42,623 nucleotides of DNA. Source: Candidatus Equadaptatus faecalis. Its GTDB lineage: Bacteria > Synergistota > Synergistia > Synergistales > Synergistaceae. Below, in pieces: positions 1 through 42,623 of the stretch. Numbering within the stretch: the stretch's first letter is position 1; the number at the start of each line of letters is the position of its first letter. The notes below the pieces were generated by a model that saw only the letters and a list, made by a program, of their open reading frames with translations, did not search any database and was not told the origin of the DNA. Location: the NCBI GenBank assembly GCA_018065065.1, contig JAGHTZ010000039.1:1-42623 (forward strand). The letters run 5' to 3'. A program made the translations under genes and the position numbers.

Positions 1-959
1 AAAAATTTCGGCATCGATTCAATCGGGAATATAAAGCCGGAGAGCATAACGCTCGGCAGTATGATAAAGGTTGAAAGCTGCAATGCCTGAAGCTGGTTGT
101 CCGAGAAGGTTGAAATCATTATGCCGAAAGCAAGGTCGGAAACGACGTAGAAGAAAGTCAGCAGCATAAAGAGCGGCATACTTCCGACAAAAGGCATGTC
201 AAAAAATATCATTCCTATTGCGAGAGAAAGCACAATCTGAAGATAGCCTATGATAATGTACGGGCATATTTTGGAGAGCAGAAGCTCCCACGCCTGCATA
301 GGCGTTACAAGCAACTGTTCGAGCGTACCTTGTTCCGCCTCGCGGACTATCGCCATTCCCATAAGGGTAATCAGCGAAATGCTCAGCAGAAGCCCCATAA
401 TGCCCGGAATCATGTACCATGAGGTCACAAAGTCAGGGTTGTACCACAGCTTTGTTCTCATTTCAACTAACTGCCCGCTGAGGTTAATACCGTGCCGCAT
501 TGCCTGCTGCCTCAGCAGTTCGTTTGATTTCAGTATGCCGAGAGTCTGCGCGGCAGCCATTGCGGAATTTGCCGAAAGGCTGTCCGTGGCGTCAACTATC
601 ACCTGCAGCTTCGTGTTTCTGCCGCCGTGTATTTTCGACGCGTAGTCAGACGGAATAATCAGTCCTATCTTTGCATAACCTGCCTGCACGGCTTCGTTGA
701 CCTCGTTGACGGAGTTCGCGTAAAGCTTTATGTCAAAATAGTTGCTGGAGGTAAAGGAGCGTATCATTTCGCGGCTGTCCTGCGAGCGCGACTGGTCAAA
801 AACAGCCGTCCACACGTGCTTGATGTCCATGTTCACGGCAAAGCCGATAATAAACAGCTCAACAATCGGCATTACAAGAAGTATGGCAAGCGTTATTTTA
901 TCGCGCAGCGTCTGTTTGAATTCCTTTACGACGAGCGCTCTCAATCTGCTGTTTTTCAT
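1..959 (-). CDS. ABC-2 type efflux permease, YbhS/YbhR-like (3' end beyond window)
   Basis: This is the membrane permease of an ABC efflux pump. The frame is open from the ATG at 959 to the left edge, so the C-terminus is missing. It begins MKNSRLRALVVKEFKQTLRD, typical of ABC-2 permeases, followed by a first membrane segment (about residues 20-40). A large extracytoplasmic loop with an IVDATDSLSANSAMAAAQ stretch comes next, then several hydrophobic helices after 'WYMIPGIMGLLL'. Its ATG overlaps the upstream ATPase stop in an ATGA junction, so the two are translationally coupled. Together with the two ATPases and the adaptor it matches the E. coli ybhGFSR layout. A second permease may follow outside the window. 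The substrate is unknown; drugs or cations are possible by analogy. Confidence 0.88.
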   Translation of the reverse strand, partial: MKNSRLRALVVKEFKQTLRDKITLAILLVMPIVELFIIGFAVNMDIKHVWTAVFDQSRSQDSREMIRSFTSSNYFDIKLYANSVNEVNEAVQAGYAKIGLIIPSDYASKIHGGRNTKLQVIVDATDSLSANSAMAAAQTLGILKSNELLRQQAMRHGINLSGQLVEMRTKLWYNPDFVTSWYMIPGIMGLLLSISLITLMGMAIVREAEQGTLEQLLVTPMQAWELLLSKICPYIIIGYLQIVLSLAIGMIFFDMPFVGSMPLFMLLTFFYVVSDLAFGIMISTFSDNQLQALQLSTFIILPSVMLSGFIFPIESMPKF

Positions 960-1948
960 GCTTTTGCCTCCCTGGCGCGGCTTTTTATCTGCGAACTGCC
1001 GGCGCCTGAAATTCTTCCGCCTTCCATTGCCTTGCCCGATTCAGACTTGACGAGGTAGGCAAAGACATCCTCCATGGACGGCTCTATTTCTTCAATTTCC
1101 GCGCCGGACAGAAGTCCTTCGCGTTTAAGTTCCCTGTCTCCTTCAACAATGACGTGCAGCTTGTCACCGTAGAAATATGAATCTATAAGCGGCATTCCGA
1201 GCGCGCCGTCCTGTATCTCCGCAAGCAGTTCCATGCCGTTTGCCGCCTGAATTTCGTACAGTCTGCCCGGGATTTTTTTCTTGAGCGCGGCGGGAACATC
1301 GTCTGCAATCAGTTTCCCGAAATATATGAACGCCACCTTGTCACAGTGCTCCGCTTCGTCCATAAAATGCGTTGTGACCATTATTGTTGTTCCGTCTGCG
1401 GAAAGTCCGTAGATAATGTCCCAGAAAAGCCTTCTCGCCTTCGGGTCAACACCGCTTGTCGGTTCGTCAAGGAACAGGATTTTCGGTTTGTGGACTATCG
1501 CGCAGCCAAGCGCAAGCCTCTGCCGCCAGCCGCCCGTCAGCACCGAAGTCATTGTATCCTCTCTGCCCGTCAGTCCCGCCAGTTCAAGCATTTCAGGAAT
1601 GCGTACCGCTTTTTCTTCTTCGCTGAGACCGTAAAGCCCGGCGTAAAATTCAAGATTTTCTCTCGCAGTAAGGTCAGGATAAAGACTGAATTTCTGCGAC
1701 ATATAACCTACTTTGTTTTTGATTTCCTGCGACGAGCGGGCGAGGTTCATTCCGAGCACAAGCCCTTCGCCCGAGGTGGCGGCAAGAAGACCGCAAAGCA
1801 CCTTCATCGTTGTTGTTTTTCCGCTTCCGTTAGGCCCCAGAAAGCCGTAAATCGTTCCTTCCTCAATCTGCATGGAAACATTGTCAACAGCCGTGAAGGA
1901 GCCGAATTTTTTCGTCATGTTTTTGGTTTCTATGACTACTCTGCTCAT
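956..1948 (-). CDS. ABC transporter ATPase, second of two (YbhF C-half-like)
   Basis: A 330-residue nucleotide-binding subunit. It shows a Walker A motif (GPNGSGKTT, about residues 38-46), a variant signature LTGGWRQRLALG in place of LSGGQ, a Walker B LFLDEPTSGVDP, and the switch histidine in TTHFMDEAEHC. A C-terminal extension of about 100 residues after the ATPase core is usual in drug-efflux ABC-2 ATPases. The gene overlaps its neighbours by ATGA on both sides. In E. coli YbhF two such domains are fused; here they are separate genes. The likely role is ATP hydrolysis driving the permease encoded at 1-959. Confidence 0.93.
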   Translation of the reverse strand: MSRVVIETKNMTKKFGSFTAVDNVSMQIEEGTIYGFLGPNGSGKTTTMKVLCGLLAATSGEGLVLGMNLARSSQEIKNKVGYMSQKFSLYPDLTARENLEFYAGLYGLSEEEKAVRIPEMLELAGLTGREDTMTSVLTGGWRQRLALGCAIVHKPKILFLDEPTSGVDPKARRLFWDIIYGLSADGTTIMVTTHFMDEAEHCDKVAFIYFGKLIADDVPAALKKKIPGRLYEIQAANGMELLAEIQDGALGMPLIDSYFYGDKLHVIVEGDRELKREGLLSGAEIEEIEPSMEDVFAYLVKSESGKAMEGGRISGAGSSQIKSRAREAKA

Positions 1949-2877
1949 TTCTCGCCGTCTCCTCCGGCAAACGCGACAAACAAATCTTCAAGGGCGGGCG
2001 TAAGCTCCGTCATGCCCGGAAACGCAACACCTTTTGCTTCAAAGTGACGTTTTATAGAATTTTGCGCCGCTTCCGCGTCGCTGACCGCAATATGATAATT
2101 TGAACCGAACATATTCGCGTCAACAACACCATCGCATGCGAGCAGCGCCGGTTTGGCCCGCCTGTCCGCGTATTCGAGCTTGAAAATACGGTGCGGATAG
2201 CGGGAGACAAGTTCTTCCGTCGTTCCTATGTCAAGCAGCTTCCCCTTGCTTAAAAACATTTTTCTCGAACAAAGCGCGGCTTCGTCCATATACGGGGTAG
2301 AAACAACTATGGTAAGACCCTCCGAAGCGTTAAGCTCATAAAGCATTGCCCAAAACTCGCGGCGCGCTACTGGGTCAACGCCGGTCGTAGGTTCGTCAAG
2401 AAACAGTATTTTCGGAGTGTGAAGCAGTCCCGTGGCAAGGGCAAGCTTCTGTTTCATACCGCCTGAAAGCTTGGCAGCCGGTCTGTCCTTAAACGGAAGC
2501 AGTCCGGTACGTCCCAGAATTTCCTCAGCTTTCGCAATGGTCGTTTCGTGCGAAGCACCGTAAAGCGAACCGAACAGAAGCGCGTTCTCAATGACGGTCA
2601 AATCAGGATAAAGCCCGAAACGCTGCGACACGTAGCCTGCGTGGCTGCGCGCTTTTTTCCTGTCCGTACTGCCAAGAAGCCTGCACTCGCCTTCGTCAGG
2701 ATTGATAATTCCCATTGCTATGCGGATAAGCGTCGTTTTGCCTGAGCCGTCAGGACTTATTAAACCGAAGATTTCCCCGCGGTGTATTTCAAAACTTACA
2801 TCAGACAGCGCTGTAATGCTGCCGAATCTTTTGGTGACGTGTTCGTAACTGAGGGCGGTTTCTTCCGAAAGCGGCAT
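1945..2877 (-). CDS. ABC transporter ATPase, first of two (YbhF N-half-like)
   Basis: A 310-residue ABC ATPase with a complete signature (LSGGMKQKLALA) and Walker B (LFLDEPTTGVDP). Its Walker A reads SPDGSGKTT, so the usual first glycine of GxxGxGK[ST] is serine; the lysine and hydroxyl residues are intact. The switch region reads VVSTPYMDEAALC, with proline where histidine normally sits (STHYMDEA). The loss of the switch histidine suggests this subunit forms a degenerate ATP site in a heterodimer with the neighbour at 956-1948. That is inference from motif comparison. It starts one base after the adaptor gene stop and overlaps the next ATPase by four bases. Confidence 0.92.
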   Translation of the reverse strand: MPLSEETALSYEHVTKRFGSITALSDVSFEIHRGEIFGLISPDGSGKTTLIRIAMGIINPDEGECRLLGSTDRKKARSHAGYVSQRFGLYPDLTVIENALLFGSLYGASHETTIAKAEEILGRTGLLPFKDRPAAKLSGGMKQKLALATGLLHTPKILFLDEPTTGVDPVARREFWAMLYELNASEGLTIVVSTPYMDEAALCSRKMFLSKGKLLDIGTTEELVSRYPHRIFKLEYADRRAKPALLACDGVVDANMFGSNYHIAVSDAEAAQNSIKRHFEAKGVAFPGMTELTPALEDLFVAFAGGDGEK

Positions 2878-2878
2878 T

Positions 2879-3868
2879 TTAGTCGTTGTTCAGTCTCACG
2901 TCCGCAGGCATTCCGGGCTTCAAAACGCCCTCTTGATTGTCAAGCGTAACCTTAACCCAGAACACCATATTTGAGCGCTCATTCTGCGTAAGCGACAGTC
3001 TCGGATTGTATTCTGCCTGGTCGTTGACCTTTGTTACCTTGCCGAGAAAAACACTGTCAGGGTACGCGTCAATCGTTACGTCCGCCGTCTGTCCAACGCG
3101 GACAAGACCAAGCTGCGAAGAAGGAATGTAAATCTTGACCCAGCATTTGTCGTTTCTGCCTACGGTCGCAAGCGGTGAACCTGCCGCTATGACGTCGCCC
3201 TCCTCGTAATTTTTCGTAAGCACGACACCGTCAACAGGCGAACGAAATTCCTTGTACGAAAGTCCTGTTTTCGCACGCTCAACCTCTGCGGCAAGGCGTT
3301 TTACGTTAGCTTCGGCGGCGGCTATATCCTCTGCGCGGTTACCGCGGGCAAGCAGCCTGTACTGCTCTTCGGCGGCATTTGCCGCCTCCCGCGCAGCGTT
3401 TGCCTTTTCGGAGGCAAGTTCAGCCTGACGCGCCGCAACGGCGCCCTCCTCTGCCAGCCTGTCAAAACGATTTTTGTCCCGCAGAGCCTGATCGTATTGT
3501 ATTTTAGCGGCGGAGGCGTTTGCCTTTGCGGCGGAAACCTGCTCTGACCTGAAACCGTTTCTGAGCTGCGCAAGCTGCGCCTGCGCGGCGGCAAGACCTG
3601 CCTGTGCGGAGGCAAGAACGTCGTCCGCCCCGTCAAGAGAAAGCTTTGCCACAAGGTCCCCTTTTTTGACGTCCTGTCCCTCGTCAATGTACAGCTTGTC
3701 AATGCGTCCGCCTGCCTGAGGCGCAAGCTGAACCTCAAGCACTTCAATCATGCCCGAAGCCCTTACGTATTCGGGAACCCTGCTGCGCTGCTTAAAATAA
3801 CGGAAACCAAAAGCAATGACCGCAAACAAAATTACCGCAAGAACAATCTTTTGAACGATACCCCTCAT
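2879..3868 (-). CDS. HlyD-family periplasmic adaptor (YbhG-like)
   Basis: This is the membrane-fusion subunit of the ABC efflux system. The chosen ATG at 3868 (MRGIVQKIVLAVILF) has a GGAGGT ribosome site seven bases upstream; an ATG 33 bases further up lacks one. The protein has an N-terminal membrane anchor (about residues 5-22), then a lipoyl-like half motif (GGRIDKLYIDEGQDVKKGDLVAKL). An alanine-rich coiled-coil hairpin (about residues 85-190) follows, then the second half motif (FRSPVDGVVLTKNYEEGDVI) and a beta-barrel ending NERSNMVFWVKVTLDN. It is the first gene of the operon and is preceded by a good promoter at 3912-3940. Confidence 0.92.
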   Translation of the reverse strand: MRGIVQKIVLAVILFAVIAFGFRYFKQRSRVPEYVRASGMIEVLEVQLAPQAGGRIDKLYIDEGQDVKKGDLVAKLSLDGADDVLASAQAGLAAAQAQLAQLRNGFRSEQVSAAKANASAAKIQYDQALRDKNRFDRLAEEGAVAARQAELASEKANAAREAANAAEEQYRLLARGNRAEDIAAAEANVKRLAAEVERAKTGLSYKEFRSPVDGVVLTKNYEEGDVIAAGSPLATVGRNDKCWVKIYIPSSQLGLVRVGQTADVTIDAYPDSVFLGKVTKVNDQAEYNPRLSLTQNERSNMVFWVKVTLDNQEGVLKPGMPADVRLNND

Positions 3869-3911
3869 GGCACCAACCTCCACCGCAATAAATTTCTGCA
3901 AGTATGACAGT

Positions 3912-3940
3912 ATTTTATATCATGGGAACCGGCAAAACAA
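3912..3940 (-). promoter_or_regulatory. Sigma-70-like promoter of the efflux operon
   Basis: On the minus strand TTGTTT (3935-3940) and TAAAAT (3912-3917) are separated by 17 bases, about 45 bases before the adaptor ATG. Nothing else in the 3869-4098 spacer resembles a promoter for this operon. Confidence 0.6.
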
Positions 3941-4053
3941 TACGTAATTTGGCGGAGAGCCTGTTTATTTCGTTTGTATGAGCGTCAAAAGAGAACAATA
4001 TCCCTGCAGGGCAGCGTGTATTTCAAAACAGAAAATCAGGGCAGCATACACAA

Positions 4054-4087
4054 ACGGGGCGCGGAGAAATTCCGTGTCCCGTTTTTT
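4054..4087 (+). terminator. Imperfect hairpin plus T-tract reading in the plus direction
   Basis: ACGGGGCGCGGA (4054-4065) pairs with TCCGTGTCCCGT (4071-4082) using two G-U pairs, with a GAAAT loop, and is followed by TTTTTTGTTTT. In the minus direction the G-U pairs become A-C mismatches and there is no T-tract. It therefore points against both flanking genes. It lies just past the corA stop. Confidence 0.45.
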
Positions 4088-4098
4088 GTTTTACGTTA

Positions 4099-5055
4099 TC
4101 AGAAGAAGTTCTTTTTCCAGAGAATTATAACCGTTATGACTGATATGAACAGCGCAAGCAGCAGTGCGTAAAGAAATCCCAGCGGATTTCCCGCCCACGG
4201 CACCGGCACGTTCATTCCCCAAAGTCCCGAAATCATTGTCGGTATAGCAAGAACAATAGTTACCGAGGCAAGGAATTTCATAACTATGTTCAGATTGTTT
4301 GAAATGACGGAACCGAAAGCGTCCATCATTCCTGTGAGAACGTCCGCCTGTACCTGAGCCATTTCTATGCCCTGGTCGTATTCAATGCGTACGTCGTCAA
4401 GCAGATCCTCGTCTTCCTCGCGTATTTTGATTATGTGCGCCAGCTGCGGGTTAGAGCAGACACGCAGCAGACGTTCGATAACGACCTTGTTTGAGCGGAG
4501 CGATATTGAATAGTAGGTCAAACCTTTCTGCAGTCCGAGCAGCTGAAACAGCTCCACGTTTTTCATTGAGCGGCGCAGATCTTTTTCAATCTCGTCAGAT
4601 TTTCTCGTTATCTGGCGCAGGTCTTTCAGAAAAAGCGCTGCCGAACAGTAAAGCAGCTGGAACAGAAAACGAGTGCGTTTGAAGGTTGAAAACGCCCTGT
4701 AGCGGTTTCTTGCAAACGGGTCAAATACGGCGTTGTCCTTCTGGCAGATGGTTACAATGTAATCAGGCGTTACGACTATGCCAAGAGGAATAGTGTCGTA
4801 TTCGTCGCTGCCGGGCTCTCTGTCAACAGGAACGTTGACAAGAACAAGTATCTGGTCGTCTTCGGTTTCAATACGCGACGTTTCTTCAGGGTCAAGAGCG
4901 GCGCGTATAAAGTCCGACGGAGCGCCTGTAAGTTTTTCAATCTCACGCAGCTCGTCGTGCGTCGGATGAATGAGATTGACCCATGAACCGGGCTCTATCG
5001 TATCCAGCGTCAGCGCTGTGAGCCCTTTTTCCATCGTTTTTAAGATTTCAAGCAT
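4099..5055 (-). CDS. corA: CorA-family divalent cation transporter
   Basis: A 318-residue inner-membrane channel of the CorA family, which moves magnesium and sometimes cobalt or nickel. A long cytoplasmic helical domain (about residues 1-255) is followed by two C-terminal membrane helices. The family signature GMN is present at residues 280-282 within WGMNVPVPW, between helix 1 (FLASVTIVLAIPTMISGLW) and helix 2 (FLYALLLALFISVITVIIL). The C-terminus is basic (WKKNFF). Length is normal. It is a single-gene unit with its own promoter at 5304-5332 and a long folded leader. Metal selectivity cannot be told from sequence alone. Confidence 0.92.
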   Translation of the reverse strand: MLEILKTMEKGLTALTLDTIEPGSWVNLIHPTHDELREIEKLTGAPSDFIRAALDPEETSRIETEDDQILVLVNVPVDREPGSDEYDTIPLGIVVTPDYIVTICQKDNAVFDPFARNRYRAFSTFKRTRFLFQLLYCSAALFLKDLRQITRKSDEIEKDLRRSMKNVELFQLLGLQKGLTYYSISLRSNKVVIERLLRVCSNPQLAHIIKIREEDEDLLDDVRIEYDQGIEMAQVQADVLTGMMDAFGSVISNNLNIVMKFLASVTIVLAIPTMISGLWGMNVPVPWAGNPLGFLYALLLALFISVITVIILWKKNFF

Positions 5056-5297
5056 GTGATTTCCCCCTGTCTGTACACGTCACAAACGAACGGCTGCACC
5101 GCTCATAAATGTATGTACTGAAGATAACGGGGTGAAAGAAAGGGAATTTTTCTTCACGCCCGGCGCCTGCCGGACGTGCGGAACAGTCCGGATCAGGCAG
5201 TGAACAATCGGCAAGACAACGGTTCGGAACCGTTACTACAACTGCTTTCCATTACTGCTCCCTTCTCCGGAGACAAACTCCGGCTGAAATTTATAGC
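5056..5297 (-). ncRNA. Long structured 5' leader of corA (candidate riboswitch or attenuator)
   Basis: About 240 transcribed bases separate the predicted start (near 5297) from the corA ATG. On the minus strand they contain several hairpins in order: CCGGAG-TTTGT-CTCCGG (about 5265-5282), a near-perfect palindrome AACGGTTCCGAACCGTT (5217-5233), and a two-part stem GCCTG/CAGGC enclosing CCGGAC/GTCCGG (about 5165-5198). The last is GTGAAGAAA pairing with TTTCTTTCAC (about 5132-5157). A GGGGG ribosome site lies just before the ATG. I could not match M-box, yybP-ykoY, cobalamin, TPP or NiCo consensus sequences from memory. Control of a metal channel by an RNA leader is well known for M-box, so a metal-sensing role is plausible but unproven. 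Confidence 0.5.
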
Positions 5298-5303
5298 CTA
5301 CAG

Positions 5304-5332
5304 ATTTTAAGCCACACTCACAAATTGGTCAA
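5304..5332 (-). promoter_or_regulatory. Consensus sigma-70 promoter of corA
   Basis: Minus strand TTGACC (5327-5332) and TAAAAT (5304-5309) with exactly 17 bases between. It defines a leader of about 240 bases in front of corA. Confidence 0.75.
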
Positions 5333-5375
5333 GTATGGATCATCAAAATTCGCCAATACGTCGTAAAACCATCGC

Positions 5376-5411
5376 AAAACTAAAAGCGGGATTATTCCCG
5401 CTTTTAGTTTT
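5376..5411. terminator. Bidirectional intrinsic terminator
   Basis: A 16-bp perfect stem, AAAACTAAAAGCGGGA against its reverse complement, with loop TTAT. It is A-rich at one foot and T-rich at the other, so it can work in both directions. It ends the OmpH-SPOR gene, whose stop is at 5429. Confidence 0.88.
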
Positions 5412-5428
5412 ATCGTGTTCAGAAAAAG

Positions 5429-6157
5429 CTATTTTGTAATAAAATTGCTTATTTTCCGCTGTGTCAACTGCGCCGATATCTGTTTTGCATCTGCTGTGTT
5501 TGCTGCAGGAATGCGCGCGCGCCAGATTTTTCTTCCGTTTTTGTCAACACCTTCACAGGTATAAGCATTGGAAAAACCGAGCTTTACGGCTTTGGCAACA
5601 AGTGCGTCAACACCGTCTTTATTAGGCGAAGAACCAAACTGAACCTGAACCGCTGAATTATTCTGTATTATCTGAACAGAAACAGGTTTTTGATCCGGCT
5701 GACTGCTTTCAGCTTTTCTGACAGGTTTTGCCTGTGCTTTTTGTGATTCTGCGGAATTGAGTTTCGCTATCACGTCATTTGTAATATCAATTCCCTTTTT
5801 GCCTGTTGCGACATCATATACGGCCTGAAGATTTTTTTCCTCAGCCACAGCGGCAGTCGCTTTCTGGATTTCAACAGATACAGGGAGAAAAAAGTCAAGT
5901 TGCTGTGCTTTGAGCTGTTTGCTACATTCCTCCGTCATCTGCTGTCTGCGGCTTTCATTTTTGGTTTGGCTACATCTTATGGACAGTTCCCGCATCTTTT
6001 GCTGCACTATTGCATTCCATGTTTTCTGCGCTTTTTTGTATGCGGAATAACTGCCACATACACGCTTCAAATCAACAACACCGTTTTGCGCAAATGCCGG
6101 TGCCGCAAAAAACATAACTGCCAAAATACAGACAAGACAATTCCTAACTGGGCTCAA
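5429..6157 (-). CDS. OmpH/Skp-like periplasmic protein with C-terminal SPOR domain
   Basis: A 242-residue exported protein. Residues 1-23 form a signal peptide ending AFAQ. Residues about 25-135 resemble OmpH/Skp: helical, rich in K, Q and E, and closing with the family-like motif KGIDITNDVIAKLN (121-134). After a proline/glutamine linker (140-160) comes a SPOR-like domain (about 162-242: VSVQIIQNNSAVQVQFG, then alternating strands and helices ending ISNFITK). Skp chaperones outer-membrane proteins; SPOR domains bind denuded peptidoglycan. The start is TTG at 6157, with AGGGG eight bases upstream; the only nearby ATG would truncate the signal peptide. It is a single gene with a strong terminator. 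The fusion is unusual; function is inferred. Confidence 0.72.
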   Translation of the reverse strand: MSPVRNCLVCILAVMFFAAPAFAQNGVVDLKRVCGSYSAYKKAQKTWNAIVQQKMRELSIRCSQTKNESRRQQMTEECSKQLKAQQLDFFLPVSVEIQKATAAVAEEKNLQAVYDVATGKKGIDITNDVIAKLNSAESQKAQAKPVRKAESSQPDQKPVSVQIIQNNSAVQVQFGSSPNKDGVDALVAKAVKLGFSNAYTCEGVDKNGRKIWRARIPAANTADAKQISAQLTQRKISNFITK

Positions 6158-6186
6158 TCTGCTTTCCCCTGCCGTGTCAAAACAGG

Positions 6187-7446
6187 CTATTTGACTATTA
6201 CTGAAATTCCGTTGGGGATTACCGTAACCTTTGCGTCCCTGCCTTTTTTGGCAAATGCCATTTCCATTGCCTCGTCAAGCGACGGCGCGAAGCTCATTTT
6301 CATATCCGTAAGTTCTTTGCGGAGCGGCTCGCGCGAAACAAAGATTACTTCGTGGTTGATAAGAATTCTTGCGAGCACCTGGCTCTGCCACTGGTCCGGC
6401 GGCGTCTGGTCCATAGGCGTTGCCATGAATTCATCGTACAGCGACTGCGCGTCTTTGCAGCCTGCAAGCTGTTTGTAGAAGTTCGCTCCGCCCATGCCGT
6501 CGGCACATTCGGCGCAGACAATAATCACCGCGCCTTCGGCGGCGCTGGCTTCGGCTGCCGTCATACTCTTGACGCACTGGTAAATGTTCTGGTCAAGCGG
6601 CGCTCCGCCGTTGGTTGTCACGACTATGTCACCGGGTACAGGCGAAACCTTGCAGTAGCTGTCGAGGAAATCGCAGCCTGCGCGGTGCGCCGTAACAGGG
6701 TTGCCGGCGAAAGCCGCAACCGTTTTGTGCGCTTCGTCAACTATGACGTTGACTATGTAGGCAAGCTTCGCAAGACGCGCGGCTTCTATCATGTCAATAT
6801 GAATCGGGTTGTTGTCAAGAATGCCGGTGCGCGAGTATTCGCTGTCGATAAATTTGCTGCAATGGTTTCCGACGACCGTTACCCTGTCGCATACGCCGGG
6901 GAGAATTGATTTTCTTCCGCCTGAGAAGCCGGCGAAGAAATGCGGCTCAATAAAGCCTTCCGCCACGAGCAGGTCGGTTTCAACCGCTGCTCTGTCGATT
7001 ACGAGCGGTGCACCCGAAGGAAGCGTTCCGATGTTCACGCAGTTTTTGTCGCAGTCGTGAACGATTATTTTTTCGTTTTCAAAAATTTCGTCGCCGAGTT
7101 TGCCGCGAAGCTCGTCCTTTGTTGTTTCGCGGTGGCAGCCTGTCGCCACAAGAAGCGTGACGTCAATGTCGGGGCTGCCCTGACGGAGTTCGCGGAGCAT
7201 ATTGGGAAGAATGTCTTTGCTCGGAACAGGGCGCGTGTGGTCGGATATGATAATCGTGCAGGTCTTCTTTCCCTTTGCGATTTCATAAAGCGGCGCAGAG
7301 TCAATGGGGTTGTCCATTGCTTCCTTAACGAGTTCAAGCCCTGATTTAGTTCCTGCGAGTTTGTCTATGTTTGAGGTTATTACACCTGAATTTTCAGGGA
7401 AATCGTATTCAAGTTCCTGATGTCCGTAAGGGAGTTTTATAAGCAT
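6187..7446 (-). CDS. LarA-family nickel-pincer racemase/epimerase
   Basis: A 419-residue homologue of lactate racemase LarA, which moves a hydride at a 2-hydroxyacid carbon using a nickel-pincer nucleotide. Key residues are visible: DHTRP (69-73), the GCHR histidine H105 (LarA H108), H169 in EPHFFAGFSGGRKS, the cofactor-attaching lysine K179 and the nickel ligand H195 in GNH. Spacings H169-K179 and K179-H195 match those known for LarA. It lies downstream of a KdgT-type permease, so the substrate is probably a sugar acid or other 2-hydroxyacid rather than lactate. The cofactor genes larB, larC and larE are not in this window. A GGAGG site precedes the ATG. Confidence 0.87.
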   Translation of the reverse strand: MLIKLPYGHQELEYDFPENSGVITSNIDKLAGTKSGLELVKEAMDNPIDSAPLYEIAKGKKTCTIIISDHTRPVPSKDILPNMLRELRQGSPDIDVTLLVATGCHRETTKDELRGKLGDEIFENEKIIVHDCDKNCVNIGTLPSGAPLVIDRAAVETDLLVAEGFIEPHFFAGFSGGRKSILPGVCDRVTVVGNHCSKFIDSEYSRTGILDNNPIHIDMIEAARLAKLAYIVNVIVDEAHKTVAAFAGNPVTAHRAGCDFLDSYCKVSPVPGDIVVTTNGGAPLDQNIYQCVKSMTAAEASAAEGAVIIVCAECADGMGGANFYKQLAGCKDAQSLYDEFMATPMDQTPPDQWQSQVLARILINHEVIFVSREPLRKELTDMKMSFAPSLDEAMEMAFAKKGRDAKVTVIPNGISVIVK

Positions 7447-7474
7447 GCTTCTGCCTCCTTGTTTTAAGAAAGGA

Positions 7475-7503
7475 GCGTGCAGGGCATTAAAGCCGCTGCA
7501 CGC
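7475..7503 (-). other. Intercistronic hairpin between permease and LarA genes
   Basis: GCGTGCAG (7475-7482) pairs with CTGCACGC (7496-7503). No good T-tract follows on the minus strand, so it looks more like an mRNA-stabilising or partially terminating element than a full terminator. Confidence 0.5.
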
Positions 7504-7543
7504 CCTTGGTTGTTAAGCGTTAAATGCTGAGAACAGCAAAGAA

Positions 7544-8584
7544 CTATATCTTGTGTTCTTCTTCCGTGTAGTCAACACCCTTGAGGTCGATTTTGTGACC
7601 TGTTGCTTTTTCCTCAAGTTTGAAGAGGAAGTTGCAGAGGATCGGGCAGCAGACTGCGCAGATGAGGATTGCCGCTACAACCTGAATGGTTGCTGATTCA
7701 AGAACCGGTGCAAAACGCGGGTCTGCCGAGGCGATTGCCGCCGGGGTCGCGACTGCGTTTCCTGCGATTGAACCGACAGCTGCTCCCGGTACGCATGTAA
7801 CGCGGTGTTTCTTCGGGATGAAAATCATGTAGAGGAAATAGCCGCCGACACCGGTGATGAGAAGCGTAAGAAGTGCAAGGAGTACGCCGGGGCCGCCTGC
7901 AGCGATTGCCTTACCGAAGTTGAGGCCGCAGCCGAGCGGGAATGAGAAGAGGAAGATTGAAATGAAGATACCCGGTTCAAGGAATTTCGCCATTTTCTTG
8001 TCAAGGTTGCCAAGAAGCATACCAAAGAGAACCGGTGCGATCGTCGCAAGAAGCATCTGCCAAGGAATAACGGCAACGCCTGCGCCTGCGAGTGAGCACA
8101 TTTCATAGAACGGGCCGTCGTTTGTCGAGATGATTGCGAGGGCTCCGAGGTCTTCCTTGTCACCGTAATGTGAAACGAGTCCGCCGTAGAGTCCGCCGTT
8201 TGAGTTGGACATGTTGACGAGCGCGAGTGCTGAAAGTCCGCAGACTGTTCCCGTAGGTCCGTAGAGACGGCCGACGATCATTGCAGGGACAACGCCGAGG
8301 ATGACTTTGCTGAAATTAATGACCATTCCTTTGTAGAATGCCATCGGTGAGCTCTTGAAGGAAATCTGCGCTCCGGTGCAGACGAGAAGCATTGCGATAA
8401 GGCAGAGCGCGCCTTCTTTGAACCATTTTACCCAAAGTGAGCCGGCTATTGTGGTCGTAACCTTCGGGTCAACGAGTGCCGGGAAGAACGTGTTAATCGT
8501 CGCGCCGACGAGGAGCGGGATAAACATGATTCCGCCGGGGATCTTCTTGAGGGTATCAAGAATAGGGACTTCTCCAAGTTTCAT
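7544..8584 (-). CDS. 2-keto-3-deoxygluconate permease family transporter (KdgT-like)
   Basis: A 346-residue inner-membrane carrier with about ten hydrophobic segments. The N-terminus (ILDTLKKIPGGIMFIPLLVG) and internal signatures (GLSALALVNMSNSNGGLYGG and STNDGPFYEMCSLAGAGVA) are those of the KdgT family, which imports 2-keto-3-deoxygluconate with protons. It is the first gene of a two-gene operon with the LarA-like enzyme 97 bases downstream, and has its own promoter at 8632-8660 and an AAGGAGAT ribosome site. The pairing suggests uptake of a sugar acid or hydroxyacid that is then racemised or epimerised. The exact substrate is unknown. Confidence 0.9.
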   Translation of the reverse strand: MKLGEVPILDTLKKIPGGIMFIPLLVGATINTFFPALVDPKVTTTIAGSLWVKWFKEGALCLIAMLLVCTGAQISFKSSPMAFYKGMVINFSKVILGVVPAMIVGRLYGPTGTVCGLSALALVNMSNSNGGLYGGLVSHYGDKEDLGALAIISTNDGPFYEMCSLAGAGVAVIPWQMLLATIAPVLFGMLLGNLDKKMAKFLEPGIFISIFLFSFPLGCGLNFGKAIAAGGPGVLLALLTLLITGVGGYFLYMIFIPKKHRVTCVPGAAVGSIAGNAVATPAAIASADPRFAPVLESATIQVVAAILICAVCCPILCNFLFKLEEKATGHKIDLKGVDYTEEEHKI

Positions 8585-8631
8585 AACTGAACATCTCCTT
8601 AAGGATTTTATGGTGCTGTTACAGTGTGTAT

Positions 8632-8660
8632 ATTGTAGCCATAAATTTTTCTAATGTAAA
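8632..8660 (-). promoter_or_regulatory. Consensus promoter of the permease-LarA operon
   Basis: Minus strand TTTACA (8655-8660) and TACAAT (8632-8637), 17-base spacer, about 50 bases upstream of the permease ATG. It begins just after the stop of the previous gene. Confidence 0.72.
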
Positions 8661-8664
8661 GTAC

Positions 8665-9381
8665 CTATTTTGTTTTTTTTGCCCTGTCCACGGCAAGCAC
8701 GTAATCCTTGAAATCAACAGGTTCAATGACTCTCCAGCCACGTTTCCCCAAGGGCTCGAGCTTAAGTCTCAGCACAAAATTCTGATCCAGCTCCGTATTG
8801 TAAACCGTAACCGCTACAAGCGCCCCGTTTTTGTCTTTTTGGTGCGTCGCGACTTTTTTAATCTCGCTGTGGTCAAAATCAATAGTTTCCTTCAATAGAT
8901 TTGCGGGATTGACCTTTTCAATAAGTTCCATTACCCCGTCACCGGCTCTGTCAAGCAGTCTGTCCGCCGCGTCCAGCGCCTTCTCCTTAATACCGCTTTT
9001 AAGGGACGGTGTACTCTCCTGTTCCGGCGTTTCCTGTTCCGCACCGTCTCCCGCAATTCTTTCAAGCACGCATTTTTTGGCGTAAGGCACCGCAAGCGGT
9101 TTTACCAGCCTGTAAATTCCTGTCATGGCGGCATAGGTTATCAGTTTGGAATTCCCGCTTTCAGAAACAGCTGCTATTCCATCGTCATATACGCGGCTGA
9201 TAAAGCTGTCAAGCGACACGTATTTCTCAAACGCTTCAACGTCATGTTTTTTCGCCGCTTTCTGAAGCGCCAGGAGCGATTTCAGCGGCGAATTGTGCAG
9301 ATCCATAAGGTTCAGCGCCTGTGCCTGTACCGTACCGAGCATAAAAATCAATGCCACAAGCAGCGCAATTTTTTTCTTCAT
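8665..9381 (-). CDS. Secreted protein resembling DUF2939
   Basis: A 238-residue exported protein of unknown function. Residues 1-22 are a signal peptide (MKKKIALLVALIFMLGTVQA). The segment after it (LKSLLALQKAAKKHDVEAFE, about 33-52) resembles the start of DUF2939-type periplasmic domains, as does the C-terminal beta region (NFVLRLKLEPLGKRGWRVIE). A charged helical linker separates them (about 110-160). No catalytic motif is visible. It stands alone between the rpsU-yqeY unit and the permease operon. The DUF assignment is from memory of the pattern and should be treated as tentative. Confidence 0.6.
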   Translation of the reverse strand: MKKKIALLVALIFMLGTVQAQALNLMDLHNSPLKSLLALQKAAKKHDVEAFEKYVSLDSFISRVYDDGIAAVSESGNSKLITYAAMTGIYRLVKPLAVPYAKKCVLERIAGDGAEQETPEQESTPSLKSGIKEKALDAADRLLDRAGDGVMELIEKVNPANLLKETIDFDHSEIKKVATHQKDKNGALVAVTVYNTELDQNFVLRLKLEPLGKRGWRVIEPVDFKDYVLAVDRAKKTK

Positions 9382-9414
9382 TTCAAAACCTCCGGATAAA
9401 TCCCCGCAAAAAAC

Positions 9415-9439
9415 AAAAACGCCGGTTACCGGCGTTTTT
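9415..9439. terminator. Bidirectional terminator after yqeY
   Basis: AAAAACGCCGG and CCGGCGTTTTT form a perfect 11-bp stem around TTA. It lies directly after the yqeY stop, with T-runs on both strands. Confidence 0.87.
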
Positions 9440-9446
9440 GATACTG

Positions 9447-9902
9447 TTAAAGCGAGGACAAATATTTCTGAACTGCCTGGCGTACCCTGTTCCCGTCCGC
9501 CTGTCCTTTGACGGCAGCCATTGCCTTGCCCATAACCCTGCCCATGTCCTTCGGACCTGAAGCGCCTGCGCTCTGTGCCGCTTCCGCGACAAGCTTTTCA
9601 AGCTCTTCGTCTTTGAGCTGTGCCGGCTGATAGACCTCAAGGATTTTTGCTTCCGCAAGTTCCCTTTCAGCCCTGTCGGCCGCACCGCCGCTCTTGTAGA
9701 GCTCTGCGGCTTCATTGCGCTGTTTTATGAGCCGTCTGACAATCAAAAGCACGTCGTCATCGGTAAACTCCGCGTCCTTGCCTTTCTCAACCTGTGCGAC
9801 CTGCACGGCTGATTTCAGCATACGCAGGACAGCAAGTTTGACGTCGTCCTTGTCTTTCATAGCCTGAACAAGGTCAGACTGTATCTGAGACAGCAGAGCC
9901 AT
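9447..9902 (-). CDS. yqeY: GatB/YqeY domain protein
   Basis: A 151-residue protein of the YqeY family (MALLSQIQSDLVQAMKDKDD start, then LRMLKSAVQVAQVEKG, LIKQRNEAAELYKSGG and the closing KYLSSL). The fold matches the helical tail of GatB of the amidotransferase, but stand-alone YqeY has no firmly assigned role. It is two bases downstream of rpsU, a widely conserved rpsU-yqeY pair, and is followed by a strong terminator. Confidence 0.93.
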   Translation of the reverse strand: MALLSQIQSDLVQAMKDKDDVKLAVLRMLKSAVQVAQVEKGKDAEFTDDDVLLIVRRLIKQRNEAAELYKSGGAADRAERELAEAKILEVYQPAQLKDEELEKLVAEAAQSAGASGPKDMGRVMGKAMAAVKGQADGNRVRQAVQKYLSSL

Positions 9903-9904
9903 AA

Positions 9905-10093
9905 TTAGTAGCTCGACCTCCTGCCCTTGCTGCGTGCCATTTCCTGTTTTTTGCGTTTTTTAATTTCGCTGGGTTTTTCGTAATGCTCATGTTTCTTTGC
10001 CTCACGAAGCACGCCCACCCTGCGGACCTCACGTTTGAAGCGTTTGAGCGCGTCTTCAATCGATTCGTTGTCACGTCTTGTAATGGTGGTCAT
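9905..10093 (-). CDS. rpsU: 30S ribosomal protein S21
   Basis: A 62-residue basic protein ([20 protein letters not shown], then [20 protein letters not shown]), the S21 pattern at normal length. The ATG at 10093 has a GGGGGG-rich ribosome site; an open frame extends further up but gives a non-S21 extension. S21 is a late-assembling small-subunit protein that affects initiation. It is co-transcribed with yqeY. Confidence 0.96.
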
Positions 10094-10163
10094 CGTACGT
10101 TCCCCCCTTTCAGGAAAACCGCCGCAACGATGCAGCAGCATGTATCAAAATTCCGATTTGGTA

Positions 10164-10169
10164 ATTATA
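10164..10169 (-). promoter_or_regulatory. Extended -10 promoter element of rpsU
   Basis: TGCTATAAT on the minus strand gives a TGn-TATAAT extended -10 about 70 bases before the rpsU ATG. No good -35 is seen at 17 bases. The rest of the 10094-10315 spacer is AT-rich and shows no clear mtaB terminator. Confidence 0.5.
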
Positions 10170-10315
10170 GCACACTTTTTCTTTCTGTGTTATAAAATTT
10201 TAAATTATATTCCCAGGAGCCGAAAAATTTCACCTTTGCTCTGCAACGCTCTTAATTCCTCTCAAACAAACTTCTCTGAAAGTGAAAACTTCTGTAAGTG
10301 AATATTTTATACCTT

Positions 10316-11632
10316 CTAATCTTCTTCCCCGTTCCAGGAAGCGCTTCCGTCCGTCAAAACACCGTTTGAATATTCAGTTGCCGTAACCTTTACGAAATCG
10401 CGTTTCCTGACTTCTTCCGGCGCTTTTGCCGCAACGCGCACGTATTCCGGCGTAAGCCCCGTCATAATTCCGTCCTTTACTTCCTCAACCAGAATTTCAA
10501 CAGGGCGGTTAAGCCACTGCGAACAGTATTCGCGATGCAGCCTTCCGGCAGTTTCAAGCGTAATTTCCTCGCGCTGCCTGACTTCCGCATCGCCGGCGCG
10601 GGGACGCTCCGCCGCTGCAGTTCCGCCGCGCGGAGAATAAGGGAAGACGTGCATTTTGCCGAAGCACATTTCTTCGGCAAAGGCAAGACTGCGTCTGAAC
10701 GCCGCGTCATCTTCCCCCGGGAAGCCGAGCATAAAATCCGTGCTGACGTGAACGGTTTCTCCGAGCTTGTTTCTTATCCTTTCAACCGCACGGGCAAAAT
10801 CCGCCGCCGTATAGCCTCGGTTCATCAGTTTAAGCACACCGTCGTCCCCGCTTTGAAGCGGCACGTGCAGATGTCTGCAGAAAGCGGAAGTACCGGCAAG
10901 AACGTCAAGCAGCTCGTCCGTTACGGCAAGAGGCTCGATAGAACCGAAACGTATGCGTTTCAGCCCGTCGATTTCGCCAAGCGCGCGTACAAACTCCGGC
11001 AGTCTTTCGTAAAGTCCGAGATGAACGCCGGTCAGCACAATTTCGGGACATTTTGCCTTAACAATCCGCTTCGCTTCCTCAAAAGCGTCGTCAAAATCAC
11101 GCTGAACAGACCTGCCGCGCACAAACGGAACTATGCAATAGCTGCAAAAATGGTCGCAGCCGTCCTGAAGCTTCAGAAAAGCCCTCGTGTGAAGCCGCGG
11201 AGCGTCAAGCTGCAGTGCGTCCCAGCTGTCTTCCGTCCGTATATCATCAACATACGCGGCGCTCGGTCTGCCCCCGCACGCAAAATATTCTTCAAGCAGG
11301 TCGGGAATAAGATATTTCTGCCTGTTGCCGACGGCAATGTCTATTCCAAGCTCGTCAAGCTGCTCGTCAGTAAGCTGCTGAACGCAGCAGCCGGTCGCGA
11401 CGATAACTATGTCCGGATGTTCGCGGCGCAGTCTGCGCACCAGCTTGCGGAACTTTCTGTCAGCAGACGCAGTGATTGAACAGCTGACGACAACGGCAAA
11501 ATCAGGGCGCTGTTCGTAATGATAAGCGCCACGTTTTTCAAGACTGTTAAGAATAGCGTCCGCCTCGTAGAGATTTGTGCGGCAGCCCTGAACCGTTATT
11601 GAGAAAAGTTTTTTCCTTAAAAATCCGGACAT
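10316..11632 (-). CDS. mtaB: tRNA methylthiotransferase MtaB (YqeV type)
   Basis: A 438-residue radical SAM enzyme that converts t6A37 to ms2t6A37 in tRNA. The N-terminal UPF0004 domain carries its cluster cysteines C17 (VQGCRTNLYEAD), C51 (SCSITASADRK) and the C82-C83 pair (ATGCC). The radical SAM motif is CDHFCSYC (C159, C163, C166). A TRAM domain lies at the C-terminus. GCRTN followed by YEAD is the MtaB pattern rather than MiaB or RimO. The ATG at 11632 is only four bases after the T-tract of the upstream terminator and has no Shine-Dalgarno sequence. An in-frame TAA six bases upstream rules out an earlier start. Confidence 0.93.
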   Translation of the reverse strand: MSGFLRKKLFSITVQGCRTNLYEADAILNSLEKRGAYHYEQRPDFAVVVSCSITASADRKFRKLVRRLRREHPDIVIVATGCCVQQLTDEQLDELGIDIAVGNRQKYLIPDLLEEYFACGGRPSAAYVDDIRTEDSWDALQLDAPRLHTRAFLKLQDGCDHFCSYCIVPFVRGRSVQRDFDDAFEEAKRIVKAKCPEIVLTGVHLGLYERLPEFVRALGEIDGLKRIRFGSIEPLAVTDELLDVLAGTSAFCRHLHVPLQSGDDGVLKLMNRGYTAADFARAVERIRNKLGETVHVSTDFMLGFPGEDDAAFRRSLAFAEEMCFGKMHVFPYSPRGGTAAAERPRAGDAEVRQREEITLETAGRLHREYCSQWLNRPVEILVEEVKDGIMTGLTPEYVRVAAKAPEEVRKRDFVKVTATEYSNGVLTDGSASWNGEED

Positions 11633-11636
11633 GTCT

Positions 11637-11668
11637 TAAAAAAGGCAGGGCGGCACAGCCGCCCTGCC
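11637..11668 (-). terminator. Strong intrinsic terminator of the symporter gene
   Basis: GGCAGGGCGGC (11644-11654) and GCCGCCCTGCC (11658-11668) pair perfectly. On the minus strand the stem is followed by TTTTTTAA. It starts 13 bases after the symporter stop and ends only a few bases before the mtaB ATG. Confidence 0.93.
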
Positions 11669-11681
11669 GCTCTCCTTACTC

Positions 11682-12854
11682 TTATTCTTTCTTCCTGCCG
11701 TTGAACATACCGTCAAGCATCATTGCCAAAGCAGCATCGCCTGTGACGTTGCAGGCTGTGCCGAAGCTGTCCTGAAGCGCGAAGATCGTAAGCATTAACG
11801 CTGTACCCGTATCATCAAAACCCAGCACGGAGATAATAATTCCAAGAGAAGCCATAACGGTTCCTCCGGGAACTCCCGGGGCGCCGACTGCGAAAATTCC
11901 GAGCAGGAATACGAACAGAAGCATTGTTCCAACCGCAGGGATATGACCGTAAAGCACCTGTGAAATCGTCATGACAAAGAAAGTTTCCGTGAGTGCCGAG
12001 CCGCAGAGATGAACTGTGGCTCCCATGGGAATCGCAAAGTCTCTGACCTCGTCCGAAAGAGATGTTTTTCTTGCGCAGTCAAGCGCGACAGAAAGCGTCG
12101 CGGCTGAGGACATCGTGCCGACTGCCGTCAGGTAGGCGGGACCGTATTCTCTGATGACGTGCCACGGATTTTTCCCTGAAACGGCGCCTCCCGCAAGGTA
12201 AAGCACCGTAAGCCAGATATAGTGCATTGCCATAACGATAACGATTATTTTGAGAAATACCGGCGCCTGCTTTGTGATACTGCCTTCGTACGCAAGCGTC
12301 GCAAAGGTCGCCGCGATGAAGAACGGCAGAATCGGTATAATAATTTTCTGAACAAGCTGAAGAACTATATCGTTAAACTCGCCGAGAAGTTTCTCAAAAT
12401 ACTCAGCCTTCGCCCAAATTACGCCCATTCCGAGGAACAGCGCAAGCACAAGAGCTGTCATGACAGGGAAAACCGCCGGAATTTCCACCTTGAAAATCAG
12501 CTCCGGAATTGCGCGCAGCCCCTCGGGATTTGTAATGATATTGAGCTTCGGAATAAGCACATAACCGGCAATCATAGACATAATGCACGCCAAAACAGTT
12601 GAAACGTAGGCAAGAGAAATCATGGCGCCGAGCATTTTGCTCGCGTTTGCCTTAAGCTGGGTAATAGCCGGCGCGATAAAACCAAGCACGATAAGAGGCA
12701 CCGTAAATGAAATTATCTGACCGAGTATAAATTTAACCGTGTTGATAACGCCGATTGTATTTTCCCCGACGTTCAGACCAATGATTATGCCAAGCGCAAC
12801 ACCCAGCACAAGTTTGAAAATAAGACTGTTGAAAAATCCTTTTTTTTCTGACAT
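11682..12854 (-). CDS. Dicarboxylate/amino acid:cation symporter (DAACS family)
   Basis: A 390-residue sodium- or proton-coupled carrier of the GltP/SstT family. Visible family features are the N-terminal FKLVLGVALGIIIGLNVG and the re-entrant loop serine-rich motif (TVGTMSSAATLSVALDCA, about residue 250). The FAIPMGATVHLCGSA segment and the GVPGGTVMASLGI hairpin followed by TACNVTGDAA (ion- and substrate-binding region) complete the pattern. It is 14 bases downstream of the cysteine desulfidase-type gene. The probable substrate is an amino acid used by that enzyme, such as serine, cysteine or threonine; that part is inference. Confidence 0.9.
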   Translation of the reverse strand: MSEKKGFFNSLIFKLVLGVALGIIIGLNVGENTIGVINTVKFILGQIISFTVPLIVLGFIAPAITQLKANASKMLGAMISLAYVSTVLACIMSMIAGYVLIPKLNIITNPEGLRAIPELIFKVEIPAVFPVMTALVLALFLGMGVIWAKAEYFEKLLGEFNDIVLQLVQKIIIPILPFFIAATFATLAYEGSITKQAPVFLKIIVIVMAMHYIWLTVLYLAGGAVSGKNPWHVIREYGPAYLTAVGTMSSAATLSVALDCARKTSLSDEVRDFAIPMGATVHLCGSALTETFFVMTISQVLYGHIPAVGTMLLFVFLLGIFAVGAPGVPGGTVMASLGIIISVLGFDDTGTALMLTIFALQDSFGTACNVTGDAALAMMLDGMFNGRKKE

Positions 12855-12868
12855 TGCCCAATCTCCTT

Positions 12869-14149
12869 TTATTCTTTCATCATTATGTTTACCGTTACTT
12901 CGTCGGTTTCAAGCATTCCCTCCGCGGCAAGCGTTCCGACGTTTTCTATCGTCTTTTCCGCGCTTGCGCCGATTATGCCTTCGCCGGAAAGCAACGCCCT
13001 GCCTTTCTTCGCCGCCATATAGCTGTCAAACGCCGATGAAATTCCGGCGGCGATTTTACAGGCGCAGGAGCTCTTTGCCCCGTCGCAGATGATGCCTGAA
13101 ACGGTTCCAAGCGTGTTGGAAACCGCTGTTTTAATCTTCTCAAGCGGAAGTCCGTCAAGATACGCGAACGCTCCGCTCACTCCCGCGCAGGAAGCCATTG
13201 CCCCGCAGTACGCCGACAGTCTGCCTATCAGCGTCTTGATATGAATTGCGGTAAGGTGCGAGAAGAAAAGTCCGCGAATAAGCCTGTCGCGCGGTATGTT
13301 CTTCATTTCGCAGAACTTTATTACAGGCAGAGAGCAGGTCATCCCCTGATTTCCGCTGCCGGACGTAGTCATAACGGGCATCGCGCAGCCGTTCATACGC
13401 GCGTCGCTTCCGGCGGCGGTAAAAGCGGTGATATTGTTCTTGAGATCGTTTCCGTAGACGCCCTCTTCTATACCTTCCTTTATCGTCTTGCCGATACCGA
13501 TACCCCACTGATTTTTCAGTCCCTCTTCGGCAATCGCGCTGTTATATTCGATTACCTGCTCAAAAAGAGGCTCTATCAGCGAAAGCTCTATGCTGTTCGC
13601 GGTATCGTAAATCAAATCTATCGTAAGAAAAGAATCGTCCGTTATCGTTTCGTCTGAAGAACCGCAGCCCTTCGCAAGCTTCTCGGAAACGCCGTTCTTT
13701 TCAAGCCTCGTGATATTCGTGTGGTACTTCTGAATTTCAACAACAGCCCTGTCAGAACCTTTAACACCCTCAAGCCTTATGTAAAGCTTCTCATCGGTAT
13801 GCTCAAAACAGCTTGTTACCCTTCCGGCTTTCACGTAGGCTTCAACCTCAGGCAGTCTGCTTTGGTCGGCATTTGCTATAACCATCATTTCCTGCTCCGC
13901 GTCCCCGAGCAGAACACCCATGGAAACAGCCGCCTCAATACCCACCATACCGCCCGAAGCAGGAATTTTAACGCTCTTAACGTTCTTAATCATATTGCCT
14001 GAAAGATACGCCCGAACTTCGTCAGGCACACCGCCAAGCTCCTCCGTCAGCTTTGCTCCCGCATAGGCAATGGCTATCGGCTCGGTACAGCCCTGAGCAG
14101 GGACAATTTCCTCAGACAGAATGCTGAGAATCTTCTCCGGCTCATTCAT
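12869..14149 (-). CDS. L-cysteine desulfidase / serine dehydratase alpha-like (UPF0597, CyuA type)
   Basis: A 426-residue iron-sulfur lyase of the YhaM/CyuA family, which releases sulfide, ammonia and pyruvate from cysteine; relatives act on serine. Family marks are C21 in PAQGCTEPIAIAYA, GNQGMTCSLP, and the cluster-binding tail CDGAKSSCACKIAAG (about residue 355). The ATG at 14149 has a GGGGGGAG site; an earlier in-frame start would add 13 cysteine-rich residues (ACKRGEC) typical of read-through of the ribosome site. It is the first gene of an operon with the symporter. The E. coli cyuAP pair shows the same enzyme-transporter logic. An oxygen-labile cluster fits an anaerobe. Confidence 0.9.
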   Translation of the reverse strand: MNEPEKILSILSEEIVPAQGCTEPIAIAYAGAKLTEELGGVPDEVRAYLSGNMIKNVKSVKIPASGGMVGIEAAVSMGVLLGDAEQEMMVIANADQSRLPEVEAYVKAGRVTSCFEHTDEKLYIRLEGVKGSDRAVVEIQKYHTNITRLEKNGVSEKLAKGCGSSDETITDDSFLTIDLIYDTANSIELSLIEPLFEQVIEYNSAIAEEGLKNQWGIGIGKTIKEGIEEGVYGNDLKNNITAFTAAGSDARMNGCAMPVMTTSGSGNQGMTCSLPVIKFCEMKNIPRDRLIRGLFFSHLTAIHIKTLIGRLSAYCGAMASCAGVSGAFAYLDGLPLEKIKTAVSNTLGTVSGIICDGAKSSCACKIAAGISSAFDSYMAAKKGRALLSGEGIIGASAEKTIENVGTLAAEGMLETDEVTVNIMMKE

Positions 14150-14350
14150 ACCGCACTCCCCCCTCTTGCAAGCGCAGCCTGCGCTCAAAACTCAAAAATT
14201 TTTCGTAAAGTAAATTTTACACTATTAAAACAAAAAAGTCCCGTGAAAAATTCTCCTCTGCGAAAATATAACGGCGCGGGAGAAAATTCCCAAGCCATTT
14301 TTTGTTGTTTATATCCGTACGAAACACGTGTAAAAACTTTAAGAGGTCTT
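14150..14350. other. Spacer upstream of the desulfidase operon
   Basis: AT-rich spacer that should hold the desulfidase promoter. On the minus strand a possible TAAAAT box lies near 14211-14216, with no convincing -35. A weak TTTACA-15-TATAAA pair lies further up. A small GCGCAGGCTGCGC palindrome (about 14169-14181) precedes the ribosome site. No gene is seen. Confidence 0.4.
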
Positions 14351-14426
14351 GTAATTGTAATTGCCTTTTATGGTAATTGTATTTTATCGTAATTGTTTTT
14401 TAGGTCATTGGTTTTTATGGTCATTG
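14351..14426 (-). repeat. Degenerate ~16-bp tandem repeat overlapping the end of rsmE
   Basis: Read on the minus strand, units begin CAATGACCATAAAAAC and CAATGACCTAAAAAA. They continue CAATTACGATAAAATA, CAATTACCATAAAAGG and CAATTACAATTACAAG. That is five near-copies with a period of 15-16 bases. The stop codon of rsmE (14368-14370) lies inside the fourth unit, so four copies are partly coding. Shares the AATTACC core with elements near 25043, 35580, 37513, 37682 and 40537. Confidence 0.85.
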
Positions 14427-15144
14427 CTTCTTGGTTTTTCGCGTTTCCGAGCCAGCCGCAGGCAACGGCGACTGCTGTTGACGCCCGCAGTATCCTGTTT
14501 CCGAGGCTGACAGGCACAAAGCCTTCGGCAAGCAGGCGCCGTGTTTCTTCCGGCGTCCAGTCGCCTTCAGGCCCTATCGCGAGCGCCGTTTTTTCGCCGA
14601 AAGCTATCCGCGCAAGAGGCTGCGCGTTTTCAGCCAGCAAAGCGGCGTATTTTTCGGCGCATACCGCAGGGAAGTCAAATTTTTCAAACGGCACCGGTTC
14701 GTGCAAAACCGGCGGAGTCGCGGCTCCGCTCTGTTTTGTCGCTTCCGCAAGGATTTTGTTCCATCGTGTCATTTTGCCGCCTAGTCTGTCGGTTATTTTC
14801 GGTACGGAGCGTTCGCAGGCAAGCAGATATATTTCGCTGACGCCTGTTTCGGCGGCAAAGCGCAATGCTTCGTCAAATTGGTCGTTTTTCAGCAAAGCAA
14901 GCAGCAGTTGTATTTCGCGCGCAGCTTTTTTTTCTTTCGTGCGCGACAGTTCAACGGCACAGATTTCTTCCGTTTCGCAGTTTTCAAGGCGCAGCTCAAT
15001 TTTTTCGCCGTCAAGCAGCCCTTCAACCACAGACCCGTTGTAACAGCGGCGCACTTTTACAAGATGTTTTGCCTGCTCTGCGTCAATTTTCCAGACGCCG
15101 TTTTCAAAGCGGCAGCTTTCAAGCCTTAATCTTGGCTGCGACAC
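14368..15144 (-). CDS. rsmE: 16S rRNA m3U1498 methyltransferase RsmE
   Basis: A 258-residue SPOUT methyltransferase. The N-terminal PUA-like domain (HLVKVRRCYNGSVVEGLLDG) is followed by the SPOUT core (LLLALLKNDQFDEALRFAAE). The SAM-knot motifs follow: LAIGPEGDWTPEE, and LGNRILRASTAVAVACGW. The start is taken as GTG at 15144, with GGAG nine bases upstream; it overlaps the prmA end by 26 bases. After the normal end (ACGWLGN) the protein carries about 20 extra polar residues (NQEAMTIKTNDLKNNYDKIQ) encoded by the tandem repeat at 14351-14426. Third gene of GNAT-prmA-rsmE. Confidence 0.88.
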   Translation of the reverse strand: MSQPRLRLESCRFENGVWKIDAEQAKHLVKVRRCYNGSVVEGLLDGEKIELRLENCETEEICAVELSRTKEKKAAREIQLLLALLKNDQFDEALRFAAETGVSEIYLLACERSVPKITDRLGGKMTRWNKILAEATKQSGAATPPVLHEPVPFEKFDFPAVCAEKYAALLAENAQPLARIAFGEKTALAIGPEGDWTPEETRRLLAEGFVPVSLGNRILRASTAVAVACGWLGNAKNQEAMTIKTNDLKNNYDKIQLP

Positions 15145-15982
15145 CCCACCAGTCTCCTTCTCTTTTTTCGGCAACGGGGACAAGCCCGTTTTCGTCAAGG
15201 ATTTTCAGGAAGCGTTCCCTTTCGTTTTCCACCATGCCTGAAAATACCGCCGTTCCTTTTTTGCCTATGACTGCCGGAACGTCGCATATCATGGTTGAGA
15301 GCGGTTCTATGAGTATGTTTGCGAGAAGCAGGTCGGCCGTGTGGTCAAAGCCTTTCAGCAGGTCGCCTGTCGCGAGGTCGATTTTGCTGAGGTCAAGTCC
15401 GTTGAGTTCAAAGTTTTTGCGCACTTCGTCTATTACGGCAGGGTCTATGTCGCGGGCGTAGGCTTTCGCCGCGCCTTTTTTGACAGCGTATATCGTGAGT
15501 ATGCCCGAACCCGTGCCTATGTCAGCGGTTGTAATGCCCGGCTTCGCGTATTCTTCCATGAAGCGGAGAACTATCTGCGTGCTTTCGTGATAGCCCGTGC
15601 CGAAAGCACAGCCAGGGTTGATGTAGAGCGGCATTCTGCCGGCTTCTTCCGTTCCCTTGTGCCACGGGGCGAGCACGACTATGTTTTCGCCTACGTTGAG
15701 CGGAGGGAAGGCTTCTTCCGCCTGCACGTTCCACGGCTGATTTTCAAGTTTTCCGAAGTCTTCGATTTTTATCTCCGGAAATTCTTTCATCGCGTCAAGC
15801 AGTTTGTTTTTCCAGTATTCAAGAGGTTCGTTGCTGCGATAGTACGCGCGCAGCGTAACCCTGCCCGACGCAAGCTCGTCAAATTCCGTTCCTATGCTTT
15901 CCGTGTTGTCCGTAAGCGAGAAGAGAACGTCGTCAAGCTCGCGTTCAGCGCTTAGTGTTACGTACCACCAGAATGAGTCCAT
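15119..15982 (-). CDS. prmA: Ribosomal protein L11 methyltransferase
   Basis: A 287-residue SAM-dependent methyltransferase that trimethylates L11. An N-terminal substrate-recognition domain is followed by the Rossmann core: GCAFGTGYHESTQIVLRFME, motif I (ADIGTGSGILTIYAVKKG), the acidic loop ARDIDPAV and the NxxL-type motif LLLANILIEPL. The ATG at 15982 is preferred because AAGGTG lies six bases upstream; a GTG nine bases earlier has no clear site. It follows the GNAT gene by about ten bases and overlaps rsmE, a common prmA-rsmE pairing. Confidence 0.93.
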   Translation of the reverse strand: MDSFWWYVTLSAERELDDVLFSLTDNTESIGTEFDELASGRVTLRAYYRSNEPLEYWKNKLLDAMKEFPEIKIEDFGKLENQPWNVQAEEAFPPLNVGENIVVLAPWHKGTEEAGRMPLYINPGCAFGTGYHESTQIVLRFMEEYAKPGITTADIGTGSGILTIYAVKKGAAKAYARDIDPAVIDEVRKNFELNGLDLSKIDLATGDLLKGFDHTADLLLANILIEPLSTMICDVPAVIGKKGTAVFSGMVENERERFLKILDENGLVPVAEKREGDWWGVAAKIKA

Positions 15983-15992
15983 CTGCGTCACC

Positions 15993-16475
15993 TTATTTCC
16001 GTTTCAGCTGTTTGTTCGGGCGGACGAACATTATTTCGTCAATGCCTTTTATGAGATAGTCGGGGATTATGCCTATTTTTTTGAAGCCGACGGATTCGTA
16101 GAGCTGTTTGGCGCGGATGTTGAAAGTACTTGTCATTATAAACATGTTCGGTGCACCGGACTGTTCTGCGAGGCCGATGAATACGGAGAGAAATTTTTTG
16201 CCTATGCCCATGCCGCGGTATTTTTTCTTTACGCCGAGCAGCGCAAGGTACGGAAGCTCCGCAAAACCTTCCATAAGCACAACCATAACTCCGGCGATTT
16301 CACCTTCCGCAGTGCGGGCTGTAAGCGTGTTGCCGTTTCTCGTCGCGGGGTCAAGCATAAAGGAGAGCGACTCAGGATGAGGTTTGAAATAGTGGTCATG
16401 CAGCGCTGAATCGTCAAATACCGGATACATTTCGGGAAGCATGGCTTCCGTCGCTTTTTCAATCGTTACGTGCAA
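15993..16475 (-). CDS. GNAT-family N-acetyltransferase
   Basis: About 160 residues with the GNAT fold. Beta-strand 4 (ELPYLALLGVKKKYR) leads into the acetyl-CoA pyrophosphate loop RGMGIGKKFL, and a later Y is in the conserved KQLYESVGFKKIG element. The start is given as TTG at 16475, with AAGGAG eight bases upstream; a GTG nine bases earlier sits too close to that site. First gene of the prmA-rsmE unit. The acceptor is unknown. It is not an obvious RimI, as the RimI-specific C-terminus is lacking. Confidence 0.85.
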   Translation of the reverse strand: MHVTIEKATEAMLPEMYPVFDDSALHDHYFKPHPESLSFMLDPATRNGNTLTARTAEGEIAGVMVVLMEGFAELPYLALLGVKKKYRGMGIGKKFLSVFIGLAEQSGAPNMFIMTSTFNIRAKQLYESVGFKKIGIIPDYLIKGIDEIMFVRPNKQLKRK

Positions 16476-16813
16476 TGCAGTCACTCCTTAAATAAAACAA
16501 ATTACCGAAATGAATAATGCAGAATGAATAATGAATAATTATTACTTCGCGCCACTCGCTTTTGTCTCTTCGCTCGCTATAAGCTTTAAGCTATAAGCGT
16601 TAAGCGTTAGAACCTTTTTTGTCCGTCATTCCGTGCTTGACACGGAATCCAATGTCTTTGGTCTTTTCTTTTCAAAGCCTTAAAAAGCCACTGGTCTGCA
16701 CTTCCGCTACGCTCCATGCAGAAAGACAAATCTTTTTTTGCTTATCGCTTCCAGCTTACCGCTTATTGCTTATTCTTCACTTTGCATTTTACACTATACA
16801 TTTTGCACTGGTT
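16476..16813. repeat. Gene-free spacer made of several degenerate short repeats
   Basis: In order this holds TGAATAATG-type iterations (about 16508-16544), TATAAGC/TTAAGCG iterations (about 16576-16610), and a palindromic repeat (16624-16651, listed separately). A GCTTATCGCTTCCAGCTTAC tract (about 16739) follows, then two TTTGCATTTTACA-like copies in inverted arrangement near 16790-16811. No open frame here looks coding. The spacer separates the GNAT-prmA-rsmE operon from the end of the folate operon. Confidence 0.7.
16624..16651. repeat. Palindromic intergenic repeat unit (dRS3-like layout)
   Basis: ATTCCGTG (16628-16635), CTTGA, CACGGAAT (16641-16648), flanked by GTC and CCA. The layout GTCATTCC-N-GGAATCCA is a widespread form of small bacterial dispersed repeat. 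Only one copy is in the window. Confidence 0.6.
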
Positions 16814-17695
16814 CTACAGCATCGTTATTCCGTATCTTTTTGTAAGCTCCGCGTACTGCTTTTCGGCTTCTTCGCGCGGACCTATGCTGCTCGTACAGCC
16901 TGTGAGAACAAAAATCTGCGGACTGCGCCCTATTCTTTGAAGTTCTTCGCACAGCTGGCTGATCGTTTCGTACACGCAGTAGTCCATCGCTTCGCCGGCA
17001 ACAATTATTTTATTAAAACGCGAGACGTATTCAAGCAGTTCGGTGTTGTCCGTCCCGGGCTCGCAGTATTCGGGGCGCAGCGCCCCGTAAAATTCGGAGT
17101 AGGGTATCCTGCCTTTGCCAAATTTTTTGAAGTCAGCCCTGCGCACCGCGGAGAAGAAGTTTGCCATGTTTGAAAACTGCGGTTCTATCGCGCCTCCCAC
17201 ACTTGCTTCAAGGCAGTGGTACGGCCAGATGCAGAGCCGTTTTTTGCCCTGTTTTTCAAGCGCTTCAAGATATTCGGCGCTTTTTTCGGGCATCGTGCGC
17301 GGTGTCCAGCGTCCGGCGTTGAGGTCTTTTTTTGTTATTATGGTGAAGGGCACCGGTTCGTTTCCGTTTTCGTCCTGCCACCAGCAGGCATGAAATATCT
17401 GCATAGGTGAGTGGCAGTCGCAAGTTGCGGCAACCGCCGATATTTTTTCAATGTTGTCGTACATAAAGCGCGTCAGCCGTTCAGCGTCTTTTTTTGCTCC
17501 CTTTACGCCGAGCTCCCCGTCGTCCATGAAGTCAAGCTGCAGGTCAACAGCAAGAAGAAGCGTTTTTTCAGCGTCTTGATCGGCAGGCGGCAGGTTTTCC
17601 GCCGCGGCAAGCGCGAAAAGCTCCGCGGAGGATACGTGATTTTCCGCTTTGCCTATTGCCTGGACGTCAACTATCTGTTCAAATTTTGTTTTCAT
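16814..17695 (-). CDS. Isochorismatase-superfamily cysteine hydrolase, nicotinamidase-like
   Basis: A 293-residue cytoplasmic amidohydrolase. The catalytic aspartate motif is LLLAVDLQLDFMDDGELGV (about residues 47-65), a WPYHCLEAS segment resembles the nicotinamidase WPxHC element, and the nucleophile is the cysteine in VAGEAMDYCV. A metal-ligand DCHSP motif (TCDCHSPMQIFH) is present. It is about 80 residues longer than typical nicotinamidases because of an N-terminal extension and inserts. It is the last gene of the folate/phosphatase operon, with GGGAG before the ATG. Nicotinamide or another amide may be the substrate. Confidence 0.8.
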   Translation of the reverse strand: MKTKFEQIVDVQAIGKAENHVSSAELFALAAAENLPPADQDAEKTLLLAVDLQLDFMDDGELGVKGAKKDAERLTRFMYDNIEKISAVAATCDCHSPMQIFHACWWQDENGNEPVPFTIITKKDLNAGRWTPRTMPEKSAEYLEALEKQGKKRLCIWPYHCLEASVGGAIEPQFSNMANFFSAVRRADFKKFGKGRIPYSEFYGALRPEYCEPGTDNTELLEYVSRFNKIIVAGEAMDYCVYETISQLCEELQRIGRSPQIFVLTGCTSSIGPREEAEKQYAELTKRYGITML

Positions 17696-17737
17696 TTTTT
17701 TGCTCCCTCAGGTCGCGGGAATGTCTCCCCTGTCCGC

Positions 17738-18625
17738 CTATTTCAGCGGAAGCAGTTCTATGTTATCTATCGTCAGGTTAGTAAAGGTTGCCGCAAGCGG
17801 TACCTTGCCTTCTGACAGATTTTTGTATTCCATGAACATTCTGACGTACGCCCTGTGAAACGACTCGTTTTTTTCCGTGCTGATAACGGAGCGCAGTATA
17901 GGAAGAAGCTGTTTGTACACGTCCGGAACAGGAATGAACTCAGGTCCCTCAGAGGTAAGTTTTATCGTGTATATGAAAGAATAGCATCTTTTTCCGCTGA
18001 GGGTTGTTGCAGGTATGGAGGGCGAAATGTACAGCGCGCAGTTTTTCGGAGTGCGTATTTTTGTCGGCACCGCGTCCCAGCGCGTGTATTCGTACGGCGA
18101 GGAACAGACGTATATTTTCGCGAGTCTGCTGAGAACGCCTAGCCAGAGATGAATACCGGCCTTTTCGTTTTCGTTGTTGAAGGAGATACGCCAAAGAAGG
18201 TCAGGCGTTTTGTCGCCGTCAACGTCATAGAAAAATTTGCTGTCAGCAATGTACGACAGCCCGTCCAGCTGTCCTATTCTTCTTGATGCCTTCGGCGTAC
18301 GGATCCAGGCTGAAACTATGTTGCCGTCCGCGTCCTGGTCGTAGGCAAGAGATACTGCCGGATTATTGACGCGCAGTATGTTCGTTTTGACTGCATCTGT
18401 GTTGTTGTTCGCGCCCGGAAGCAGTATCACTGTGACCGTCAGCACTATCAGAAAGACGGGAACAACAAGTATCTGAAGCTTTCTCGTGTGTTTCGCTCCC
18501 GCAAATCTCTTTGCCGCTTTTCTTGCATCATGCGACATTTTGGAGGAAAATACTTTCAGGCTTCGCGGAGTTTTCGTTTTTTCGCTTTCCGTCAATCCGT
18601 ATTTTTTCGGATGTATCCCAAACAT
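17738..18625 (-). CDS. Single-pass membrane protein with a calcium-loop-like motif, function unknown
   Basis: A 295-residue protein I cannot name. A basic cytoplasmic N-terminus (about 1-48) is followed by one membrane segment (ILVVPVFLIVLTVTVILL, about 52-69) and an external domain of about 225 residues. That domain carries YDQDADGNIV and FYDVDGDKTPDLLW, which resemble FG-GAP or dockerin-type calcium loops. The start overlaps folK by 34 bases, yet AAGGAG is ideally placed eight bases before the ATG, so the overlap is accepted. It lies between folK and the nicotinamidase-like gene in one operon. Confidence 0.75.
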   Translation of the reverse strand: MFGIHPKKYGLTESEKTKTPRSLKVFSSKMSHDARKAAKRFAGAKHTRKLQILVVPVFLIVLTVTVILLPGANNNTDAVKTNILRVNNPAVSLAYDQDADGNIVSAWIRTPKASRRIGQLDGLSYIADSKFFYDVDGDKTPDLLWRISFNNENEKAGIHLWLGVLSRLAKIYVCSSPYEYTRWDAVPTKIRTPKNCALYISPSIPATTLSGKRCYSFIYTIKLTSEGPEFIPVPDVYKQLLPILRSVISTEKNESFHRAYVRMFMEYKNLSEGKVPLAATFTNLTIDNIELLPLK

Positions 18626-19089
18626 GTCATTTTCTCCTTTGGCAGTTCGTCAAGCATCTCTTTTACTGTTTTTTTCAGCAGAGGGTGCACAAAGCCGGGC
18701 GCTATGTCATTCAGCGGAACCAGCACAAAGGCTCTCTCGTGCATGTATTTGTGCGGAACAGTAAGCTTTTCGCCGGCAATAATTTCGTTCTCAAAGAACA
18801 CTATGTCTATGTCTATTGTCCGCTGCCCCCAGCGTGTTTTGCGGAGCCTTCCGAGCATAGCTTCAATTTCGTTGATTTTTTCAAGCACTTCGTATGCGCC
18901 AAGTTCGGTTTCTATGCCGACGCACATGTTTAGAAATTTCGGCTGGGCGGTTATACCCCACGGTTCTGTTTCGTACACAGGGCTTTCTTCGGTTATTTCA
19001 AATACGTCAGCAAGCATTTCAAGCGCCTGCAAAAGCATTTCCGTCCTGTTGCCTTCGTTGGAGCCGAGCGAGAGCCACGCTTTACGCAT
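18592..19089 (-). CDS. folK: 2-amino-4-hydroxy-6-hydroxymethyldihydropteridine pyrophosphokinase
   Basis: A 165-residue HPPK, which transfers pyrophosphate from ATP to the pterin in folate synthesis. The family marks are all present: ALSLGSN-type start (AWLSLGSNEGNR), PVYETEPWG, the catalytic RWGQRTIDIDIVFF with its magnesium-binding aspartates, and HKYMHERAFVLVPL. It overlaps folP by eight bases, so pterin activation and condensation are coupled. Confidence 0.96.
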   Translation of the reverse strand: MRKAWLSLGSNEGNRTEMLLQALEMLADVFEITEESPVYETEPWGITAQPKFLNMCVGIETELGAYEVLEKINEIEAMLGRLRKTRWGQRTIDIDIVFFENEIIAGEKLTVPHKYMHERAFVLVPLNDIAPGFVHPLLKKTVKEMLDELPKEKMTCLGYIRKNTD

Positions 19090-20227
19090 TTTTCAAGGCC
19101 CCGCAAAAATCCGCCGCACGCCTGTTTGCCGCAACGTCGTGCACCCTGACGTATTCAGCGTTCTGCAACACACAGAGCGCCGTGGCTGACAAAGTGGCTT
19201 CCAGTCTTTCTTCCGCTTTCAGCTCCGCGCCGAGGAAGCGTTTTCTTGAAACTCCGACGAGCAGCGGAAGCCCGAAGCCGCGGAAAGCACATAAATTTTT
19301 CAGCAGATACAGATTTTGCTTTTCGTTTTTGGCAAAACCGAAGCCGGGATCAAGAATTATTTTTTCGCGTTTCAATCCTGTTTTCTCTGCAAGCTCTATC
19401 TTCCGTTCAAAAAAACTGTTTATTTCAAGCAGTATATTGTCATATTCACACATTCCGTCCATAGTCACAGACGTTCCGCGGCTGTGCGTGAGAACGTATC
19501 CCGATCCATGGTCGCGGCAGGCTTTCACAATGTTTTCGTCTGCAAGCCCCGATACGTCATTGATTATATCAGCACCTTTTTCAAGCGCCGCTTTGGCAAC
19601 CGAAAAACGGGTTGTGTCAACGGATATTTTGACGTCAGGCAAAGCCGCGCGTATTTCGGGCAGAACTGCGCGTATTTTTTCAAGTTCTTCGCTTTCGTCC
19701 GTTCTTTCCGCTCCGGGGCGCGTAGATTCGGCTCCCAAATCAAGAAGGTCCGCACCCTCGGATACAAGCTGCTTTGCGCGGCTTACCGCGTCCGAAACTG
19801 CCGTTCTGCTTTCTGCATAAAACGAGTCGTCCGTGAGATTTATTATGCCTGCAATTTTTGTTCTGACACGCACAGCATCGGCAGAGCATTTTTTTATGTC
19901 GTCCGCAAGTTCAGGAAAACCCCACCACGGCATCTGTTTCAGCTTTCCGCAGACCGAGGCAAGCTGCTTTTTGTCCGCAAATATCAAAACCCTGCTTGCT
20001 TCCGCGCGGCAGTCAACCGCATGAGCGTGCACGGCGGCGTCACCGCCTGCGGAGAGCAGTTCCTGTTTCAGGATGTTTGCCGCGGCGCACGGCATTGAAT
20101 CTGCGAGAAGTGCCAGAGTTTCGCGCCTGTTTTCAAAAAACGGCAGACTTGCCGGATTTGCACCAATTTTTTTCAGCTCTTCAGCCAGTTCGTCTTTGCT
20201 GTTTACAGAAATTCTGCAGACCCGCAT
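19082..20227 (-). CDS. folP: Dihydropteroate synthase with N-terminal extension
   Basis: A 381-residue enzyme joining the pterin pyrophosphate to p-aminobenzoate. The TIM-barrel core starts near residue 123 (KIAGIINLTDDSFYAES in place of the usual NVTPDSF). It continues with DLLDLGAESTRPGA, SVDTTRFSVAKAALEKGADI, INDVSG, LDPGFGFAK, VGVSRKRFLG and VRVHDVAANR. The first 120 residues form an extra domain (CAAANILKQELLSAGGDAAV) known from some clostridial and thermophile enzymes. It overlaps the phosphatase gene by one base (TGATG) and precedes folK. Confidence 0.94.
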   Translation of the reverse strand: MRVCRISVNSKDELAEELKKIGANPASLPFFENRRETLALLADSMPCAAANILKQELLSAGGDAAVHAHAVDCRAEASRVLIFADKKQLASVCGKLKQMPWWGFPELADDIKKCSADAVRVRTKIAGIINLTDDSFYAESRTAVSDAVSRAKQLVSEGADLLDLGAESTRPGAERTDESEELEKIRAVLPEIRAALPDVKISVDTTRFSVAKAALEKGADIINDVSGLADENIVKACRDHGSGYVLTHSRGTSVTMDGMCEYDNILLEINSFFERKIELAEKTGLKREKIILDPGFGFAKNEKQNLYLLKNLCAFRGFGLPLLVGVSRKRFLGAELKAEERLEATLSATALCVLQNAEYVRVHDVAANRRAADFCGALKNA

Positions 20228-20871
20228 CAGTTAAACTCCCTGACAAACGATATGCCCCGCAGATGTTCAACGCTATTTGATTTAATCAGCGTGTAGCCGC
20301 GTTCCGGCGTGTGCACGAGACAGGAACAGGAGGCATTGTCAAGATGTATGCGCCACATGTAAGGCTTGGCTATTCCCAGAGCCGCAGCTATAAGCGGTTT
20401 CAGCACGCCGCGGTGCGAAACAACCGCAATTCGCGCCCCGCGATGAGAGTTGACTATTCCGTTCAGCGCGGCAAACGCACGCGCCTGCACGTTGTCAACA
20501 GTTTCCGCACCCTCTATGTTCAGGCTTTCGGGATTTGTCAGCCAAAGCTTCCACATTTTGGGAAATTCTTTTTCAAGTTCGTCTTTCTTCCTGTTTTCCC
20601 AGACACCAAGCCGCATATTGTTAAAGCCTTCCCGTGAAATCACGGAAAGTCTGTGCGGCGGAGCTATAAGCTCCGCCGTTTCCAGCGCTCTTTTAAGCGG
20701 ACTGGAGTACACGTATTCAAGACGTTCGCAGCAAAGAGCCTTCGCTACCGCTTTCGCCTGCAGACGCCCCGTTTCGTTCAGGGGAAAATCGACACGCCCG
20801 CGCAGACGGTTGTCTGCGTTGCCTTCACATTCGCCGTGCCTAACAAGGTATATCACTGTCGGCGTGTCCAC
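20227..20871 (-). CDS. Histidine phosphatase family protein (phosphoglycerate mutase/CobC-like)
   Basis: A 214-residue phosphatase of the RHG family. The phosphohistidine motif is YLVRHGECEGN (R11, H12, G13, E14). SSPLKRALETAELIA and the second histidine in VVSHRGVLKPLI are intact. LRGRVDFPLNETGRLQA is typical of alpha-ribazole-phosphatase and general phosphatase members. Start is GTG at 20871 with GGGGAG eight bases before it. First gene of the folP-folK operon behind a consensus promoter; a dihydroneopterin-phosphate phosphatase role is an attractive but unproven idea. Confidence 0.88.
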   Translation of the reverse strand: MDTPTVIYLVRHGECEGNADNRLRGRVDFPLNETGRLQAKAVAKALCCERLEYVYSSPLKRALETAELIAPPHRLSVISREGFNNMRLGVWENRKKDELEKEFPKMWKLWLTNPESLNIEGAETVDNVQARAFAALNGIVNSHRGARIAVVSHRGVLKPLIAAALGIAKPYMWRIHLDNASCSCLVHTPERGYTLIKSNSVEHLRGISFVREFN

Positions 20872-20907
20872 AGGGCATCTCCCCTTTCTTTAACTGTCTG
20901 ACGTTAT

Positions 20908-20936
20908 ATTATATAAAATTTGCGTGATATTGACAA
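20908..20936 (-). promoter_or_regulatory. Consensus promoter of the phosphatase-folP-folK operon
   Basis: Minus strand TTGTCA (20931-20936), 17 bases, TATAAT (20908-20913), about 37 bases before the GTG start. Confidence 0.82.
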
Positions 20937-20950
20937 AGTTTTTATCTTTT

Positions 20951-20986
20951 TGAAAAACAAAAAACGGCAGGAGCGATCCTGCCGTT
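20951..20986 (-). terminator. Intrinsic terminator of the secreted-protein gene
   Basis: AACGGCAGGA (20963-20972), GCGA loop, TCCTGCCGTT (20977-20986); on the minus strand the stem is followed by TTTTTGTTTTTC. It lies about 15 bases after the stop of the gene at 21001. Confidence 0.9.
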
Positions 20987-21000
20987 GACAAAGTCTGTGT

Positions 21001-21732
21001 TTAGTGAAATTTTCCGCCGCGTCCGCCGCTGTCTTCAAATATTTCGTAAAGCAGACCTTTGTCCCTGTCCCAGCCGTATTCGCCAAAGCTTGTTATGCAG
21101 CCGTAATTGTCAAGATAGATATATCTGCGGGTTTCAGCTATGCTGTGGGAGAGCTTGCCCTCATATCTCGGAAGGAACGGCAGTTTTCCGCGTATTTTTT
21201 TGACCGTCCAGTCTCCGCCGAGTCCGGTTTTCGCAATCACATTGTCTATTATCGCTTTGACTTCCGCCGGCGTTTCTTCAACAAACATTACTTTGCCGTA
21301 CGCGGATTCGCCGAACTGCTGAAGCAGAAGCGCCGCGCCCCAAATTGTGTTTTCATTTGCTGAAAGCTCCTGAACCGCGGCAAAAAGCGCGTCTATCGCC
21401 ATAAACTGGCGCGGTCTGCGAAAATCGGGGCCGGTAAGGTCTCTGACCTGCTCCCATTTTCCAGGATTGCCGTCGGGGAACATGGTGTTGACGAGCGTCA
21501 TGGCTATTTTTGCTCTCTCTGCGCCTTTAGTGGTCCAAAGCTGTTTCCACAGCCCGAATTCCTCTTTTTCGCCCGCTTTGAGATTTGAGTATGCGTGCAG
21601 TACTTTCGCACCATCCTGAGCGATTTTAACCCTGTTTGCAGCCCACATAACCGTTGTGTCCCAGCTGTCTGCCGCAAAAGCAAAGGTTGCGAACGAAAGA
21701 ACTATAAGAAGCGCCGCTAAAATTTTCTTCAT
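21001..21732 (-). CDS. Secreted protein of unknown function
   Basis: A 243-residue exported protein. Residues 1-20 form a signal peptide (MKKILAALLIVLSFATFAFA). The mature part is helical at first (VMWAANRVKIAQDGAKVLHA), rich in tryptophan, and ends with a beta-like segment (RRYIYLDNYGCITSFGEYGW) and a glycine-rich tail (DSGGRGGKFH). No domain is recognised. The ATG at 21732 is chosen, with GGAGG eight bases upstream. It follows another secreted protein of similar layout and may share its transcript. Confidence 0.75.
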   Translation of the reverse strand: MKKILAALLIVLSFATFAFAADSWDTTVMWAANRVKIAQDGAKVLHAYSNLKAGEKEEFGLWKQLWTTKGAERAKIAMTLVNTMFPDGNPGKWEQVRDLTGPDFRRPRQFMAIDALFAAVQELSANENTIWGAALLLQQFGESAYGKVMFVEETPAEVKAIIDNVIAKTGLGGDWTVKKIRGKLPFLPRYEGKLSHSIAETRRYIYLDNYGCITSFGEYGWDRDKGLLYEIFEDSGGRGGKFH

Positions 21733-21839
21733 ATCTGTCACCCTCCGTTTCAGATTTCCTGTCTACGTCAGCATTGTATTGCAAAATCGCTGTTTATGCG
21801 TACGTAATTTTACTGATTTCTGCCCAATAAACAGAGTTT

Positions 21840-22478
21840 TTATTTGCCGTTTACCGTAATTTCTCTTTCCCAGAAGCCACCCTGCCATTCTTTGAATACA
21901 GCTTTGTCGCCAAGAATCTTCCAAAATTTCACGGTTTCTCCCGTCTTGCCGAAGATGTTTATTTGAACGCTGCCACCCTTTTTGAACGGCACAAACCACG
22001 CAAATTTTCCGGTGCTTACGTCTGCCTTTGTCACCGGCTCTTTGTCGCAGCCGGCAAACGAAATTATTGCCACTCCGCAGCTTTTGTAACCTCTTATGAA
22101 GGCTGACACGGCTTTTGCCTGAGCTTCGACTGTTTCACAGCCGTCCAGACAAGTGCGGCAGAATTTCGCAGCTCCGAGCAGAGGGTCTCCTGAATACATT
22201 CCGGAAGCCGCCGCGCCTATGCGCTCGAGCACTTCAAATTCCGTCCGTTCCGCATACGGCGCGGTTTCCCTGCGCAGCGCCGCAAGCAGATCGTCCTTGC
22301 CGTTTGAAAGCTGCCGGCAGATTTCGTCGTAAGGCTGAGGCAGTTCAGAAATTTTTTCCTGCTGTTCGGCTTCAGGCAGCGCCGAATGTCCGTAGACAGC
22401 CGTCTGCACTTCTTCTGCGGCAAAAACCGGCAGGGACAGTGCGCAAATCAGCAGTACAGCAAAAATATTTTTTTTCAT
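21840..22478 (-). CDS. Secreted cysteine-containing protein of unknown function
   Basis: A 212-residue exported protein, signal peptide 1-20 (MKKNIFAVLLICALSLPVFA). The helical middle contains clustered cysteines (FCRTCLDGCETVEAQ, about 106-120, and C133, C143) that could form disulfides. The C-terminal third (about 155-212) looks like beta strands (KGGSVQINIFGKTGETVKFW). No family recognised. It sits between a helical repeat protein and another unknown secreted protein; all three may work in the envelope. Confidence 0.72.
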   Translation of the reverse strand: MKKNIFAVLLICALSLPVFAAEEVQTAVYGHSALPEAEQQEKISELPQPYDEICRQLSNGKDDLLAALRRETAPYAERTEFEVLERIGAAASGMYSGDPLLGAAKFCRTCLDGCETVEAQAKAVSAFIRGYKSCGVAIISFAGCDKEPVTKADVSTGKFAWFVPFKKGGSVQINIFGKTGETVKFWKILGDKAVFKEWQGGFWEREITVNGK

Positions 22479-22526
22479 CTTTTTTACTTCCTTTTTGGCA
22501 GTTATAAAAATTACCCGGTAATTGTC

Positions 22527-23495
22527 TTATTCCTTTTCTGCCATTTTTTCAACGAGCTGCGCCGTTTCACCGAGCGCGTAGGAGTCAATTTCTTCAAGCT
22601 GCGTTTCTTCCGCAGGAAGCGCCTGAATACGCTCTTTTGCCTCACGCACTTCGTCAAGGATTCCGAGCGTTTCGTAGCATTCCTCAAGGGCTTTGATTTC
22701 CTTTTTGTCCTCAAGCCGGTCTGTCAGGTAGCAGAAAAGAAACGCCGGCACTGAAATCGTCGTTATCCTGCGCTCGCTTGAACACCAGGGAACTGCAAGA
22801 TAGTTGGCGTACATTGCCGTAAGTTCCTCGTCTTCGTCAGCGTTATCGTCCTCCGGCATATCCCATATCCCGAGCAGAAGGGTCGGAACGTCAGGCGCCA
22901 GCGACATGGCATAAAGCATTGCATCACGCACTTCTCCGGCGTCCGCTCCCGTTTCAAGCATTGCCATGACGCGCGCATGCTCGCCCATTACAGACGGTTC
23001 GTCTTCGTCTTCAAGCATGCGGAAAATATCGTTGTACATCTGAAGGTCAAGCATACAGCGGTAAATCAAGTCGCGAGCGGGGAAAAATTCCTCTTTTTTG
23101 TCAAGCTGCAGCAGTTCCCTGCCAAGCTCCAAAGCCTGTTCTTCCCTGTCAAGGTCAGGATTTTCGTCGTCAGCCCAGGCAAGCGACAGATAGCTCTGCG
23201 CAAGGTTAAGCAGCATTGAGCCGTACACCTGCGCATCCCTGCTGTCGGAAACAGAAGGCATTGCGTCCATCGCCTGCACGTGTGCGCGCTGTTCTTCAAG
23301 CGCGTCTTCCAGCAGCTCAAGATTGTCCACAGCCTCATCTATGTCCATTGATTTCCAAAGGGCAAGCCTACCGCAGGCATTCTTCGGGTCAAGTTCAAGA
23401 ATTTTTTCCGCGGTTTCTCTCAGCTCGTCCTCCGTATCCGCCGTATCAAGGCGTTCGTAAAGCTCCGTAAGCTGCAAAACTTCGTCTTCGGTCAT
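22527..23495 (-). CDS. Acidic helical repeat (TPR-like) protein
   Basis: A 322-residue, very acidic, all-helical protein without signal peptide. TPR-like helix pairs can be seen (EDELRETAEKILELDPKNAC, MLLNLAQSYLSLAW, EQALELGRELLQLDKKEEFF), suggesting a scaffold or binding role in the cytoplasm. No enzyme motif. A TATAAT box lies about 30 bases upstream of the ATG, with GGGGG before the start. The partner is unknown; neighbours are envelope proteins. Confidence 0.78.
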   Translation of the reverse strand: MTEDEVLQLTELYERLDTADTEDELRETAEKILELDPKNACGRLALWKSMDIDEAVDNLELLEDALEEQRAHVQAMDAMPSVSDSRDAQVYGSMLLNLAQSYLSLAWADDENPDLDREEQALELGRELLQLDKKEEFFPARDLIYRCMLDLQMYNDIFRMLEDEDEPSVMGEHARVMAMLETGADAGEVRDAMLYAMSLAPDVPTLLLGIWDMPEDDNADEDEELTAMYANYLAVPWCSSERRITTISVPAFLFCYLTDRLEDKKEIKALEECYETLGILDEVREAKERIQALPAEETQLEEIDSYALGETAQLVEKMAEKE

Positions 23496-23524
23496 AGCAG
23501 TACCCCCGTTCGTTTAACCTGTTT

Positions 23525-23530
23525 ATTATA
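23525..23530 (-). promoter_or_regulatory. -10 box of the TPR-like gene
   Basis: TATAAT on the minus strand within AGTATAATAAAC. The -35 (TTCCAA at a 16-base spacing) is weak. Confidence 0.5.
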
Positions 23531-23571
23531 CTCTAAATCCGAAATGTTGGAATATCTCCGGCGCAGTAATT

Positions 23572-25002
23572 TTATTTCCCGCTGTTTTTCTGAAGCTGCT
23601 CCGCAAGCGCTTTCCAGGCATAAGGCTGTTCATGTCCTTTGCGCCAGCAGGCTGCCCCCGCAAGGTTAAATTCTTTAATCAAAGCCGCCCTTTCCGCAAG
23701 CGATTTTGCATTCTCAACCCAGACCTTGATTTTCTGTCCTTTTTCGCTGAATTCGTAATAGTCCTGCTTTTTGTCCGCAAGCCACACCGGCACAAGCTTG
23801 TGTTTCCGTATGAGTTCGTCCGAATCAGGCATAGTCAGGGTGGAGCCCTTGACCTTTTCTTTTCCGTTAGGAAGCGGGGTGCATACCCAGCGGCGCATAT
23901 AGAGAGGAACGCCGAGCAGCATTTTTTCCGCAGGAACGCCCTCCTGAAGCGTCAGGTAAAGTGCGTATTTCGTCCACGGCAGGTCAGCTACGGAACCGGC
24001 GGTCGGACAGCCTGCCCAGTGCTGGTCATACGTCATGACCATAATGTAGTCAACAATGGAACTGAGCGCTTTTCTGTCGTGGCTTTTTGACATATTGGTA
24101 TTCGCCGGCTTGTGCACGTCAACCGAGACGACGAGACCCGCTTCTTTCAGGTACGGCGCCGCTTCGCGGAGCAGTTGTGTGAACGCGTCCCTGTCCGCCA
24201 CATCAATCTTCTCAAAATCAAAGTTGAAGCCGTCAAGCCCGTAGAGTTTTGAAAATGCAAGAAGCTGTGCAGTGAACAGCTTTCTTGCCTGCGCACTGCG
24301 CAAAAAAGCCTTTGTCAGCAGCGGTCTGTTAAAGCTGTTTGACACCAGCGCCCATACTTTCATTCCTCTTTTGTGCGCTTCAGCGGTATAAGCCGGAGAC
24401 GTTATGTTTGAAACAAATCCGTCTGCGCTTTCAAGGTTGAACCATGTCGGAGAGATGACGTCAAGCCCGTTAATTACAGGCTCTGACGCAAGCTCTGGAC
24501 TGTACGACGTGACGTATTCCCACGCCAAAATTATGGGCTGTTGCAGCCCTGTTGTGCTTTTCGCAGGAAAAGCCGCTATTTCTTTCGGAAGCACGCGGAC
24601 GCAGGGCTGACCGTTTGACGTTTCAACAAAACAGCCTGTCAGTTTTTCAAGACCGGAAACGTTGATATATTTTATTTTCTGCACTTCGGCAGCCCTGAAA
24701 TGGAGCCTGAGCGTATTGCCGGCAAGCTGTTCCAAAGATGGAATTCCGAAAACTGCGGCGGGGTTCTGTACCGTAATGACAAAACCTTTTCCGTCAAGAA
24801 CGCTTTCAAGCACCGTTCCGGTTTTTTGCAGGGCAGCAGCTTCAATCCACAAATCGCCTGATTTGCTGAAAGCCGTCGTATTTATTCTTCCGCCGTCCGC
24901 GGTAAGAATATAGGACTGAAAGAGTTTTTCGTCCTTAGCAAAACAGCACGCAGCAGAAAAAATCACAGACAATACCGCCGTAAAAAAAATAAATTTCTTC
25001 AT
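23572..25002 (-). CDS. GH18-family glycoside hydrolase (spore-germination-hydrolase-like), exported
   Basis: A 476-residue exported enzyme. After a signal peptide (ending about SAACCFA) come about 120 residues resembling an amine-oxidase-type stalk domain. A GH18 barrel follows (about 155-470). The catalytic motif is YGLDGFNFDFEKID, with glutamate at residue 264 in the DxxDxDxE-like frame. YIMVMTYDQHWAGCPTAGS and LLGVPLYMRRWV are typical of the YaaH/SleL group that cuts peptidoglycan or chitin-like sugars. The ATG at 25002 is preferred (AAGGA upstream). In a diderm it probably remodels or scavenges peptidoglycan; that is inference. Confidence 0.88.
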   Translation of the reverse strand: MKKFIFFTAVLSVIFSAACCFAKDEKLFQSYILTADGGRINTTAFSKSGDLWIEAAALQKTGTVLESVLDGKGFVITVQNPAAVFGIPSLEQLAGNTLRLHFRAAEVQKIKYINVSGLEKLTGCFVETSNGQPCVRVLPKEIAAFPAKSTTGLQQPIILAWEYVTSYSPELASEPVINGLDVISPTWFNLESADGFVSNITSPAYTAEAHKRGMKVWALVSNSFNRPLLTKAFLRSAQARKLFTAQLLAFSKLYGLDGFNFDFEKIDVADRDAFTQLLREAAPYLKEAGLVVSVDVHKPANTNMSKSHDRKALSSIVDYIMVMTYDQHWAGCPTAGSVADLPWTKYALYLTLQEGVPAEKMLLGVPLYMRRWVCTPLPNGKEKVKGSTLTMPDSDELIRKHKLVPVWLADKKQDYYEFSEKGQKIKVWVENAKSLAERAALIKEFNLAGAACWRKGHEQPYAWKALAEQLQKNSGK

Positions 25003-25042
25003 TCGTTTTTCCTTCCTAGTGTCCACCTTTACTATACAACCT

Positions 25043-25075
25043 TCAATTGGTCATTGGTAATTGGTAATTATCTTT
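25043..25075. repeat. Dispersed AATTGGTAATTGG-type repeat
   Basis: CAATTGGTCATTGGTAATTG followed by GTAATTATC. It has the same cores as the elements at 14351, 35580, 37513, 37682 and 40537. It fills the space between the DUF2207 stop and the GH18 start, overlaps the DUF2207 stop codon, and may supply part of the GH18 promoter region. Confidence 0.75.
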
Positions 25076-26966
25076 ACCAGCCGCTTCCGCCGCCGCCTCC
25101 GCCGCCCCCGCCGGAGAAACCTCCGCCGCCGAGTCCCGAGCCCCAGCTTCCGCCGAGACTGCCTGCGCTGTCACCCTGCGAAACGGGAACTGCCGCCGAG
25201 CGGACGCTGTTTCCGAAGGTGCCCGTAAAATCGCGCGGAATCCAAACTACGCTTCCGCTGTACCACCGCGGTTTATAGGCGGCATCGGCAAGCACACCGC
25301 TGAAACGGTCAGCCCACGTTTCCGCAACGCCGAAAGCAAGCGCGTAAGGCAGCAGTTTTTCAAAAAGCTGCGGCGTTTCTTCCGGAGAATTAAGCATTTC
25401 AAGTCTGTCTTTTTCTGCCGCCGTCATGTACATTTTCAGACCTTCAGCGGCAGCGTACAGTTCGGCGCCGCGTTCGTTCCTTGCCTGCATGAGCGGACGA
25501 AAGACCGAAACTGCGGCGCAGGACGCGCTGAAAACAACAAACGGAAGCGGGTTGTTGCCAAGAGATGAAACAATCAATGCGCCGATTCCGGCAAAAACAA
25601 TCTGTAACAGAATGCGGCGGAAAAAAGTCCCAAAATTGAGCTGTCCGGGCTTTTTGCCGCGCTGCATTGCTGTCAGGAACATAATAACACCGCCGATGCC
25701 GCACGCAAACATATCCAGCGGAAAAAACTCGTCGCTGCGAAAATAAAGCAGCGCGACACCCAAGACATAAATCAGGGCAGCCGCGGAAAACGGGGCAGTG
25801 TTGCTTTCGCAAAGCCTGCCAAGCTGCTGTCTGCACGCCATTTTAACGCTGATTTCCGCAGCGTTAAGCGTTTCATACTGTTCGCAGGACAAATCAATCG
25901 TATCACAGTTATCAAACAGTCTGCTGTACAGCTGTCTTTCGTCTTCTGTCAGATTTTCGGGCAAAGTATCAGTTTTATGCAGAATATAACTGACCGGAGT
26001 TTTAAAAATCAGTTTCCGTTCCCCGCCGGTCCTCTCGATCGTGAGCGCTCCTTTAACCGCAAGGTCTACGATATCCGCGGAAAGCAGCGTCCTGTCGTCA
26101 AACTCAAGCTTTTCGGCATAGCTCAGCGCCGCGGGCGATATTCCTTCAGGAGCATGAAACAGCGGTATCACGGGCTTAACAGGATCCCGTCCCCAGCGGT
26201 TCCATGCGTAAAAAAGCCAGCCGAGCACCGCAAGGAAAACCAATATTCCGATAACGGAATGTGTTTTCGGATCGTCAAGCTTAGGAAGCGGCGGCTGAGC
26301 AACAATTCCCTTTTTCCAGCCGAAAGCAACCGTAAGCCCCTCTCCGGGAAGCAGCGTGCGGACTGTCTGAACGGAATTTTCCGCAGTAAGCTGCGCATCG
26401 TTTTTTGCGCCCTTCTCCCCATAGCTTCCGACGTACCATTCAATCGCAGTAAAACCTTTTCCGAAAGCTGTTTCCGGCAGCTGTACCGCACAGGAAGCCC
26501 TGCGTATCGGGAAATCCCATTCGTTTCCCGTTACGTTCCAGTAAAGCTCGTCATGGTCATCGAAGAAACCTATTTCACCCCTGACGGTGTAAAACAGAGT
26601 AAAAACGTGTACGCCGTGCGGTATAACGGCGTCCGCGCTTCCTATGCGAATCAGGCACTCGCCGCCCGCACGTTCGACAGAGCAGGGTAGCTTTTCCCCG
26701 TCCAAAAGCACTCCGTCAAGCGCAAAACCGACAGGACGCCGGCGTCCCAGAGCATCGGTGCGCACGACAGGAAATTTCCTGATTATTCCGTGCGTTACGC
26801 TCACGTTTTCAACGTTTATCCTTATGCTTTCCTTAACGCGGATATCGCTGTTTTTCTGAATTGAAACAAGCTGGCTGTAATCAAGAATTTCCTCAGCCGC
26901 GAAAACCGGCAGAGGAGAAAGCAGAAACAAAAACAACACGGACAAAACGGCATACAGTTTTTTCAC
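25074..26966 (-). CDS. DUF2207 family membrane protein
   Basis: A 630-residue envelope protein. A signal peptide (1-24) is followed by a beta-rich extracytoplasmic domain (about 25-225: [20 protein letters not shown] is the usual DUF2207 opening). Then come a membrane helix (about 236-256), a cytoplasmic segment with [14 protein letters not shown]-like sequence ([20 protein letters not shown]), further membrane helices near 400-480 and a glycine-rich tail ([17 protein letters not shown]). The tail is a normal family feature. The start is GTG at 26966 with GGAGAT upstream. Molecular function is unknown. Confidence 0.9.
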
Positions 26967-27030
26967 GTTACGATCTCCGGGTATGCTGCGGCTTTTGGCA
27001 TGCGCTGAACGCCGCGTATTTTCTGCTCTT

Positions 27031-27036
27031 ATTATA
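27031..27036 (-). promoter_or_regulatory. -10 box of the DUF2207 gene
   Basis: TATAAT on the minus strand in TGTATAATAAG, about 65 bases before the GTG; no strong -35. It is back to back with the promoter of the divergent regulator. Confidence 0.5.
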
Positions 27037-27131
27037 CATTATCACAGGAAAAATTAGCAGTGTTATTGAGTATTTCTTATTTGTGAAATTTTGAACAATT
27101 TTGAACAAAAGTTAAAAATAATCAAACGCAG

Positions 27132-27159
27132 TTGACAAAAATAAAAATACTGATAAACT
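27132..27159 (+). promoter_or_regulatory. Promoter of the RpiR-type regulator
   Basis: TTGACA (27132-27137) and TAAACT (27154-27159), 16-base spacer, about 43 bases before the ATG. Confidence 0.6.
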
Positions 27160-27202
27160 TTGGAACTGCTTATCTGCGGATAAGAGAAAGGACAGGATAC
27201 AG

Positions 27203-28069
27203 ATGGAGAATCTGGAACTTCAGAAACTGCTTACGGAACGTATGCAGACCATGCCGAACAAAGCGCGCAGGGTTACTGAATATCTGCTTTCACATATGCG
27301 CGAAGCCTCGTATCTCTCAATAGGGGCAATCGCCGAACAGCTTAACGTGTCAAAAGCGCAGCTCGTCAGAGTTGCGCAGAATCTCGGATTCAAAGGCTAC
27401 TCAGAGCTTAAGACGGCAATTCAGGACTGCGTACTTGAACAGATCAATCCATCGGCGCTTCTTGCGCGTGCGCAGCATTCCGACAACAGTGTTGAAGAAA
27501 GCATATATCACGCCGAACTGGTGAACATTGAAGATACGATGAAACAGATTACGGACAAGGACGTTGACTATTTCTGCGACCTGCTTTCAAAGGCAAACAA
27601 CATTTACTGCGTTGGCTGGGGAATATCCTCCCTTGTGATGGAAATGCTTCAGCTCAGGCTCACGGTAATGGGCTGCAAGGCAACGCTTTTCCGCAGGGGC
27701 GGACTTACTCTCTGGGAACAGATGCGCTGCGTCAGAAAAGGCGACGTAGTCATAACGTGCGAACTTCCAAGCTATACAGTCGAGGTAAGCGAAGCGATAG
27801 AGATAGCCGTACAAAACAGCGCAAAAATCGTTACCATAAGCGATTCACCGGCTGCACCCGTGTGCCGCTCCGCAAATCTCAGCTTCTTCGTGTCAGCTTC
27901 AAGTCCAACCTTCGGAAGCAGCATTATCGGACCTCTTTTCCTTACGCACATACTTACTTCGGCTCTTGCCATATCGCTTGGCGAAACCGCCAAACAAGCG
28001 CTTGACAAACAGGCTGAATTCCTGCATGACGAGCGTATTTTCCACCCTATATTCGGGTTGAAATATTAA
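27203..28069 (+). CDS. MurR/RpiR-family transcriptional regulator
   Basis: A 288-residue repressor or activator. The N-terminal helix-turn-helix domain (about 1-77) shows the family pattern: TEYLLSHMREASYLSIGAIA followed by EQLNVSKAQLVRVAQNLGFK. The SIS sugar-phosphate-binding domain spans about 120-265 (NNIYCVGWGISSLVMEML and KIVTISDSPAAPVCRSANLS). Such proteins sense phosphosugars or related ligands. It is monocistronic on the plus strand and ends at a clear terminator. No sugar operon lies next to it; the DUF2207 gene is divergent. The target may be elsewhere. Confidence 0.92.
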   Translation: MENLELQKLLTERMQTMPNKARRVTEYLLSHMREASYLSIGAIAEQLNVSKAQLVRVAQNLGFKGYSELKTAIQDCVLEQINPSALLARAQHSDNSVEESIYHAELVNIEDTMKQITDKDVDYFCDLLSKANNIYCVGWGISSLVMEMLQLRLTVMGCKATLFRRGGLTLWEQMRCVRKGDVVITCELPSYTVEVSEAIEIAVQNSAKIVTISDSPAAPVCRSANLSFFVSASSPTFGSSIIGPLFLTHILTSALAISLGETAKQALDKQAEFLHDERIFHPIFGLKY

Positions 28070-28085
28070 TTCTGAGAACACGCAA

Positions 28086-28117
28086 AAACGACTGGCTGAT
28101 GCCGGTCGTTTTATTTT
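28086..28117 (+). terminator. Terminator of the RpiR-type gene
   Basis: AACGACTGGC (28087-28096), TGAT loop, GCCGGTCGTT (28101-28110, one G-U pair), then TTATTTT. Confidence 0.85.
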
Positions 28118-28193
28118 CACAAACTGTTGAATAAAGTTCTGTCTTTATGGGGAACAAAATAATCTGTTCAATTTTCGTCCGTATCCTAATACC

Positions 28194-28227
28194 CTCAAAA
28201 AAAACAGTCTCCCCTGCGGGAGACTGT
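28194..28227 (-). terminator. Terminator of rplM-rpsI
   Basis: ACAGTCTCCC (28204-28213) pairs with GGGAGACTGT (28218-28227); on the minus strand the stem is followed by TTTTTTTT. It lies about 17 bases after the rpsI stop. Confidence 0.92.
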
Positions 28228-28244
28228 AAACGCATACTGCGTAA

Positions 28245-28655
28245 TTAACGTTTTGAGAACTGTTTGTTGGCTCTTGCTTTCGGCTGTCCGACTTTTTTGC
28301 GTTCGACCATTCTCGGGTCGCGTCTGAGCAGACCGGCTTTTTTAAGAACCGGACGAAGTTCCGGATTAAATTTTATGATAGCTCTTGCAAGACCAAGCGA
28401 AACCGCGCCTGACTGTCCTGTAAGACCGCCGCCGTGCACGTTGACAAATACGTCTATTTTGCCTTCGAGACCTGCAACGGCAAGCGCTTCCTTAGCTTTT
28501 GACGCCCAAATCGGACGCGGGAAATAATTTTCTACTTCGCGGTTGTTGATAAGAAACGCACCTGCGCCTTCACGAATGCGAACGCGTGCAATGCCGTTCT
28601 TTCTTCTGCCTGTGCCCCAGATAAAGGCCGGAGCCGCCGTTTTCTTTGCTGCCAT
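28245..28655 (-). CDS. rpsI: 30S ribosomal protein S9
   Basis: A 136-residue S9. GTGRRKNGIARVRIREGAG opens the conserved part, with VHGGGLTGQSGAVSLGLARA in the middle. The basic tail KVGQPKARANKQFSKR reaches the P-site tRNA in ribosomes. The final residues end SKR, as in almost all S9. It follows rplM by 17 bases and ends at a strong terminator. Confidence 0.97.
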   Translation of the reverse strand: MAAKKTAAPAFIWGTGRRKNGIARVRIREGAGAFLINNREVENYFPRPIWASKAKEALAVAGLEGKIDVFVNVHGGGLTGQSGAVSLGLARAIIKFNPELRPVLKKAGLLRRDPRMVERKKVGQPKARANKQFSKR

Positions 28656-28672
28656 AACCTTATCCCCCTGTC

Positions 28673-29107
28673 CTACTTAAGCTCTTCAGGCTGCTGTGCC
28701 GTATGCGGATGCTCAGGGCCTGAGTAGACTTTGAGTTTGCGATACATGTCACGACCGAGTTTCGTTTTCGGAAGCATGCCTTTAATAACTCTCTCGATAA
28801 GGTGCTCAGGTTTGCGTTCAAGCACTTCTTTGTAGGTCTCTGAACGGAGTCCGCCCATGTAACCCGTATGGTGTTTGAATGTTTCCTGATCAAGCTTTTT
28901 GCCGGTAAGACCGATTTTTTCGGCGTTTACGATTACCACGAAGTCGCCCGTGTCAACGTGAGGCGTGTAGGTCGGTTTGTCTTTGCCCATAAGTATGCGG
29001 GCTGCCTGTACTGCAAGACGGCCGAGGTGTTTGTCTGTTGCATCTATAACGTACCATTTGCGTTTAACTTCTTCACCTTTGGCCATGTAAGAACGTGTTC
29101 CCAACAT
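28673..29107 (-). CDS. rplM: 50S ribosomal protein L13
   Basis: A 144-residue L13. KRKWYVIDATDKHLGRLAVQ, ARILMGKDKPTYTPHVDTGD, ITGKK-type segment (IGLTGKKLDQETFKHHTGYM) and VIKGMLPKTKLGRDMYRKLK are all conserved. The ATG at 29107 has AGGAGG seven bases upstream and the N-terminus carries a few residues more than the usual start. First gene of the rplM-rpsI pair. Confidence 0.97.
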   Translation of the reverse strand: MLGTRSYMAKGEEVKRKWYVIDATDKHLGRLAVQAARILMGKDKPTYTPHVDTGDFVVIVNAEKIGLTGKKLDQETFKHHTGYMGGLRSETYKEVLERKPEHLIERVIKGMLPKTKLGRDMYRKLKVYSGPEHPHTAQQPEELK

Positions 29108-29267
29108 GTTGTTTCCTCCTAAATGAAGCTGCTTTTTTCTGTTTTATTTCCAAATCTTCTTTCTCCTTCCTTTACATGGCGATTGCGAAGGTTCGCCACC
29201 GGGAAGGCGCCTGCCGTTAACGTGGGAAAAACGGCTGACGGAAGGAAGTTTTTTGGCTTTTTATCTG
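29108..29267 (-). promoter_or_regulatory. Structured leader of rplM-rpsI
   Basis: The 160 bases between secG and rplM contain folded elements on the minus strand: GCCGTT/AACGGC closing an 11-base loop (about 29213-29235), and a GGCG/CGCC arm containing GCGA-ACCT-TCGC (about 29178-29211). rplM-rpsI operons in other bacteria carry an L13 autoregulatory leader, so this is a candidate for the same role. No clear internal promoter is seen. The secG transcript may run through. Confidence 0.4.
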
Positions 29268-29498
29268 CTAACGGATAATCAGCTGGAGTATCGAAAGAAC
29301 CATGAATGCCGCAATGAGTCCGGCTGTTGCTTTGTGAAGCCCGCTCATGCGCTGCCATGTTCCGTTGCCGCTCATATCAGCCTGCGTACCGCTGCCGAAC
29401 GCGCCTGTAAAACCGCCGCTTTTTCTGTGCTGCATAAGCACGACCGCAATAAGAGCTATGCAAACTATGACGTGAATCACTGTCAATACTGCTTTCAT
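29268..29498 (-). CDS. secG: Preprotein translocase subunit SecG
   Basis: A 76-residue membrane protein with two helices (VLTVIHVIVCIALIAVVLMQ and LIAAFMVLSILQLI) joined by the typical loop HRKSGGFTGAFGSGTQ. It assists SecYE. The true ATG is at 29498 with GGAGGT upstream; the longer open frame above it is not coding. Its own promoter lies at 29574-29601. Confidence 0.92.
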   Translation of the reverse strand: MKAVLTVIHVIVCIALIAVVLMQHRKSGGFTGAFGSGTQADMSGNGTWQRMSGLHKATAGLIAAFMVLSILQLIIR

Positions 29499-29573
29499 AC
29501 GTAGCACCTCCAAGAATGCAAACCGCCCGGACTGCCTCCAAGCGATAATACTCCAAGTTACATACAAGGGAAT

Positions 29574-29601
29574 ATTATACACTTTTTTGTGCATCGCGCA
29601 A
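29574..29601 (-). promoter_or_regulatory. Promoter of secG
   Basis: Minus strand TTGCGC (29596-29601), 16 bases, TATAAT (29574-29579), about 75 bases before the secG ATG. Confidence 0.65.
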
Positions 29602-29614
29602 GAACTTTTTTTAT

Positions 29615-30241
29615 TTATTTTCCTGCTCTGAAAATCTGGACACCGCTTCTGGTTTCAGTACGGTTAAACCGCATAAAAAGCTGTCTGAGTGCCGCAAGTG
29701 CCTTTGCCCTGTGAGATATTTTTTCCTTTACCCCAGCGCCGAGTTCGGCAAAACTTTTATCATAGCCGTCCGGAATAAAAACAGGGTCATAACCGAAGCC
29801 GGAATCCCCCCGCGGTTCCTCTGCGATTTTTCCGCCGCAGTAGCCCGTAACCGACAAAGGCTGTGCGCTGCCCGTAAAGACCACCGTCAGACACGCCACA
29901 AAACGCGCGTTTCTGTTTTCTCTGCCCTTAAGTTCGCCAAGCAGCCAGTCTGTCCTGTCAGCGTCGCTGCCTGAAACTATTCTTGCGGAATTTATTCCCG
30001 GCAGTCCGTCCAGCGCTTCAACTTCAAGTCCGCTGTCATCGGCAAGTGCGGCCATTCCTGTCGCCTCTGCCCAGGCTTTTGCCTTGAGCAGCGAATTTTC
30101 GGCATAGGTTGAACCCGTTTCCTCAACGTCAAGCTCTGGAATAAGCTCTTTCCCGAACACAAGCTCAATACCGGCAGGCGCCAGAGCTTCTTTCATTTCT
30201 TTGTATTTGTTTGCGTTTCCGCTGGCAAGCACTACTTTCAT
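29615..30241 (-). CDS. rdgB: XTP/dITP diphosphatase (RdgB/HAM1)
   Basis: A 208-residue house-cleaning pyrophosphatase that hydrolyses non-canonical purine nucleotides such as dITP and XTP. VLASGNANKYKEMKEAL is the substrate-binding start, with E-rich motif VEETGSTYAENSLLKAKAWA. Further marks are ADDSGLEVEALDGLPGINSA, GFGYDPVFIPDG and SHRAKALAAL. It overlaps rph by four bases, the common rph-rdgB pairing. Confidence 0.96.
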   Translation of the reverse strand: MKVVLASGNANKYKEMKEALAPAGIELVFGKELIPELDVEETGSTYAENSLLKAKAWAEATGMAALADDSGLEVEALDGLPGINSARIVSGSDADRTDWLLGELKGRENRNARFVACLTVVFTGSAQPLSVTGYCGGKIAEEPRGDSGFGYDPVFIPDGYDKSFAELGAGVKEKISHRAKALAALRQLFMRFNRTETRSGVQIFRAGK

Positions 30242-30984
30242 GCAAACAGTTTCTCCTCGTATTCCGTCAGTTCAAGCGCTTCACGCTGGAGTCTCTGAAG
30301 CTCGGACACTCCCTTGCCCGCAAGTTCCGTGAGCCGGTGCAGTTCGTCCGGGGAGAACACCCTTCCTTCGCCCGTGCCCTGAATTTCTACAAAATCACCG
30401 TGACCCGTGATGACAAAATTTGAATCCACTTCTGCCGAAGAGTCCTCCGCATAGCAGAGGTCAAGCATCGGGACACCGAGCACCATACCGCAGCTTACGG
30501 CGGCAATCTGCTCTTTAAGCGGTATTTTTACAAGTTTTTTTTCTCTTTCCATTGTGCGAAGCGCGTCAAAAAGCGCTACAAAACCGCCGGTTACCGATGC
30601 GGTGCGCGTACCGCCGTCAGCCTGCAGGACGTCGCAGTCTATCGTTATCGTGTATTCGCCAAGCTCGTCAAGCTTGACAGCCGCACGGAGAGAGCGCCCT
30701 ATAAGCCTCTGAATTTCCGTACCGCGGGAATTCGGCCTGCCCTTGCTGATTTCACGGCTGTTTCTTTCCTTTGTGGCGCGCGGAAGCATTGAATATTCCG
30801 CTGTCACCCAGCCCTGTCCCATACCGCGGAGAAAAGGAGGCACCTTTTCTTCCACCGAAGCCGTACAAAGCACTCTTGTATTCCCGCACTCTATGAGACA
30901 GGACCCTTCCGCGTACATATTGCAGTTTCTTTCAAGCTTTACTCTGCGCAGTTCGTCCGCCGCGCGTCCGTCAATTCTCTTCAT
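30238..30984 (-). CDS. rph: Ribonuclease PH
   Basis: A 248-residue phosphorolytic 3'-5' exonuclease trimming tRNA ends. Visible motifs are RIDGRAADELRRVKLERN, TRVLCTASVEEKVPPFLRG, the RNA-binding basic stretch near RGTEIQRLIGRSLRAAV, CDVLQADGGTRTASVTG and the phosphate-site region DLCYAEDSSAEVD. The ATG at 30984 (MKRIDGR) has GGGAG seven bases upstream and follows the GerMN stop directly. Confidence 0.97.
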   Translation of the reverse strand: MKRIDGRAADELRRVKLERNCNMYAEGSCLIECGNTRVLCTASVEEKVPPFLRGMGQGWVTAEYSMLPRATKERNSREISKGRPNSRGTEIQRLIGRSLRAAVKLDELGEYTITIDCDVLQADGGTRTASVTGGFVALFDALRTMEREKKLVKIPLKEQIAAVSCGMVLGVPMLDLCYAEDSSAEVDSNFVITGHGDFVEIQGTGEGRVFSPDELHRLTELAGKGVSELQRLQREALELTEYEEKLFA

Positions 30985-30985
30985 G

Positions 30986-31813
30986 TTAAAGCTCCCACTG
31001 TTCGGACAGGTCAACAGGCTGCGTTACACCAGGCTGGCGGCTGTTCACATAAAATTTTATCTTTTTAACGGAGAAATTTTCCTTCAGTATGGAAAGCATA
31101 CCCGTTATCAACGCCGCCGCCTGTTTTTCACCCAATTTGGACATATTGTTTTCAAAATCTCCGCCAAGATTGAGGTACAGCAGATTGTCGCTCTTAAACA
31201 GATTCAGGATTGTCACGTCCGAAGAGATAATTCCGGCTTCTTTCAGGTTTGCGAAATACATTTCAAGCAGTTTTTTCATATCCTGTTCGACAGTTCCGCG
31301 GGAAATTTCAACGCTGCGGACGGAAAAATCCTTCCCGTTCGGAATAAACAGCTTGTATTTTGCGGTTCCGTCACTTTTTGAAACAGGCGTCTGTTTTTTC
31401 TCCTGTTCCTTTCCGCTTTTCTGAAACTGAGCAGTTCCTTTTTCCGCAGCAGGCCTGTCTTCATGCCCCATAACACCGGCAAGGTAACCTGTCCCGTAAT
31501 ATCCCGCGGCGAATATAGCCGCAAGGAAAACGAGCATTGCCAGAATACGGACAGCCAGCGGCGTACGCGGAGGTTCGCTGTCTTCGTCGTAATCGTCCTC
31601 CGTGCCGTCTTCAAAGAGCCTGCCTTCGGTTTCTTCAAAGGCAGCTTTTTTCTTTTTCTTTCTTCCGCCGAACAGGCTTCCCTTGTCAGCGTCTTCAAAA
31701 CGGCTGCGCGGCGCTTCCCCGTATTCGTCGTCCGTATCGTCAAAATCGTCGAACAATCCGCCGTTCTGCTCGCTGTATTCCGGATCGAAACGGCTGTATC
31801 GTCTTTCAGGCAT
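30986..31813 (-). CDS. GerMN-domain membrane protein
   Basis: A 275-residue protein. A long, highly acidic cytoplasmic N-terminus (1-85: FDDFDDTDDEYGEAPRSRF, with a basic GGRKKKKKAAF patch) leads to one membrane helix (about 88-110). A linker and a GerMN domain follow (about 150-265: VRSVEISRGTVEQDMKKLLE, VTILNLFKSDNLLYLNLGGD and the terminal VKKIKFYVNSRQPG). GerM in Bacillus helps assemble an envelope channel during sporulation. Here it follows an amidase gene and precedes rph and rdgB, an order close to the Bacillus gerM-rph-ysnA cluster. Confidence 0.88.
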   Translation of the reverse strand: MPERRYSRFDPEYSEQNGGLFDDFDDTDDEYGEAPRSRFEDADKGSLFGGRKKKKKAAFEETEGRLFEDGTEDDYDEDSEPPRTPLAVRILAMLVFLAAIFAAGYYGTGYLAGVMGHEDRPAAEKGTAQFQKSGKEQEKKQTPVSKSDGTAKYKLFIPNGKDFSVRSVEISRGTVEQDMKKLLEMYFANLKEAGIISSDVTILNLFKSDNLLYLNLGGDFENNMSKLGEKQAAALITGMLSILKENFSVKKIKFYVNSRQPGVTQPVDLSEQWEL

Positions 31814-31861
31814 TTTCTATCCCTCCCGTTGTTTTAAAACCGCTGTACGTTTCCAGCCGGT

Positions 31862-33334
31862 TTAAAGTTTAACGTGCGTCTGTATATAATCAACTATACC
31901 CTGCGCAAGACTGCTGACAAGGCGTTCCCTGTAGGACGCGCTGTTAAGCCTTGCCGCGTCTTCAGCGCTGCTGAGATAACCCATTTCCACCAGCACGGCA
32001 GGCATTCCCGCTCCGCGGAGAACAAAGAACGGCGCCTGGCTGACTTTTCTCATCTGCAGTCTGTTTGCTTTAATTTTCTTGTTCATTGATTCTATCAGCT
32101 GCGTGCTCTCGTTTATTTTGTTGTTCTGCTGCATGTCTCCGAGAATTTTAAGCAGCAGTCTTGTTTTTTTGTCAGCGTTTTCCAGAGCGGCGACAGAGCT
32201 GACATCCTTACTGACTTCCTTGTTTTCTTCAATGGCAAGGCGCAGAGAATCTTTGTCGCGCGGCGAAGCCATGAGGTATATTTCTATGCCTTTCGTGCTG
32301 TCACTCGGCTTTGGAAGCGAATTGCAGTGGAGAGAAACAAAGACGTCAGCGTTGTGTTTGTTCGCAAACGCCGTACGCTCCTGAAGCTTGAGGAAAACGT
32401 CCGTACTGCGCGTGTACATAACGCTGGCACCGTAATCTTTGAGAACTTTTCCAAGCTCGGTTGCAGCCTTCAGGTTTATGTCCTTCTCGCGGACACCGTG
32501 TCCCAGAGCCCCCGGGTCATGCGCTCCGTGTCCGGCGTCAATGACTATAACCGGACGGCGTTTTTTTGTAAAAACAGTTTTGGCGGTGCCGGCGGAAGCT
32601 GCCTGAACTTTTTCGGCGTTTTTTTCAACAGGCTGTTCTGCTGTCTTTTCGGGCTCCTCTGTTGTCTGTTTCTCCGGCTTCGGTGCGGCGGTTTCTTTCG
32701 CCGCTGCCTTTTTTTCGGCAGCTTTATCAGGAACGGTTTTTGTACCGGCGCCGGCAGTTTCTTTCACCGCCGGTTTCGTAAGTTTGCTTTCTGTTTCGTC
32801 GGAACGTTTTGCGTCTTTAGTCCCGCCGGCAAGCGAAATACCGGTTTCCAATGCTGTAGTTATCTCAGCCTTAACTGAAGATTTTGCCGTACTGCCGGAA
32901 ATATTTTTCTTTTCTTTCTTTTCGGAAAACGAAACTGACGCGTCAATTCCCGCACTGCGGCACAAATTGTTGAAAAAATTTTCCGCAGATTTATATTCTG
33001 CCCACCAGTGCCCGTCCGCAAAACGGGCAGGAGCGCCGAACATGCTTACAACACCGTTGACGCGCGCAATTTCAGACTTGTCCCACACCTCGGCTTTTTT
33101 GCCGTTCAGAATAAATGCAGTCCCCTCCGATATATCTTTCCTTTCACAGCCAAGCAGCTGTGCCACTGTGTCAAGGGCGGCATACGTCCGGTTCGCCTCA
33201 GTCTTTGCCGGAACCTCGCCTTTGTTTACACCCTTCACAAACAGAGCTATTTCCGAAGCACAGCATGCGGAAGCCAAAACCAGCAGCAGAAACACCACCG
33301 CGAATATTCTTGTAAAAAAAGCCGTTTTCTTCAT
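31862..33334 (-). CDS. N-acetylmuramoyl-L-alanine amidase with stalk domain
   Basis: A 490-residue exported amidase. After a signal peptide (1-26) comes an amine-oxidase-like stalk domain (about 28-130: YAALDTVAQLLGC, RVNGVVSMFGAPARF). A K/E/A/T-rich disordered linker (about 135-255) leads to an Amidase_3 domain (260-490). Zinc ligands are H269 in VIDAGHGAHDPG, E283 in REKDINL and H336 in VSLHCNS. The catalytic glutamate lies in AVLVEMGYLSSAED near the end. It cleaves peptide stems from peptidoglycan in the periplasm. Precedes the GerMN gene. Confidence 0.94.
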   Translation of the reverse strand: MKKTAFFTRIFAVVFLLLVLASACCASEIALFVKGVNKGEVPAKTEANRTYAALDTVAQLLGCERKDISEGTAFILNGKKAEVWDKSEIARVNGVVSMFGAPARFADGHWWAEYKSAENFFNNLCRSAGIDASVSFSEKKEKKNISGSTAKSSVKAEITTALETGISLAGGTKDAKRSDETESKLTKPAVKETAGAGTKTVPDKAAEKKAAAKETAAPKPEKQTTEEPEKTAEQPVEKNAEKVQAASAGTAKTVFTKKRRPVIVIDAGHGAHDPGALGHGVREKDINLKAATELGKVLKDYGASVMYTRSTDVFLKLQERTAFANKHNADVFVSLHCNSLPKPSDSTKGIEIYLMASPRDKDSLRLAIEENKEVSKDVSSVAALENADKKTRLLLKILGDMQQNNKINESTQLIESMNKKIKANRLQMRKVSQAPFFVLRGAGMPAVLVEMGYLSSAEDAARLNSASYRERLVSSLAQGIVDYIQTHVKL

Positions 33335-33348
33335 CGCTTCAACCTCTT

Positions 33349-34716
33349 TTACTTTCCGGCAACCGTTATGTTTTCAACAACGAGGGCGGCTGCCGAAACG
33401 GCGTCAAAAAACTGCACGTCGGAGCCCACCGCAGTTATGTTTTTCAGAAAATCAAACAAATTCGAGGCAATGGTTATGCCGCTCACGGGGCGTGTTTTCT
33501 CACCGTTTTCAATCAGCAGTCCCTTAGCACCGACGGAAAAATCTCCGCTGACAGGGTCAATTGTATGCAATCCCATAAACTCCGTGAGGTATATGCCTTT
33601 TTTAAGCGACGCTACAAGCGCCTGCTCCGTCTCGCCGCCGCCTTTCAGCACAAGATTTGAGCAGCCCGTGTTCGGCAGCGTTGAAAGTCCGCGGACACAG
33701 TTCCCTGTCGATTTTACCCCGTCCTTGTACGCGCTCTGAAGATTGTACAGATAATTCTTCGCTATGCCGTTTTCTATAAGCACGGTTTCGCCGGTCGGAA
33801 CACCTTCGGAATCCCAGCAGGAGGTTCCTGCCTTCCATGGAATCCGCCCGTTGTCTGAAAGGGTAAAGCATGCCGAAGCAACGGCTTCTCCAAGCTTGCT
33901 TTTCATCATGGATCTGTTCTTCTGAATATCCGTCGCACAGAACAAATCGCCGGTAATTTCAATAAGCGATGCCGCTGCTTCCGGTTCCAGTACTATCGTG
34001 TAATTTCCCGTCTTCACAGGAGAGCCCCCGAGAGCCGAAACAGCGTCCGAAACGGCGCGGAGCGCCGTTTTTTCAACGTCAAGCTCGCAGAGCCTGTGCG
34101 AATCCATGCCGTAGCCGCCCATCTCCGTACAGCCGTTCTGCTGTGCGAGGACTACAGCCTCGCAGCTTGCGGAACTGCCTCTCTCCCAGCCCGAAAGCCC
34201 CTCTGTCGAAGCGTAAAAATCGCTGCCCCGTCCGTCCTGCCAGACAACTGCGCGTACGGAAATTATCCTGCTGTCCGCGCTGCCTGCCAAAGCCGTAAGC
34301 TGCCTGCAGCTTTCCATTCTCTGCTGCGCTGTTATTCTGTCTATTTCAGGGTCAATCCGCAAGATTTCGGGGTCGGCAAAAAGAGGTTCGCCGCTATAAA
34401 GAAAAACGCCTTCTTCCGGCTCGGCTGACCCTGCGTTTGAAAGACTCCAGTCAAGCAGTTCGGAAACGGAAGCCTTGTCAAACTTGTCGCCGCTTGCGGC
34501 ACCCTGCCGTCCGCCACCGAGCAGCACGCGGACGCCGAGCGCTGAACTTGCGCCCGAAATGCACTCCTCAACCTCTCCGTCTTTAAGCGAAAGACTGTTT
34601 CCCTCACCCTCGGAATACGCAACCTCGGCGCCTTCTGCGCCCCTGCGCTTTGCCTCGGTAAGCAGCCAGTCGGCAAGAGCCTCTATATTTTCCCTGTCCG
34701 CCGGTTTCCAGTTCAT
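33349..34716 (-). CDS. TldD/PmbA-family metalloprotease subunit (PmbA-like)
   Basis: A 455-residue protein of the modulator-of-gyrase family. The N-terminal region shows RGAEGAEVAYSEGEGNSLSL, ECISGASSALGVRVLLGGG and GAASGDKFDKASV. The C-terminal region shows the characteristic NLVLKGGGETEQALVASLKK, GIYLTEFMGLHTIDPVSGDF and SVGAKGLLIENGE. PmbA partners with TldD to degrade unfolded peptides; PmbA lacks the zinc site. No tldD is in the window. The ATG at 34716 overlaps the PHP stop by one base (TAATG), so it is favoured over a GTG 27 bases upstream. Confidence 0.9.
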   Translation of the reverse strand: MNWKPADRENIEALADWLLTEAKRRGAEGAEVAYSEGEGNSLSLKDGEVEECISGASSALGVRVLLGGGRQGAASGDKFDKASVSELLDWSLSNAGSAEPEEGVFLYSGEPLFADPEILRIDPEIDRITAQQRMESCRQLTALAGSADSRIISVRAVVWQDGRGSDFYASTEGLSGWERGSSASCEAVVLAQQNGCTEMGGYGMDSHRLCELDVEKTALRAVSDAVSALGGSPVKTGNYTIVLEPEAAASLIEITGDLFCATDIQKNRSMMKSKLGEAVASACFTLSDNGRIPWKAGTSCWDSEGVPTGETVLIENGIAKNYLYNLQSAYKDGVKSTGNCVRGLSTLPNTGCSNLVLKGGGETEQALVASLKKGIYLTEFMGLHTIDPVSGDFSVGAKGLLIENGEKTRPVSGITIASNLFDFLKNITAVGSDVQFFDAVSAAALVVENITVAGK

Positions 34717-35543
34717 TATATCGAAAGACCGAGCCTCGCCCACGGCAGTAAATTTTCGTCAACGTCTATGCCAAGCTGAATAGTCTGCCCGGGGTGTCCG
34801 TGGAAATCAGATCCGGCAGTCGGGTACAGGCCAAACCGTTTGGCTTCCTGCATGTAATCGTAATTCTGATACACGCTGTTCTTGGAATATTTTGCCTCAA
34901 TTCCCCAAAGACCGTAGTCCTTGAGCCTGCAAATCAAATCTTCAAAATCCCTGCCAGTCAGCTTCGTCTGCGCAGGGTGGGCAAGCACCGGAAGCCCTCC
35001 GGCTTCAATGATGAGCTCTATGCACTCGCGCGGCGTCAGTCTTTCTCTCTGCACGTAACCGGGGGTCCCCACGCTCAGATATTTTGCAAAAGCCTCGCCG
35101 ATTGAGCTGACGTAACCCTTTTTCATAAGTGCGCGGGCAATATGCGGACGCGCGATGACAAAACCGTGCGCCTCGGCGGCAACGTCGGCATAAACTATAT
35201 CCAGTCCGTGCTCGCGAAGCTTGCGGCATATTTCAAGATTGCGCTGGTTTCTGTGTTCGCGGATAAACTCAAGTCTGCGCTCAAGCGCACGCGTTCCAGG
35301 CTTCAGTCTGTAACCGAGAATATGCAGCGTATAAGGAGCTTCCGCCGAAAGTTCTACACCGTTCAGCGACTGAACTCCGTGTCTGCGGCAGGCTATGTCA
35401 AAATCAAGCAGACCGTCCGTAGTATCGTGGTCAGTCAGCGTAATAAACGTCAGTCCTCTTGCTTTCGCTGCGCAGGCAAGCGCATCCGGCGTATAGGTGC
35501 CGTCCGAATATATACTGTGTACGTGCATGTCAATTCGTATCAT
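34716..35543 (-). CDS. PHP-domain phosphoesterase (RNase AM/TrpH-like)
   Basis: A 275-residue metal-dependent phosphoesterase. The PHP motifs are DMHVHSIYSDGTYTP (motif I), ITLTDHDTTDGLLDF (motif II), GVELSAE (motif III), PVLAHPAQT and the closing AGSDFHGHPGQ. Members of this group hydrolyse 5' ends of RNA or nucleoside 3',5'-bisphosphates. GGAGG precedes the ATG. It is translationally coupled to the PmbA-like gene. Confidence 0.93.
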   Translation of the reverse strand: MIRIDMHVHSIYSDGTYTPDALACAAKARGLTFITLTDHDTTDGLLDFDIACRRHGVQSLNGVELSAEAPYTLHILGYRLKPGTRALERRLEFIREHRNQRNLEICRKLREHGLDIVYADVAAEAHGFVIARPHIARALMKKGYVSSIGEAFAKYLSVGTPGYVQRERLTPRECIELIIEAGGLPVLAHPAQTKLTGRDFEDLICRLKDYGLWGIEAKYSKNSVYQNYDYMQEAKRFGLYPTAGSDFHGHPGQTIQLGIDVDENLLPWARLGLSI

Positions 35544-35579
35544 ATCTGCCTCCGTCAGCCGTTCCGTTTCGTTCGCTTA

Positions 35580-35618
35580 AATTACCAATTTACAAATTAC
35601 CAACTGCAACTCGTAATT
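35580..35618. repeat. Dispersed AATTACCAATT-type repeat
   Basis: AATTACCAATTTACAAATTA followed by CCAACTGCAACTCGTAATTA. It shares the AATTACC core with the other copies in this window and overlaps the stop codon of the GAF membrane protein (35617-35619). Confidence 0.75.
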
Positions 35619-36429
35619 ATTCTTTCGCTCTCAGCGCGTAAACCGCCTGTGCGGTTAAAGCCGCAAGCAGGGAAAGTTTGTCCCTGTCCTCCGTCGAAAA
35701 AAACGACGGTATGCGTGAATCTATTTCAATTACGCCAAGCACCTCGCCGCAGACAGTCATAGGCGCGGCTATCAGCGAACGCGCCTCCCTGTAAAGCGGC
35801 AGGTCCTTCTCAAAAACAACCGAAACGCGCCGATAAGGAATCATTCCGGCATAGCATTTCCAGACAATTCCGCCTGCCCTGTTCAGCTTCCGCATCGCTT
35901 TGCCATCGTGTTCCGGAAGATACAAAAGCCCGGAACCATCAGCAAGAAGCACAAAAACTTTGCATGAAGGCAGCATCCTCTGAAGAAGCGCATGGGCTTT
36001 CCATGCAGCCTCCGCATCGCTCGCGCAATAGGATAAAACGTCCGCGAAAGCGCTCATTTCGGGGAACACGGCGCGCATCATATCGCGGTAATACCGCACA
36101 AAACCACAGGCAACGCACATAACCACCAAAAGCAGGACAACGTCCGTCCAACTGAAAATATCCGTCAATGAACCGGTCAGCGCAACCGCCGAGCATATCA
36201 CAAGATTGGTTCTGTGTGCCCATCTGCCGAACGCTGTCAGTCCGAGAAATGACGAAACAAGCACCAGCGCAAACAGGGAAACGGAACTGCACGCCGCCGC
36301 CGCATAACTTCCGGCAAGCAGAAAAGCAATCCACGCAACCTGCGCCCAAAAACCTTTGTGTATGAAAATAACAGACTTTCGCGCTGACGGCCTTTCAGTC
36401 TGCTTCTTTTTTCTAAATCCAAGCCTCAT
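35617..36429 (-). CDS. Membrane protein with C-terminal GAF domain
   Basis: About 270 residues. A short basic N-terminus is followed by about four membrane helices (AQVAWIAFLLAGSYAAAACS, LFALVLVSSFLGLTAFG, LVICSAVALTGSL and VVLLLVVMCVACGFV). A cytoplasmic GAF domain spans about 135-268 (CKVFVLLADGSGLLYLPEHD, SLIAAPMTVCGEVLGVIEID, FSTEDRDKLSLLAALTAQAV). No output domain (kinase, GGDEF) follows, so it is a stand-alone sensor or a partner of another protein. The start is uncertain: ATG at 36429 (MRLGFRKKK) or 36447; neither has a strong ribosome site. It overlaps the upstream phosphodiesterase end. Confidence 0.8.
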   Translation of the reverse strand: MRLGFRKKKQTERPSARKSVIFIHKGFWAQVAWIAFLLAGSYAAAACSSVSLFALVLVSSFLGLTAFGRWAHRTNLVICSAVALTGSLTDIFSWTDVVLLLVVMCVACGFVRYYRDMMRAVFPEMSAFADVLSYCASDAEAAWKAHALLQRMLPSCKVFVLLADGSGLLYLPEHDGKAMRKLNRAGGIVWKCYAGMIPYRRVSVVFEKDLPLYREARSLIAAPMTVCGEVLGVIEIDSRIPSFFSTEDRDKLSLLAALTAQAVYALRAKE

Positions 36430-36958
36430 CAAACAAATGTTTCCCATCCAGTGTTAAAATCGAAATCCCCTCAGCGTCAGCCACCGCCACGGACGCCGGC
36501 TGTGTTCCCAAAGGACGCGACGCAGAACCGGGGTTGACAAAAATCACGTCTCCGAGTCTCTCAAGCTTTGCAACGTGCGTATGGCCGGAAATCACAAGAG
36601 ACGCGCCGGCGTTTGCGGCATCGCGCCTGAGCAGCGCCGGATTATTCCCGTGCGCCATGGCGACAATTCTGCCGTTCCAGTCCACCGAAACAAACGGCTG
36701 AAGAACAGGCAGAAGCAGCTCCTGATCGCTGAAACGGTCACAATTGCCCATCGCGGCAAAAATTTCGCAGGAACAGGCGTTTATCTCATTTGCCAGACTG
36801 TCCGTCACAAAAGCTCCGTCGTAATTGTGCATCAGCACGTCACCGGCATGAAAAATCGCTCCGCAGTCGGAAAAAAGCTCAACAGCCTTTCTCCATGCCG
36901 CAGTATCGCCGTGTGTATCAGAGATAATACCTATCTTCCCGCATTCGAGCCTAAGCAC
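36413..36958 (-). CDS. YfcE-type phosphodiesterase (calcineurin-like)
   Basis: About 180 residues. The metallophosphoesterase motifs are GIISDTHGDTAAW, IFHAGDVL, AAMGNCDRF, VAMAHGNN and VISGHTHVA, ending in FVNPGSASRP. Such enzymes hydrolyse phosphodiesters in a manganese-dependent way. The start is given as GTG at 36958 because AAGGA lies eight bases upstream; an ATG nine bases earlier abuts that site. In Bacillus the equivalent (ysnB) follows rph-rdgB; here it lies a few genes upstream of them. Confidence 0.9.
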   Translation of the reverse strand: MLRLECGKIGIISDTHGDTAAWRKAVELFSDCGAIFHAGDVLMHNYDGAFVTDSLANEINACSCEIFAAMGNCDRFSDQELLLPVLQPFVSVDWNGRIVAMAHGNNPALLRRDAANAGASLVISGHTHVAKLERLGDVIFVNPGSASRPLGTQPASVAVADAEGISILTLDGKHLFDEAWI

Positions 36959-36993
36959 GCCAACCATCCTTTTGCCACAATCAGCCGAGGTAT

Positions 36994-36999
36994 ATTATA
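36994..36999 (-). promoter_or_regulatory. -10 box of the phosphodiesterase gene
   Basis: TATAAT on the minus strand in GTTATAATATACC, about 35 bases before the start; the TTGACG further up is 24 bases away and too distant to be its -35. Confidence 0.45.
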
Positions 37000-37111
37000 A
37001 CGCAGATTGCGCATTTTTGCTCCCGTCAAAAGTTTTGCCGCCGGCATAATTACGGGACAGAACGGCTTGGAATTTTTTCTTTTTCTTTGTGCGGCAGTGC
37101 GCGGATTGTAA

Positions 37112-37117
37112 TATAAT
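37112..37117 (+). promoter_or_regulatory. -10 box of the 121-residue protein gene
   Basis: TATAAT in GTAATATAATATTCC, about 33 bases before the ATG. A TTGTGC at 37087 could be a -35 but the spacing (19) is long. Confidence 0.45.
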
Positions 37118-37149
37118 ATTCCCAACAACAGACAACGGAGGCAGGAAGA

Positions 37150-37515
37150 ATGGAGCTTGACATAAAAAATTTGCAGCAGCAGGACGCGGCAGGACTTGTA
37201 AAATCTCTCGAACTGGTTTCAGCAAGACTTATTGAGTGCATTACAAAAACATCGCAGACAGCCTGTTCCGCCACACCGGAAACGCAGCAGCTTTTTAATC
37301 AGTGGCTTGAGCTTGTAGGGGATCAGATTCTTGACGCCGCTGAAAACGGCGTTCTCAAACCCGGCGAACTGGCGCTTGAAATCGGCGTTACCCCCGACAC
37401 GGTTATCTCTCTTGCCGTAGCGCTTCACAGACAGGGAAAGCTTCGTATCACTTCGCTCAGTGTCAGCGGCGGAAACGGATCAAATCACGACATCTGCGGA
37501 TGCTTGAAAAATTAA
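37150..37515 (+). CDS. Small protein with a winged-helix-like C-terminal half, unknown
   Basis: A 121-residue cytoplasmic protein I do not recognise. The first 70 residues are helical (LEDLVSARLIE-like pattern in SLELVSARLIECITKTSQTA). The segment GELALEIGVTPDTVISLAVA followed by LHRQGKLRI (about 72-100) looks like helix-turn-helix plus the start of a wing. The tail ends ICGCLKN, with a CxC pair. GGAGG lies well before the ATG. It is alone in its transcription unit. A small regulator is plausible. Confidence 0.75.
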   Translation: MELDIKNLQQQDAAGLVKSLELVSARLIECITKTSQTACSATPETQQLFNQWLELVGDQILDAAENGVLKPGELALEIGVTPDTVISLAVALHRQGKLRITSLSVSGGNGSNHDICGCLKN

Positions 37516-37700
37516 TTACCAATTACCAATGACCAATTGAGGTGTTGCAGCAAGCTGCAACGTTTTAACTTAGAACCTTAATAGAGTTAACAGACTTACA
37601 AGATTTTTTGTTTTACGCTTTTAATTTCAATGAAGGCTTGCTTGTGCCCTATGGGTACGAAGCAAGCCCGCCACAATGAATTGATAATTGGTAATTGCTT
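37513..37700. repeat. Repeat-rich spacer: two AATTACC-type elements and a large hairpin
   Basis: TTAATTACCAATTACCAATG then ACCAATTGAG (37512-37541) and TTGATAATTGGTAATTGC (37681-37698) are copies of the dispersed element in opposite orientation, flanking about 140 bases. Between them GGCTTGCTT (37635-37643) and AAGCAAGCC (37660-37668) form a 9-bp stem with a further inner CCC/GGG pairing. No gene is seen between. Confidence 0.75.
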
Positions 37701-37717
37701 TTACAGAGGTGCTTTTA

Positions 37718-38512
37718 ATGTTCACTCTTTCGTCTGATTTTGCGGTTTCTTATCCTATGCTTGTTCTGGTATCTTTTCTTGTGGGGCTCGGCAGTTTTGT
37801 TGACGCCTCGGCAGGCGGCGGCGGACTGATTACCGTTCCGGCGTATCTCCTCACGGGTATGCCTGCGCATTTCGCTTACGGGACAAACAAGGTTTCCGCA
37901 GCCTGCGGCACGTTCCTTGCCGCCGTTAAATTCTGGAGAAGCGGCGCAATGAATATTTTTGCGGCGTTTTGGGCAATGCTCGGTTCGCTGACAGGCTCGT
38001 ACATCCTCGCGCGCGCCGCGCTTATGCTTTCCGACATGACGCTCCGCACGCTTCAGCTTGTGGTTATTCCTTTCGTGGCAGTCGTTATCCTTGCCCGCAA
38101 AAATTTCAGCGACGAGGACCGTTCGGGTATTTTTTCAGGCAGAAAACTGGGCCTTATGTCCTTCGTTATCGGCTTCTGCATAGGCGGTTACGATGCCATT
38201 ATCGGTCCCGGAACGGGAACCTTCGCAATCATCGCTTTTGCCCTTGTCACAAAATTTGACCTCAAAACCGCTGCCGGAAACGCCAAAGTGCTGAACTGCG
38301 CCTCAGGCGCCGCCTCGCTTGCCGCTTTCGCCATGGCGGGAACCGTCTACTGGAAGCTCGCGGTTCCAACAACGATATGCAGTCTGCTCGGCAATCAGCT
38401 CGGCGCAAGGCTGGCGCTCAAAAACGGCGCAAAATACATCCGCCCGATGCTTATCTGCGTGCTTTCGCTGCTGCTTATCAAGCTCGCCTGCGACGTAATC
38501 GGAAGAATATAA
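37718..38512 (+). CDS. TSUP-family transporter (TauE/SafE sulfite-exporter-like)
   Basis: A 264-residue inner-membrane protein with about eight helices. The TSUP pattern is clear: LVSFLVGLGSFVDASAGGGG, LITVPAYLLTGMPAHFAYGT, NKVSAACGTFLAAVKFWRSG and IGFCIGGYDAIIGPGTGTFA. The C-terminal ICSLLGNQLGARLALKNGAK is also typical. The family moves sulfonates, sulfite, thiosulfate or other organic anions. The ATG at 37718 has GAGGTG upstream; the open frame above it lies in the repeat. Ends at the terminator 38568-38602. Confidence 0.9.
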   Translation: MFTLSSDFAVSYPMLVLVSFLVGLGSFVDASAGGGGLITVPAYLLTGMPAHFAYGTNKVSAACGTFLAAVKFWRSGAMNIFAAFWAMLGSLTGSYILARAALMLSDMTLRTLQLVVIPFVAVVILARKNFSDEDRSGIFSGRKLGLMSFVIGFCIGGYDAIIGPGTGTFAIIAFALVTKFDLKTAAGNAKVLNCASGAASLAAFAMAGTVYWKLAVPTTICSLLGNQLGARLALKNGAKYIRPMLICVLSLLLIKLACDVIGRI

Positions 38513-38567
38513 CAGCCGCCCGTTTCACTAAGCTTGAACAGCGGACGCAGAACAACGAACTGAAATC

Positions 38568-38602
38568 AAAAAGCGTTAACGCATATGCCGTTAACGCTTT
38601 TT
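38568..38602. terminator. Bidirectional terminator between TSUP and ligase genes
   Basis: AAAAAGCGTTAACG (38568-38581), CATATGC loop, CGTTAACGCTTTTT (38589-38602): 14-bp perfect stem, T-runs on both strands. It serves the convergent TSUP gene and, from the other side, the ligase gene. Confidence 0.92.
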
Positions 38603-38675
38603 CAAAACTATACTAAATTAAATAATTTTCAGTTATGACCGCATCCTAAAAGGTATGCCCCGTCTGTGTTTCGTT

Positions 38676-38716
38676 TTTTTGTTCTTCGTTCTTCGTTTGC
38701 CGTTCTTCGTTCTTTC
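38676..38716. repeat. GTTCTTC-type degenerate tandem repeat
   Basis: TTGTTCTTCGTTCTTCGTTT followed by GCCGTTCTTCGTTCTTTCC: four to five copies of a 7-8 base unit directly after the ligase stop codon. A similar stretch, GTTCTTCGTTCTGCGTTCG, is found at 42224-42242, and a complementary one near 38545. Confidence 0.7.
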
Positions 38717-40354
38717 CTACGCCATATTTTCTTCTTCTACAATTTTATCCGCGTTGTACATTTTGCGCAGCTTCGGTTTTTCAATTTTTCCCGTAGGGTT
38801 GCGCGGAACGTCGGCGAAGATGATTTTTACCGGGCGTTTGTAGCGCGGAAGCTGCATACAGAATTCGCGCACCGCGTCTTCCGTAAGCGTATGCCCCTGC
38901 TTAATTTCAATAATCGCCGCCGTTATTTCACCGAGGCGCTTGTCGGGAAGTCCGATGACCGCAACGTCCTTGATGTCGTCCTGTTTGTGCAGGAAATCTT
39001 CAATCTGAACAGGGTAGATGTTTTCGCCGCCTGATATTATGACGTCCTTTTTGCGGTCAACAAGGTAGTAGAAGCCTTCCTCGTCCTGTTTCGCCATGTC
39101 GCCCGTGTAGAGCCAGCCCTCAGCGTCAAGCACTTCTTTGGTCGCTTTCGGGTCGTTATAGTAGCAGAACATTACGCCGGGACCCTTTACGGCGAGTTCA
39201 CCTACTTCGCCCTGCTTCACTTTCTGACGTCTGCCGTTGACTATTTTGCATTCCCAGCCGTAGCCCGGCACGCCTATTGCACCGACCTTGCGGACGTTTC
39301 TCAGTCCGAGGTGGACACAGCCCGGTCCTATGGACTCGGACAGTCCGTAGTTCGTGTCGTACTGGTGCTTCGGGAAGTAGTCTTTCCAGTGCTGTATGAG
39401 ACTGCGCGGCACAGGCTGGGCGCCGATATGCATAAGCCGCCACTGGCTGAGTTCGTAGGCTTCTTTTTTCAGGTCGCCGCGGTCAAGCGCGTCAAGAATG
39501 TCCTGAGCCCACGGAACAAGCAGCCATACTATCGTGCAGTGTTCCGAGGATACTGCCTGCAGTATTGCCTCAGGCTTCGTACCCTTCAGCAGCACCGCGC
39601 GGCTTCCGCTTACAAGGCTTCCGAACCAGTGCATTTTCGCGCCTGTGTGATAGAGCGGCGGTATGCAGAGGAACACGTCGTTTTTCTTCTGTCCGTGGTG
39701 CTTTGCTTCAACCTTAGCCGCGTGCACAAGCGAACGGTGCTTGTGCAGTATCGCTTTCGGGAAGCCTGTCGTGCCGCTTGAGAAGTATATAGCGCCGAAA
39801 TCGTCGTCAGTAAGCTTTATGCCCGGGCGTCTGCTTGAGTAATTCTGAACCTGCAGCGTGTAGCTTTCCGCAAAGGTCGGACAGGCGTCGCCTACGAAGA
39901 AAAGCAGACGGTTTTTGGATATTTTTTCCGCTATTTCTTCAACCCTGCCGATAAATTCAGGTCCGAAAATAAGTACGTCAGCCTCCGAAAGGTTTAGACA
40001 GTACTCTATTTCGTCCGACGAGTAGCGGAAATTAAGAGGCACCGCAAGAGCGCCGGTTTTAAGCACGCCGAAGTATATCGGCAGCCATTCAAGACAGTTC
40101 ATAAGCAGAATGGCGACCTTGTCGCCTTTCTTGATTCCGCGCGCAAGCAGCATATTGGCAAAACGGTTCGCCTTTTCGTCAAAAATCTGCCAGTTTATTT
40201 CACGGCGGTACGGCTCGGGGCTTGTGGACTGTATGAGATCGTATTCCCGCCACGTTCTGCGCAGATTGTCCTGCACTGCCGGATTGAGCTCGACAAGAGC
40301 AATGTCTTCCGGATACTTGTCCGCGTTTCTTTCAAGAAGTTTTGTGATTGGCAT
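38717..40354 (-). CDS. AMP-forming acyl-CoA synthetase/ligase
   Basis: A 545-residue adenylating enzyme (ANL superfamily) that activates a carboxylate to acyl-AMP and then acyl-CoA. The P-loop is IYFSSGTTGFPKAI (192-200 core), then TNYGLSESIGPG, LYTGDMAKQDEEGFYYLVDR, KDVIISGGENIYPVQIE and the catalytic lysine in NPTGKIEKPKLRK (K523). The substrate is probably a medium-chain or aromatic acid, but I cannot tell which. It has a near-perfect promoter with a cluster of possible operator half-sites at 40368-40474. It is divergent from the radical SAM gene. Confidence 0.93.
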   Translation of the reverse strand: MPITKLLERNADKYPEDIALVELNPAVQDNLRRTWREYDLIQSTSPEPYRREINWQIFDEKANRFANMLLARGIKKGDKVAILLMNCLEWLPIYFGVLKTGALAVPLNFRYSSDEIEYCLNLSEADVLIFGPEFIGRVEEIAEKISKNRLLFFVGDACPTFAESYTLQVQNYSSRRPGIKLTDDDFGAIYFSSGTTGFPKAILHKHRSLVHAAKVEAKHHGQKKNDVFLCIPPLYHTGAKMHWFGSLVSGSRAVLLKGTKPEAILQAVSSEHCTIVWLLVPWAQDILDALDRGDLKKEAYELSQWRLMHIGAQPVPRSLIQHWKDYFPKHQYDTNYGLSESIGPGCVHLGLRNVRKVGAIGVPGYGWECKIVNGRRQKVKQGEVGELAVKGPGVMFCYYNDPKATKEVLDAEGWLYTGDMAKQDEEGFYYLVDRKKDVIISGGENIYPVQIEDFLHKQDDIKDVAVIGLPDKRLGEITAAIIEIKQGHTLTEDAVREFCMQLPRYKRPVKIIFADVPRNPTGKIEKPKLRKMYNADKIVEEENMA

Positions 40355-40367
40355 TCATATCTCCCCC

Positions 40368-40474
40368 TTTAGTGTTCCGCCGCGGATGCACTTTAGCACT
40401 GTAAAGTGTTTTAGTGCGAAACAGGCATTATTATACGCGGCAAAAAGCTTTTGTCAAGACAGTTGGCACTTTCA
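40368..40474. promoter_or_regulatory. Candidate operator cluster of CACTTTA/CACTAAA half-sites
   Basis: CACTTTA-GCACTG-TAAAGTG (40389-40408) is a perfect 7+7 palindrome just downstream of the ligase start site. Related half-sites are TTTAGTG at 40368-40374 and 40410-40416, and CACTTTC at 40468-40474 inside the radical SAM promoter spacer. No repressor gene is adjacent. Confidence 0.6.
40430..40457 (-). promoter_or_regulatory. Near-perfect promoter of the ligase gene
   Basis: Minus strand TTGACA (40452-40457), 16 bases, TATAAT (40430-40435). Both hexamers are full consensus. The transcript would begin near 40423, just upstream of the palindrome. Confidence 0.85.
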
Positions 40475-40491
40475 CGCCGTTGGGCTATAAT
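40463..40491 (+). promoter_or_regulatory. Promoter of the radical SAM gene
   Basis: TTGGCA (40463-40468), 17 bases, TATAAT (40486-40491). Its -35 is five bases from the ligase -35 on the other strand, so the two promoters stand back to back. Confidence 0.78.
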
Positions 40492-40536
40492 CTTGCCGGT
40501 CGGCACCTGTAAAAGCGATTGCCGGTGACGAATTAT

Positions 40537-40563
40537 CAATTACGAACGGTCGTATCGTAATTG
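40537..40563 (+). repeat. Inverted CAATTACGA / TCGTAATTG element in the radical SAM leader
   Basis: CAATTACGA (40537-40545) and TCGTAATTG (40555-40563) form a 9-bp stem with a 9-base loop. The arms resemble the dispersed AATTACC family. It lies 30 bases before the ATG and ends near the GGAGG ribosome site. Confidence 0.65.
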
Positions 40564-40593
40564 GTTTTTAGGTACTTATAACGGAGGATTCTT

Positions 40594-41859
40594 ATGACTA
40601 CTTCCGAACTTCTGACTTTATCAGGCAAAAAAATTCTGGCGGTAAATCCTCCCGTTGAGGATTTTGCCTTTTTTGATCTGTGGTCCAAACCGCTCGGACT
40701 TCTCTATCTGCTTGAAAAACTGAAGGGAAAAAACGAGGTTGTCTTTATCGACTGCATACATGAGGGTGCTGTAAAAGAAAAAAGCTTCGGGCGCGAAAAA
40801 ATCGCCGAAACCGAAATTGAAAAACCGCAGGTCTACGCTGAAGTAAAAAGAAAATACCGCCGTTTCGGCATGTCTGACACGGCTTTTCAGGCACGGCTTG
40901 AAAGCTGCGGAGAGCCTGACCTGATACTTGTCACGTCGGTTATGACCTACTGGTACGGCGGAGTAAAACACGCGATTGAAATACTGAAACGGCATTTTCC
41001 GAACACGCCCCTTTATCTCGGCGGCATCTACGCACGCCTCTGCCCCGAACACGCGGCGACACTCGGCGCCGATGAGGTACTGACCGACTTCTGGCTGCCG
41101 GACGCGCCTCATCCCGCGTTTGAGCTGTACGAAAAACCGCCCTACGGAATAACCATGACCTCTTTCGGCTGCCCGATGCGCTGTCAGTACTGCGCTTCGT
41201 CGCTGCTCTGGCCCGTTCACGTTCACCGCACAGCGGAAGAAATCCTTGCGGAAATTGAATTTGAAGCGTCACTCGGCATTGAAAATATCGCTTTTTACGA
41301 CGACGCTCTGCTGATTCAGAAAGAAAAATATTTCTACCCGCTCGCAAACGCCGTTAAAACGCGCTTTAACGGAAACCTTGCGCTTCACACGCCGAACGGC
41401 CTGCACGTGAGGGAGATAGACTCAGAATGTGCGGAAACGTTAAACTCGGCGAATTTTCAGACGCTCCGCCTGTCGCTTGAAAGCATTGACCCTGACATTG
41501 CGCGCGCAAGCTCGGGAAAAGTTGAAAGACAGCAGTACAAAACAGCCGTTAAAAATCTGCTCGCCGCCGGCTACACGCCGAAAGACTGCGAAACCTACAT
41601 TCTTCTCGGACTTCCCAGACAGAGCCTGCAGTCAGTAAAGGAAACGATAGACTTCGCACGGGACTGCGGAGGCACGCCGAAGCTCGCCGAATTTTCGCCA
41701 ATTCCGGGCACTCCGCTCTTTGAGGAAGCGGCGAAAAAAATTCCCGCCCTCCGCAGCGAACCGCTGCTTCAAAACAACAGCGTTTATTCAAGCTTCGTCT
41801 CGCACATGATGAGCGAAGAAATCCTGCAGGAACTCAAAGATTATTCAAGAAGAAAATAA
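40594..41859 (+). CDS. B12-binding-type radical SAM protein
   Basis: A 421-residue enzyme. The N-terminal Rossmann-like domain (about 12-170: ILAVNPPVEDF, PLGLLYLLEKL, DLILVTSVMTYWYGGVKHAI and PLYLGGIYARLCPEHAATLG) resembles the cobalamin-binding domain of this class, though a DxHxxG motif is not intact (DCIHEG is the nearest). The radical SAM motif is CPMRCQYC (C193, C197, C200), followed by IENIAFYDDALL, LRLSLESIDP and YILLGLPRQSLQSVKETIDF. GGAGG precedes the ATG. It is monocistronic. The substrate is unknown. Confidence 0.88.
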   Translation: MTTSELLTLSGKKILAVNPPVEDFAFFDLWSKPLGLLYLLEKLKGKNEVVFIDCIHEGAVKEKSFGREKIAETEIEKPQVYAEVKRKYRRFGMSDTAFQARLESCGEPDLILVTSVMTYWYGGVKHAIEILKRHFPNTPLYLGGIYARLCPEHAATLGADEVLTDFWLPDAPHPAFELYEKPPYGITMTSFGCPMRCQYCASSLLWPVHVHRTAEEILAEIEFEASLGIENIAFYDDALLIQKEKYFYPLANAVKTRFNGNLALHTPNGLHVREIDSECAETLNSANFQTLRLSLESIDPDIARASSGKVERQQYKTAVKNLLAAGYTPKDCETYILLGLPRQSLQSVKETIDFARDCGGTPKLAEFSPIPGTPLFEEAAKKIPALRSEPLLQNNSVYSSFVSHMMSEEILQELKDYSRRK

Positions 41860-42623
41860 ACCGCCAAAAATACGCAGTGGCGCGGATATTTGTTCCGGGT
41901 CATTTTTCGTTGTCCAATAACAGGCAGAAATCTGTAAAATATTGTTCGCTATTTTTCGCAGAATAAATTTGGATAATTTTGACTAAAACACCTAAGCACA
42001 GTATTTACAACGCTTTACGGCTTATTGACACACTTTTTGCAATAAAAAAGCAAAAAAATAATTTCTTTTGCATTTCTTTTTCATTTTTTTGTTTTTTTAT
42101 TTCCGAATAAGTTCCGAACGCAGTTTCTAACTGACTTTTTCGTTATCCTGTTACAAATTTCTTTTAGTGTATCATTTCAGTAAATATGACATAAAGCCTT
42201 GATATTACTATGTTTTTCAGCAGTTCTTCGTTCTGCGTTCGCGGCATGTTACAAATTTCTTATTCCATGAACATTACAGTACAGAAGGGAATGAGATTTG
42301 CCGCTGGTTTTATTTACGGCTTTTCTTCCCGATTAACGTCAGAAATACGCGGTGGGTTTGCCGGAACTTTCTTTGCCGCCTGTTTCCCGGAGGACGTTTT
42401 GAGGGTACCTTCTACGCATTACGTAGTGCGGGAGTTCACGCAACACCTGATAAGCACATTCTAGTTGGGTCAAGCAAGGCGCTGAAATACTTCGGTAACG
42501 GTCGCGGTTCGCGCCGGATTTCAGGGCTGCGACATGTGCCCCTTTCAGGAGAACTTCCGAAATGTCTGCAGACGGGCGAATAACAATAAAGTGTGTTATC
42601 CGTTAATGTTGTTGTACCAAAAT
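41860..42623. other. Gene-free region: AT-rich stretch then GC-rich, inverted-repeat-rich stretch
   Basis: From 41860 to about 42230 the DNA is AT-rich with no coding frame. A 15-base direct repeat, TGTTACAAATTTCTT, occurs at 42149-42163 and 42247-42261. From about 42340 the composition turns GC-rich with several inverted repeats, such as CTACG-CATTA-CGTAG (about 42413-42427). A long stem lies at about 42478-42530: GCGCTGAAAT pairs with ATTTCAGGGC and encloses further pairing. An 84-codon frame at 42210-42464 has no recognisable features. It could be an RNA gene or the leader of one beyond the edge; I could not identify it. Confidence 0.45.

Follow-up and report, generated by a model that had tools for sequence, protein, structure and literature searches.

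The window, by which we mean the whole stretch of 42,623 nucleotides of Candidatus Equadaptatus faecalis DNA analysed here, carries on its minus strand a gene for a CorA-like Mg2+ transporter, with a leader of about 240 nt downstream of a TTGACC-17-TAAAAT promoter. The gene directly upstream of corA (5429-6157, minus strand) encodes a protein in which a SPOR domain comes after an OmpH-like stretch, a combination that is, to our knowledge, unusual. Since this upstream gene has its own terminator (5412-5375), corA is a separate transcription unit. The features of the locus are the following, where uORF stands for upstream open reading frame and SD for Shine-Dalgarno.

5375-5412, minus strand: intrinsic terminator of the gene upstream of corA
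5304-5332, minus strand: sigma-70-like promoter TTGACC-17-TAAAAT, kept throughout the orthologue group (21 of 21 leaders)
5298, minus strand: approximate transcription start, predicted from the spacing to the -10 box
5267-5283, minus strand: small hairpin CCGGAG-TTTGT-CTCCGG, 5' of the uORF
5254-5265, minus strand: SD region of the uORF, GAAGGGAGCAGT (arm 0), able to pair with sequence 3' of the uORF stop
5193-5252, minus strand: uORF of 19 codons plus TGA, MESSCSNGSEPLSCRLFTA, with orthologues in most related corA leaders
5218-5234, minus strand: 17-base palindrome AACGGTTCCGAACCGTT, read from the sequence, within the uORF
5186-5198, minus strand: arm 1, GCCTGATCCGGAC, overlapping the uORF stop; stem 1:2 at -19.0 kcal/mol, p = 0.015 against shuffles
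5169-5178, minus strand: arm 2, CACGTCCGGC; covariation in stem 2:3
5152-5164, minus strand: arm 3, GCCGGGCGTGAAG; covariation in stem 2:3; stem 3:4 in the window at -15.6 kcal/mol, p = 0.06
5129-5138, minus strand: arm 4, CTTTCACCCC, partner of arm 3 or possibly of the corA SD, the latter pairing modestly supported
5060-5068, minus strand: corA SD, AGGGGGAAA (arm 5), read from the sequence
4099-5055, minus strand: corA, CorA-like Mg2+ transporter of 318 aa with a GMN motif (Pfam PF01544, E = 1.6e-47)

A sequence-only reading of this stretch had proposed a consensus promoter, a structured leader, a 17-base palindrome and an 11-bp stem in two parts, all of which are borne out. The promoter occupies 5332-5304, and TTGACC-N17-TAAA[AC]T recurs 76-105 nt 5' of the uORF in 21 of 21 corA leaders of the family's orthologue group, the window included. 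The leader (5298-5056) folds at -92.7 kcal/mol against -72 ± 4.7 kcal/mol for dinucleotide shuffles (z = -4.37, rounded -4.4), and none of 200 shuffles folds as well. The palindrome lies at 5234-5218, and the two-part stem (GCCTG + CCGGAC with GTCCGG + CAGGC) is identical with stem 1:2. At the position of the small hairpin that precedes the uORF, relatives have hairpins of the GGGC..GCCC type.

The same reading held that no open frame explains the leader, and here it has to be corrected: the ATG at 5252, which follows GAAGGGAG, opens an ORF of 19 codons whose position and motif are conserved. As BLAST of the leader DNA found almost no homology, we compared the regions upstream of orthologous corA genes instead; the one foreign match (L002) was taken as chance, no corA being nearby in the stretch examined. 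Besides the window, 20 corA leaders of the family have a uORF with an SD at this position, as do leaders from four other families, and orthologues include MDSPSPSPEPQGRLANIF, MDASGPSPEPVGQ... and MESESSARPEPLCGHIR. The corA orthologues within the family have the promoter, the small hairpin, the SD and a uORF of 17-20 codons in common (MDSPSPSPEPQGRLANIF, MDASGPSPEPVGQSLLIFI, MDSSSPSPEPLERRVFIV), and more distant corA genes from other families of the phylum have uORFs such as MESESSARPEPLCGHIR, MEGDSPSTTVPRQSATPY, MESDSSSKVPLC... and others. These uORFs keep D or E at residue 2 and usually have E or D and a proline within the first 11 residues. In the family consensus, too, acidic residues and prolines come near the start of the peptide; the peptides of family f1 are rich in proline and serine, and those of families f3, f5 and f6 have acidic residues at positions 2 and 4. 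The peptide in the window is divergent, with E2, E10 and a single proline, and is intermediate between the type of its own family and that of other families.

Comparative data suggest that the uORF is translated. The in-frame pN/pS is 0.27 in group g7 and 0.32 in families f5/f6, compared with 0.89-2.1 in the other two frames, and a less clear-cut 0.65-0.67 in two further groups with few changes in each. A pattern consisting of an SD, [AG]TG-GA., 12-35 codons, D or E at residue 2 and a proline soon after matches 39 of 74 corA and 19 of 30 mgtE upstream regions, against 1.9 and 0.9 for shuffles and 2 of 121 background windows; as the pattern was written after the motif had been seen, the weight rests on these controls and not on the hit rate. 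Within the family, the third positions of the CCTGAACC codons are fixed, so that a constraint at the RNA level must be present too.

Downstream of the uORF, at a fixed place relative to its stop, lie arms that can form the mutually exclusive stems 1:2, 2:3 and, in long leaders, 3:4. Stem 2:3 was found in all 23 leaders in which arms were tested, and it is here that the comparison of corA leaders from related genomes, which the earlier reading had suggested as a check, revealed strong compensatory change: 17 cells changed on both sides in alignment A3 (5.9 ± 2.0 when shuffled) and 11 in alignment A2 (3.9 ± 2.4), with 88-95% paired in A3 and A2 versus 31-47% in slid controls. Stem 1:2 is better than dinucleotide-shuffled arms (p <= 0.05) in 16 of 23 leaders and stem 3:4 in 8 of 16; the combined Fisher p values (6e-14 for 1:2, 6e-9 for 3:4) assume an independence that does not hold and are overstated because the leaders are related. 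Little covariation is seen in stem 1:2 within the family because the stem is too conserved, being almost invariant with one compensatory change, A-U for G-C, in the window. We also considered whether the uORF SD pairs in general with the region that follows the stop (0:1). This pairing reaches -23.4 kcal/mol in the window (p = 0.003) and is significant only there, in g7 and g9 and partly in f7, and we regard it as clade-specific. Taken at the level of sequence comparison, the uORF and the alternative stems are well supported.

The genes that follow the element offer a clue to its signal. A covariance model built on the corA leaders of the family (R1) and run on 188 genomes of the phylum matched in 23 of them, in every case before corA; two of these matches are in another family, outside the training family. 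A second model (R2), trained on corA leaders only, namely those of other families plus the window, matched a uORF and hairpin directly before MgtE genes at G082:C9 (E = 2e-11) and G031:C11 (E = 9e-5), the identity of both genes being confirmed by the Pfam domains MgtE, MgtE_N and CBS. Another R2 match, at G038:C23 (E = 0.007), is probably spurious. By eye, about 26 of 30 mgtE upstream regions have a similar uORF (for instance MDSGTVPLSC..., MESGSVPLCSS..., MDQGAVPLG... and MEEGASPLR...), a count that also takes in uORFs not matched by the strict pattern. As proteins, CorA and MgtE have no relationship to each other, but Mg2+ is their common substrate, and the occurrence of the same element before both therefore points to Mg2+ as the signal. 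The link of the conserved uORF and alternative stems to Mg2+ transporters is likewise supported by these comparisons. The M-box was found in only one of the 188 genomes (L132, G047:C201:3688-3858), where it may reflect contamination or transfer.

We consider it most likely that the corA leader is a leader-peptide attenuator responding to Mg2+, the Mg2+ response being suggested by the genes controlled and by the resemblance of the peptides to known ones. The element would be coupled to translation and would not be a classic riboswitch: poor translation of the acidic and proline-containing peptide at low Mg2+ would turn the transporter on. We give this reading a probability of about two in three. 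A ribosome would start on the short uORF and, when Mg2+ is adequate, finish it; standing on the stop codon, it would cover arm 1, so that arm 2 would pair with arm 3 and corA would be turned down. Depending on the lineage, the OFF state could be brought about by arm 3 holding the corA SD, by a freed arm 4 pairing with the SD, or by an intrinsic terminator. At low Mg2+ the ribosome would pause or drop off early, at acidic and proline codons as described for MgtL; arm 1 would then remain free, stem 1:2 would form and corA would be expressed. Inferred parts of this scheme are which way the switch acts, that Mg2+ is its signal and that destabilization of the ribosome is its cause. The presence of the element before two unrelated kinds of Mg2+ transporter suggests that the ribosome itself senses Mg2+.

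An attenuator of the same architecture could instead sense another cue, such as charged tRNA-Pro, tRNA-Ser or tRNA-Cys, EF-P-dependent stalling or polyamines. The abundance of proline and serine in the f1 uORFs would suit such a cue, and Salmonella mgtP has been described as responsive to charged tRNA-Pro (PMC8092293). However, many members have few prolines (the window has one), whereas the acidic residue 2 is nearly constant, and a cue of this kind would not readily account for an element common to corA and mgtE; we find this alternative rather unlikely.

The earlier reading had spoken of a possible undescribed metal-responsive RNA, noting that the leader could not be fitted to the M-box, yybP-ykoY, cobalamin or NiCo classes. 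The lack of fit holds: in the window and 16 related loci, Rfam gave no match at the gathering threshold, and M-box (RF00380), Mg_sensor, yybP-ykoY, NiCo and cobalamin models gave none at their curated covariance-model thresholds; a relaxed threshold yielded chance-level matches to other families only. An RNA that binds Mg2+ or another metal directly, with the uORF incidental or secondary, would be compatible with the strong folding, the covarying stem, the metal transporter downstream and the nucleotides fixed in CCTGAACC within one family. Yet besides the Rfam result, we saw no unpaired core that the families have in common; they share a short ORF, in its start and its motif, and stems that change in sequence, and the arms keep their positions relative to the uORF stop. 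As far as sequences can tell, it is a translated uORF with competing stems that has been conserved, and not the core of a ligand-binding aptamer, which leaves direct metal binding improbable. What stands of the earlier proposal is a structured, conserved, covarying and undescribed RNA that very probably controls a metal transporter; its riboswitch sense is unsupported, because the likely sensor is the translating ribosome.

The output of the proposed attenuator seems to differ between lineages. In short leaders the corA SD lies inside arm 3 and is predicted to be 6-42% unpaired when stem 2:3 is formed and 29-99% once arm 2 is occupied. In long leaders, the window among them, arm 3 and the corA SD lie apart, and both are potential partners of arm 4, the pairing of arm 4 with the SD being plausible and weakly specific, as it is only slightly above that of swapped partners. 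A further output is seen in L032, L063 and L064, where a strong terminator with a U tail separates the uORF from corA, much as in a textbook transcription attenuator; the sequence that immediately follows the uORF stop can pair with the 5' arm of this terminator, and truncated folds can be read as containing an antiterminator. In each output type, the ON arm seems to be the one that comes first after the uORF stop. As this arm promotes expression and a ribosome on the stop codon would cover it, full translation of the uORF should mean OFF. In the window leader, no GC-rich hairpin with a U-run follows the arms between leader peptide and gene, and the output in this genome would be translational or Rho-dependent. 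In equilibrium folds of the window leader the corA SD is mostly paired for each of the ribosome states modelled, with no freed SD, so a switch would have to be co-transcriptional; the same folds would suit a conserved structured leader that does no sensing and only fixes the basal level of expression or the stability of the mRNA, but this is hard to reconcile with conserved, mutually exclusive stems and with a U-tailed terminator in one clade, and we think it very improbable.

The best reading of the leader, an attenuator that responds to Mg2+, is that it works like enterobacterial MgtL and CorL, but with an apparently different RNA and in a different phylum. The EPDP motif of MgtL, through its residues E2 and D4, makes ribosomes drop off when Mg2+ is low, and mgtA is thereby switched on (PMC11282234). 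The mgtA leader (PMC11282234, PMC11552253) shares with the element described here a short uORF with an acidic and proline-containing start, alternative structures and a Mg2+ transporter downstream; acidic positions 2 and 4 recur in families f3, f5 and f6, and full translation of the uORF lowers expression, as we infer here. In contrast, the arms are different and there is no detectable similarity at the RNA level (no Rfam match), Salmonella mgtA uses Rho while the relatives studied here would use the SD or an intrinsic terminator, and the element stands before corA and mgtE, not mgtA. Translation of corL represses corA in E. coli (PMC11552253), and the gammaproteobacterial corA motif (PMC11552253; PMC6429828) is likewise a structured corA leader with a uORF, in which corA expression falls as translation of the uORF rises, a relation that would have the same sign here. 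However, corL starts with UUG and the window uORF with ATG, and the published motif was found only in Gammaproteobacteria and metagenomic DNA. The mgtQ leader of Salmonella mgtCBRU combines acidic residues with SD masking (PMC8092293); this translation-aborting uORF also has stems 1:2, 2:3 and 3:4 and a masked Mg2+ transporter SD, but it has eight codons and is intergenic, its stem 2:3 is ON and 3:4 masks the SD, whereas stem 2:3 would be OFF here. Attenuators of the trp type resemble the element in their leader peptide and mutually exclusive hairpins, and in the U-tailed terminator of L032, L063 and L064; they differ in that no run of codons for a single amino acid is present here and no terminator follows the arms of the window.

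In the open-access literature searched (subscription journals lay largely outside its scope), sensing of Mg2+ by the ribosome, by way of a nascent peptide that destabilizes it, was described from enterobacteria only, and no such leader-peptide case was found outside Gammaproteobacteria. A survey of intergenic regions in a Synergistetes genome named the SLH motif as its only riboswitch candidate (PMC6429828). The broader proposal is that leader peptides sensing Mg2+ act on CorA and MgtE throughout the phylum, independently of MgtL/CorL and with the M-box nearly absent, their outputs having switched between SD masking and intrinsic termination in evolution; we would give it an even chance. If true, the ribosome would be a recurrent Mg2+ sensor, with a uORF attenuator before two unrelated transporter families, and dozens of natural peptide variants would be at hand to learn which residues matter.

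Some further leaders deserve mention. Outside the phylum, the corA relatives of Phascolarctobacterium (L033-L037) have no such uORF near corA. A group of corA paralogues whose products start with M/LISVLRTH-like sequences (L087, L090-L097) is without the leader, often with coding sequence close to its start. In one leader (L016, peptide MDAGGPSHSCKDDSNIL), the SPEP core is lost and start, stop and stems are kept. Two members of family f7 (L086 and L089) have a GTG-started uORF (MSTGDSPLSR...) of uncertain reading frame; sequence beyond its stop is complementary to the region of its start. Leaders with acidic and proline-containing uORFs stand before mgtE across the phylum (L133, about 450-565; L134; L136-L165), and some mgtE uORFs have a different second half (MEECHSTG..., MEMVSGDGPSS...) and may represent separate subfamilies.
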